From contig CAIRNV010000090.1 in the NCBI GenBank assembly GCA_903880005.1, forward strand, positions 1 through 44,271: a stretch of DNA of 44,271 nucleotides. The letters run 5' to 3'. Under the pieces are notes generated by a model. It searched no databases and was not told where the DNA came from. It worked only from the letters and a program-made list of their open reading frames with translations. The stretch comes from an uncultured Verrucomicrobiota bacterium. Its GTDB lineage: Bacteria; Verrucomicrobiota; Verrucomicrobiia; Limisphaerales; UBA9464. The position numbers and the translations under genes are program-made. Positions 1-44,271 of the stretch are shown in pieces (the stretch's first letter is position 1; each line of letters starts with the position of its first letter).

Positions 1-753
1 CAGCACCGCGTCCACGTCGGCCCCGAACACGCGCAGGTTGCGTCGGGCGAACCCCCGGGCCGCCTCGAGGTCGCCCGTGTGCCACGACAAGCCACCGCAG
101 CACCCCTGCCCTTGCGGCACCCAGACCTCCACGCCATTGCGAGCCAGCACCTCGAGGGTGGCCACGTTGATGTCGGGATCGAGCACCTGCTGCGCGCAAC
201 CCGCCAGCAACGCGACCCTTGCGCGGCGCTTGCCCAGCGCCGGCGTGCGCTCCGGCAAGGCGACTGCGGGCGGCAAGCGGTCCGGCAAAAACGCCAGCAT
301 CGCGCGCAGCGCTTCTGGCATCATGGACCCCATCGCCTTGCCCAACCTCCCCATCCGCGCCGCCCATCGCAGGCGATCCGGGAAGGGCAAGGTCCAGGCC
401 ATCAACTGGCGCCGGAGCCGTTCCCATCCCCGGGGTCGAACGTCCGCGCCCACCGTGGCCCGGTAGGGGCTGATCAAGTCTCGATAGGGAACCCCGCTCG
501 GGCAGGCGGGCTCGCAGGCGAGGCATCCCAGGCAACGATCCACGTGCGGGCGGGCCGCCTCCGCCGTCAGCGTTCCCTCCAGCACCTCCTTCATCAGCAC
601 GATGCGTCCCCGGGGCGAATCCATCTCCTGCCCCAGCTCCCGATACGTCGGGCACGCCGCCAGGCAGAACCCGCAGTGCACGCATGCCTCCACCGCCCGC
701 GCCATCGCGGGCCCCATGGCCCCGCCCTTCCCCGCCTGAATCGAGTGCAACAT
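1..753 (-). CDS. glcF: Glycolate oxidase iron-sulfur subunit GlcF (3' end beyond the window)
   Basis: Only the N-terminal 251 residues are inside the window; the reading frame is still open at base 1. I read it on the reverse strand from ATG at 753. Two bacterial-ferredoxin 4Fe-4S motifs are plain: Cys24-27-30-34 (CVHCGFCLAACP) and Cys74-77-80-84 (CLGCLACEPACP). They are followed by the GRIVLMKEVLEG segment typical of GlcF and a CCG-type motif (GCCGG near residue 217) of the cysteine-rich domain. GlcF passes electrons from the flavin subunits GlcD/GlcE to the respiratory chain during glycolate oxidation to glyoxylate at the inner membrane. It starts 31 bases after glcE and is the last visible gene of the agxt-glcD-glcE-glcF run. 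The related lactate-utilisation subunit LldE is an alternative, but the neighbours favour GlcF. Confidence 0.9.
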   Translation of the reverse strand, partial: MLHSIQAGKGGAMGPAMARAVEACVHCGFCLAACPTYRELGQEMDSPRGRIVLMKEVLEGTLTAEAARPHVDRCLGCLACEPACPSGVPYRDLISPYRATVGADVRPRGWERLRRQLMAWTLPFPDRLRWAARMGRLGKAMGSMMPEALRAMLAFLPDRLPPAVALPERTPALGKRRARVALLAGCAQQVLDPDINVATLEVLARNGVEVWVPQGQGCCGGLSWHTGDLEAARGFARRNLRVFGADVDAVL

Positions 754-784
754 GCCGTGTGTTCCCCCGGGGCCGACAGGCCCC

Positions 785-1846
785 TCAACGCCTCCCTCCA
801 AACCTTCCTGCGGGATCCAACGCCGCGCGGACCGCCCCTTCCACCGTCATCGCCCGACGCACCCCCAACCCCACGGGCCCGTCACCGCGCAGCAGCACGC
901 CCTCCGCGCCAACGTCCCGCATCCATCCCTCCAAGCGTCCCCGCTCCCCGTCGTCGGCCAGCGCCACCCACGCCACGCCCGCGCACGCCATGAGATGGAC
1001 GTTGTGCGCATGCGCCGCGAGGCCCGCCGCCCACGACGGCATCATGGGCACCCGCGCCACCGCCTGCCCCGATGGGATCCAACGCCACTCCCGCAGCGAC
1101 GCCCACCCCTCCTCCGCCTCCGCCGGGTCCAGCTCCTTGCCGGCCCATCGCGCCAGCGCCTCCGATGCCATGGGCCCCAACGCGTCCTCGGGACCCGAGA
1201 GGCGGGCCATCACGTCGGCACGCCCCGGCCACACATCCAGGGCCTCGAAGTCAAAGCGTGACCGCGCCGCGTCGCACAGGATGCGCACGGCGTCCGCCAT
1301 CGACGACGCCCGCAACCGCAGCGTCCGTCGCGCCGCCGGGCGCGGGAACACCTTGAACGTCACCTCCGCCAACGCCCCAAACCGGCCATGGCTTCCCACC
1401 AGGAACTTCGGCACGTCGAACCCGGCCGCGTTCTTGACCACCTTGCCCCCCATGCGAAGCACGCGCCCCAGCCCGTCCACCATCCGCACCCCGAGGATGA
1501 AGTCGCGCACGCCGCCATGACGCAACCGGCCCGGGCCCGACAGGCCCGAGGCCACCCAGCCGCCCAGGGTCGATCCCGCATCCACCAGCATGGGATCGCA
1601 GGGGAGGTGTTGCCCGCGCCCGGCCAGCATCGCCACGACATCGGACAACGGCGTGCCCGCGCGCGCCGTGAAGGTGAACTCGGCCGGGTCGTACTCCACG
1701 ACGCCGCGCAGGCCGGCCGTCGAGATGCGCGTGCCCGCGGGGTCCAGCAGCGCCGGCTTCGTGCGGCCCCCTTCGACCACCACCCGCGCATGCCCGCGAA
1801 CGGCCTCGGCCAGTTCCTCGGTCGTCGTTGGACGCAACACGGTCAT
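785..1846 (-). CDS. glcE: Glycolate oxidase FAD-binding subunit GlcE
   Basis: This 353-residue protein has a PCMH-type FAD-binding fold. Visible motifs are the [20 protein letters not shown] segment (62-81), the [16 protein letters not shown] loop (92-107) and [15 protein letters not shown] (137-151), which is diagnostic of GlcE. Length matches the family (about 350). The ATG at 1846 overlaps the glcD stop as ATGA, so translation is probably coupled. The frame stays open upstream, but those residues lie inside glcD and do not resemble the family. GlcE works with GlcD and GlcF in the membrane-associated glycolate oxidase. Confidence 0.93.
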
Positions 1847-3288
1847 TCCCGCGAAATCAGCCCCGAACGTTCCAAGGGATGCAGTCCCGCGTGGCGAAGC
1901 GACGGGGCGTCGCCCATGGCCAGCATCTTGCCCGGGTTCGCGATGCCCAGGGGGTCGAACGCCCCGCGGATCCGCCGCATCGCGTCCATCTCGTCCGGGC
2001 CGAACATCTCGGGCAGGTACTCGCGCTTCTCGACGCCCACGCCGTGCTCGCCGGTGATCGACCCGCCCATGGCCACGCACATGCGGAGGATCCGGCCCGC
2101 CAACGCCTCCGCCCGCTGCAAGGCGCCGTCCTCGCGTCCGTTGAACAAGATCAAGGGATGGAGGTTGCCGTCGCCCGCGTGGAAGACATTGGCCACCCTC
2201 AACCCCGCCTCCCGCGACATCTCCTGGATGCGCCGAAGCGCCTCGCCCAGCCGCTGCCGCGGCACGACGCCGTCCTGGACGATGAAGTCCGGGGACAACC
2301 GGCCCACCGCGCTGAACGCGCTCTTGCGCCCCTTCCAGATCGCCATCCTCTCGGCGGCATCCCGGGCCACCCGCGCCTCCACCGGCTGGCTCGAAGCCAG
2401 CACCGCATCCAACCGGCGGCGATCCGCCTCCACCACCTCCCGCGGCCCCTCCAGCTCAACGATCAGCACCGCCTCGCAGCCCGGGGGATACTCCGCGTGC
2501 ACCGCCGCCGTCGCGGCCTCCAGCGCCAGCGCGTCCATGATTTCCATCGCGCCCGGCAACAGCCCCGCGCCGATGACCGCCGCCACCGCCTCGCCGGCTT
2601 GCTCCAAGGTGCGATAACCCGCCAGCACCGTGTGGAACCGCTCCGCCTTGGGCACCAGTTGCAACGTCACCTCCAACGCGATGCCAAACAGCCCCTCGTT
2701 CCCCGTGAACAAGCCGCACCAGTCCGGCCCTGCGACCTCGCGGCCCGGCCCGCCCATGGTGACCACCTCGCCCGTCGCCAGCACGGCCTTGATCCCCAGC
2801 ACGTGGTTCGACGTCATCCCGTGTCGCAGGCAATGCGCGCCGCCCGAGTTGAACGCAACGTTGCCCCCGATCGTGCAAATGGTCTGGCTCGACGGGTCCG
2901 GCGCGTAGTGCAGCCCGTGGGGCGCCGCCGCCGCCGTCACCTGCGTGTTCACCACGCCGGGCTCCACCAAGGCCCACCTCTCCTCCGCGTTCACCCGCAG
3001 GATGCGGTTCAGGCGGTTCAACGTGATCACGATCCCGCCCGGCACCGGCAAGGAACCGCCCGAGAGGCTCGTCCCGCTCCCGCGCGCCACGAACGGCAGC
3101 CGCAGCTCGTGGCAAAGTCGCACCAGGGACACCACCTCGTCCTGCGACTCCGGGATCACCACGGCCAGCGGCCGCTCACGGAACGCCGTCAGGCCGTCGC
3201 TTTCGTAGGCGGCCAATTGCGCGGGCTCCCGCAGCAACCGGGACCCCGGGATCAACGCCGACAACCGCGCGAGCGCCACGCCGTCCAT
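1843..3288 (-). CDS. glcD: Glycolate oxidase catalytic subunit GlcD
   Basis: A 481-residue flavoprotein of the FAD_binding_4 / FAD-oxidase C family. The FAD-binding half shows [11 protein letters not shown] (68-78) and [19 protein letters not shown] (132-150). The C-terminal half shows [12 protein letters not shown] (367-378), [14 protein letters not shown] (408-421) and [13 protein letters not shown] (444-456), the expected GlcD/D-lactate dehydrogenase signatures including the metal- and substrate-binding histidines. It catalyses oxidation of glycolate to glyoxylate. It follows the aminotransferase gene by 10 bases and overlaps glcE by four, so the operon couples glyoxylate production to its transamination. 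A D-lactate dehydrogenase could look similar, but the adjacent glcE and glcF make GlcD much more likely. Confidence 0.94.
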
Positions 3289-3298
3289 GGCGCCCCCC

Positions 3299-4423
3299 TC
3301 ACCGGGCCAGCACCGAGGCCAGCGCCGCCAGGACGAGGTCCACGTTGCGCACCGTGGCGCCGTGGCCCATCAACCCGATGCGCCAGGCCTTGCCCGCCAT
3401 CACGCCGAGCCCCGCGCCGATCTCGATCCCGTACTCCTCCAGGAGCCGCCGCCGCGTCCCGGCGTCGTCCGCGCCCTCCGGGATGGCGATGCAATTCAAC
3501 GTGTGCAACGACCGGCTCGGGATGTACCGCAGGCCCATCCGTTCGAGACCCGCGCGCAACCGCTGGTGCGCCGCCGCGTGCCGTGCGATCCGCGCGTCCA
3601 AGCCTTCCTCCAACACGATGGCCAGCGCCTCGCGCAGGGCATACGTCATGTTGATGGGCGCCGTGTGGTGGTACACCCGCGCCCCGCCGCCCGCGCCGCC
3701 GCCGGAGAGGTAGTATTTTCGCAGCATCGTGACGTCGAGGTACCACGACTGGGGCTTGCGCTTGCGGGCATCCAGGCGGGCCAAGGCGCGCTCCCCAAAG
3801 CTCACGGGCGACAACCCAGGGGGACAGCTCAGGCACTTCTGCGTCCCGCTGTAGATCGCGTCGATCCCCCAGTCATCCACGCGCAGCTCATGCCCGCCCA
3901 GGCTGGTCACCGCGTCCACGACCAGCATGGCCCCCTTGGCATGCACGATGCCCGCCAACCCCTCCAGGGGCTGATGCGCCCCCGTGCTGGTCTCCGCATG
4001 CACGATGCCCACCAGCGTGGCTCGCGGGTTGCGATCCAACGCCTCCGCGATCCGCTCGTGGGGAATCGTCTCGCCCCACGGGGCCTCCACCACGTGCACC
4101 GTCGCGCCGCACCGCTCCATCACGTCCTTCATCCGGCCCCCGAACACCCCTTGGACGCAAACAATGACCTCGTCGCCCGGCTCCACGAGGTTGGACGCGA
4201 TGCATTCCATCCCCGCCATCCCCGTCCCGCTCACGGGAAAGGTCAGCGGGTTCCTCGTCTGCATCACCTGGCGGAGCATCTCGCAGGTCTCGTCCATGAT
4301 CGCCAGGTACTGCGGGTCCAGGTGCCCCAGGGTCGGGCCGGCCAACGCCCGGAGGACTCGTTGCGGAACCGGGCTCGGCCCGGGCCCCATCAGGATGCGC
4401 TCATGCGGAAATTGCGTGTTCAT
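3299..4423 (-). CDS. Alanine/serine-glyoxylate aminotransferase (class V, PLP)
   Basis: A 374-residue class V PLP enzyme. MGPGPSPVP (12-20) is the classic AGXT N-terminus. HAETSTG (142-148), [10 protein letters not shown] (168-177) and [13 protein letters not shown] (192-204, presumed PLP lysine K196) mark the active site. I placed the start at ATG 4423 ([10 protein letters not shown]), because the longer open frame upstream is low-complexity and unlike the family. The enzyme transfers an amino group from alanine or serine to glyoxylate, giving glycine. It lies 10 bases before glcD, so the operon appears to make glyoxylate from glycolate and convert it straight to glycine. Which amino donor is used cannot be read from sequence. 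Soluble cytoplasmic protein. Confidence 0.9.
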
Positions 4424-4619
4424 GCGATGGAAATACGGAGTGGTGCGATGTGGAACCAAGGTGCTCGGCCCGAATAAACCCGGTCCGGCCCCGCCAAGTC
4501 CAGCGCGGCCGTCCCCGGCCGCCACTCCATGCTCCCGCCCTGCGGGACCGGTCCGCTCTCCCCTCCACGCCCAGATCCCGACGACACCTTCGCGATGCAC
4601 GGAATGCCATGCCCCGCCT
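4424..4619. other. Intergenic gap with a GC-rich hairpin
   Basis: This 196-base gap separates the end of rsmA from the start of the aminotransferase/glc operon and should carry that operon's promoter. A perfect 7-bp stem (GCGGCCG at 4505-4511, CGGCCGC at 4516-4522) encloses a 4-base loop. No U-tract follows on the minus strand, so it is not a textbook terminator for rsmA. No clear -35/-10 pair was found. Confidence 0.3.
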
Positions 4620-5501
4620 TCAACCGCCGTCGTGCGCTGGGTCGGCCCCGGCCGTGCCGTGCCCCGCGCCTCCCGCCAGCATCGCCGCCATCTGCACGAA
4701 TTGCTCCCGCGTCACCACCTCCGCACGGTCCGTCAAACCCACGCGCGCCGCGTGCATGGCCTCCGCCACCCGGTCCCGCCCCCACACCGCCGACGCCAAC
4801 TTCGCGAGCATCTTGCGTCGTTGCCCAAAGCCCGCCTTCACCAGGCGCACGTACGTTTCCACCGCCGCCTCCGGCAAGCCCGTCGCGTCCCGTCGCTCCA
4901 GGACGGCGCAGGCCGACTCGACGTCCGGGGCCGGGAAGAAGCAGTCGCGCGGCACCCGGAACACCTCCCGCACCTGGAAACGCAGGCCCACCAGCAACGT
5001 CAGCACGCCGTACTCGCCGGTGCCCGCGCGGGCCGACAACCGATCAATGACCTCCTCCTGCAAGGTGACCACGATGCGACCCGGGCCCCGCGCGGCCATC
5101 GCCAGCTCCACGAGGATGGGCGAGCCCACCGAGTACGGCAGGTTCGACACGACCTTCCATCCAAGGCCATCCCAGGCGCCCTCGCGAAGCCACGCGAGGG
5201 CATCGGCATGGATCACTTCGAGTCGTTCGCCACCCGGCAGGCCCTGCAAGCGCGCGCGAAGCGCCTCCACCATGCGCGCGTCCTTTTCCACGGCCACCAC
5301 CCGGCCGGCCACGGCCAACAATCGCTCCGTCAACGGACCAAGCCCGGGCCCGACTTCAAGCACGCGGTCGCTCGCCTCCAAGCCCGCCGCCGCCGCGATG
5401 CGTCGCACTTGGTTCGCGTCGTGCAGGAAGTTCTGGCCAAGGCTTCGCGTCAATTGCCAGCCCCGCTCATCCAGGATCCGACGCATCTCCGACAACGTCA
5501 T
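4620..5501 (-). CDS. rsmA: 16S rRNA dimethyladenosine transferase RsmA (KsgA)
   Basis: A 293-residue protein that dimethylates the two adjacent adenines near the 3' end of 16S rRNA during small-subunit assembly, using S-adenosylmethionine. Visible family motifs are SLGQNFLHD (20-28), the SAM-binding [12 protein letters not shown] (47-58), the VVAVEKD acidic strand (68-74), and NLPYSV (120-125), which is the catalytic NLPY motif. The C-terminal helical domain includes the expected FGQRRKML. The ATG at 5501 overlaps the preceding aminotransferase stop as ATGA. It is the last of four tightly joined genes (glgA-queE-aminotransferase-rsmA). Length is close to the usual 270-290 residues. Confidence 0.96.
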
Positions 5502-6802
5502 GCGCCGGCCTCCTCCAGGGCGCGCCCGATTCGCTCGCACGCCTGAGACAACCGACGTCGAGGGATGGTCAAGGGCGGGGTCAGGCTCAGCACCTCGCCG
5601 TCGGCCCCCTCCGGCAACACGAGGATTCCCTCCCGCGCCAGCCGTTGCATCGCCCGGACCACCACAAGCCCCGCTGGCGCGCCCTCGCGCGTGCGCACCT
5701 CGATGCCCGCCATCAAGCCTACGCCGACGGCCCGCCACACGTGCCGCCCTCGGACCCCCGCCATCGCCTCCAGTCGGCCGCGCAGCCATTCCCCCTCCGC
5801 CGCCGCGCGCGCGACCAAGCCCAGGTCCTCAATCTCCTGCATCTGCGCCAACGCCATGGCGCAACCCACCGGATGGCCCAGGAACGTGCTCGTGTGGATC
5901 GCCTCCCCCTCGGATCGGGGCCACGCCTCCTCCATCAGGTCCGCTCGCCCCACGCACGCGGCGATCGGGAACCCGCCACTGAGCGCCTTGCCCACGCAAA
6001 CAAGGTCGGGCATCACCCCTTCCCGCTCGCAGGCGAACCAATGGCCCGTCCGGCCGAAGCCCGTGTAGATTTCATCCAGGACCAGCAACGCGCCGTGACG
6101 GTCGCACCAGTCACGCAGGCACCTGAGAAACCCCATCGGCGGCACACGGATGCCGCCCCGCGCCTGGATCGGTTCCACCAACACGGCGCCCACGTCGGGG
6201 CCGTGGGCGTCCAAGGACTGGATGCAGGCCGCGGGGTCGATGCGGTCCAGGCGGCCGCACCCTGCGAACACCGCAAACCCACCCAACTGCGCCTCGAATC
6301 GTTTCCGGAAATGCTCGCGATGCGTGGCATTCAACGCGCCGTAGCCGGTGCCGTGATAGGCGCCCTCGAAGGCCAGGACGCGTCGCCGCCCGGTCGCGAG
6401 CATCGCCGTCTTGAGGGCGGCCTCGACGGCATCCGACCCCGTGCACGCCAGGATGGCGCGGCCTTCCATGGCGGGCTTCCAGCGCCCGAAGGTGCGTTGG
6501 CTCAAGGCCTCCAGCAGGCGGCCCTTGGGCCCGTGGGGATGCACGTCCCCCATCCCATGCAACAGGCGTCCCATCTGCCGGCGGCCCGCCGCCACGACCC
6601 TCGGGTTGGCATGCCCGGCCGCCGCCACCCCAAACGCCGCCGTCAGGTCGAGATAACGCCGTCCCTCGGCATCCCACACGTTGCAGCCCCGCGCCCGTTC
6701 CCACACCACGGGCCAGCCTTCCGCCTCGTCGAAGTGGGTGATGTTCGACGATTCAAAGCGCCGGATCCGGCCCAGGGTCTCCCTCGAATTCGGGCCTTCC
6801 AT
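5498..6802 (-). CDS. Class III PLP-dependent aminotransferase
   Basis: A 434-residue aminotransferase of the acetylornithine / GABA / DAPA fold. Motifs are TGSDAVEAALK (121-131), FEGAYHGTGYG (145-155), the cofactor-contacting DEIYTGFGRTG (243-253) and VGKALSGGFPIAA (270-282, PLP lysine K272). TSTFLGHPVGCA follows, as in the family. The substrate is not identifiable: neither argD-like nor bioA-like specificity residues are obvious, and no biotin or arginine genes are nearby. The start codon at 6802 shares one base with the queE stop (TGATG), and its stop overlaps rsmA, so it is translated within a coupled four-gene block. Probably cytoplasmic. Confidence 0.85.
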   Translation of the reverse strand: MEGPNSRETLGRIRRFESSNITHFDEAEGWPVVWERARGCNVWDAEGRRYLDLTAAFGVAAAGHANPRVVAAGRRQMGRLLHGMGDVHPHGPKGRLLEALSQRTFGRWKPAMEGRAILACTGSDAVEAALKTAMLATGRRRVLAFEGAYHGTGYGALNATHREHFRKRFEAQLGGFAVFAGCGRLDRIDPAACIQSLDAHGPDVGAVLVEPIQARGGIRVPPMGFLRCLRDWCDRHGALLVLDEIYTGFGRTGHWFACEREGVMPDLVCVGKALSGGFPIAACVGRADLMEEAWPRSEGEAIHTSTFLGHPVGCAMALAQMQEIEDLGLVARAAAEGEWLRGRLEAMAGVRGRHVWRAVGVGLMAGIEVRTREGAPAGLVVVRAMQRLAREGILVLPEGADGEVLSLTPPLTIPRRRLSQACERIGRALEEAGA

Positions 6803-7581
6803 CACACGCCCCTTGCATCCGCCGGCCATACAAACTTGTGCATCTGCAACTGGAACCGCACCGGCAGGCGGTCCGCGATGACCTGGTCGGCCAGCTCCCG
6901 GCGCGACAAGGGCCGATGCCCCGCCGGCACGCGCTTGAGCGAAGGGTCCTGCTGCGCCCCAGAAAGGGGGGCCACCCACGACACCAGCACGGGGCAACGC
7001 GAGGGCAACGACTCCCGCGCGAGCACGGACTTCATCCACGCGTAGTCCTCCCACGTGCCCACCACGAACTTGACCTCGTCCGTGGCCTTCAAGAGGGCGA
7101 CGTTGGCCCAGCGATTGCGCGCCTCCTCGCCCGAGGACGGGCACTTGAGGTCCATGATGCGTCGCACGCGGGGGTCCAGCACCCCGATGTCATGCGCGCC
7201 CGAGGTCTCGACCAGCACGGTGAATCCCTCGTCGCACAAGGCCGCCATGAGCGCGGCCGCCCGGGGTTGGAGGAGGGGCTCGCCGCCGGTGAATTCCACC
7301 AAGGGCAGCCGATGCACCCCGGATGGCCCATCGGACGCGACCACGCGCGCCCCGGAGCCCGGGCCCATTTCGGCCCCCATTTCGGCCGCGATCCGCCGGA
7401 TCTCATCGTGCACGTCGGCGACCTCCCGGCGGCGTCCCTCGGTGAACGCGTAGGCCGTGTCGCAGTAGGAACACCGCAGGTTGCACGCGGTCAGTCGCAC
7501 GAAGATGCAGGGAAGCCCGGCGAACGTGCTCTCGCCCTGCAAGCTCAGGTACACCTCGTTGACCACCAATGTGCCGCTCAT
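6802..7581 (-). CDS. queE: 7-carboxy-7-deazaguanine synthase QueE (radical SAM)
   Basis: A 259-residue radical SAM enzyme. LVVNEVYLSLQGEST (5-19) is the QueE N-terminus and binds substrate. CNLRCSYCD carries the CX3CX2C cluster ligands C33, C37 and C40, and FTGGEPL (97-103) is the SAM-binding GGE motif. The C-terminal part (VPAGHRPLSRRELAD, VRFQLQMHKFVW) also fits the family. It converts 6-carboxytetrahydropterin to 7-carboxy-7-deazaguanine in preQ0/queuosine synthesis. ATG 7581 overlaps the glgA stop as ATGA. Other queuosine genes are not in the window. A perfect 12-bp tandem duplication (7364-7387) encodes the repeated GAEM in a loop between strands. Confidence 0.93.
   Translation of the reverse strand: MSGTLVVNEVYLSLQGESTFAGLPCIFVRLTACNLRCSYCDTAYAFTEGRRREVADVHDEIRRIAAEMGAEMGPGSGARVVASDGPSGVHRLPLVEFTGGEPLLQPRAAALMAALCDEGFTVLVETSGAHDIGVLDPRVRRIMDLKCPSSGEEARNRWANVALLKATDEVKFVVGTWEDYAWMKSVLARESLPSRCPVLVSWVAPLSGAQQDPSLKRVPAGHRPLSRRELADQVIADRLPVRFQLQMHKFVWPADARGV
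7364..7387. repeat. 12-bp tandem duplication inside queE
   Basis: The 12-mer cccatttcggcc occurs twice head-to-tail with no mismatch. It is in frame and adds four residues (GAEM repeated) to a variable loop of QueE. It looks like a recent replication-slippage duplication. Confidence 0.8.
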
Positions 7582-9032
7582 GGCCCGTGCAAGATCTCCC
7601 CGTACAGGCGGACGTACTCGCGCGCCTGGGTTTCCCAAGAAAAATCGCGGTTCATGCCGTTCAACCGGTAGTGCTCCATGGCCTCGGGGCTTGCGTGCAA
7701 CGCCAAGGCCTTGCGCATCGCCCAGTGCAACGCCGTGACGCTCGCCTCATGGAAGTGGATCCCCGTCGCCGACGCCGCGTCGTCCCGCGCGTCCACCACC
7801 GAGTCAGCAAGCCCGCCCGTCGCGCGAACCACCGGGATCGCACCGTAGCGCAACGAGTACAACTGGTTGAGCCCGCAGGGCTCGAACCGGGAGGGCATCA
7901 CGTAGAAGTCGCTGGCCGCCTCGATGCGATGGGCGAGGCCGGGATCAAATCCAATCCGCGCGGCCACGCGCCCGGGAAACCGTGCGGCCAGGCTGCGAAA
8001 CGAGCGTTCCAGGACGGGATCGCCGCTTCCCAGCAACGCGAACTGCATGCGCTCGCCCGGCAGCATCCGTTCCAACGCCTGCGCCAGGAGATCGCACCCC
8101 TTCTGGTCGGTCAGGCGGCTGACGTTGCCAAACAACGGGACGCTGGCGTCCTCCGCCAACCCCATCTCCCGTTGCAAGGCCGCCTTGTTGAGGGCCTTCC
8201 CGCGCAGGTCGGCGGAGTCATAGGCATGCGGCAGCGCCGGGTTCCGGGTCGTGTTCCATTCGGCGTAGTCCACGCCGTTGAGGATTCCACACAGGTCGTG
8301 CTCGCGCCGGCGCAGCACGCCATCGAGGCCACAGCCGAACTCCGGCGTGCAAATCTCCCGCGCGTAACGGGGGCTCACCGTGCTCAGCGCATCCGCAAGG
8401 CAGAGGCCCGCCTTCAGGAAATTCACCCCGCCACCGTGCGCGGCGCTCTCGAGATGGTACCAGCTCCAAGGCAAGCCCGAGAGCAGCCATGCCTGCGATG
8501 CAAAGCCGCCTTGGTAGGCCAGGTTGTGGATGGTGAACAATGTCCGGGGCGCCCCATGCCATCCCCCGGCAATCCGCGCGTGATGCACCAGCAACGGCAG
8601 CATCCCCACCTGCCAATCATGCGCATGGACCACCTCCACGGGGACCGCCGCATGCCGGGCCACCAGCAAGGCCGCCCGCGCCAGGAACAGGAACCTCGCC
8701 GCGTTGTCCGCGTAGTCGTGCTGCCCCTCGTTGTAGAGACCGGGCCGGTCAAAGAAGGGGTCGTTGCGAACGAACCAAACCTCCATGCCGGACTCCTCGC
8801 GCACCCGCATGAACTCCCCCTCCACCCACTCGCCGCCCAACAGGAGGTCGAATCGCCAGGGCGTGCCCGTCACCGGGCCCATGCGCGACGCCATCCCTCG
8901 GTAGAAGGGCGTCACGACGGTCACCCGGACCCCAGACCGTGCCAGGGCACGGCCGAGCGACCCCACGGCGTCGGCCAACCCCCCTGTCTTGGAATACGGA
9001 TGCAACTCGCTGGCTGCCAGCAGCACGTGCAT
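7578..9032 (-). CDS. glgA: Glycogen/starch synthase GlgA
   Basis: A 484-residue GT5 glycosyltransferase. KTGGLADA (15-22) is the ADP-glucose-binding loop. VVHAHDWQ (134-141) and TIHNLAYQG follow, and the C-terminal Rossmann half has GNVSRLTDQKG and PSRFEPCGLNQLYSLRYG with the conserved acidic residue. This enzyme extends alpha-1,4-glucan from a nucleotide-activated glucose. Length matches bacterial GlgA. It is the first gene of the glgA-queE-aminotransferase-rsmA block, with its stop overlapping the queE start. Other glycogen genes are not present nearby. A 177-base gap holding a repeat element separates it from ispD. Confidence 0.95.
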   Translation of the reverse strand: MHVLLAASELHPYSKTGGLADAVGSLGRALARSGVRVTVVTPFYRGMASRMGPVTGTPWRFDLLLGGEWVEGEFMRVREESGMEVWFVRNDPFFDRPGLYNEGQHDYADNAARFLFLARAALLVARHAAVPVEVVHAHDWQVGMLPLLVHHARIAGGWHGAPRTLFTIHNLAYQGGFASQAWLLSGLPWSWYHLESAAHGGGVNFLKAGLCLADALSTVSPRYAREICTPEFGCGLDGVLRRREHDLCGILNGVDYAEWNTTRNPALPHAYDSADLRGKALNKAALQREMGLAEDASVPLFGNVSRLTDQKGCDLLAQALERMLPGERMQFALLGSGDPVLERSFRSLAARFPGRVAARIGFDPGLAHRIEAASDFYVMPSRFEPCGLNQLYSLRYGAIPVVRATGGLADSVVDARDDAASATGIHFHEASVTALHWAMRKALALHASPEAMEHYRLNGMNRDFSWETQAREYVRLYGEILHGP

Positions 9033-9209
9033 GGGCGCGAGGGTCAGGCCGCGCGTGCGCGGGGCTCAAGGCCTTTCTCCCGGCCCTGCGCCCGTTCCTT
9101 GCCTGCTTGGCCGGGACGATTCAGTTGGATCGGTCGTGCTTGCTCGATCTGCTCGCGCAAATCCTTCGTCGTTCGCTCGTTACGGGCCGCGTAACGGCCC
9201 GCGCCTCGC
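9033..9209. other. Gap between ispD and glgA holding most of repeat copy A
   Basis: The right half of this gap is repeat copy A, which continues into ispD. The remaining bases before glgA include a short perfect palindrome (ccgcgcgtgcgcgg, 9049-9062), about 17 bases upstream of the glgA ATG, which could form a hairpin in the leader. No other gene or clear promoter was seen. Confidence 0.4.
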
Positions 9210-9275
9210 TCACTCCTCGTCTTGCGAAAGAATCTGCTTCGCAATCACTTCCCTCCGAACTGAATCGTCCCGGCC
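9109..9275 (-). repeat. Dispersed 167-bp palindromic-ended repeat, copy A
   Basis: The element is bounded by a perfect 18-bp inverted repeat: GGCCGGGACGATTCAGTT at 9109-9126 and its complement at 9258-9275. The match extends outward with one mismatch (TGCT before, AGCA after). At its exact centre is a 7-bp stem (CGGGCCG 9183-9189, CGGCCCG 9195-9201) with a 5-base loop. The reverse complement aligns gap-free over all 167 bases with copy B at 31051-31217, 142 matches by hand count. Orientation is given as minus relative to copy B. It carries no transposase. Its right 66 bases overlap the 3' end of ispD. A MITE or REP-type element is the best guess. Confidence 0.85.
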
Positions 9276-9947
9276 TAGCAACAGCTCCACGTAGGGCACG
9301 TCCGCGGGCACGGTGACCTTCGGGTTGGGCCAGCGGTCCTCCACGAGCGCCACGTCTTGCCCGATCACCTCGCAGGCCGCCGTGTCGTCCGTCACCGCAA
9401 GCCCGCGTCGTTGAACCTCGGCGAGCGCGCGCCGGATGACGTCCACGCGAAAGCATTGCGGCGTCTGCACCGCCCAGAGGCGGGACCGCTCCAGGTGCCG
9501 TGCGACACGCCCGTGGCCGTTCGATTCCTTGATGGTGTCCGTCACCCGGCAGGCCGCGACCGCCGCCCCCATCGACCGCGCCGCAGCCAACGTCTCGGCC
9601 ACCACCTCGGGACGGGTGCAAGGGCGCGCGCCGTCCTGGATCGCGACCCACTCGACCTCGGCCTGGAGGGCGTTCAGCCCGCTCCAGACGGAATCCTGCC
9701 GCTCGGCGCCTCCGGGTGCCAACCGCCAGGGCTTCGCGGGCCGGACATGGTGCTCGGCCAGCCTGTGGAACTCGTGCTCCATGCCCGGGCGCACCACCAA
9801 CACCACGGTGTCGATGTCGTCCGACGCATCCATCCGCGCCCAGGCATGGGCGACGACGGGACGGCCCAGGACGTCGATGAAGAGCTTGTCCATGCCGGGC
9901 CCCATGCGGGTGCCTCGGCCTGCGGCGACGATGACGGCGGCGGTCAT
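9210..9947 (-). CDS. ispD: 2-C-methyl-D-erythritol 4-phosphate cytidylyltransferase IspD
   Basis: A 245-residue enzyme of the MEP isoprenoid pathway that forms CDP-methylerythritol. AVIVAAGRGTRMG (4-16) with K21 is the CTP-binding loop. AIQDGARP (102-109), VTDTIK (135-140), QTPQCF (161-166), DDTAACE (187-193) and NPKVTVPADV (208-217) are family motifs, the last one marking the usual end of the domain. Residues 225-245 are an extension encoded entirely by repeat copy A, whose edge at 9275 coincides with the first base of codon 225. I chose ATG 9947 because the family begins there; an in-frame start at 9974 would add nine residues. It lies 110 bases after skp. Confidence 0.93.
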   Translation of the reverse strand: MTAAVIVAAGRGTRMGPGMDKLFIDVLGRPVVAHAWARMDASDDIDTVVLVVRPGMEHEFHRLAEHHVRPAKPWRLAPGGAERQDSVWSGLNALQAEVEWVAIQDGARPCTRPEVVAETLAAARSMGAAVAACRVTDTIKESNGHGRVARHLERSRLWAVQTPQCFRVDVIRRALAEVQRRGLAVTDDTAACEVIGQDVALVEDRWPNPKVTVPADVPYVELLLGRDDSVRREVIAKQILSQDEE

Positions 9948-10057
9948 GGGTCCGGGCAACAAAACGCCGGGCACGGCATGGCCGGGCCCGGCTGGCTTGG
10001 TTCAAGAGGCCTGCGTCTGGCCCGCATGCGGGACATGCCCAGGCCCGGTGGTTCTGT

Positions 10058-10687
10058 TTACGGGCTCGCGGGCTTCTTCTCCTCGTCCTTCTTGCCGTTG
10101 TCGGCCGGGGCATTGGCATTGAGCGCCTTCAGCACCGAGTCGGAGAGGTCGTCGGCGGAGCCCACCAAGCTGGTATAGACGACGACGGGGGTTTGGTTGA
10201 GCGAGAGGGCCGCCGTGTCGAGGACGGTCTGGTATCCGGCGGACTTGGCCTTTTCCTCGACGACGCCCCGGATGTCGCGCAGGACGGAATCCCGCATGCG
10301 CTTTTGCTGGTCGAGGATCGACTTGCGGGAGTTCTCGTCGAAGGTGCGGATGTTTTGCTCGATGCCCGCGATGTCCACGCGGCGCTTCTCGGCATCCTGC
10401 TTGCGCTTGTCCTTCTCGTCGTTGGAGGCGGAGGGATCGCTGATGCTGTCGAGGACCTTCTTGAACTCCTCGTTGGCCTTCTTGTAGTCGTCCACCATGC
10501 CGGCGCGGGCCTTCTCGAGGTCGTTGGCGCGCTCCTTGAGCTGGGTGTCGGCCTGCTTCGTGCGCCAATAGCCATCGAAGACCTTCTGCAAGTCCACGAC
10601 TGCCATCTTTGTCTGGGCGTGGGCCGAGAGGGCAAGGGTTGCCGCCATGGCCAAGGCGGCCCAACGCTTCGTTCCGTTTGATTTCAT
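10058..10687 (-). CDS. OmpH/Skp-family periplasmic chaperone
   Basis: A 209-residue exported protein. The signal peptide is clear (KRW at 7-9, hydrophobic AALAMAATLALSA, cleavage after AHA). It is followed by MAVVDLQKVFDGY, the Skp/OmpH start strand, and a long charged helical region (about 45-140) rich in K, E, D, Q and R that would form the tentacle-like coiled coil. The tail is short, acidic and basic. Skp holds unfolded outer-membrane proteins in the periplasm before delivery to BamA. The gene is 27 bases downstream of bamA, the usual order. Start chosen at ATG 10687 (MKSNGTKRW), which gives a normal signal peptide. Confidence 0.88.
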   Translation of the reverse strand: MKSNGTKRWAALAMAATLALSAHAQTKMAVVDLQKVFDGYWRTKQADTQLKERANDLEKARAGMVDDYKKANEEFKKVLDSISDPSASNDEKDKRKQDAEKRRVDIAGIEQNIRTFDENSRKSILDQQKRMRDSVLRDIRGVVEEKAKSAGYQTVLDTAALSLNQTPVVVYTSLVGSADDLSDSVLKALNANAPADNGKKDEEKKPASP

Positions 10688-10714
10688 GCGTCTGTTGTCT
10701 TGATACGAATCCAA

Positions 10715-13168
10715 CTAAAAATCCCGGGTATAACCCACCCCAAACTGGAACCGCCCGCTGCCGCCCACCCGGGAGTCGCGGCTGATCGGCAGGCCGTAGT
10801 CGAGGCGCAACGGCCCGATGGGCAGGTTGAGCCGGATGCCGAAGCCCCAGTTGTCGTTGTACAACCCCGTCGTCTGCCTCAGGCCATTTTCATCGATGAA
10901 GTCCTGTGGCTCGAAGCTGTACGCATCCGGATAAACCATGCCCACGTCATAGAACACGGCGATGCGCACGCGTTCAATGATGGGGACGCTGTACTCCGCG
11001 CCCCCAAACCAATAGGTGCCGCCGCCGGAAGGTTCCCCCGACACCGGGTCCTTCGGGCCCACCTGCCGGAACTTGAAGCCGCGCTGGGAATACAAGCCAC
11101 CCAGGTAGAAACGGTCGAACAACGGAACCCGGTTGCGCCGGTTTCGGTCCCCGTCCGCATACGCCTCGACGATGCCGATCCGGCCTGTCAGCTCCAGGAT
11201 GTGCCCATCCAGTGCGTCCTTCCACAGGCTGGTCTCGGGGAACAACCGTCCCGGGTTCCAGTACTGCGACATCCGGAGGTCCACGCGGTAGTAGTCCGAG
11301 TCGCCGCCGAAGGGGCCGCCCGCCAGTTCCGGCACCAGCTCGATGCGCTGGCCTCGCGAGGGCAGCAACACCGAGTTGCGCGTGTCGTAGGCGAGGCTGA
11401 CGCCCGCGCGGGACACCAGCCGGCTGCCCTGCTCCTGCAACAGCACGGTGTCCGGGTACGTCGCCTTGTAGGTGTCCGTGAAGTCGATGCCGATGCTCTC
11501 GATCGTGTAGTTGACGCCGCCGATGAGGTTGAGCGGGAGCTGGCGGGTCAGGCCGACCCGCATGCCGGTCTGGCGCTGGTCGTAATTGGAGGAAAGGAAG
11601 TTGAGCTGGCGATGGTACAGCTCCGTGCTCAACGAGAGGCGACGTCCGAGGAACCAAGGCTCGATGAACGTCGCCACGTAGTCCTGCCGCCGGGTGCCCG
11701 CCTGGACGCGCAGGCGCGCCTTCTGCCCGCCGCCCGTGAACGACGGCGGATTGAAGAGGTCGAAGTTGCCCTGGCTGATCTCCGCGTAGCCCACCAACGC
11801 GTCAATCGAGCTGAACCCGGCGCCCACCATGAAGTTGCCGGTGCGCTTTTCCTCCAGGCCGATGACCAGGTTCTTGCCGTTCTCGACGTCGGTGTCCTCG
11901 TTGGTGGTGTCCACCTTCTCGAAGTACTGCATCTGCTCGAGGCGCGACTTGGACACCTTCACGCGCACGTTGTCGAAGGTCTCGCCTGGCGTGATGGCCA
12001 GCTCGCGGCGGATCACCTTGTCCTTCGTGCGCGTGTTGCCGCGGATCTCGATCTTCTCCACGAAGAACTTCGAGCCCTCTTGCAGCTTGTAGTTCAGGTC
12101 CAGCGTCCCCTTCTCGACGTTCGGCACCTTCTCCGCGTCCACCCGGGCCTCGATGTAGCCACGCGCCCCGTAGAAGTCCGTGATCGCCTCCACGTCCTTG
12201 GACAACGACTTCGGCGTGAACTTCTCGCCCTCCTTCAGCACCAACCCCTTGGTCACCTTCTCCCCGTCGCGACTCCGAAGGTTGCCGACGATCTCCTCGC
12301 GGGTGAACAGCTCGTTCCCCTCGAACTTGACCCCGCCCACCTTGTAGGGCGTCCCCTCCTCGACCACGAACCTCACCACCATCCGGTTCGTCCGCGCCCG
12401 CTCGAACACCACGTCCTTGAGCTCGAAGTCGATGTAGCCCTGCTCCATGTAGAACTCACGCAGGCGCTCCTTGTCCTCCTCGAACACGTCGTCCTTGAGC
12501 TTCCCCGAGCCCGTGATCCACGAGAACATCCACCACCGGCGCGTCTTCACCACCCGGCGCAGCTTCCGCTGCTTCATGTCGTTGGCACCGTCGAAGAACA
12601 CGTCCGTGATGCGCACCTTCGGCGCCTCCACCACCTCGAACGTCACGATGCCGCGCCCCAGCTCCTCGTTCACGCTGGGCACCGCCCGGACCTCCGTCTT
12701 CTGGAGCCCGGCCTTCTGGTACGTCTTCAGGATCTCCTGCGAGTCGTTGAACAGCTTCAGCTCGTCCAACGGCTCACCCACCTTCGACGTCAGCTTCTTC
12801 CGAAGTCGGCTCGTGCGGTACTTCTTGTTGCCGCTGAACCGGATCTCCGTGAGCACCGGCTTCCCTTGCAGCCGGTACGTCAGCGTCACCCCGACGGCAT
12901 CGCGTTCCTGGCCCACCCGGATGTTCGAGAAATACCCGGTCCGGTAGAGGTTTTGGATGTCCGCGTCGATCGCCTCCTGCGAGAAGCCCTCTCCTTCCTT
13001 CACCCGGATGTTGGCCCGCACCACCGAGTCGGAGACCGGGGCCGGCCCCACGTGGACGATCACGACCTTCTTCACCGGGACGACCGGTTGCTGCGCCGCG
13101 GCCGCCCAATGCAGGCAGGCAGCCAGCAGCACGGCCATGCGGTATTGTCGAATCAAGGCAAGGTTCAT
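10715..13168 (-). CDS. bamA: Outer membrane protein assembly factor BamA
   Basis: An 817-residue Omp85 protein: signal peptide (basic start, AVLLAACLHWAAAA), a series of POTRA domains over about residues 30-440 (for example GNKKYRTSRLRKKL, GNELFTREEI, GNTRTKDKVIRREL with the typical G-N turn), then a 16-strand barrel region. SQRGFKFRQVGP near residue 690 carries the conserved RGF of loop 6. The protein ends in aromatic F (GVGYTRDF), the outer-membrane sorting signature. BamA inserts beta-barrel proteins into the outer membrane. Start chosen at ATG 13168 (MNLALIRQYRMAVLL); an in-frame ATG 36 bases upstream gives a poorer signal peptide. It is 27 bases before skp and 109 bases after the Bat cluster. 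Confidence 0.95.
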   Translation of the reverse strand: MNLALIRQYRMAVLLAACLHWAAAAQQPVVPVKKVVIVHVGPAPVSDSVVRANIRVKEGEGFSQEAIDADIQNLYRTGYFSNIRVGQERDAVGVTLTYRLQGKPVLTEIRFSGNKKYRTSRLRKKLTSKVGEPLDELKLFNDSQEILKTYQKAGLQKTEVRAVPSVNEELGRGIVTFEVVEAPKVRITDVFFDGANDMKQRKLRRVVKTRRWWMFSWITGSGKLKDDVFEEDKERLREFYMEQGYIDFELKDVVFERARTNRMVVRFVVEEGTPYKVGGVKFEGNELFTREEIVGNLRSRDGEKVTKGLVLKEGEKFTPKSLSKDVEAITDFYGARGYIEARVDAEKVPNVEKGTLDLNYKLQEGSKFFVEKIEIRGNTRTKDKVIRRELAITPGETFDNVRVKVSKSRLEQMQYFEKVDTTNEDTDVENGKNLVIGLEEKRTGNFMVGAGFSSIDALVGYAEISQGNFDLFNPPSFTGGGQKARLRVQAGTRRQDYVATFIEPWFLGRRLSLSTELYHRQLNFLSSNYDQRQTGMRVGLTRQLPLNLIGGVNYTIESIGIDFTDTYKATYPDTVLLQEQGSRLVSRAGVSLAYDTRNSVLLPSRGQRIELVPELAGGPFGGDSDYYRVDLRMSQYWNPGRLFPETSLWKDALDGHILELTGRIGIVEAYADGDRNRRNRVPLFDRFYLGGLYSQRGFKFRQVGPKDPVSGEPSGGGTYWFGGAEYSVPIIERVRIAVFYDVGMVYPDAYSFEPQDFIDENGLRQTTGLYNDNWGFGIRLNLPIGPLRLDYGLPISRDSRVGGSGRFQFGVGYTRDF

Positions 13169-13277
13169 CCAGCGCGTCGTGTAGGACCACCGAATGAAAC
13201 CCAAGACCCCTCCCCCGCTGCAACCATGGATTCAACCCGGCTCGCCCTCCCCGCCGTCCCGACGGAGAGGTTCCGTA

Positions 13278-14018
13278 TCAGGGCGTGTCCCCCAGCAAAT
13301 GGCCCGTACGCACCCAACCCACCCGTTGCCCCTCCCACTCCACCTCCGTCCAATCGCCATGCCGCCTCAAGCCGCGGACCTCGGATCCCTCCAGCAACGT
13401 CCGCACCGTCTTCGCCTCGGGCACGGGCGCCAGCGCCACGGGCGCCTCCCGGACCACGACCACGGCGTCGGGCGACCACCGGAGACCCATGACGGCCCCG
13501 AGCCAACCCGCCGCCAGGAACACCTGCAAGCCCGCGACCCAACCCAGGCCACGCAAGCCCTTTCCTCCCCACTTTCCTCCCCACTTCCAACCCACCACCC
13601 ACCACCCGGCCAACGCCAGGCTCGCCGCAACCGTCCCGGCTGCCCATTCCTCGGGTCGCGCCCACCCCAGCCACTGGGTCAGCGGATGTCCCCCGGTCCC
13701 GCCGGCACGCTGTCGGGCCTGGGCCACGGACCGTCGCAGGCCCGGGTCTCGCGGTGCCTCCCGCAACCCCTGTCGCCATGCCCACAAGGCCCTCCCAGGC
13801 TCCCCGGACGCCGACCAAGCCTGGCCCAGGTTGAACCAAACGTCCGCCCCGACCGGGCCCGACTTCACCACCTTGGCCAACACCACCGCCGCCTCGGCCG
13901 GACGGCCCACCGCAAAAAGCTTCTGCGCCTCCTGCATGGGGTCGGGTGCCCCCAGCACGTGTGGCCACGCAGCCCAGGCGAGCAGCCACGCAAGCCCATG
14001 CCTCCAACCGCGCGTCAT
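13278..14018 (-). CDS. BatE-like TPR and SH3-domain membrane protein
   Basis: A 246-residue protein with an N-terminal signal (GLAWLLAWAAWPHVLGA), TPR-like repeats (about 28-100; GRPAEAAVVLAKVV, DVWFNLGQAWSASGEPGRALWAWRQ), two membrane helices (about 125-180), and a C-terminal bacterial SH3 fold ending in EVRGLRRHGDWTEVEWEGQRVGWV. This is the layout of the last gene in Bat (Bacteroides aerotolerance) clusters. ATG 14018 overlaps the batD stop as ATGA. The biochemical role is not known for the family. A 12-bp tandem duplication lies between the two helices. Confidence 0.8.
   Translation of the reverse strand: MTRGWRHGLAWLLAWAAWPHVLGAPDPMQEAQKLFAVGRPAEAAVVLAKVVKSGPVGADVWFNLGQAWSASGEPGRALWAWRQGLREAPRDPGLRRSVAQARQRAGGTGGHPLTQWLGWARPEEWAAGTVAASLALAGWWVVGWKWGGKWGGKGLRGLGWVAGLQVFLAAGWLGAVMGLRWSPDAVVVVREAPVALAPVPEAKTVRTLLEGSEVRGLRRHGDWTEVEWEGQRVGWVRTGHLLGDTP
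13561..13584. repeat. 12-bp tandem duplication in the BatE-like gene
   Basis: The 12-mer tttcctccccac is present twice in direct succession without mismatch, in frame, and gives the repeated WGGK residues in the loop between the two membrane helices. Confidence 0.8.
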
Positions 14019-15799
14019 GACGCCCCACCCTCCTCCTCACGCCGCGCCCAGTCGTCCAGCAATCCCACGACCCGCAACGTCTCCGAACGGAAACCCGACC
14101 CCACCGCGCCGCCACCCGGCGCATAGCGGAGCGTCTCCCATGCCTCGAACCATCCCGCCACGGCCCCACGCGTGGACTCATCCGCGTTCCTCGCCTCCAA
14201 CTCCCGCATCGCCACCTCCGCCGTCACCGTCCCGGGCTCCCGATCCAGCCACCACCCCCACCATGCACGCATCAACTCGCTGCACGTGAACAAGTCGCTC
14301 TCGCCCGCCTCGACCCGGGCGCGCGAACGTTGCATGTCCCGACGCCATCCGTCCCGCGCCGGCGGTGCCGGACGGGATTTCCATCGACGGTGCAGTCCCC
14401 TACCGGCCGCGACGCCCGCCCAGGCAACCCATGGGGTCAAGGCCACAAGGCCCACCCAAGAACCCACGCCCCACCGGCGGGAACCCGAGGCCCGGAAACC
14501 CGGCCCGGACCGCCAAGCGGCCGCGGGCGACTCACCGCCCGCCGCGCGATTCGTGGCGCCCTTGGTCGCGTCGGGCGACCCGGCGGCCGTCTCGCCCGAC
14601 GCCACGGCGCCGGCCAGCACATCGAGCACCAACTCGCCGGCGGTGGCGGTCTTGTAGGTGCGTGTCACCGGGTCGAAGGACACCAACGACGGCACGGGCA
14701 AGCGGACCTTCCCCGCGCGCTCCGGGACCACGACGTATTCCAGGGTCCGCGTCCCGGACAATCCCAGTGCATCGGCCGGAGCGAAGCCATTCGTGCCCGG
14801 ATACACCCTCAGCGAGGCCGTCTCGGGCCATGGCGGAAGCTCCATGCGCTCGATCCCGCCTTGGCCCTCGACCGAGACGCGCACCGTGACGGGGTCGCCC
14901 ACGTTGACCCGGGTGGGATGGACCGTCGCGGACATGCGGTACTGGCCCACGACGCCGGCGTAGCCTGGCGGGCGGCCGGCCATGGGCGGCTGGGTGACCT
15001 TGAGGACCTTGCCCTCCCCCTTCACGGTCAGGCGCTTGGCGTTGCGCGGCGGGCCGAAGAAGTCGTCAAAGACGTTCCCGGGACGCCCTGGCGTGGCGGT
15101 CAGCAACGTGAGATCCACCTCGGCGGGCCCCACCCGGATGTCGCCGGGCTTGCTGGCCGTGACGGCGAAGCGCCACGTCACCACGCTCCACTGCTCGTTG
15201 CCCCGCATGGTGGCGGCCTGCCGAGGCTCCGAGGCACGCCCCAGGACAAACCCATCCAGGTCCAGCCGCGGCGTCGAGACATCCCGCACCGATTGGAAGT
15301 ACAACTGGACCTCCACCGGAAACGTCTCGCCCACCACCGCCGCGTCGCGGTCCACCACGACCTTCAACCACACCGCCTCGTCGTGCGTCTCGCGGGGCAC
15401 CACCCGCACCCGGACCTCCTTCGTCGCGAGCGTCTGGTTGCCCAGTTGCACGTTGAACGCGGGGATCACCACGTCGTTCGTCCCCTCGGGCGTCGCCAGG
15501 AACCGGTGCGCCACCTGCACTGTCGTCTGGCCGTTGATGCTGTGCATCTGGCTCACCGGCCCAAGGTACCGCAGACGCACGCCCGGGATGGGCAAGTTGC
15601 CCGGCTGCCCCGCCGACTGGGTGCCCTCGATGACCAGGCTTAGGACGAAGCTCTCTCCCACTTCCACCGACTCCCGGTCCGCCTCGATCCGAACCCCCAG
15701 GCCCACGGCGCGCCCGCCCAAGCCGCCCGCCAGGCACGCCAACGCCATCCACCACGCAAGCCAACGCCAAGGCCCGCCCAACACCGTGCCGCTCACCAT
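14015..15799 (-). CDS. BatD family protein
   Basis: A 594-residue protein: signal peptide (RWLAWWMALACLAGGLGG), a periplasmic region of beta-rich oxygen-tolerance (BatD) repeats, one membrane helix (WVGLVALTPWVAWAGVAAG near residue 465) and a basic cytoplasmic tail. RIEADRESVEVGESFVLSL at about 37-55 is the typical BatD opening. VHPTRVNVGDPVTVRVSVEG near residue 290 is a second similar Ig-like repeat, followed by ELPPWPE. ATG 15799 overlaps the upstream TPR gene by seven bases. BatD probably acts with the neighbouring VWA membrane proteins on the periplasmic side. The molecular target is unknown. Confidence 0.85.
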   Translation of the reverse strand: MVSGTVLGGPWRWLAWWMALACLAGGLGGRAVGLGVRIEADRESVEVGESFVLSLVIEGTQSAGQPGNLPIPGVRLRYLGPVSQMHSINGQTTVQVAHRFLATPEGTNDVVIPAFNVQLGNQTLATKEVRVRVVPRETHDEAVWLKVVVDRDAAVVGETFPVEVQLYFQSVRDVSTPRLDLDGFVLGRASEPRQAATMRGNEQWSVVTWRFAVTASKPGDIRVGPAEVDLTLLTATPGRPGNVFDDFFGPPRNAKRLTVKGEGKVLKVTQPPMAGRPPGYAGVVGQYRMSATVHPTRVNVGDPVTVRVSVEGQGGIERMELPPWPETASLRVYPGTNGFAPADALGLSGTRTLEYVVVPERAGKVRLPVPSLVSFDPVTRTYKTATAGELVLDVLAGAVASGETAAGSPDATKGATNRAAGGESPAAAWRSGPGFRASGSRRWGVGSWVGLVALTPWVAWAGVAAGRGLHRRWKSRPAPPARDGWRRDMQRSRARVEAGESDLFTCSELMRAWWGWWLDREPGTVTAEVAMRELEARNADESTRGAVAGWFEAWETLRYAPGGGAVGSGFRSETLRVVGLLDDWARREEEGGAS

Positions 15800-16914
15800 G
15801 TCTTCCTCCCTGCGTTGCGGGCGTCCGGATAGGAATTGCGCGGGGCCGACCAAATCAACGCCCGCTCCTCGCGCTTGTGCGCGTCGAGCAATCGCTCGGC
15901 GAACCGCAGCGCCATCTTGCCGTCGGCGGCATCCTCGCCGGACGCCGACCCGGGTTGGCCCGCCGCCGCCGAACCCTCGCCCTCGCCCTCGCCGTCCTCA
16001 CCCTGGCCGCCCGCGGCCGACCGGGGGGTGCGGTCGCCCTCCTTGCCGTCCTTGCCACGTTGACCCGGCTTCGTCCCGGCGGATTCCTTGCCCTTGTTCT
16101 CCTCCATCCGTCCGCCCGGGCTGTCCTTGCCATCCTTGGCTCCGTCCTGGCCTTCCTTTCGCCCGGCGCCATCGGGCGGTTGGGATGCCCCGTCCTTCTT
16201 GGGATCGCCGGATTTCTGGCCCGGGCCCGATCCCTTCTTGTCGCCTTGCCCGCCTGCATCCGGTTCATCGCCTCCCGGTTGTCCGCCGTCTTGCTTCGGG
16301 TCGCCCTTTTCCCCCTTCTCCCCCTTCTCCCCGGCGTTGCCTTTTTGCGAGTCCTTCTTGGAGTCCTTGCCCGCATCCTTTGGGTCGTCCTTCTGGCCGC
16401 CCTGTTGCTGCGGGTCCTTCTTCCCGTCCTGCGATCGCTGCTCCTGCTGGAGCCTCGCCAACTGCTCGCGAACGGCCTCCAGGTTGGATCGGGCCGCCGT
16501 GTCCGCCGGGTTCAAGCCCAACGCCGCCTGGTAATGGCGCGCCGCCTCCTCCCACAACCGGGCCTTGTCGGAGCCGTCCGTCGCCGCCTCGCCTTGGCGG
16601 AATCGGGCGCTTCCCAGCCCAAAAAACGCCCTCTGCTGCAATCCAAGGTCGGGCGAGGCCAACGCCGCCTCATGATGCCGGCCCGCCGCCTCCCAGTCCC
16701 CCATCTGGTGCGCCGCGACGCCCGCGTTGAAGGCCAGGCGGGGATCGGAGGGCGCCCTCGAAAGCAGCGCCTCGTACTCGCGCCGTGCCCCGGGGGCGTC
16801 GCCCTTCGTCAACCGCTCCAAGGCCGACGACGCGCTCGGCCCCGCCCACGCGGGCCCCATCAGCCACACGCCCACCACCCACGCCGCCCGACTCGTCCAT
16901 GTCGTCGTCCTCAT
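15793..16914 (-). CDS. BatC-like TPR protein with long charged low-complexity region
   Basis: A 373-residue protein. After a signal segment (RAAWVVGVWLMGPAWAG) come about three TPR units (residues 28-150; AFNAGVAAHQMGDWEAAGRHHEAAL, HYQAALGLNPADTAARSNLEAV). Residues about 165-325 are almost only G, K, D, E, Q, S and P, with runs such as GEKGEKGEKGD. The last 45 residues recover normal composition (KMALRFAERLLDAHKREERALIW), suggesting a conserved helix that contacts partners. This matches the TPR/charged layout of BatC proteins. ATG 16914 overlaps the previous VWA stop as ATGA. On the complementary strand this stretch gives a long hydrophobic frame which is an artefact of composition. Confidence 0.8.
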   Translation of the reverse strand: MRTTTWTSRAAWVVGVWLMGPAWAGPSASSALERLTKGDAPGARREYEALLSRAPSDPRLAFNAGVAAHQMGDWEAAGRHHEAALASPDLGLQQRAFFGLGSARFRQGEAATDGSDKARLWEEAARHYQAALGLNPADTAARSNLEAVREQLARLQQEQRSQDGKKDPQQQGGQKDDPKDAGKDSKKDSQKGNAGEKGEKGEKGDPKQDGGQPGGDEPDAGGQGDKKGSGPGQKSGDPKKDGASQPPDGAGRKEGQDGAKDGKDSPGGRMEENKGKESAGTKPGQRGKDGKEGDRTPRSAAGGQGEDGEGEGEGSAAAGQPGSASGEDAADGKMALRFAERLLDAHKREERALIWSAPRNSYPDARNAGRKTW

Positions 16915-17984
16915 GCCTCCGACTCCTTTCCATCCGCCGCCTTCTTCGCCCACCCGGCGCGCCGGCGCCAAGGCAGGGGTTCCTCGGGGAACATCAACTC
17001 GAAGACCAACAGGCCGAATGCCAAGGCCAACGGCCATTGGAAGCGCTCCTGGGGCTGTCGCACCCGGCCGCCGGCAAACTCCCCCCGTGGCAACGTCCCG
17101 ATGCCGCGGTCGTACAACGTCCGCATCGCCTGCGCGTCCCGCAGGGTCACGTAGAAACCGTTCCCCGCCTCGGCCACCTGGCGCAGCAACCCCTCGTTCA
17201 ACCGGCTCCGCACCGGGTTTCCTTGGTCGTCCCGCACGAACACCGGGTTGCCATAGGGATCCGCCGTCCGCAACACGTCGCCCTCCGGGGACCCGGCCCC
17301 GACCGTGTAGATGCGTATCCCCTCCTTGCGCGCCGCCTCCGCCTCCACCACCGCGCCCGGCTCATGATCCTCGCCGTCCGTGATGACCACGATCGCTCGC
17401 GACGCCCCGGAGTCCTCCGCGAACGACCGGCGCGCCTCCTTCAAGGCCTCCGACAACGTCGTCCCCGCCTCCGGGATCACCTCCGTGTCGAGGGCGTTCA
17501 CGGACTGGCGGAAGGCCTCCGGGTCGAGGGCCAACGGGCTTTGCAGGAACGCCGTCCCCGCGAACGCGACCAACGCCACGCGATCCCCCTTGGCCAATCG
17601 CGCCAGGTCATACGCCGCCAGCTTGGCCCGCTGCATCCGAGAAGGCTTCAGGTCCGACGCCAACATCGACCGCGAGACGTCGATGCACACCACCACGTCC
17701 ACGCCGCTGCCCCGGCTTTCCTCCTCGACATGCCCCCACCACGGACGCGCCATGCCCAGCAGCACCAACGCCACCGCCCCCAGGATCAACCCTTGCTTCA
17801 ACCTCCGCCTCCACTCCTTCAACCCGGGCACCAACACCGGGATCAGGCGCGCGTGGACGAGCATCGCCAGGCCCTCCCGCCGTCGTCGCCCGGACCATAG
17901 GACCAGCCACGCCAGCAACGGCACCAGGACCAGCAAGCCCCACAGGAACATCGGCTCGAGGAACGGCAACGCGGGACCCCTCAT
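16911..17984 (-). CDS. BatB-like VWA-domain membrane protein
   Basis: A 357-residue protein. Two N-terminal membrane helices (FLWGLLVLVPLLAWLVLW; GLILGAVALVLLGMARP) flank a basic stretch. A von Willebrand A domain follows with the metal-site motif DVSRSMLASD (about 96-105) and ITDGEDHEPG (about 183-192). A C-terminal membrane helix (FQWPLALAFGLLVFELMF) comes next. It is the second of two adjacent VWA genes in the Bat cluster. ATG 17984 overlaps the first VWA gene as ATGA. The VWA domain lies on the side facing BatD. The in-frame upstream extension is inside the other gene and was not used. Confidence 0.85.
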   Translation of the reverse strand: MRGPALPFLEPMFLWGLLVLVPLLAWLVLWSGRRRREGLAMLVHARLIPVLVPGLKEWRRRLKQGLILGAVALVLLGMARPWWGHVEEESRGSGVDVVVCIDVSRSMLASDLKPSRMQRAKLAAYDLARLAKGDRVALVAFAGTAFLQSPLALDPEAFRQSVNALDTEVIPEAGTTLSEALKEARRSFAEDSGASRAIVVITDGEDHEPGAVVEAEAARKEGIRIYTVGAGSPEGDVLRTADPYGNPVFVRDDQGNPVRSRLNEGLLRQVAEAGNGFYVTLRDAQAMRTLYDRGIGTLPRGEFAGGRVRQPQERFQWPLALAFGLLVFELMFPEEPLPWRRRAGWAKKAADGKESEA

Positions 17985-18976
17985 GGCAGCTTCCTCCACA
18001 CCGTGTGCGACAACGCCATCTCCAGCACCAGCAACCCGACGGCCGGCCACGCCAGCAAGGCCATCCACTCCTCCCACGCCGCGAACCGCCGCGCCTCCAT
18101 CTCCGTCTTCTCCATCTGGTCGATCTCCGCGTAGATCGACCGCATCGTCTTCGTGGAGTCCGCCCGGTAGTACTTCCCGCCCGTCCGCGCCGCCACCTGC
18201 CTCAACGTCTCCTCGTCGATGTCCACCGGCACCTGCCGGTACACCTTCCTTCCAAAGCCATCCACGCCCACCGGCGTCGGGGCCGTCCCCTGCGTCCCGA
18301 TCCCGATCGTGTACACCTTGACCCCCAGTGCCGCCGCCGCATCCGCCGCCGTCAGCGGCGGGATGTCCCCCGCGTTGTTCTGCCCGTCCGTCATCAACAC
18401 GACGATCCGGCTCTTCGACGGCAGGTCACGCAGCCGGTTCACCGCCGTGGACAACGCCGCCCCAATCGCCGTCCCCTGCTCGTTCAACGCCTCCAGCCTC
18501 CTCATGTTCCTCAGCAGGAAACCGTGGTCCAACGTCGGCGGCGCCGCGATGTACGCCCGCGCCGCGAACACCACCAACCCGAACCGGTCCGCAGGACGGT
18601 TCTCCACGAAGGTCTTCAGCACGTCCTTCGCCACCTCGATGCGGTTCACGCGGCTCCCGCCCAGCTCGAAGTCCTCCGCCAGCATCGATCCCGAGAGGTC
18701 CAGCGCGACCGCGATGTCCACGCCGCTGGCCTTCAACGGCGCGCGTCCCGCGCCCACCTGGGGCCGGGCCAACGCCAGCACCAGGAACACCAACGACACC
18801 CATCGCAAGCCCCGCAGGAACCGGCCCGCACGCGACTGCGCCAGCCCCGTGATCCCCTTCATCAACGACACCGTGGAATAGACCAAAGCGACGTCCCGCC
18901 CCCAGCGCACCCGCAGCCACCCCGCGAGCGGCAGGAGCAGCAAGGCCAGCAACCACCAAGGCGACTCCAGCCTCAT
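17981..18976 (-). CDS. BatA-like VWA-domain membrane protein
   Basis: A 331-residue protein: N-terminal helix (SPWWLLALLLLPLAGWL), second helix (WVSLVFLVLALARP) ending in the ARPQ motif usual before the Bat VWA domain, then VWA with DLSGSMLAED (MIDAS DxSxS, about 92-101), the threonine loop (NEQGTAIGAAL) and MTDGQNNAGD (about 184-193). A last helix (WMALLAWPAVGLLVLEMAL) precedes the C-terminus. The MIDAS site is complete, so metal-dependent binding is plausible. ATG 18976 overlaps the DUF4381-like gene as ATGA. Confidence 0.87.
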   Translation of the reverse strand: MRLESPWWLLALLLLPLAGWLRVRWGRDVALVYSTVSLMKGITGLAQSRAGRFLRGLRWVSLVFLVLALARPQVGAGRAPLKASGVDIAVALDLSGSMLAEDFELGGSRVNRIEVAKDVLKTFVENRPADRFGLVVFAARAYIAAPPTLDHGFLLRNMRRLEALNEQGTAIGAALSTAVNRLRDLPSKSRIVVLMTDGQNNAGDIPPLTAADAAAALGVKVYTIGIGTQGTAPTPVGVDGFGRKVYRQVPVDIDEETLRQVAARTGGKYYRADSTKTMRSIYAEIDQMEKTEMEARRFAAWEEWMALLAWPAVGLLVLEMALSHTVWRKLP

Positions 18977-19704
18977 GCGCCACCTCCCGCCGCCGAACCC
19001 GCCGCCGTCCGCTCCACCATCCCCAACGCCGCCCCCTCCAGCCCATCCAACTCCGCGCCGCCGGGCTTCCAGCCCGCAAACTTCACCAGGTCGCACCAAC
19101 GAAGGAACTCACCCAGCCCGCCCGCATCCCCGATCCCCGGCAACTCCCGGCCCGCCAAGCCCGCGAGGAATTCCTCCGTCGTCTGCTCCGGCGCACGCAA
19201 CCCATGCCGGGCCTCCAGGTAAAACCTCACCGCATCCGAGACCTCCGCGACGTACCACCGCACGTCGCCCATCCCCTCGCGCGCCCGCAGGATCCGCTCC
19301 CGCGCCACCACGGACGGATCCGGCGGCGGCAGCGCCGGCCCCTCGGCAGCCCCCCGTCGTCGCCACCAGGCCGCCGCCAAGGTCCCGGCGGCGGCGCAGG
19401 CCAGCACCGCCCCGCCCCAGGGCACCCAACGCCACGGGTCCGGGATGTCCTCCGGACGCTGACGTTCCGCCTTCAACACCACCGCCCCCGATGTCCCGCC
19501 ACGGGCCCCGCCCGGCATCCCGCCCAGCCCCGGGGCCATGCCCGGACCCGGACCCGGACCCGGACCCGACGCGGGCGCGACGGGCCGGGCCGGCCCGTCC
19601 CCCGCCGCCGCGGTTGTCTTCTTGGCTGCCTCGACGGACAGGGGACAGCCCAGGACCCAGAGCATCCACCCCACCAAAGCGCAACCCAGCCTCGCCCGGA
19701 TCAC
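18973..19704 (-). CDS. DUF4381-like membrane protein of the Bat cluster
   Basis: A 243-residue protein with a signal peptide (GCALVGWMLWVLGCPLSVEA), a G/P-rich linker containing four GP pairs, one membrane helix (VPWGGAVLACAAAGTLAAAWW, about 93-113) and a cytoplasmic helical domain (VSDAVRFYLEARHG, TTEEFLAGLAG, LGEFLRWCDLVKFAG) that looks like DUF4381, common between DUF58 and the VWA genes of Bat clusters. The start is GTG at 19704, overlapping the DUF58 stop as GTGA. Function is not known. Confidence 0.7.
   Translation of the reverse strand: MIRARLGCALVGWMLWVLGCPLSVEAAKKTTAAAGDGPARPVAPASGPGPGPGPGMAPGLGGMPGGARGGTSGAVVLKAERQRPEDIPDPWRWVPWGGAVLACAAAGTLAAAWWRRRGAAEGPALPPPDPSVVARERILRAREGMGDVRWYVAEVSDAVRFYLEARHGLRAPEQTTEEFLAGLAGRELPGIGDAGGLGEFLRWCDLVKFAGWKPGGAELDGLEGAALGMVERTAAGSAAGGGA
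19541..19564. repeat. 6-bp tandem repeat in the DUF4381-like gene
   Basis: Four perfect copies of cccgga (partly continued by cccgac) encode alternating Gly-Pro pairs in the periplasmic linker. Copy-number changes would stay in frame and lengthen or shorten the linker by two residues each. Confidence 0.8.
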
Positions 19705-20690
19705 CGACCCCTCCTCTTTGCACGGTGGTCGAAGAACGCGGCAAGCTGGCGGGCGTACCCCATCATCAACTCGTCCTCCGACCTCCCCCCATCCAAAGGC
19801 CCCGTCTCCAGCCGCAAGGCATCCACCCCGCTCCCGCGAAACAACCGCCCCAGCTCTTGCTGGCCTTTTTCAGACCGCATCCGGAACGCCTCGCGCCGTC
19901 GCTCGCCCAGCGTGTCCACCTCCACGCGCTCCCCCGTCTCCGCGTCCTCCACCAGCAACCGTCCCACGCCGGGCAACGTGAGCTCCCTCTCGTCGCCCAC
20001 CTGCAAGGCGACCACGTCGTGCTGCCGGGCCACCTGGCGCAGCAAGGAGGACGAGACCCGCGCCAACGTCAGGCTGCTCAGGACCCGCCGACGGAGGTGC
20101 GCCAGGATGGTGGAGGCGCTGGGGCGGGTCTCCGCGAGGAAGTCCGAGACCACCACCACCACGGCCCGGCCCGGCAGCATGCGCCGGGCAAACTCGAGGG
20201 CCTCGTTGACCGACGTCCCGGGGAACCGCGGCTCCCGGCACAGGATGTCGCGCACGACCCGCAGGACGTGCCGACGTCCCTTCCGGGGCGGCAGGTAGTG
20301 CTCCACCACCTCCGAGAAAAGCACCAGCCCCACGCGGTCCTGGTTGCGGATGGCGCTGAACGCCACCATCGAGGCCAGCCATGCCGCCACCTCGCGCTTG
20401 GAGACCTTGCCCGAGGCAAACAGCCCGGAACGGCTCAGGTCCACGAGCAACATCACGGTCAGCTCGCGTTCCTCGCGGAACTTCTTCACGAACGGATGGT
20501 TCATGCGGGCGGTGACGTTCCAGTCGATGGTCCGCACCTCGTCGCCGGGCTGGTACTCGCGCACCTCGTCGAAGTCCATGCCCGCGCCCTTGAAGGCCGA
20601 GTGGTACTGGCCCGCCAACGAGTCCGACACCAGCCGGCGCGTGCGGATCTCGATCTGCCGGATCTTGCGGAGTCGTTCCTCGGCGGTCAT
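19701..20690 (-). CDS. DUF58 domain protein
   Basis: A 329-residue soluble protein with the DUF58 signature REYQPGDEVRTIDWNVTARM (44-63) and a VWA-like fold continuing through VMLLVDLSRSGLFA, VVSDFLAETR and ALQVGDERE. There is no membrane helix. DUF58 proteins are encoded beside MoxR AAA+ ATPases in Bat and related clusters and are thought to be their partners. The gene is 48 bases after moxR. Start at ATG 20690 (MTAEERLRKIRQIE), the conserved N-terminus. Confidence 0.88.
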   Translation of the reverse strand: MTAEERLRKIRQIEIRTRRLVSDSLAGQYHSAFKGAGMDFDEVREYQPGDEVRTIDWNVTARMNHPFVKKFREERELTVMLLVDLSRSGLFASGKVSKREVAAWLASMVAFSAIRNQDRVGLVLFSEVVEHYLPPRKGRRHVLRVVRDILCREPRFPGTSVNEALEFARRMLPGRAVVVVVSDFLAETRPSASTILAHLRRRVLSSLTLARVSSSLLRQVARQHDVVALQVGDERELTLPGVGRLLVEDAETGERVEVDTLGERRREAFRMRSEKGQQELGRLFRGSGVDALRLETGPLDGGRSEDELMMGYARQLAAFFDHRAKRRGR

Positions 20691-20738
20691 TCGATGGCCT
20701 GCGTGGACGTGCCGTTGCCGGTGCGCGCGTGCCAACCC

Positions 20739-21728
20739 TCACGGCACCGGCAACTCGTCGAGGATGCGTTGCACGATGCCCTCCGACGTCTTGTCCTCCG
20801 CCTCCGCCTCGTAGGTCACCGTCACGCGATGCCGCAGCACGTCCATGGCCACGCTCTTCACGTCCTGCGGCGTCACGTAGCCGCGCCCGCGCAGGAAGGC
20901 ATGCGCCCGCGACGCCAGCGCCAGGGCGATCGTGGCCCGCGGCGACGCGCCCATCTGGATCATCCCGTCCAACTTCAGCCGGTAGGCCTTGGGGTCCCTC
21001 GTCGCGCACACCAGGTCCACGATGTAGTCCCGCACCGCGTCGTCCATGTACATCTCGTTCAACACCCGGCGCGCCCTCAGGATGTCGTCCGGGGAAACCA
21101 CGGGCTTCGCCGTGGGCTGGCCGCCCGTGCGCGCCATCAAGTCCATGATCTGGCGCTCCTCCGACCGGCTCGGGTAGCCCACCTTGATCTTCAGCATGAA
21201 GCGGTCCACCTGCGCCTCGGGCAGCACGTAGGTGCCCTCCTGCTCCACCGGGTTCTGCGTCGCCAGCACCAGGAACGGCTCCTCCAAAAGAAACGTCTGC
21301 TCCCCGATCGTCACCTGCCGCTCCTGCATCGACTCCAGCAATGCGGACTGCACCTTCGCCGGCGCACGGTTGATCTCGTCGGCCAAGACCAGGTTTGCGA
21401 ACACCGGCCCCCGCCGGATCGTGAACGCCCCCGACTGGGGGTTGTAAACCTGCGTGCCAACGACGTCGGCGGGCAACATGTCCGGCGTGAACTGGATTCG
21501 GGAGAACCGCACGTGCAACGCCGTGGCCAGCGTCTTCACCGACAACGTCTTCGCCAATCCCGGCACGCCCTCCAGCAGCACGTGCCCGTTGGCCAGCAAG
21601 CCAATCACCAGGCGCTCCACCAGGTATCGCTGGCCCACCACGCACTGGTTGATCTCCGAAAACAACGGCGCCAGGAAGGCGGACGCCTCCTCCACCGCCG
21701 CATTTGCCGCCACGGGTGCTGAACTCAT
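20739..21728 (-). CDS. MoxR-family AAA+ ATPase
   Basis: A 329-residue AAA+ ATPase. Walker A is GVPGLAKT (54-61), Walker B LVLADEIN (113-120), and sensor-1 ATQNPVEQEG (156-165). The family-specific FTPDMLPADVVGTQVY (80-95) and QVDRFM follow, with a helical lid at the C-terminus. MoxR ATPases act as chaperones that mature or remodel VWA-containing partners; the partners here should be the DUF58 and VWA proteins that follow. It is the first gene of the Bat run and sits back-to-back with mpl. Start at ATG 21728 (MSSAPVAAN). Confidence 0.93.
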   Translation of the reverse strand: MSSAPVAANAAVEEASAFLAPLFSEINQCVVGQRYLVERLVIGLLANGHVLLEGVPGLAKTLSVKTLATALHVRFSRIQFTPDMLPADVVGTQVYNPQSGAFTIRRGPVFANLVLADEINRAPAKVQSALLESMQERQVTIGEQTFLLEEPFLVLATQNPVEQEGTYVLPEAQVDRFMLKIKVGYPSRSEERQIMDLMARTGGQPTAKPVVSPDDILRARRVLNEMYMDDAVRDYIVDLVCATRDPKAYRLKLDGMIQMGASPRATIALALASRAHAFLRGRGYVTPQDVKSVAMDVLRHRVTVTYEAEAEDKTSEGIVQRILDELPVP

Positions 21729-21845
21729 CCACGCCTGTATGCCGCACGTGGCCCGTCGCCGCAACGCGCTTCTCCCCGAACGACGACCACGCTCACGCCG
21801 GGTTTCCGTTTGCCCCTCGGCCCCGCCTCCCCAACCTCCCCACCC
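21729..21845. promoter_or_regulatory. Divergent promoter region between moxR and mpl
   Basis: This 117-base gap must contain the start signals for the Bat cluster (minus) and for mpl (plus), because the two genes point away from each other. I see no convincing -10/-35 hexamers and no strong palindrome. Confidence 0.4.
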
Positions 21846-23258
21846 ATGCTTTCACCCGTCCGGAGCGTCCACTTCGTCGGCATCGCCGGCACCGCCATGG
21901 CCAGCGCCGCCGCCGCCATGCACCAACGCGGCTTCGCCATCACCGGCTCCGACCACAACATCTACCCGCCGATGTCCGACTTCCTCGCCTCGCGGGGAAT
22001 CCCCGTCCATGCGCCCTACCACGCCGACAACCTCCGCCACCGGCCGGACCTCGTCGTGATCGGCAACGCCATCTCGCGCGGCAACCCGGAGGCCGAGGCC
22101 GTGCTCGACGGGAAGCTCCGCTATTGCTCCCTGCCCGAGTTGCTCAAGGAGTTCTTCATCCGCGGCCGCCGCTCCCTCGTGGTCACCGGCACCCACGGCA
22201 AGACCACCACCACGTCCCTCCTCGCCTGGACCCTCGAGCACGCCAGGCTCAACCCTTCCTTCCTCATCGGCGGCATCCCCCGCAACCTGCACCAGGGCGC
22301 GCGCTTCACCGACTCCCCCTGGTTCGTCATCGAGGGCGACGAGTACGACACCGCCTTCTTCGACAAGCGCTCCAAGTTCGTCCACTACCTCCCGGAGGTC
22401 GTCGTCATGAACAACCTCGAGTTCGACCACGCCGACATCTTCCCTTCCCTGCCCGACATCCAGCTCGCCTTCCAGCGCCTCGCCGTCCTCGTCCCGCGCA
22501 ACGGCCTCCTCCTGGCCAACGGCGACGACCCCAACCTCCAGCCCATCCTCGCCAAGGCCCCCTGCCCCGTCCGCACCTTCGGCCTCGGCCCCTCCAACGA
22601 CCTCCGCGCCGTGGACATCGACCTCGCCCCCGGCCATTCCGCCTTCACCCTCGGCCCCACGCGCTTCCAGATCCCGCTCGTCGGCGAGTTCAACGTCCGC
22701 AATGCCCTCGCCGTCGTCGCAGCCGCCCGCAACGCCGGGATCCCCGACGACGCCATCCAGGCCGCCTTCGACTCCTTCCTCGGCATCGCGCGGCGCATGG
22801 ACATCCGGGGCGAATCCGGCGGCGTCACCGTCGTCGATGACTTCGCGCACCATCCCACCGCGCTCCGCGAGACCCTGCGCGCCCTGCGCGTGCGGTTCGC
22901 AGGCCGACGCCTCTGGGCCATCTTCGAGCCCCGCTCCAACACCACCCGCCGCAACGTCTTCCAGGCCGATCTCGCCGGGGCGCTCGCGCTGGCCGACCAC
23001 GTCGTCGTCTCCAAGGTCGCAAGGCTCGAATTGCTCCAACCCGGCGAACGCCTCGACCCCGAGCGCCTGATCCGTGACATCCAGTCCGCCAACGTCCCCG
23101 CCGCCTACCTTCCCGACGCCCCCGCCATCGTGGAGCACGTCGCCGCCCAGGCTCGGCCGGGCGACGTCGCCTGCGTCTTCTCCAACGGCGGCTTCGACAA
23201 CATCCACGACCGCCTCCTCCGCCGCCTGGCCGGCGCGATCCCGTCGGAAGGCAGGTGA
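21846..23258 (+). CDS. mpl: Mpl: UDP-N-acetylmuramate:L-alanyl-gamma-D-glutamyl-meso-diaminopimelate ligase
   Basis: A 470-residue Mur ligase. VHFVGIAGTAMASAA (8-22) is the UDP-sugar-binding N-domain, VTGTHGKTTTTSLLAW (113-128) the ATP P-loop, and EGDEYDTAFFDKRSKF and NNLEFDHADIF are typical of Mpl rather than MurC. A C-terminal ligase domain has VVDDFAHHPTA and FEPRSNTTRR. It ligates recovered murein tripeptide to UDP-MurNAc during peptidoglycan recycling, in the cytoplasm. Start at ATG 21846 (MLSPVRSVHF). It is a single plus-strand gene facing the EamA gene tail-to-tail. MurC is the alternative, but the DKRSKF segment supports Mpl. Confidence 0.9.
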   Translation: MLSPVRSVHFVGIAGTAMASAAAAMHQRGFAITGSDHNIYPPMSDFLASRGIPVHAPYHADNLRHRPDLVVIGNAISRGNPEAEAVLDGKLRYCSLPELLKEFFIRGRRSLVVTGTHGKTTTTSLLAWTLEHARLNPSFLIGGIPRNLHQGARFTDSPWFVIEGDEYDTAFFDKRSKFVHYLPEVVVMNNLEFDHADIFPSLPDIQLAFQRLAVLVPRNGLLLANGDDPNLQPILAKAPCPVRTFGLGPSNDLRAVDIDLAPGHSAFTLGPTRFQIPLVGEFNVRNALAVVAAARNAGIPDDAIQAAFDSFLGIARRMDIRGESGGVTVVDDFAHHPTALRETLRALRVRFAGRRLWAIFEPRSNTTRRNVFQADLAGALALADHVVVSKVARLELLQPGERLDPERLIRDIQSANVPAAYLPDAPAIVEHVAAQARPGDVACVFSNGGFDNIHDRLLRRLAGAIPSEGR

Positions 23259-23306
23259 CGGTGCTGCGCCATGGAGGACGGCCGCAGGCCATCCCCGCTG
23301 CCAGGC

Positions 23307-24320
23307 TCAAGCCCCCAAGGCCAGCCACACCACGCCCGCGACGCCAATGCATCCCCCCACCACCGAGGGCACGCGCGGCCGCTGCCCCTCCAACGCCCAC
23401 GACAACGGGATCACCGCCAAGGGCGTCAGCGCCGAGACTGCCATGACGATCCCGGTGGGTTGCCGCGACAAGGCCCACTGGTAGCACGCCACCCCAAGCG
23501 TCGGGCCGCTCAAGGCGTTGATCACCACCCATGGCGCCGCCCTCCTCCCGCGCGACGACGACATCCGGGGCTCCCGATCCGTCGCCGCAGCCCCGCCCGC
23601 GCGGACACGCTGCAACCACCACCACGCCACGATGAACAGCACGCCCGCCCAGATCCGCTGGTAGGCCACCGTGAGGCCATCCACCGGATGCCCGGCGCTC
23701 GCCGACAACAGCGTCCCGTGCCGGCTCAGGACGGCGCCCATGCCCTGCCCAGCCGCCGCCACCACACCCAACAACATGGCCCCATAGCCCGGTCCGCCCG
23801 AAGCGCCACACCGGATCGAGGAGCCTGCGGACCCCGGGCTTTCCCCAGGATCAAGACCCGTGGATGAGGAAGCGACGGAACGGCCCCCGGCCGTTGCCTC
23901 GATCCCGTCCCGCCGCCGTCGCGGCATCAAGGCGACGGTCACGCCCGCGAGAATCACCGCGATCGCGCACAGTTGCGTGGGTCGCAACGACGTCCCCAGC
24001 CATGCCCATTCAACGGCGAGGCCAATGGGGACCGAGAGGCACTGCACCATGAGGCTCGCGAGTTGCGCGCCCAGGCGAGGCAGCGCCAGGAACAAGGCCG
24101 TGTCGCAAATCCCGAAGCCCACGAGCCCGCTCGCGAGGAACCACGCCAACGCCGGCCCCGAAAACCCGCCACCCCACCCATGCGCGTACAGGCCCAGGAA
24201 CGCCGTCGCCAGAAGGATCCGGACCAACGAGGCGTCGTTGGAGCCCAGGTGGTGGATGGACCGCCGCGCCGCCACCGACGACAGCGCAAACAACCCCACG
24301 GCCATGGCGGCGGGAAACAT
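23307..24320 (-). CDS. EamA/DMT-family transporter
   Basis: A 337-residue membrane protein with about ten hydrophobic helices arranged as two EamA repeats: helices 1-5 up to about residue 130, a polar loop of about 60 residues rich in G and S, then helices 6-10. The second repeat ends with TGIVMAVSALTPLAVIPLSWALEG, the usual EamA pore helix. The first helix begins at MFPAAMAVGLFALSS. The substrate cannot be predicted. It lies 21 bases downstream of rpe, in the dapB-folK-rpe group. Confidence 0.82.
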   Translation of the reverse strand: MFPAAMAVGLFALSSVAARRSIHHLGSNDASLVRILLATAFLGLYAHGWGGGFSGPALAWFLASGLVGFGICDTALFLALPRLGAQLASLMVQCLSVPIGLAVEWAWLGTSLRPTQLCAIAVILAGVTVALMPRRRRDGIEATAGGRSVASSSTGLDPGESPGSAGSSIRCGASGGPGYGAMLLGVVAAAGQGMGAVLSRHGTLLSASAGHPVDGLTVAYQRIWAGVLFIVAWWWLQRVRAGGAAATDREPRMSSSRGRRAAPWVVINALSGPTLGVACYQWALSRQPTGIVMAVSALTPLAVIPLSWALEGQRPRVPSVVGGCIGVAGVVWLALGA

Positions 24321-24341
24321 GCGATGCGTCGTGCCGCGGCC

Positions 24342-25040
24342 CTAGCCCCCGGACGCGAGCTTGAAGTCCCCGCCCGCCGCCGGGGAGGCCGCCGCCGCCA
24401 GCCGCCGCATCCGGCGCACCGCATGGCCCAGGTTCCGGTGGCGGAACAACGCCGTGCCCGCCACCAGCGTGTCGGCCCCGGCCCGCGCGCACTCGACGGC
24501 CGTCTTGTCATTGATCCCGCCGTCCACCTCGATGCGAAACCCCAGCCCCAGATCGCGACGCCATGCCGCCACCTGCTGCACCTTGGGCACGCACTCCTCG
24601 ATGAACGGCTGCCCGCCAAAGCCCGGGTTCACCGTCATCACCAGCAACAGGTCGATGTGCGGAAGATACGGCCGCACCTCCGTGATGCGCGTGGGCGGGT
24701 TGATCGCCAGCCCCACCTTCTGGCCGTTGGCCCGAATCTTCCAAAGCAACGACGTCACCTGTTCCCCAAGCTCCACGTGCACCGTGATGCGGTCCGAGCC
24801 CGCGTCCGCAAAGGGCTTCAGCAGGATCTCGGGCGCCGAGCACATCAGGTGCACGTCCAGCGTCCTCTTGAAGTGCGGACGCACCACCCGCACCACCTCC
24901 GGCCCGAAGGAGATGTTCGGCACGAAGTGCCCGTCCATGATGTCCAGGTGCAGCCATTCGGCCCCCGAGCGATGCGCGCGGGCGGCCTCGGAGCCCAGTC
25001 GGCCGAAGTCCGACGCCAGCAATGAAGGTGCGATGATCAT
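24342..25040 (-). CDS. rpe: Ribulose-phosphate 3-epimerase
   Basis: A 232-residue TIM-barrel enzyme that interconverts ribulose 5-phosphate and xylulose 5-phosphate. APSLLASDFGRLG (4-16), LHLDIMDGHFVPNISFGP (31-48, metal-binding His and Asp), DVHLMCSAPE (62-71), MTVNPGFGGQPFI (about 137-149) and IEVDGGIN (about 173-180) are all family motifs. ATG 25040 overlaps the folK stop as ATGA. The C-terminal residues after RRLAAAAS are a short non-conserved tail. It is third in the dapB-folK-rpe-EamA run. Confidence 0.96.
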   Translation of the reverse strand: MIIAPSLLASDFGRLGSEAARAHRSGAEWLHLDIMDGHFVPNISFGPEVVRVVRPHFKRTLDVHLMCSAPEILLKPFADAGSDRITVHVELGEQVTSLLWKIRANGQKVGLAINPPTRITEVRPYLPHIDLLLVMTVNPGFGGQPFIEECVPKVQQVAAWRRDLGLGFRIEVDGGINDKTAVECARAGADTLVAGTALFRHRNLGHAVRRMRRLAAAASPAAGGDFKLASGG

Positions 25041-25546
25041 ATGGACTCCAGCCATCGAAGTGTTTCGTCGGTCCGCAACGCCGCCAGCAAGTCCGCCACC
25101 GTCCTGCCAAGGCCGGGCACGACGAACCCGGGCGCCACCTCGGCCCATGGCTGCAACACAAACCTCCGCGCATGCGCCCGCGGATGGGGCAGCACCAGCG
25201 TGGGTGTCGAGAGAACCAGGGAACCCCACGCCAGGATGTCGAGGTCCAGCGGCCGTGCCTCGTTGAGGACCTGCTTGGGGCGCCGGCCCGCCTCGCGCTC
25301 CATCGCCTGCAACGCCGAAAGCAACGACTGCGGCGTCTCGCCCTCGCGCGCCGTCAACGCCGCCACGGCATTCACGAACAAGGGCGAGCCCGGCGGGCAA
25401 TCGACGGGCGTGCTCGTCCACAATGACGACGCCCTCACGCCCCCCGCCGAACGCTCGCCCAGCGCCCCGATGGCCTCGCGCACGATCGCCGCCGAGTCAC
25501 CCAGGTTCGACCCCAGGGCCACGAAGATGGGAGTCCCGCCGCTCAC
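25037..25546 (-). CDS. folK: 2-amino-4-hydroxy-6-hydroxymethyldihydropteridine pyrophosphokinase FolK
   Basis: A 169-residue enzyme of folate synthesis that pyrophosphorylates the pterin alcohol. FVALGSNLGD (8-17), SPLFVNAV (54-61), NEARPLDLDIL (94-104, metal-binding Asp pair) and LPHPRAHARRFVLQP (118-132) are the HPPK motifs. The start is GTG at 25546, overlapping the dapB stop as GTGA, so translation is probably coupled. Length is normal for a stand-alone FolK. Confidence 0.93.
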   Translation of the reverse strand: MSGGTPIFVALGSNLGDSAAIVREAIGALGERSAGGVRASSLWTSTPVDCPPGSPLFVNAVAALTAREGETPQSLLSALQAMEREAGRRPKQVLNEARPLDLDILAWGSLVLSTPTLVLPHPRAHARRFVLQPWAEVAPGFVVPGLGRTVADLLAALRTDETLRWLESI

Positions 25547-26277
25547 CGGAGTCCCAGGACGTCCTGCATGTCATAGATTCCCGGCTTGCGGCCCTGCACC
25601 CACGCCGCCGCCCTCAACGCGCCGTTCGCAAACGTCTCCCGGCTGCTCGCCTTGTGCGTCAACTCCACCCGCTCGCCGTTCGCGGCGAAGATCACCGTGT
25701 GATCCCCCACCACGTCGCCGCCGCGCACCGCGTGAATCCCGATCTCCGACGACGTCCGTTCCCCGACGATTCCATGGCGGCCGTGCCGGATTTCCTCCTC
25801 CAGCTGGACCTTCCGCACGTCGCCCAGGATCTCCAGCAGCGTCGCCGCCGTCCCGCTGGGCGCGTCCTTCTTCAGCCGGTGATGCATCTCCACCACCTCG
25901 ATGTCGAACGACGGCCCCAGGATCTCCGCCGCCTTGCGCGTCAGCCAAAACAACGTGTTCACCCCCGTCGAGTAGTTCGACGCCCACACCACGGGAACGG
26001 AGGCCGCCGCCGCCCGGATGGCCGCCTTCTCGCTGTCATCGTGCCCCGTCGTCCCAATGACCATGGCCCGGCCATGCCGCGCGCACGCCGCCGCCACGCC
26101 CGGCGTCACGTGATGCAGCGTGAAGTCGATCACGACGTCGGCCGACGCGAGGTGCGCGGCGAGGTCGTCGCCCACGTCGATGCCCGCCACCACCTGCAAC
26201 GCCTCATGCCTCGGCGCGCACGCCAGCAGCGCCTGCCCCATCCGCCCCTTCGCCCCGTTCACCACGATTCGAGTCAT
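25543..26277 (-). CDS. dapB: 4-hydroxy-tetrahydrodipicolinate reductase DapB
   Basis: A 244-residue enzyme that reduces hydroxy-tetrahydrodipicolinate in diaminopimelate/lysine synthesis, supplying peptidoglycan cross-links. IVVNGAKGRMGQ (4-15) is the dinucleotide-binding loop. DVVIDFTLH, GTTGHD and SNYSTGVN follow, and EMHHRLKKDAPSGTA contains the catalytic His and substrate-binding Lys. Start at ATG 26277 (MTRIVVNGAKG); the open frame upstream is not family-like. First gene of the dapB-folK-rpe-EamA group, 68 bases after the secreted protein gene. Confidence 0.95.
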   Translation of the reverse strand: MTRIVVNGAKGRMGQALLACAPRHEALQVVAGIDVGDDLAAHLASADVVIDFTLHHVTPGVAAACARHGRAMVIGTTGHDDSEKAAIRAAAASVPVVWASNYSTGVNTLFWLTRKAAEILGPSFDIEVVEMHHRLKKDAPSGTAATLLEILGDVRKVQLEEEIRHGRHGIVGERTSSEIGIHAVRGGDVVGDHTVIFAANGERVELTHKASSRETFANGALRAAAWVQGRKPGIYDMQDVLGLR

Positions 26278-26345
26278 CGCGGACCCATGGAACACGAACC
26301 GCCCCCTCCAAGGGGAGCCGTAAGTTTGCCCGCCATCACGCCCCG

Positions 26346-27497
26346 TCAGGGAATCCGAGCCCGGAACCACGCCGCGTCACCGGCCGCCGGGCCAAGGTCC
26401 ACCTCCACGCCACCGCCCTGCCCCGCCACCGCCTCGGCCACCGTCGTCCATGCCCCACCCGTCACATCCAACGCACGCTCCACGACGTACCTCGCACCGG
26501 ACGTGCCCGAGACGGTCGCACGCACCCGTCCGCCCACCATGCCCACGCGTATCCATGGCCGGTCCGCCACGGGCCCCGGCACGTCCGACAGGTCCGGAAG
26601 CCCGTTCCCATTCGTGTCGTTCGCATCGCGGATGACGACGTCGAAGAAGTCGTACTCGTCCGCGAACGGCGTCGATGGATCGCCGTCCGCCAACACCACG
26701 AGCCCCATGTAGAAGTCCTTCCCGACGTAGTTGACGGTGGTCTCGATGCCCTCGACGCCCCACGTGCCCAGGGCCTCGTACCGAAGCTGCCCGGGCCCCT
26801 GCCATGCGGCGGGCCCCCACGTCAGCGTGGCCGCGTCGATGCGCCCCATTGGGAAGGGCCCCTTGAATCCATCGCCGCCCCCGACCCTCGGCAGGTCCAT
26901 GGTCGCCGTGATGTTGGTCCCCGCCACGTCGTAGGTGAGCACGCCCACGTACTGGAAGATCTCGAAGGCGTGGGTGAAGACGAGGTCCCGGATGGAGAAG
27001 TCCGGAAGGCTCACCTTGAGCTGCACCGTCCCCGACGCACTCCCCGCCGGCCGGTTCCACGTCGCCGACACGGTGCCGCGGCTCACGTCCATGCCGTCGT
27101 CCACCTCCAACGTCCCGGTGGTCGTCAGGTTGGACACGGCGCGGTTCACCTGGAGGAAGTCCGTGATGCCATCGACGTCGAGGTCGCCACCCATGGGCGT
27201 CTTCAGCGACAAGGCGGCCACCAAGGGCCCGAGCGCCTCCGAACCGGGATAGTGGAGGATGGCGTAGGACCCCACCTCGTCCGTGCCGCCGCTCCGGTAC
27301 ATCTCGTCGTTGATGGAGTCATCGTCGGCCGTGCTGAACTCGAGCCGGTAGTCGAACCCCAGCTGGGAGGCCGTGGACGGCGGCACGCGCAACGACAGGC
27401 AGGACAGCGTCATCGTGGCCGAGCGCGAGCCCGCGTGGAGCGCGCCGCAGGCCAGGCACGACACCAGCAGCACAACGAGGGAAGCAAGCCGTCTCAT
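26346..27497 (-). CDS. Secreted protein of unknown function with calcium-type linker
   Basis: A 383-residue protein I do not recognise. It has a good signal peptide (MRRLASLVVLLVSCLACGALHAG). The body is beta-rich without cysteines or catalytic motifs. DANDTNGNGLPDLSD near residue 302 resembles the Asp/Asn-rich calcium-binding linkers of TSP3/dockerin-like repeats. The final 60 residues (ARYVVERALDVTGGAWTTVAE ending in AWFRARIP) look like the small C-terminal beta domain often found on secreted verrucomicrobial proteins. It is probably extracellular or periplasmic. It lies between the PQQ-type propeller gene (59 bases upstream) and dapB. Start at ATG 27497, where the signal peptide begins. 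Confidence 0.6.
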   Translation of the reverse strand: MRRLASLVVLLVSCLACGALHAGSRSATMTLSCLSLRVPPSTASQLGFDYRLEFSTADDDSINDEMYRSGGTDEVGSYAILHYPGSEALGPLVAALSLKTPMGGDLDVDGITDFLQVNRAVSNLTTTGTLEVDDGMDVSRGTVSATWNRPAGSASGTVQLKVSLPDFSIRDLVFTHAFEIFQYVGVLTYDVAGTNITATMDLPRVGGGDGFKGPFPMGRIDAATLTWGPAAWQGPGQLRYEALGTWGVEGIETTVNYVGKDFYMGLVVLADGDPSTPFADEYDFFDVVIRDANDTNGNGLPDLSDVPGPVADRPWIRVGMVGGRVRATVSGTSGARYVVERALDVTGGAWTTVAEAVAGQGGGVEVDLGPAAGDAAWFRARIP

Positions 27498-27556
27498 GCC
27501 CCCATCCAATGCCCGGACCGGCTGGATTGGCAAGGCTCGCGTCGAGGCGGCCCGGC

Positions 27557-28900
27557 CTATCGCTGCCCACCCTGTCGGAGGCGATAGAGCGCCTTGTCCG
27601 TGCGCAGGTACAGGGAGTCACCCACGGCGGCCGGCGACGCCATGATCTTCCCGTCCAACGTGTTCCTCGCCAGCACCCGGAACCGGCGGCCCGGCTCGAT
27701 CACCGACGTCACGCCGTCCCGGTCGCCCAGGTAGATGCGTCCCTCGGCGAGCAGCGGCGACGAGCAATGATTGCCACCCAGGCGCTCCCGATACACCTCG
27801 GCGCCGGTGCGGGCGTCGAGGCAGGTGAACATCCCGCCCGTGTCCGACACGAAGTACAACTCCCCTCCCACCAGCAAGGGCGAGGACATCGTGGGCGCGC
27901 CCTTGGCGTATCGCCACACCTGCGTCGGCTCCCCGCCCTCGATCCGGATGGCCTGCGCCTCCGACCGCGCGTAGCCCGTGCAGAGGTACATGTTGCCTTG
28001 CCCGAAGACGGCCCGGGAGGACAACGAGAAGCCCAGTTGGCCGTACTTGACCTTCCACTGCTCCGCACCCGTGCGCGGGTCATAGGCGTACAACCAGTCG
28101 GCCCCCTGCGAGAGCAGGACATCCTTGCCTCCCAGGCGAAGCAACGCGGGCGTCGCATAGGACTTCTTCAACTGCGGGTTCGCGTTCATCTCGCCCGACC
28201 GGGCCGTCCGCCACGCCACCTTCCCGGTCTTCTTCTCCAGGGCCACGACCGACTGCGTGTCGCTGCCGTCGAGGTGAAAGACGAGGAGGTCGCCCGCCAA
28301 CACCGGCGAGCTCCCGGGGCCGTTCTCGTGCATGATGCGCAGGTCCGTGTTGCGCCACACGACGCGCCCGTCCGACGTGTCCACGCAGTACGTGCCGAAC
28401 GTACCGAAGTGCAGGTAGGCACGGTCCTTCTCCAGCACGGGCGTGGGCGACGCGTAGCTGTTCAACGTGTGCACCCATTGCGGGTCCTTTTCCGACGCCA
28501 GCGAGACGGTCCGGACGAGCCGGCCGCTGCGCCGGTCCACGCACAAGGCCACGAGCTCCACCTTGTCCAGCAACGTCAAGGGTTGGTCCCCCGTGTTGGA
28601 CTTGAGGCGGCGCTGGACATCCTCCGGGCGCGCCTCGGTCTCAAGCGCCGTGGTGAGCCATACCTGGTTGCCGTCGATGACCGGCGAGGACCAACCCCGC
28701 CCCGGCAGGTCGCACCGCCACGCCACGTTGGTGCCCTCGCCCCACGTCAACGGAAGCCCACGCGCATCCTTGCCCGCATGCCCGTCCGCGCCCGGCCCAC
28801 GCCATTCCGGCCATTCCAGCCCCGCCCCATGGGAGGCAGCGCAAGCAAGGACCCACGCGACAACCGCGCCACGGAGGGACGAAGGGAAAGTAGAGGACAT
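27557..28900 (-). CDS. PQQ-like beta-propeller repeat protein, exported
   Basis: A 447-residue exported protein. A signal peptide (SLRGAVVAWVLACAASHG) is followed by LEWPEWRGPGADG, the typical opening of PVC-group PQQ-like propellers. Repeated blade motifs follow: WSSPVIDGNQVWLTT, YASPTPVLEKDRAYLHFG, GSSPVLAGDLLVF, MSSPLLVGGELYFVSD, CSSPLLAEGRIYLGD, MASPAAVGDSLYLRT. Several blades contain the D-x-x-TG turn. No quinoprotein catalytic residues are evident, so a binding or scaffold role fits better than dehydrogenase activity. Start at ATG 28900. It diverges from the glycosidase-like gene at 29076, and the two may be functionally related. Confidence 0.82.
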   Translation of the reverse strand: MSSTFPSSLRGAVVAWVLACAASHGAGLEWPEWRGPGADGHAGKDARGLPLTWGEGTNVAWRCDLPGRGWSSPVIDGNQVWLTTALETEARPEDVQRRLKSNTGDQPLTLLDKVELVALCVDRRSGRLVRTVSLASEKDPQWVHTLNSYASPTPVLEKDRAYLHFGTFGTYCVDTSDGRVVWRNTDLRIMHENGPGSSPVLAGDLLVFHLDGSDTQSVVALEKKTGKVAWRTARSGEMNANPQLKKSYATPALLRLGGKDVLLSQGADWLYAYDPRTGAEQWKVKYGQLGFSLSSRAVFGQGNMYLCTGYARSEAQAIRIEGGEPTQVWRYAKGAPTMSSPLLVGGELYFVSDTGGMFTCLDARTGAEVYRERLGGNHCSSPLLAEGRIYLGDRDGVTSVIEPGRRFRVLARNTLDGKIMASPAAVGDSLYLRTDKALYRLRQGGQR

Positions 28901-29075
28901 GCGGTCGATGCTGCCCAACGGCCCCGGGATTTCAACGCCGGCGTCGCCCGCAAGACGAGCCAGGGACGAAGCCCATGCCGAGGACGATCCCGCCACGACG
29001 ACCCCTCCCATGAACCCGTCCCGGACCCGGTTGATGCCTTGCCCGCATCCACCCCGCGCGACCAGCATCGGGCCC
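28901..29075. promoter_or_regulatory. Divergent intergenic region with a possible repeat fragment
   Basis: This 175-base gap must hold promoters for the propeller gene (minus) and the glycosidase-like gene (plus). Bases 28950-28979 match 21 of 30 positions of the repeat family (columns 51-80 of copy B, gap-free), including gcaagacgag, which is identical to copy A. No clear promoter hexamers were seen. Confidence 0.35.
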
Positions 29076-30302
29076 ATGCGTCCTTCCCTCCTGCTTTCAC
29101 CGCTCGCCATGGCATGCGCGGCGGCAGCCCTCGTCGCCCAGTCCACGCCCGCCCGGTTCCAGCAGGACCGCTTCGTCATCGGGATGTGGGTGCCCCCGCA
29201 AGCCACCCACGACCTTCGCACGCGCTACCAGGAGCTGGCGGACGCCCATTTCAACGTCGTCATCGGCAACTCGCCCGTCCCCGTGGCCGATCAACTCAAG
29301 GCCTGCGACCAGCTCGGCCTCAAGACGCTCGTGCATGTCCCGGGCACGCCCAGCCAGTGGCCCACCAACGCCTCCTGCTGGGGCTACCTCCTCCAGGACG
29401 AACCCTCGACGGCCGACTTTCCCGCGCTGGCACGGAGCGCCGCCGACATCCGCCGTCATCGTCCGGGGCGACTCGCCTACATCAACCTGTTCCCCAACTA
29501 CGCCTCGCCCGCGCAGCTCGGCGCGCCCACCTACGAGGAGCATGTCTCCCGCTTCATGGACGAGGTCCGGCCGGACGTCCTTTCCATGGACCATTATCCC
29601 CTCATGCGACCCGGGATCGACCGACGCGACGCCTACTGCGAGAACCTCGAAACGCTCCGGCGGCATGCGGGCCGCGCCGGGATACCATTCTGGAACTACT
29701 TCCATGCGATGCCCTTCGCCGACCGCATCGACCCATCGGAGGCGCAGGTGCGCTGGCAGCTGTTCGCGGCCATCGCCCATGGGGCCAAGGGGGTGCTGTA
29801 CTTCTGCTATTGGACGCCCGGCAAGGGCAACGGCGGCACCGGGGAGTTCCCCAAGGGCGGTGCCTTGATCACGGCGGAGGGACGTCGGACCCGCCATTAC
29901 GAGGAGGCGCGGCGGCTCAACGCCGAGCTGGCTCGCTGGGGCCCCACGCTTCTCCGGCTGACGTCCCAGGGCGTCCGCAAGGTGCATACGGCACGTCGTC
30001 CTGCCGAAGCCCTGGCGGGTTCCCCCGTGAGGCAGATCTCGCACGTTGCCAAGGATCCGGACGCCGAGTTCCTCGTGGGGGTCCTTCGCCATGAGGACGG
30101 ACGCCGCGCCGTCCTGCTGGTGAACCACGACACCGCCTACACGGCATGGCCGACCGTCGCATGGGACGCCGGCACGGGGGACGTTCGTGAGATCGACAAG
30201 GCCTCGGGGCGCGAGGTGGAGATGGTGGACGACAGCCCGGAGATTCCGGGGACCCAACTGTCGTTCGCACCGGGCGACGCCCGCCTCTTTCTCATGCCGT
30301 GA
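29076..30302 (+). CDS. Secreted TIM-barrel glycoside-hydrolase-like protein
   Basis: A 408-residue exported protein with a signal peptide (LLLSPLAMACAAAALVAQS). The central region has a TIM-barrel character resembling GH-A clan enzymes: FVIGMWVPP (33-41), HFNVVIGN (58-65), GWGYLLQDEP-like WGYLLQDEPS (102-111, candidate acid E109), VLSMDHYPL (168-176, D172), IPFWNYFHAMPF and GAKGVLYFCYW. The last ~75 residues form a beta domain (EFLVGVLRHEDGRRAVLLVNHD). The exact family and substrate are not certain; the two acidic residues are candidates only. It points away from the PQQ-type gene and ends tail-to-tail with the coiled-coil gene, about 50 bases apart. Start at ATG 29076. Confidence 0.65.
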   Translation: MRPSLLLSPLAMACAAAALVAQSTPARFQQDRFVIGMWVPPQATHDLRTRYQELADAHFNVVIGNSPVPVADQLKACDQLGLKTLVHVPGTPSQWPTNASCWGYLLQDEPSTADFPALARSAADIRRHRPGRLAYINLFPNYASPAQLGAPTYEEHVSRFMDEVRPDVLSMDHYPLMRPGIDRRDAYCENLETLRRHAGRAGIPFWNYFHAMPFADRIDPSEAQVRWQLFAAIAHGAKGVLYFCYWTPGKGNGGTGEFPKGGALITAEGRRTRHYEEARRLNAELARWGPTLLRLTSQGVRKVHTARRPAEALAGSPVRQISHVAKDPDAEFLVGVLRHEDGRRAVLLVNHDTAYTAWPTVAWDAGTGDVREIDKASGREVEMVDDSPEIPGTQLSFAPGDARLFLMP

Positions 30303-30351
30303 CCAAGGGACCGGGCCAAGGAAGGAGCCGAACGAGAAGGGCCGGCCCTCG

Positions 30352-30963
30352 CTACTTCTTGTCCTGCTTGGCCTGCTTCTCGGACTCGGCCTTGAGCTGC
30401 TCCTGCTGGTTGTTCCACTTCTCGATCAGCTCGTTGAACTGCTTGACGGTGGACTCGTGCTGCTTGGCCAGGTCGTTGAACTTGCCCACGATCTGGTTCC
30501 GGTCCTCGACCAGCTTGCTGTAGTCGGACTTGAGCCGCGTGACCCCCTCGTTTTGCTGGCGAATGGCGTCGTTGGCCTTTTGGAGGCCCTCGACGTAGAT
30601 GCTGAGGACCTTGTTGGTCTGTTCCAGGGAGAAGTTGGCGCGTTGAAGGTCCGCACGGAACCGGACGAGCTGCGCATTGTTGGTCTCGGCGCTCTTCATG
30701 AGGTCGGACCGTTCCCGCTCGATGCGCTGGATGTCGTCTTGGAACCGCTTCCCCTGCGCCTCCACGACGGCCTTCTCGTCGTTGAGCTTCTGCCTCTCGC
30801 CCTGCAACTCGTCCACGCGCAGCCGAAGCCGGGTCTCACGCGCCCATTGCACCGCGCACAGGCCACACAAGCCCAGCGCCAGCACAATGAGAATGCCCAC
30901 GCCCACCGAACCCGAGGCGCCACGCGCCACGGCTCTCCGAACCGTTCGTTCCATGGTATCCAT
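30352..30963 (-). CDS. Membrane-anchored coiled-coil protein of unknown function
   Basis: A 203-residue protein with a short basic N-terminus, one membrane helix (VGILIVLALGLCGLCAV, about 22-38) and then a near-continuous charged helix to the end (heptad-like L/I/V spacing, E, K, Q, R rich). A long coiled coil would project into the periplasm, or the cytoplasm if the helix is reversed. No enzyme motif is visible. ATG 30963 is chosen because aaggaag lies nine bases upstream; ATG 30954 is possible. The 351-base gap upstream, ahead of aroC's end, contains repeat copy B. Confidence 0.6.
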   Translation of the reverse strand: MDTMERTVRRAVARGASGSVGVGILIVLALGLCGLCAVQWARETRLRLRVDELQGERQKLNDEKAVVEAQGKRFQDDIQRIERERSDLMKSAETNNAQLVRFRADLQRANFSLEQTNKVLSIYVEGLQKANDAIRQQNEGVTRLKSDYSKLVEDRNQIVGKFNDLAKQHESTVKQFNELIEKWNNQQEQLKAESEKQAKQDKK

Positions 30964-31050
30964 TCCGTCGCTCTTCCTTGGGGATGCAACCGCCGGGCCA
31001 ATCCTGTTCCCGGACGTTCTTTTGTCAAAACCCGCCACGAGCCGGAGCCG

Positions 31051-31217
31051 GGCCGGGACGATGCCGTTGGGAGGAAAGCGATGGCGGAGCCGATGCTTCC
31101 GCGAGCCGAGGAACGAGCGAAGCGCGGGCCAGTACGAGGCCCTTATCGAGGGAAGGACGAAGGATTTGCGGGAGCAGATCGAGCCAGCACGACCGACCCA
31201 ACTGAATCGTCCCGGCC
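31051..31217 (+). repeat. Dispersed 167-bp palindromic-ended repeat, copy B
   Basis: The right end, AACTGAATCGTCCCGGCC (31200-31217), is identical to that of copy A. The left end differs at 3 of 18 positions. It is exactly the same length as copy A, aligns gap-free to its reverse complement, and shares long identical stretches such as cgaaggatttgcg and gagcagatcgagc. The central hairpin is kept as gggcc/ggccc (31126-31130, 31138-31142) around a 7-base loop, still at the exact midpoint. It sits in non-coding sequence between two minus-strand genes. Confidence 0.85.
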
Positions 31218-31280
31218 AAGCAATCACGGAACGCCGGCGGGCATCCGGCGGCATCCCGGGCGTGTGTCGCGATTCGCCCA

Positions 31281-31302
31281 GCCTGCCATGATGGCGGCAG
31301 GC
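31281..31302 (-). terminator. Hairpin downstream of aroC
   Basis: A 7-bp perfect stem (GCCTGCC 31281-31287, GGCAGGC 31296-31302) with an 8-base loop lies about 12 bases past the aroC stop on its strand. There is no U-run, so it is a weak candidate for intrinsic termination. Confidence 0.3.
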
Positions 31303-31314
31303 GAACCGGGGCCA

Positions 31315-32415
31315 TCACGCCCCCTTCCATGCCGTCCTCCCACATTGCGCCTCGTGTCGCAGGGCGTGGTCCACCAGGACCAAGGCCGTCATGGCCTCGA
31401 CCATCGGGACCGCCCTGGGCAGCACGCACGGGTCATGCCGGCCGCGGCCCTTCAACGTCGTGTTCTGCAACTGCACATCCACCGTGTCCTGCTCATGCAT
31501 CACCGTCGCCACCGGCTTGAACGCCACCCGGAAGTAGATCGTCTCGCCGTTCGAGATCCCCCCTTGGATCCCCCCGCTGCGATTGGTCACGGTCCGCACC
31601 CTCCCGTCCACGGACCGGAACGCGTCGTTGTGCTGGAGGCCGGTCAAGCCCAGGCCGCCGAAGCCCGAGCCCACGTCAAATCCCTTGCTCGCGGGCAGGC
31701 TCAGCATGGCCTTGGCCAGGTCCGCCTCCAATCGGTCGAACACCGGCTCGCCCCAGCCCGTCGGCACCCCTCGCGCCACGCCCAACACGATGCCACCCAC
31801 GGAATCCCCCTCGCCGCGCCTTCGCTCGATGAGGTCCACCATCCGCGCGGCCGTCTCCGGGTCGGGGCAGCGAATCGCATTGGCCTCCGCGTCCCGGGCC
31901 AGGAAGGTCTCGGGATCCACGGCGCACTCGATGTCCTGCACGCGCGTGACGCATGCCAGCACGTCCACACCCCAGCGCTCCCGCAGGATTTTTCGCGCCA
32001 ACGCACCCGCCGCCACGCGGCCGATCGTCTCCCGCGCGCTCGTCCGCCCGCCCCCGGGCCACGCCCGGTGGCCATACTTGGCCTGGTAGGTGTAGTCCGC
32101 ATGGGATGGCCTGAACTTCGTCGCCATCTCGCCGTAGGCCTCCGGCCGGAAATCCTCGTTGCGCACCATCATGCTGATCGGCGTCCCCAACGTCCGCCCC
32201 TCGAAGACGCCGCTCAGGATGTGCACCGTGTCGGTCTCCTTGCGCGGCGTCGTGATGCTCGACTGGCCCGGCCGGCGCCGGTCGAGGTCCGGTTGGATGT
32301 CCGCCTCCGACAACGCCACGCCCGGGGGGCAACCATCCACGACAACCCCAACGCCGCCGCCATGGCTCTCGCCCCAGGTGGTGATGCGGAACAAATGCCC
32401 AAACGTGTTGCCCAT
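31315..32415 (-). CDS. aroC: Chorismate synthase AroC
   Basis: A 366-residue enzyme that makes chorismate from EPSP using reduced FMN, the last shared step of aromatic synthesis. [18 protein letters not shown] (13-30) is signature 1, [15 protein letters not shown] (44-58) binds substrate and [21 protein letters not shown] (about 129-146) is signature 2, and [12 protein letters not shown] follows near residue 298. Start at ATG 32415 ([19 protein letters not shown]), the usual N-terminus. It diverges from the amidase gene at 32490. Confidence 0.97.
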
Positions 32416-32489
32416 GCGCCTGAGGCATCGTGCCCGCTTTCTAGGAAGGGAAAAAGCGCGGAATCGCGGGCGGCGAGTCCCTGCGACGG

Positions 32490-33524
32490 GTGGACCGGAC
32501 GCTTGCCCTAAGCAGGACCCGCCTCGCATCCTCGCCCCTCGTGGCGAGGTTCATCATTCTGCTTCTCTTGGCCTCATGGGCGGCGCATGCCGCCGGCAGG
32601 CGAATGGCCGCGCCCGGGCCGGCGGCGGTGGACGCACGCTATACCAACCTTGTCGCGTGGGGCCGCCAGCAAGGGCTCCAAGCCTCGGACATCCGGCGCA
32701 ACGGCGAGATGTGGCTCACCAACCAGTCGCTGGCCCTTGGGTTCAAGGCCGACAGCCAGTCGATGACCTTCGATGGCGTCGAGCACCGCCTCACGCTGCC
32801 CGTGCGTCGTTCCCCCGGGGGCTTGCAGGTCGCCGTTCGCGACGTGCAGACGACCTTGTCCCCCCTCCTGCGCCCGCCCCAAAGGCCCGGCAGTCGCCCG
32901 GTGCGCGTCGTCGCCATCAACGCGGGCCACGGCGGCAAGGACCCCGGCAACACCGAGGGACGCCGCCAGGAGAAGCACTACACCCTCCTGGTCGCGGGCG
33001 AGCTCCGCCGCCATCTCGAGCGCGCTGGCCTCCAGGTCGTCGTCGTGCGCCCCTCGGACACCTTCGTCTCGCTCGAAGACCGGCCCGCCAAGGCCGCGCG
33101 CGCCCGGGCCGACCTGTACGTCAGCCTGCACTTCAACGCCTTCGACGGCCCGGGATCGGGCGAGGTCGCCGGCGTCGAGACCTATTGCCTGACGCCGGCC
33201 GGGGCCAGCTCCACCAACGATTCCGGAAACCACGGCGGCTCGTGGCATGCCGGCAATCGCTTCGATCGCGACAACGTCCTCCTCGCCCACCACGTCCACC
33301 GCGCCATCAAGGACGGGACCGACCTCAACGACCGGGGCGTCCGACGCGCTCGCTTCAAGGAGCTGACCCTTCTCCAGATGCCCGGCGTCCTCGTCGAGGG
33401 CGGCTACATGACCCACCCCCAGGATGCCGCGTCCATCTATTCGCCGGCCGGCCGCGCGGCCCTCGCCCGGGGCATCGCCGACGGCGTCCTGGCCTACAAG
33501 CGCCTCGTGGAGCGGAAGCCCTGA
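32490..33524 (+). CDS. N-acetylmuramoyl-L-alanine amidase (Amidase_3) with N-terminal domain
   Basis: A 344-residue exported enzyme that cuts the bond between MurNAc and the stem peptide. A hydrophobic signal ([18 protein letters not shown]) is followed by a beta domain (about 48-128) similar in feel to substrate-binding 'copper amine oxidase N-terminal-like' modules. The amidase domain has zinc ligands H147 (NAGHGGKD), E161 (QEKHYTLL) and H214 (SLHFNA), and catalytic E304 in [11 protein letters not shown]. All key residues are present, so it should be active in the periplasm. Start is GTG at 32490; GTG at 32541 would give a shorter signal peptide and is equally possible. Upstream it diverges from aroC. 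Confidence 0.88.
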
Positions 33525-33619
33525 CGCATTCGTCCAAGCCTCGCGTCACATTTCCCGCCTCCGCCCTTGGAACCCGGCCGCGTCCGGGCCAACATCTTGC
33601 CCATCACTCTTCCCGCGCT

Positions 33620-34933
33620 ATGAACGTCACGCGTCGTCAATTCATCCATCGTGCCGCCGCCGCCTCCGCCATGGCTTGGGGCGGGCTGGCCCATGCCGCC
33701 CCCCGCAAGCTGTCGGCCAATGAGAAGCTCAACCTCGGCGTCATCGGCGTCGCGGGCCGCGGCGGCGAGAACCTCGCCGGCGTGCGCCACCAGAACATCG
33801 TGGCGCTCTGCGACGTTGATGCCGGGAGGTTGAACGCCGCCGCCGCCCAGTTTCCCGGTGCGTTCACCTGCTCCGACTTCCGCCGCTTGCTCGACCGCAA
33901 GGACCTCGACGGCGTCGTGGTCTCCACGCCGGACCACACCCACGCCGTCATCGCCATCGCGGCCCTCCAAAGCGGGCGCCCCGTCTATTGCGAGAAGCCG
34001 CTGACCCACACCGTCAGCGAGGTCCGCCGCCTGGTGGAGGTGGCCCGCAAGTCCAAGCTGCCCACCCAGACCGGGAACCAAATCCACGCCACGGACAACT
34101 ACCGGCGCGTGGCCCAGCTGGCGCGCGCGGGCGTCATCGGGGACATCAACGAGGTGCATCATTGGGCGGGTTCCGCCTGGGAAACCAAGCCGCTGCCCGC
34201 CGCGTCCCCCGTGCCGGCGGGGCTCGACTACGACCAGTGGGTCGGGCCCGTGACCTGGCGGGACTACAGCCCGGAATGGGTGCACTTCAACTGGCGCCGT
34301 TGGTGGCACTTTGGCGGCGGGACGCTCAGCGACTTCTGCTGCCATCACATGGACCTCGGCGTGTGGGCGCTCGACCTCGGGTTGCCGGACGTGGTCGAGG
34401 CGGAGGGGCCCGAGCCGGACGCGCATTGCGCGCCGGCATGGTTGAAGGTGCGGTACGAGTTTCCCGCGCGGGGTGACACCCCCCGGCGCAAGATGTTCTG
34501 GTATTCCGGCGCAAAGCGCCCGGAGCTACCCGGCACGCCCGACCTTTCCAAGTGGGGCGGCGGCACGCTGTTCGTGGGCAGCAAGGGCATGCTGCTGGCC
34601 GATTACGGGCGCTTCCAACTGCTCCCCGCCGACCGGTTCAAGGACGCGGAGATTCCGGCGCCGGACTTCCCGAGCTCGGTGGGGCATCATGAGGAATGGA
34701 TCCGCGCCGTCAGGGGCGAGAACCTCGCGCTGCCCCGGTTCCAGCACCTGGGCACGACCAACTCGCCCTTCGCCTATGGCGCGGTCCTCACCGAGCTCGG
34801 GCTCCTCGGCAACATCGCGTTCCGCACGCGGAAGCGCATCGAGTGGGATGCCGCCAAGATGCGGGCCAAGGGCGTGCCGGAGGCCGACCGGTTCATCCAC
34901 CACGAGTACCGCAAGGGCTGGAAGCTGGGCTAG
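33620..34933 (+). CDS. Tat-exported Gfo/Idh/MocA-family oxidoreductase
   Basis: A 437-residue protein. The N-terminus has a twin-arginine signal (TRRQFIHRAAAASAMAWGG, ending HAAP). The NAD(P)-binding fold opens with LGVIGVAGRGGENLAG. VSTPDHTHAVIA and YCEKPLTHTVSEV carry the catalytic/binding EKP. A C-terminal domain (HFGGGTLSDFCCHHMDLGVWAL) follows. The family oxidises or reduces sugars and inositols; members of this exported subgroup are abundant in PVC bacteria. The substrate is not predictable. It lies 95 bases after the amidase gene. Start at ATG 33620, where the Tat motif begins. Confidence 0.9.
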   Translation: MNVTRRQFIHRAAAASAMAWGGLAHAAPRKLSANEKLNLGVIGVAGRGGENLAGVRHQNIVALCDVDAGRLNAAAAQFPGAFTCSDFRRLLDRKDLDGVVVSTPDHTHAVIAIAALQSGRPVYCEKPLTHTVSEVRRLVEVARKSKLPTQTGNQIHATDNYRRVAQLARAGVIGDINEVHHWAGSAWETKPLPAASPVPAGLDYDQWVGPVTWRDYSPEWVHFNWRRWWHFGGGTLSDFCCHHMDLGVWALDLGLPDVVEAEGPEPDAHCAPAWLKVRYEFPARGDTPRRKMFWYSGAKRPELPGTPDLSKWGGGTLFVGSKGMLLADYGRFQLLPADRFKDAEIPAPDFPSSVGHHEEWIRAVRGENLALPRFQHLGTTNSPFAYGAVLTELGLLGNIAFRTRKRIEWDAAKMRAKGVPEADRFIHHEYRKGWKLG

Positions 34934-34954
34934 GCCCCGCGGAGCGACCATGCC

Positions 34955-35893
34955 ATGAATGCAGGCCCCGTCGGCCCGCCCGGCCCGTCCCCGACGCCGC
35001 CCCCGAGCAAGGCGCAGGTGTTCCTCCGGCGCCTCGCGAGCACGGTGTTCCTGTGGTCGGTCGTCCTCACCGCCATCTTCTCGGGCAACCCGTTCGTCCG
35101 GGAGTGGGTGTTCCTGGGCCTCATGCTCCTGCTCGCGGGCGCGGGCCTGCTGGAGTTCTACGGGCTCGTGGAGAAGCGCGGGCTGGTTTGCTTCAAGACG
35201 TGGGGCGTGACCAACGGCCTGCTGCTCATGGGGGCCACGTTCTACTACGTCACCGTTTACCAACCCGGGCACGAGCACCGCGGCCTGCCCTCGCGCGCCA
35301 ACGACTTTGAGACCTCCGTCCTCATCCTGTTCGTCCTCGGCCTTTGCGTCCGCGAGTTCGTCTCCAAGAAGAACCAGTCCGTCGGCCTCACCGCCATCTC
35401 CACCACGCTCCTCGGCCTCATGTACGTGCCGTGGCTGCTGAACTTCATCCAGAAGATCAACTTCTTCCCCGGCGTCGATGGGCGCTTCTACGTCCTCTAC
35501 TTCATCCTGGTCACCAAGTTCAGCGACGTTGGCGCCTACTGCGTGGGCTCCCTCGTCGGTCGCCACAAGATGATCCCGCGCATCAGCCCCGGGAAAACCT
35601 GGGAGGGGTTCGCCGGGGCCATCGTGGTCTCGACGGGCGCCAGCGTCCTCTTCGCCCACCTCGCCGGGCCAAGGTTGGCCGGCATGAACACCCTCCACGC
35701 CGTCGCGTTGGGCATGATGCTGTCGGTCGCCGCCGTCATCGGCGACCTCATCGAGTCGCTGTTCAAACGGGAGGCGGGCGTGAAGGACTCCGGCCGCTTC
35801 TTCCCCGGCATTGGAGGCATCCTCGACCTGCTAGACTCCCTCCTGTTCAACGCGCCCCTCATGTACCTCTACCTGCGGCACGTCCTCACTTGA
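34955..35893 (+). CDS. cdsA: Phosphatidate cytidylyltransferase CdsA
   Basis: A 312-residue integral membrane enzyme that makes CDP-diacylglycerol from phosphatidate and CTP. About eight hydrophobic helices are visible, and the signature SLFKREAGVKDSG (268-280) with the following PGIGGILDLLDSLLF (284-298) is in place. K271, R272, K277 and D278 are kept, as is the final aspartate. The two positions usually His and Arg in the better-known signature (HGG and DR) are Ile and Leu. A polar N-terminal tail of about 20 residues precedes helix 1. GGAG lies about ten bases before ATG 34955. Gene is 21 bases after the oxidoreductase. Confidence 0.92.
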   Translation: MNAGPVGPPGPSPTPPPSKAQVFLRRLASTVFLWSVVLTAIFSGNPFVREWVFLGLMLLLAGAGLLEFYGLVEKRGLVCFKTWGVTNGLLLMGATFYYVTVYQPGHEHRGLPSRANDFETSVLILFVLGLCVREFVSKKNQSVGLTAISTTLLGLMYVPWLLNFIQKINFFPGVDGRFYVLYFILVTKFSDVGAYCVGSLVGRHKMIPRISPGKTWEGFAGAIVVSTGASVLFAHLAGPRLAGMNTLHAVALGMMLSVAAVIGDLIESLFKREAGVKDSGRFFPGIGGILDLLDSLLFNAPLMYLYLRHVLT

Positions 35894-35937
35894 CCCTTCC
35901 CGAACGGGCCGCCCTCCCATCCCTGCCCCATCCACCC

Positions 35938-36369
35938 ATGGAACTCACCACGCAGCTCGCCCTCTTCCTCGACAACACGCCGGGCTCCCTCGCCCGCGTG
36001 TGCGACGCCCTGGCCGAGGCCCGGATCAACATCTTCGCCATCTCCACCTCCGACACCGTGGACCACGTGGTCGTCCGCATGGTCGTCAGCGACCCGCGCA
36101 AGGCCCTGCAACTCTTCGAGGAACGGCGCGCCTTGGTCGTCGAAAGCGAGGTCATCATGGTGCACGGCGACAACAAGCCGGGATCCCTCGCCCGCATCGC
36201 CCGCGTCCTGGGCGAGGCCCGCATCAACATCGAGTACGCCTACTGCGCCACCAGCCCCCACGCCCGCAATGGCCTCCTCATCCTGCGGCCGTCCAACCCA
36301 CGCAAGGCCCTCAAGGTCCTGAACGAGGACGCCCAGGTCCTGCCCGACGGCGCCACACGCAAGGGTTGA
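35938..36369 (+). CDS. Double ACT-domain protein
   Basis: A 143-residue protein made of two ACT-type ligand-binding domains and no catalytic domain. Domain 1 (3-68) has LFLDNTPGSLARVCDALAEARINI. Domain 2 (70-138) has VHGDNKPGSLARIARVLGEARINI; the two repeats share the PGSLAR...EARINI core. ACT pairs bind amino acids and regulate enzymes. It lies 44 bases after cdsA and may be co-transcribed, but no partner enzyme is nearby. Start at ATG 35938 (MELTTQLALFLD); longer frames upstream are inside cdsA. Confidence 0.88.
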   Translation: MELTTQLALFLDNTPGSLARVCDALAEARINIFAISTSDTVDHVVVRMVVSDPRKALQLFEERRALVVESEVIMVHGDNKPGSLARIARVLGEARINIEYAYCATSPHARNGLLILRPSNPRKALKVLNEDAQVLPDGATRKG

Positions 36370-36484
36370 ACCACGCGCCACGCCTCCACCGTGACCCGCG
36401 ACCGGGACGGTGGGCACGCCCGACATCCTCCCGCGGGCTATCCGGTTGCCGTCCGCCCTCGCCTTGCATACAACCAGCCCGTCC

Positions 36485-37408
36485 ATGAAATCGGCGGCAA
36501 AAGGCCTCCTCTACGTCTTGTTCCTCGCGGTGGCGTCCGTGTGCTTCGGCCGCTTCCGTTCCGAGTATTCCAAGGGCTCCAGCCGCGAGGCCGCCTTGGA
36601 GGGGCGCGCCTTGGCCGATGAAGCCCGCGACGCGGCCCCGGAGGCGTCCACCAACGCCCCCGCCACGGGCGCGGCCATCACCACCGGCACCAACCCAACC
36701 AACGCGCCCCAACCGCCCGCAACCCCCACCAACGCGGTGGCCAACGCCGGCGCACCCGTCCCCAAGGCCGCCGCCCAGGGCAACGCCCAGGCCTTCTACC
36801 TGTCCGGGTTCGTGCTGGGCATGCTCGGCCTCGCCGGGCTTCTTGCATGGGACGTTTCACAGTTCGTCGCACGCAAGGCCGCCCACGGCCTGGGCGTGGA
36901 CTTCGCCCCCATCCAGGGCGACCCCGAATACGACGCCGCCGAGGAGACGTGGGCCAGCGGGGATCACTTGGGCGCCATCACCCAGCTCCGGGAGTTCCTC
37001 AAGCGCCGCCCCAACCAGCAGCACGCCGCGCTCCGCATCGCGGAAATCTACGAGAAGGACCTCGGCAATTACCTCGCCGCCGCGCTCGAACTCGAGGAAG
37101 TCCTCCAGAAACGCCTCCCCCGCGAAAAATGGGGATGGACCGCCATCCACCTCGCCAACCTGTACTCCGGAAGGCTCAACCAAACGGACAAGGCCCTCGA
37201 GGTGCTCCATCGCATCGTGGAGGGCTATCCCGAGACCACCGCCGCCCGCAAGGCACGCCAACGTCTCGGCATCCAGGAACCCCAGGCCGCCGCCGTCGCC
37301 GACGATGACGACGCCCCCGTCGCATCAGCCCCGTCAGAGGCCGCCCCCGCCGAGCTCCCCGCCGATGACGAGTCCATGCCTCGCGGCTTCAAGGTGAAGA
37401 AGAAGTAG
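36485..37408 (+). CDS. TPR-repeat membrane protein, function unknown
   Basis: A 307-residue protein with an N-terminal hydrophobic helix (GLLYVLFLAVASVCFG), a disordered Ala/Pro/Thr-rich loop, and a second membrane helix (FYLSGFVLGMLGLAGLLAW, about 102-120). A cytoplasmic TPR-like region follows (GDPEYDAAEETWASGDHLGAITQLREFLKR near 140-170; YLAAALELEEVL; TDKALEVLHRIVEGYPET). The tail is acidic with a final KVKKK. No enzyme motif. It lies 115 bases after the ACT gene and ends tail-to-tail with the PIG-L gene. Start at ATG 36485, where the first helix begins. Confidence 0.7.
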   Translation: MKSAAKGLLYVLFLAVASVCFGRFRSEYSKGSSREAALEGRALADEARDAAPEASTNAPATGAAITTGTNPTNAPQPPATPTNAVANAGAPVPKAAAQGNAQAFYLSGFVLGMLGLAGLLAWDVSQFVARKAAHGLGVDFAPIQGDPEYDAAEETWASGDHLGAITQLREFLKRRPNQQHAALRIAEIYEKDLGNYLAAALELEEVLQKRLPREKWGWTAIHLANLYSGRLNQTDKALEVLHRIVEGYPETTAARKARQRLGIQEPQAAAVADDDDAPVASAPSEAAPAELPADDESMPRGFKVKKK

Positions 37409-37439
37409 TCGCCCCCTTCCCAGACCGGTAACGCCCCCA

Positions 37440-39332
37440 TCACCGCCCCAGGACCATCCGCCCCCAGTCCTCGGGCCGGCCTTGAACGCCCGGGCGCGGG
37501 GCCCAGGCCAGCCTCGCGCGGTTGATGTTCTCGCCGGGCGCGGCGTCCCTCTTGTCGCCGTCATACACCAGCACGTTGAAGCCCACCCACCCGCCCTTCA
37601 CCGCATCCACGCCGGCCAACGACCACGGAATCCGCATCCGGACCATGTAGCCGTCCGGGGTCCGGGCCGACACCAAGCCCATGCCCGGCGCCGTCTCCTC
37701 CATGCCACCGGGGCGCCGGTCCGCGTCGCGCGCACCCCGGGCCTTGCCGGCGGAGTCGAAGGGAAACATCCCCACCTTGAAGGTTCCCAGCGTGTGCTCC
37801 GCGCCCCCTTCCGGGTCAATGCACACCTCCACGGAATCGCTGCGCCAATGCGCCTTGATGTCATCCGCCGCGATGTTCGACACGACGACGTCATCCACGA
37901 CCCGGACCTCAAGCCACAGGTTCTGGCCGTCGTGCGCCGCGCGGAACGTCGCCGAGACGTCCGCGGCATTCGTCACCGCTCCCTGCCAGGTGTTGGTATG
38001 CGGGATGACCACGGCCGGGATGCCCCGCCATGCCGCGTCGGCCATGTCCGTGCCCAGCCCCAGACCCTCCACCTTGCGGATCTCCAACCGCGGGACCGCA
38101 TGCAACCGAACCTCCGCGCGGATCGGCCGGCCACCCGCCTCCCCGGATGCCACCAGGGTCGCGTCGCCGCCCGTCGAGGGGGCGAGCACCTGCAAGATGC
38201 GAAACCACTCGGGCTGCGAGGCCATGCCCACCTCCAGCTCCGCCGGGCTCACGGTCCATCCCTCCGGCAACGACAGCCGCAGCCGGCCCCGCGGGGTACC
38301 CGGAGGATCCACGACCTCCAACGGCACCGGCGTCATCGCGCCCGCCACCACGGGAACGTCCGGCGCGAACGTCGTCGCCGCCGCGCTTATCCCCTGCTCC
38401 TCCACCCATTCCTCGTAGCGCGACACCGCCCGACGCGGCAGGAACCGCACCTGCACGGGCTGCGCGACCGCAGGACGCTCGGGGGGCGACACCCGTGGCG
38501 GGACCTCGCCCTCGACCGGCAAACCGCGGAACAAGTCGTTCTCCTCCGCCAGGAAGGGCACGACGGACTTCACCAACTGCAAGCTTTGCGGCCGAAGGAA
38601 CCACGGGGAGGAGCCCATGTTGCCGAAGCCTTGCGACCGGTGCCGCGCCAGGGCCTCGCCCGCCACCCGCGCAGGGATGCGTCCATCGGGCAGGGGGTTG
38701 GTGGTTGCCAACGTGGCCATGAAGGGCCCCGTGCCTCCGAAGTACAGCTTGCGCGGCCGCCACGCCCGGAGCCCCTCCTTTTCCAGTTGCTCCGGGAAGG
38801 CGCCGGGATCGGCCGCCGCGTCGAAGGCCTCCACGGCCAACCAGCCGGCCGCCTGGTGGTTGCCATGCTGCCCGGGCGACGGCGCGGGGTTCATCGTGAG
38901 GATCAACTCAGGCCGGACCGATCGGACGACGCGCACGAGGCGTTCCAAGGCTTCCTCATGTCCCCACTTCTCCAACGTGATGGCGAGGCCCTCGGTGTAG
39001 GCGAAATCCTCCCGGTCCAGGAACCAGCAACGCCGCACCCCGAGTCGGTCGAGGCACTCGCGCAACTCCACCTCGCGCAGGAGGCCCAGCGCACGGCCCG
39101 CCTGCCGTCCCACCATGTTGCCCCCGCCCTCGCCGCGCGTGGCATAGACGTGGTCCACCCGCCTTCCCTGACGCAACGCCAGGTCCGCGATGAGGGGGGC
39201 CATCGTCGTCTCGTCGTCCGGATGCGCGAAGACCGCCAGCACGTCCGCCTTGAGCAACGCCTCGCCCTGGGGCTCCGCCGCGCAGGTCGCCGTCCCCAGC
39301 ATGACGGCGCACAAGATGTTCCAGGCCTTCAA
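37440..39332 (-). CDS. PIG-L family deacetylase with C-terminal beta domains
   Basis: A 630-residue exported protein. The signal is short (NILCAVMLGTATCAA). The PIG-L/LmbE domain (about 28-270) shows AHPDDE (36-41) and HGNH (156-159), the zinc-binding motifs of N-acetyl-sugar deacetylases. A middle region (about 270-415) resembles Ig-like linkers. The last ~215 residues resemble family-9 carbohydrate-binding (DOMON-like) domains: DGQNLWLEVRVVDD, SDSVEVCIDPEGG, YMVRMRIPWSLAG. The start is unusual: TTG at 39332, with GAGGAG placed six bases upstream, 13 bases after the MFS stop. No ATG fits the family N-terminus. It probably deacetylates an extracellular glycan. Confidence 0.85.
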   Translation of the reverse strand: MKAWNILCAVMLGTATCAAEPQGEALLKADVLAVFAHPDDETTMAPLIADLALRQGRRVDHVYATRGEGGGNMVGRQAGRALGLLREVELRECLDRLGVRRCWFLDREDFAYTEGLAITLEKWGHEEALERLVRVVRSVRPELILTMNPAPSPGQHGNHQAAGWLAVEAFDAAADPGAFPEQLEKEGLRAWRPRKLYFGGTGPFMATLATTNPLPDGRIPARVAGEALARHRSQGFGNMGSSPWFLRPQSLQLVKSVVPFLAEENDLFRGLPVEGEVPPRVSPPERPAVAQPVQVRFLPRRAVSRYEEWVEEQGISAAATTFAPDVPVVAGAMTPVPLEVVDPPGTPRGRLRLSLPEGWTVSPAELEVGMASQPEWFRILQVLAPSTGGDATLVASGEAGGRPIRAEVRLHAVPRLEIRKVEGLGLGTDMADAAWRGIPAVVIPHTNTWQGAVTNAADVSATFRAAHDGQNLWLEVRVVDDVVVSNIAADDIKAHWRSDSVEVCIDPEGGAEHTLGTFKVGMFPFDSAGKARGARDADRRPGGMEETAPGMGLVSARTPDGYMVRMRIPWSLAGVDAVKGGWVGFNVLVYDGDKRDAAPGENINRARLAWAPRPGVQGRPEDWGRMVLGR

Positions 39333-39345
39333 TCCACGCTCCTCG

Positions 39346-40935
39346 TCAATGCGCCGGCCCGCGCTCCTCCTCGGGCAGCGGCTGTCCCCGCGTCTCGGGC
39401 GCGAACGGCAGGGCCGCGAACCCAATCAGGTACACGGCGCACATCGTGATCCCCGCGTAGCGAAGCGGCTCCGGCGTGTCCTTGTACACCACGCCCGTCA
39501 GGATCCCCAGCGCCGCCGGGCCGGCCGCCGCAACGAACCGGCCCACGTTGTAGCAAAAGCTCGTCCCCGTGCTCCGCAGCCGCGTCGGGAACAACTCCGG
39601 GAAGTAAATCGCGTAGCCCCCAAACAACGACAGCGTCGCGAAGCCCATCAGCGGCACGAAGATGAAGATGTCCCGGAAGTCGCGCAGGAACCAAAACGTC
39701 GCCGCCGTGCACGTCATCGCCGCCGTCAAGCTCACGGCGAACGCCGGGCGCCTCCCCACCCTCTGCGACAGCAGGCCGTAGCCATAAATCCCGAAGAACG
39801 CCCCGAAGTTCTGCACCATCGAGTTGATGCTCGTCCACCACGTGAGCTTCGCGCCCACCTGCGCCGGGGCGACGCCATCGGCCAGCAACTTCTTCTCAAG
39901 GACGCTCCGCACGAGGTCGGCGCTGAAGAACGCGATGCCCCACACCCCGATCACGCCGCTCAACGCGAGCATCAACCCCGTCACCGCCCGCCCCCGGTAC
40001 CGCGTGTCGCCGCCCCCGCCGTACACGCACCACGTCCCAAACATCAACGCCACCCCGCCCAGGCACGCCACCGTCAGCTTCAGCCGCGAGAAGCCCGGGA
40101 ACACCATCGCCTCGCTCCACGCCCGGGGCCCGAGGAACGCCAGAGCGATGCCCGACGCCAACGTCAGCCCCGCCAATGCGGCCGGCAGGCGCCAGTTCGG
40201 GTTTCCAAACAACTCGCCGTAGTCACCCATCTTTTTCCGCAGCTCCGGGTTCCCCCTCGTCGCCAGCCACGCCTCCGGCTCCTTCAAGCCGCGCCGCACG
40301 AAGATCACGATCAACGCCGGCAAGGCGCCGGCCACGAACTTCCATCGCCATGGCGCCCAGCCCGCAAGGCTCTGCCCCTGCTCCAGCACGCTCAACGAAA
40401 GCCCAATCGCCGCCGCCGACATGTTCCCCACCGTCGAGAGCGCCTGCAGCAATCCCAGCGCATACGGCCGCGCCCGGGATGGCATCACCTCCGCCACCAG
40501 CGCCACGCCCACGGCAAACTCCCCGCCCACCCCAAGCCCCGTGAGGAACCGATACAACGCGAAATCCCAGAAACGCGTCGCGAAGGCGCTCAACCCCGTG
40601 AAACCGGAGTAGAGCACGATCGTCAGCAACATGGTCTTGGCGCGACCCCAACGATCACCCAGCACCCCGAACACCAAGCCGCCCGACGCCCACCCAATCA
40701 TGAACACCGCCGTCGCGTACCCTCCGTACTCGCCCACCTCGGCCTTCGTCGCCGCCCGCCCAAGCCCGGCCCCCAGCAACTCGGCCATCGCCGGCGCCCG
40801 CGCCAACACGAACAACTGCTGGTCCATGCAATCGAGCAGCCAGCCCAGCGCCGCCACCACCAGGACAAACCATTGGTAACGGTTCAGCAACCGCCACCAA
40901 CGAAAGCCGGACTCCCCGTCGTGCATCGTGCTCAT
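39346..40935 (-). CDS. MFS transporter
   Basis: A 529-residue permease of the major facilitator superfamily with about twelve hydrophobic helices. LGDRWGRAKTMLL between helices 2 and 3 is the MFS motif A. RFLTGLGVGGEFAVGVALVAE in helix 4 has the sugar/organic-acid porter G-G-E pattern. QRVGRRPAF between helices 8 and 9 repeats motif A. A longer loop (about 190-240) separates the halves. The substrate is not predictable; family relatives carry sugars, aromatic acids or sialic acid. The gene lies between the pseudopilin (70 bases upstream) and PIG-L genes. ATG 40935 used; ATG 40926 is also in frame. Confidence 0.88.
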   Translation of the reverse strand: MSTMHDGESGFRWWRLLNRYQWFVLVVAALGWLLDCMDQQLFVLARAPAMAELLGAGLGRAATKAEVGEYGGYATAVFMIGWASGGLVFGVLGDRWGRAKTMLLTIVLYSGFTGLSAFATRFWDFALYRFLTGLGVGGEFAVGVALVAEVMPSRARPYALGLLQALSTVGNMSAAAIGLSLSVLEQGQSLAGWAPWRWKFVAGALPALIVIFVRRGLKEPEAWLATRGNPELRKKMGDYGELFGNPNWRLPAALAGLTLASGIALAFLGPRAWSEAMVFPGFSRLKLTVACLGGVALMFGTWCVYGGGGDTRYRGRAVTGLMLALSGVIGVWGIAFFSADLVRSVLEKKLLADGVAPAQVGAKLTWWTSINSMVQNFGAFFGIYGYGLLSQRVGRRPAFAVSLTAAMTCTAATFWFLRDFRDIFIFVPLMGFATLSLFGGYAIYFPELFPTRLRSTGTSFCYNVGRFVAAAGPAALGILTGVVYKDTPEPLRYAGITMCAVYLIGFAALPFAPETRGQPLPEEERGPAH

Positions 40936-41005
40936 GGAACGGCCCGATGCTGCCCCCGCCCTCCCGTTTCACCCAAGCGAAACCTCCGGGAAATCTCGTC
41001 CCGGC

Positions 41006-41881
41006 CTATCGGGGCGACGTGGTCCGCTCCTGGACCCACTTGAGGTCGCGGCTGTTGGGGACCTGGAGGTTGTGATCGATCCGCTGCCCCAGCGTCGCCT
41101 TCCGGAAGGTGCGCGCATCCAGCCACCGATGCGCCTCCGCATGACCGTCGGCAAAGCCCACGACGCCGCCGTTGTTGTGATGCACGGCGGGCAGGTGGAA
41201 GAACTGGTCGCTGGCATTGCCCGGCATCAACACGATGAACGCGGGCGTGCAAAGGCTCTGCGGCGACAGGTCCTGCGTCAGGAACGTGTTGGCCGCGCTC
41301 ACGAGGTCGCCCGTCTTCTTGAACACGCGGTAGCGAGGCGACAACCGCGTCTGCATGTCCGCGTTCGGCCCCAGGTACAGGTTCATCGCGTAGCTCCGCA
41401 CCGTCGGCAACGGACGCCCCCGGGACACCATGTGGGTCGTCCGGTCGCCCGGGCACTTGTAGGTGTCCTTCGACGCGATGTAGGGCGCGAACGCGGCGTT
41501 CCTTCGGTCCACCAGGAAGGCCACGTTGGTAAAGGCCGAGACGAAGTTGTGGTACCCGCCCAGGACCCAGAGCTTGGGGCCTCCGACGGCCGCCGAGTCC
41601 ACCTCGCCATTCGTGACCAGGCTGTCGCCGTTGTCGTTGGCATACAGGACGCCCGCGAGCCCGATCTGGCGCTGGTTGTTCAGGCACTTGGCTCGCAACG
41701 CCTGGGACTTGGCCCCCGACAACGCCGGCAACAGGAGCCCGGCCAGGATCGCGATGATCGCGATGACCACCAGCAACTCCACCAACGTGAACCCGCCACG
41801 GCGGGGCACCCGCACCCATGACGCGCGCCGACACACGCACGCGGTCTCGCCACGACAAGCCCCCGGCGCGGCGTCCCGCAT
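41006..41881 (-). CDS. Prepilin-type pseudopilin-like protein (H-X9-DG)
   Basis: A 291-residue protein. [20 protein letters not shown] is a type IV prepilin-type processing site and transmembrane helix, with cleavage predicted between G and F. The leader from ATG 41881 is about 32 residues, long and Cys/Arg-rich; a GTG at 41815 would give a normal short leader (MRVPRRGG). The C-terminal [14 protein letters not shown] matches the prepilin-associated H-X9-DG signature. Such proteins are common in large families in PVC bacteria. Its likely position is the periplasm, anchored by the N-terminal helix. It is the first gene of a pseudopilin-MFS-PIG-L group. Confidence 0.8.
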
Positions 41882-41898
41882 GGGATCGCGCTTCTGAA

Positions 41899-41945
41899 AA
41901 CGAGGGCCTCGCAGGCACGACCGACCCAATGAGAACGTTCCAGAA
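41899..41945 (+). repeat. Right-end fragment of the dispersed repeat
   Basis: Contains GCACGACCGACCCAA (41915-41929), identical to copy B 31187-31201, followed by a decayed version of the terminal repeat (tgagaacgttccag). It lies just upstream of the pseudopilin start. Confidence 0.6.
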
Positions 41946-42015
41946 AAGGCGTGCACCGCAGAAGAGCGCCACAGACGGATGCGGCTTGCACCGAAAAAGA
42001 TGCCTTCCCTGCCGG

Positions 42016-42075
42016 GGCCGGGACGACGCCATCGCGAGCGCAACCATCGCGCAGCGGATTCCCCTGCAAGACGAG
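42016..42075 (+). repeat. Left-end fragment of the dispersed repeat
   Basis: Starts with GGCCGGGACGA, and aligns gap-free over 60 bases with the left end of copy B (42 matches by hand count). It includes gcaagacgag, identical to copy A. The rest of the element is missing. It lies in the 279-base gap between divergent pseudopilin and DUF11 genes. Confidence 0.6.
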
Positions 42076-42160
42076 CGACCCCATGGAGGGGTTCGCTTGG
42101 GAATCCTCACGGCCAATTCGACGCTCGCCTTGCACGCGCCGCGCATGGAAGCCTGACACC

Positions 42161-43339
42161 ATGAATCGGCCTTCCTTCATGGCCCGCATCGCGGGCCTTG
42201 CCGGCCTGCTGTTCCTCGTCGTCGCTACCAGGTCCCTGGCCGAGCATCGCGCCACCTTCCTCGGCAACCCGGCGACCCGCTTCGCCGATCCCCTCGTCGC
42301 GCCCGACGACCTTCGATGGCGGTTCCGAGACCCGGCCCTGCGGAAGGACATCGAGGAAGTGCTGCGGCAATGGGGTTGGAAGGGCCGCCTGGAGGACTTG
42401 TTCAAGGCGGCGGAATCCGCGCCCATCGTCGCCCGGGACATCGCCATTGGCGAGCGCCTGCCCTTCATGTCCACCCGCGAGAAGGGAAGGCCCGTGTGCC
42501 TGGTGGACGTCGTCTGGGAGGGCAAGAAGCCGGCCCCGGCCTATGCCTTTGAGTTCGTCTCGGCGGGGCGCAGGTACCGTTGCCTGACCCCCAAGGCCTG
42601 CTCGAACTTCCTGGTCATCGACCTCGGAAAGGAACCCACCCCGGCGCTGGAGATCGCCTGCTCCGCCCCGCCCACCTCCATCCTCCGCCGCCCCATCCGC
42701 GTGTGCGTGACACTGCGCAACACCGGCGACGGCACGGAGCCCAAGGGCTCCATTCGCCTCCCGGTGCCCGAAGGGCTGAAGCCGGTTGAGATGACATCCG
42801 GCGGCGTGATGGGAGGGGACGGTGCCATTTCATGGCCCGATGCCGAGCTGTCACCCGGTGCATCGCGTGAGGTTTGCGTCGTCTTCCAGCCCGATCGACT
42901 CGGGACCTTCTCCTTTCAACCCCGGGCAGCCAGCGCATCGGGCCCGGGCCCCCAGTCCAACTGCTCGACCGATGTCCGCGGGCTTTCGGCCATCCTGCTG
43001 GAGGTCATCGACGTGGAGGATCCCGTGGAGGTGGGGCAAGACGTCGAGTACGTGGTCCGCCTCCTCAACCAAGGCTCCGCCACCGAGACATCCGTCCGGC
43101 TGACCCTCAAGCTCCCCGCCAGCCAGGAATGGATCTCGGCGGAAGGCACCACGCCGGTCCGGCTCGCGAACGGCGAGTACGTCACCGAGCCCATCGCCAC
43201 CCTCCAGCCCAAGGCCTCCGCCGAGTGGAGGATCAAGGTCAGGTCCAAAGCCGAGGACGACGCTCGGTTTGCCGTCGAACTCAACAGCGACCAGTCCCTC
43301 CACCCCATCCGCGAGACCGAATCCACCCGCCAGTACTAG
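42161..43339 (+). CDS. Secreted DUF11-domain protein of unknown function
   Basis: A 392-residue exported protein: signal peptide (FMARIAGLAGLLFLVVATRSLA), a unique N-terminal region (about 28-165) with no recognised motif, and two DUF11-like beta repeats (about 168-268 and 275-385; both have NTG/NQGSA-type turns and P-E-GL or LPAS strands). DUF11 repeats are found in surface and adhesin proteins. It is a lone plus-strand gene. Its upstream region contains repeat fragments. Start at ATG 42161. Confidence 0.7.
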   Translation: MNRPSFMARIAGLAGLLFLVVATRSLAEHRATFLGNPATRFADPLVAPDDLRWRFRDPALRKDIEEVLRQWGWKGRLEDLFKAAESAPIVARDIAIGERLPFMSTREKGRPVCLVDVVWEGKKPAPAYAFEFVSAGRRYRCLTPKACSNFLVIDLGKEPTPALEIACSAPPTSILRRPIRVCVTLRNTGDGTEPKGSIRLPVPEGLKPVEMTSGGVMGGDGAISWPDAELSPGASREVCVVFQPDRLGTFSFQPRAASASGPGPQSNCSTDVRGLSAILLEVIDVEDPVEVGQDVEYVVRLLNQGSATETSVRLTLKLPASQEWISAEGTTPVRLANGEYVTEPIATLQPKASAEWRIKVRSKAEDDARFAVELNSDQSLHPIRETESTRQY

Positions 43340-43372
43340 TGTCGTGTCTCACAAATGGCTGGTGTTTCGCCG

Positions 43373-43412
43373 CGAGGGATTTTCGTGTCCAACGAGGCGC
43401 GAGCCAGCACGA
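43373..43412 (+). repeat. Interior fragment of the dispersed repeat
   Basis: Carries cgagggattttcg (copy B: cgaaggatttgcg) and GAGCCAGCACGA (43401-43412), identical to copy B 31181-31192, with a 5-base insertion between them. It lies in the 89-base gap between two convergent genes. Confidence 0.55.
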
Positions 43413-43428
43413 GTCGTCCGTCCCGCCG

Positions 43429-44271
43429 CTACCACTTCCACGCCGACCAAAGAGACGCGCGCTCGTCCGTCCATGGCCGCGCCCCGGGCCCGGCCTCGCA
43501 CGCCTTCCACTGCACCGATCTCCGCAGCATCCCAAGGTCCGTCTCTTGGCTCGCCACAAGCACCCAATGCGACGCCTCCTGCCCGGCCGCCGTCGGGTTG
43601 TCGTCCTCGTTGCCTCGGCTTGTCATCCCCAAGGCCGCCGCCGCCGCCGCCACCACCGGCTCCAGCCCAAGGTACCGGTTCGACACGTGCACCAGCAGCA
43701 CCCCCCCCGGTGCCAGCCGCGCGCGATACAACGCAAACGCCTCCACCGTCAGCAAATGCACCGGGATTGAGTCCGAGCTGAACGCGTCCAAGACCAGCAG
43801 GTCGTACCGCGCGTCCCGCTCCTCCATCAACCGCAGCCGCCCGTCCCCCACCACGATCCGCGGCGGGCCCGACGGACTCTCCGCAACGTACGAGAACCAT
43901 TCACGCCTCCCCGCCACCTCGATCACCGCCGGGTCGATCTCGTAGAAGGTCATCGAGTCTCCCGGCTGCCCGTACGCGCACATCGAGCCCACCCCAAGCC
44001 CAATCACCCCAATCCGCAGCCCCCGCCCATCCCCGGGACCCGCCCGCCCCCGCAGCGCCCGGAACACGTCCCCCACCGGCCCCTGCGGATGGTAGTACGT
44101 CAACGGCACCGACCTCAGGCCCGCCTCCAAATGCTGCCGCCCGTGGAACGTGTTGCCGTGCATCAATTGCCGGAACTTCCCCCCCGCATCCCGCGTCACG
44201 CGCGTGATCCCGAAGAAGTTCCTCAGCGTCGCCTCGTTCCGGCTCCATCCCGTCTCCAGCACGCCCCCCGC
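43429..44271 (-). CDS. Spermidine synthase-like protein (5' end beyond the window)
   Basis: The frame is open at the right edge, so at least 280 residues are the C-terminal part of a longer protein. LRIGVIGLGVGSMCAYG is the SAM-type nucleotide-binding loop, FYEIDPAVIEVA holds the acidic strand residue, and IVVGDGRLRL and YDLLVLDAFSSDSIPVHLLT are typical of the polyamine synthase fold. The preceding RQLMHGNTFHGRQ segment is found in the fused MFS/spermidine-synthase proteins of PVC and related bacteria, whose N-terminal half is membrane-spanning. That half would lie outside the window. Whether it makes polyamines is uncertain: several such fusions have unknown products. Confidence 0.8.
   Translation of the reverse strand, partial: AGGVLETGWSRNEATLRNFFGITRVTRDAGGKFRQLMHGNTFHGRQHLEAGLRSVPLTYYHPQGPVGDVFRALRGRAGPGDGRGLRIGVIGLGVGSMCAYGQPGDSMTFYEIDPAVIEVAGRREWFSYVAESPSGPPRIVVGDGRLRLMEERDARYDLLVLDAFSSDSIPVHLLTVEAFALYRARLAPGGVLLVHVSNRYLGLEPVVAAAAAALGMTSRGNEDDNPTAAGQEASHWVLVASQETDLGMLRRSVQWKACEAGPGARPWTDERASLWSAWKW

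Follow-up and report, generated by a model that had tools for sequence, protein, structure and literature searches.

The evidence is strong that the 167-bp repeat at positions 31051–31217 is a many-copy non-autonomous transposon (MITE). Its most probable full description, to which we assign a probability of about 0.88, is a MITE which is moved by an IS1380-family transposase, inserts at CTNAG and carries a conserved structured core. We suggest that the transposase would act on the MITE through ends common to both elements and that insertion would take place at CTNAG with duplication of 5 bp, the full length of which we infer. The interior would form a long hairpin, in which a central tandem-G.A helix is capped by a variable stem–loop. 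In other Verrucomicrobiota the same core appears to be combined with different ends, for which other transposases would presumably be responsible. The first-pass annotation had described a dispersed repeat with inverted ends and a central hairpin, which it likened to a MITE or a REP-type element. What goes beyond this description is the interior, which on comparison of sequences appears to be a covarying structure common to more than the 167-bp family.

A high-copy repeat and its probable IS1380 partner

The window, that is the whole stretch of 44,271 nucleotides that was analysed, is contig 90 of the source genome (G000), a 5.02-Mb draft in 492 contigs. It holds two copies of the repeat, copy A (31051–31217, plus strand) and copy B (9109–9275, minus strand), which score 168.4 and 184.1 bits with R1, a covariance model from 29 diverse copies (alignment A1). 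Each is 167 bp long and the gap-free alignment has 142 of 167 positions identical, precisely the earlier hand count; a BLAST search inside the window finds the second copy from the first with E = 1e-55. The perfect 18-bp terminal inverted repeat is found in copy B, where the left (9258–9275, minus strand) and right (9109–9126, plus strand) ends agree at 18/18 positions. In copy A the left end (31051–31068, plus strand) is identical to the right one (31200–31217, minus strand) at only 16/18. The structured core, a tandem-G.A helix with the central hairpin, is located at 31095–31177 on the plus strand in copy A (28.7 bits, E = 3e-5 with the core-only model R3) and at 9149–9232 on the minus strand in copy B (62.8 bits, E = 1.3e-14). 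The flanks of both window copies are decayed. Near 41915–42146 there is also a decayed and rearranged trace of the repeat, in which a right-end piece precedes the left half; with 15.5 bits (R1, E = 0.04) it is too weak for counting as a copy.

Many further copies are present in the source genome. Allowing up to two mismatches, we count 201 + 198 = 399 matches to the 18-base end, compared with 0 + 0 for the reversed pattern. As each element has two ends, this would correspond to about 200 copies. A pattern demanding both ends retrieves 67 elements, BLAST with copy A gives at least 40 near-full-length matches (the best 40 of 569 candidates) and at least 13 further matches which are partial or palindromic shadows, and nhmmer on 70 stretches of the genome gives 123 matches. 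Of 100 nhmmer rows that include both flanks, 95 have the length of 167 bp; reverse-strand shadows of the same copies are among the 100. Of 100 end matches listed, 13 fall no more than 300 nt from the start of a contig, so that the repeat may contribute to the poor assembly of such genomes.

For the analysis of the flanks we retained 70 distinct copies of 167 bp for which both flanks were available, excluding partial copies, reverse-strand shadows (score below 60), copies of other lengths and copies within 20 nt of the end of a stretch. The target site is CTNAG. The left flank has the C in 63/70 and the right flank the G in 62/70 copies, and the central base of CTNAG is equal on both sides in 52/70 copies (23.1 expected, permutation p 0.0005), a test that does not separate a 3-bp from a 5-bp duplication. 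Thirteen of the 70 copies abut the end of another copy. The sequence that flanks the copies otherwise varies, and thus the repeat is not a single duplicated block. The two outcomes that the first-pass annotation had named as fatal to its proposal, an absence of additional copies and copies lying always inside a larger duplicated block, were therefore not observed. Being shorter than 500 bp (its 167 bp leave no space for a transposase gene, and none is encoded, as had been noticed), and with terminal inverted repeats, dispersed copies and a target-site duplication visible at the centre of CTNAG, the repeat has the features of a MITE.

A transposase with the same ends, which the earlier reading had recommended to look for, is present on contig C131. 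The source genome has five matches to DDE_Tnp_1, and the MITE ends lie on both sides of a single one, on C131; among 21 matches to PF01609 in eight genomes the ends again occur as a pair only around this gene. At two other loci (L094 and L109) we noted single end matches with 5 mismatches. The C131 transposase belongs to the IS1380 family (NF033539, 242.4 bits with a cut-off of 180; PF13701 also matches). The IS1380-family IS of the source genome has the ends CCGGAACGATTCAGTTG and the target CTNAG, both as in the MITE. Contig C131 starts inside its left end AACGATTCAGTTGA, and its right end TCAACTGAATCGTTACGGCT is followed by AAG. Contigs C18 and C21 both break off inside this IS, its left end lying at CTAAG, and whole relatives of the IS are flanked by CTGAG/CTGAG in G067 and by CTAAG/CTAAG in G028. 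Homologues of the C131 transposase are found in 37/116 genomes, the source genome included. Unlike the MITE, the IS carries a transposase, and the core is absent from all seven IS1380-bearing loci examined. A BLAST comparison of MITE and IS finds little common sequence beyond the ends. Thus a mere internal deletion of the IS would not give the MITE. From the common ends and target we infer that the MITE is mobilised in trans by the C131 IS1380 transposase.

Three further loci were noted. The IS1380 gene itself has an end-like CAGTTGGATCG in its 3′ end (L096, 1414–1431, on C131), which matches the right end of the MITE over 18 nt (89%, E = 0.015). On contig C31 (L104, 1–610) two MITE copies adjoin a truncated DDE transposase gene at CTAAG, apparently inserted into this gene, and at L111 a copy lies near a DDE (PF01609) match.

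The other half of the earlier proposal, a REP-type element, found no support. High copy number, inverted ends and two Y1-type genes in the source genome could suggest a REPIN that is mobilised by a Y1 tyrosine transposase of the RAYT type. However, both Y1 loci, as far as they were read (2211 bases of L031 and 2827 bases of L032), are devoid of the repeat, and it is an IS1380 element that has the repeat's ends. Y1 enzymes are not known to make a target duplication such as is seen here. We thus give hardly any credence to a REPIN. At L032 (contig C46, 1–2827) the Y1 (RAYT-like) gene is seen by eye to be flanked by several copies of another palindromic repeat rich in GC, and this probably is a separate REP/RAYT system.

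Copy A is intergenic and antisense to both of its neighbours, aroC (31315–32529, minus strand) and a coiled-coil open reading frame (30352–30963, minus strand). Copy B is in sense with its neighbours; it precedes glgA (7578–9032, minus strand) and overlaps the 3′ end of ispD (9210–9974, minus strand; PF01128, 202.1 bits, residues 12–234 of 254), the last 66 nt of which, stop codon included, come from the repeat. At four further loci of the source genome (L059, L064, L073 and L092) the 3′ end of a called gene likewise comes from a copy, always in sense. When the 70 copies are mapped with a rough codon-model gene caller, 65 lie outside called genes (overlap of at most 30 nt), and in the five overlapping ones gene 3′ ends enter the left end of the element, all in sense. 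Both neighbours were called for 37 copies, of which 17 lie in co-directional, 12 in convergent and 8 in divergent gaps. One might argue that the host has recruited the repeats as 3′ stabilisers, terminators or attenuators and retains them for that purpose. The position outside genes and the share of convergent gaps (12/37 copies compared with 4/38 gaps in the window) would fit such a role, yet a sense bias is absent (6 sense and 11 antisense copies in co-directional gaps) and the placement fits simple gene avoidance. Moreover, R1 has no match under strict filters in five drafts of the same genus (G001, G002, G003, G005 and G006); to the extent that drafts and such filters allow a judgement, these genomes can do without the repeat. 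We therefore judge recruitment by the host improbable. In G003 there is one 29-base match outside the R1 search.

The fold of the interior

Across genomes the interior is predicted to fold into one long hairpin with tandem G.A steps at its centre, and the central hairpin seen at first sight is borne out by the fold predicted on aligned copies. In A1, 23 of 44 predicted pairs are changed on both sides, 94.4% of the cells pair compared with 86.6% after shuffling, and both-sided changes occur in 87 cells compared with 29.0 (reached in 0/500 shuffles; 5–14 in slid controls). In A3, which consists of 20 copies picked so as to take in distant ones, 43 of 51 pairs are changed on both sides (152 cells compared with 47.2, 0/500; slid controls 16–41), and in the core alignment A4 22 of 25 (151 cells compared with 51.2, 0/500; slid controls 19–76). 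The shuffles ignore relatedness in all three cases, and the tested structures derive from the very alignments on which covariation was scored. Compensatory changes thus exceed the controls, as demanded for a structured RNA, and as far as aligned sequences can tell this shows that base pairing has been maintained in the lines that spread. Rfam has 0 matches at gathering score in the window and 0 with E ≤ 5 at copy A, and at seven core-bearing loci it gives nothing except a tRNA.

What appear to be internal loops in the core are tandem G.A/A.G steps between short Watson–Crick stretches. The eight G.A columns of A1 hold in 29, 29, 29, 28, 28, 27, 27 and 20 of the 29 copies. They are more variable in A3, with 10 to 19 of 20 copies each. 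One step of A3 has G.A and A.G in 11 and 10 of the 20 copies and C-G and G-C in 7 and 8, and the pair next to the exchanged step is GC in 10/20 and CG in 10/20. Such an exchange of a G.A step for Watson–Crick pairs is what a continuous helix predicts. At the central G.A step of 53 aligned cores, G and A are found in 53/53 each, opposite G in 50/53 and A in 52/53; this alignment was fitted to R3, in which the central-step columns are unpaired.

The plus strand folds better than the minus strand in 70/70 copies of the source genome (mean −91.3 compared with −75.1 kcal/mol). At stem positions that are mostly Watson–Crick we counted G.T against A.C and found 40:14 cells in A1, 45:12 in A3, 29:14 in A4 and 63:24 in the copies of the source genome (36:15 there with another counting criterion). 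Counted as distinct events the ratios are 18:11, 24:9, 14:9 and 16:14, and singletons of the source genome give 8:10. When three event sets were compared with an expectation of 1:1, a departure was seen for A3 (p 0.014) but not for A1 (p 0.26) or the singletons (p 0.81); these p values take no account of relatedness. We cautiously suggest that selection on the plus strand has acted on the lines that spread and little on the resident copies.

Compensatory changes in palindromes can also arise by templated mutation, and quasi-palindromic arm correction is a known mutational process. The hairpin could thus be a by-product of palindromy, template switching having copied arm to arm, and the core could look conserved through youth or kinship of the copies. 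The arms are indeed inverted repeats, and the resident copies with their 16:14 events and 8:10 singletons behave as in neutral decay. However, arm correction would erase mismatches, yet the tandem G.A steps persist, in seven of the eight A1 columns in at least 27/29 copies and at the central step in 50 to 53 of 53 cores. Nor does this process sit well with a G.A step which is swapped for Watson–Crick pairs as a unit next to a pair that is equally often GC and CG, or with a core that is common to elements with unrelated ends (see below). In our view such a by-product is unlikely.

The core could act as RNA or as DNA. The reading that we favour, though only tentatively, is that it acts once transcribed from its plus strand, as a folded segment which makes insertions tolerable or which is recognised by a factor of the host or of the element. 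Tandem G.A steps can form in DNA too, and a single-stranded or extruded plus-strand hairpin could be bound by the transposase or a host factor. The excess of G.T over A.C in shared variants, which is absent from resident singletons, and the lack of a sense bias relative to genes are compatible with a use as DNA. On the other hand, IS1380 transposases are DDE enzymes which act on double-stranded ends and the seven IS1380 loci do without the core; furthermore, the G.T excess fits RNA better, if weakly. We regard a function of the hairpin as DNA as possible but rather doubtful.

Distribution and the core between unrelated ends

With BLAST the 167-bp form is found in 21/116 genomes and with R1 in 66/320 genomes of the order and 34/118 genera, the source genome included each time. 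With two exceptions the R1 matches listed span the full model. An exact core pattern occurs in at least 33 stretches of named GTDB genomes, and those listed are all titled Verrucomicrobia, Verrucomicrobiales, Verrucomicrobiota or Akkermansia. Distant-mode BLAST against plasmids and phages found no match to the repeat, and one exact core pattern gave 0 matches in viral contigs.

A common end of MITE and IS is also seen in G249, a genome of another family, where it is a different one, GCCCAATCCATGCAGT. The MITE there starts with GCCCAATCCATGCAGTAG, and GCCCAATCCATGCAGTTG bounds one IS1380 element on either side. The transposase of that element and the C131 transposase share 42% identity. Another IS1380 element of G249 has different ends. 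The duplicated site in G249 resembles CTNNAG, its two central bases agreeing between the sides in 4/6 copies. At the ends compared, MITE and IS differ by at most one mismatch in 18 in both G000 and G249. When 13 genomes with IS1380-like matches were searched for an IS with the ends of their own MITE, such an IS turned up in G000 and G249 only, 29 of the 37 IS1380-like matches having been read, many of them weak or partial. The IS1380-like genes read in G061, G178, G179, G310, G294, G083, G185, G273, G134, G318 and G023 were devoid of these ends. In the 11 genomes the partner may be lost, unassembled, among the matches outside the 29, or of another family. G052 stands outside the 13, as its tested end was assumed and not seen. 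In G046 MITE-type ends are present in IS fragments. The MITE copies at L037 (G046) and L038 (G023) have closely similar flanks and thus apparently represent an orthologous insertion.

The core reaches beyond the 167-bp form. We searched within Verrucomicrobiota with two further models, R2 from A3 and the core-only R3 from A4. R2 matches 17/387 genomes of the phylum, several by the core only, and R3 finds the core in 95/384 genomes of the class and 63/171 genera; both counts include the source genome, and R3 genomes often have at least 11 core matches. Around the core, three of the genomes matched by R2 have different repeats. In G536 it lies behind CTNAG and AACCTGTTTGGATAAAAAC and in G637 behind CTAG and TGTCCCGCGCGG, with the inverted end on the opposite side in both. 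In G596 three of four places have CTAG and TGTAGTCCGCC, again with the inverted end opposite, and the fourth has G637-like ends. Further ends around R3 cores include GCGGCGGTAAGAAAT, TGCTGTGACGCGG, GCGGTGTAAATAAAT, AACTCTTATCAAAAG, AGCCCGTCTGAAA, GAGCCGGCAACAAAT and TGTACCGTCTCC. These ends adjoin CTNAG, CTAG or variants which differ by one or two bases. A crude end finder reported an inverted pair at 27/30 loci; the pairs at several loci (for example L334, L335 and L339) resemble chance and were not used. A second, inverted core 23–24 nt away is present at 8/42 loci searched (L323, L326, L345, L329, L297, L302, L346 and L340), and the double-core elements with ends found (L323, L329, L340, L345 and L346) span about 279–300 bp.

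As the core is found between unrelated ends, such elements share one core. That a conserved fold is common to MITEs with different ends is, judged from these alignments, well supported, and the other ends are probably served by other transposases. One step further, the core could be a mobile module which rides on several unrelated transposases and whose function, not the ends, is kept by selection; we see an even chance for this. If true, the core, as a fold of RNA or of single-stranded DNA built on a series of tandem G.A steps, would have been paired repeatedly with different ends within the class searched, at CTNAG, CTNNAG and CTAG targets, in elements with one or two inverted cores.

Known relatives and what the core may mean

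The bacterial MITEs Correia/NEMIS, ERIC, RUP, Nezha, Chunjie and QMITE form the general class for comparison. What sets the present element apart from them is a fold with cross-genus covariation, conserved tandem G.A steps and a core between unrelated ends. In the excerpted literature on those MITEs we found no statement of a covarying G.A core between unrelated ends. The closest parallels each differ in some respect. For the CIR repeats of alpha-proteobacteria secondary structure is said to be conserved between species (PMC2229807), as we find here, but according to the excerpts of that paper they are described as a pair of arms plus a linker, with a GANTC site that is exposed. MITEPye1 of Paracoccus yeei is likewise non-autonomous, has ends that match an IS family and can fold as RNA (PMC11578231). 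However, its ends match IS1182, it has 1–3 copies per chromosome and the excerpts describe no conserved core. In Borrelia plasmids stem–loops are linked to IS605 (PMC2775950; the paper contains the word "compensatory"), which again places stem–loops in transposable elements, albeit with another class of transposase. GTAG-tagged REPs are reported in excerpts of PMC3733652 to be enriched in Opitutus terrae. These and the REPIN/RAYT systems are also high-copy palindromic repeats occurring in Verrucomicrobiota, but they depend on another class of transposase. Within the excerpted text of open-licence PMC literature, including PMC3733652, PMC10969869, PMC2229807, PMC11578231 and PMC3542288, we found no description of the element or its core.

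In summary, the ordinary part of our finding is a new MITE, and the unusual part is a conserved structured module which appears to be common to MITEs with different ends. MITEs are commonly regarded as remnants whose ends define them. In our case the ends vary from genome to genome, twice in step with those of an IS, and the interior is kept with compensatory changes across many bacterial families. The finding explains a large family of repeats in these genomes. It also makes testable why a non-coding transposon carries a conserved fold, which may serve transposition, tolerance by the host or a trans-acting RNA.
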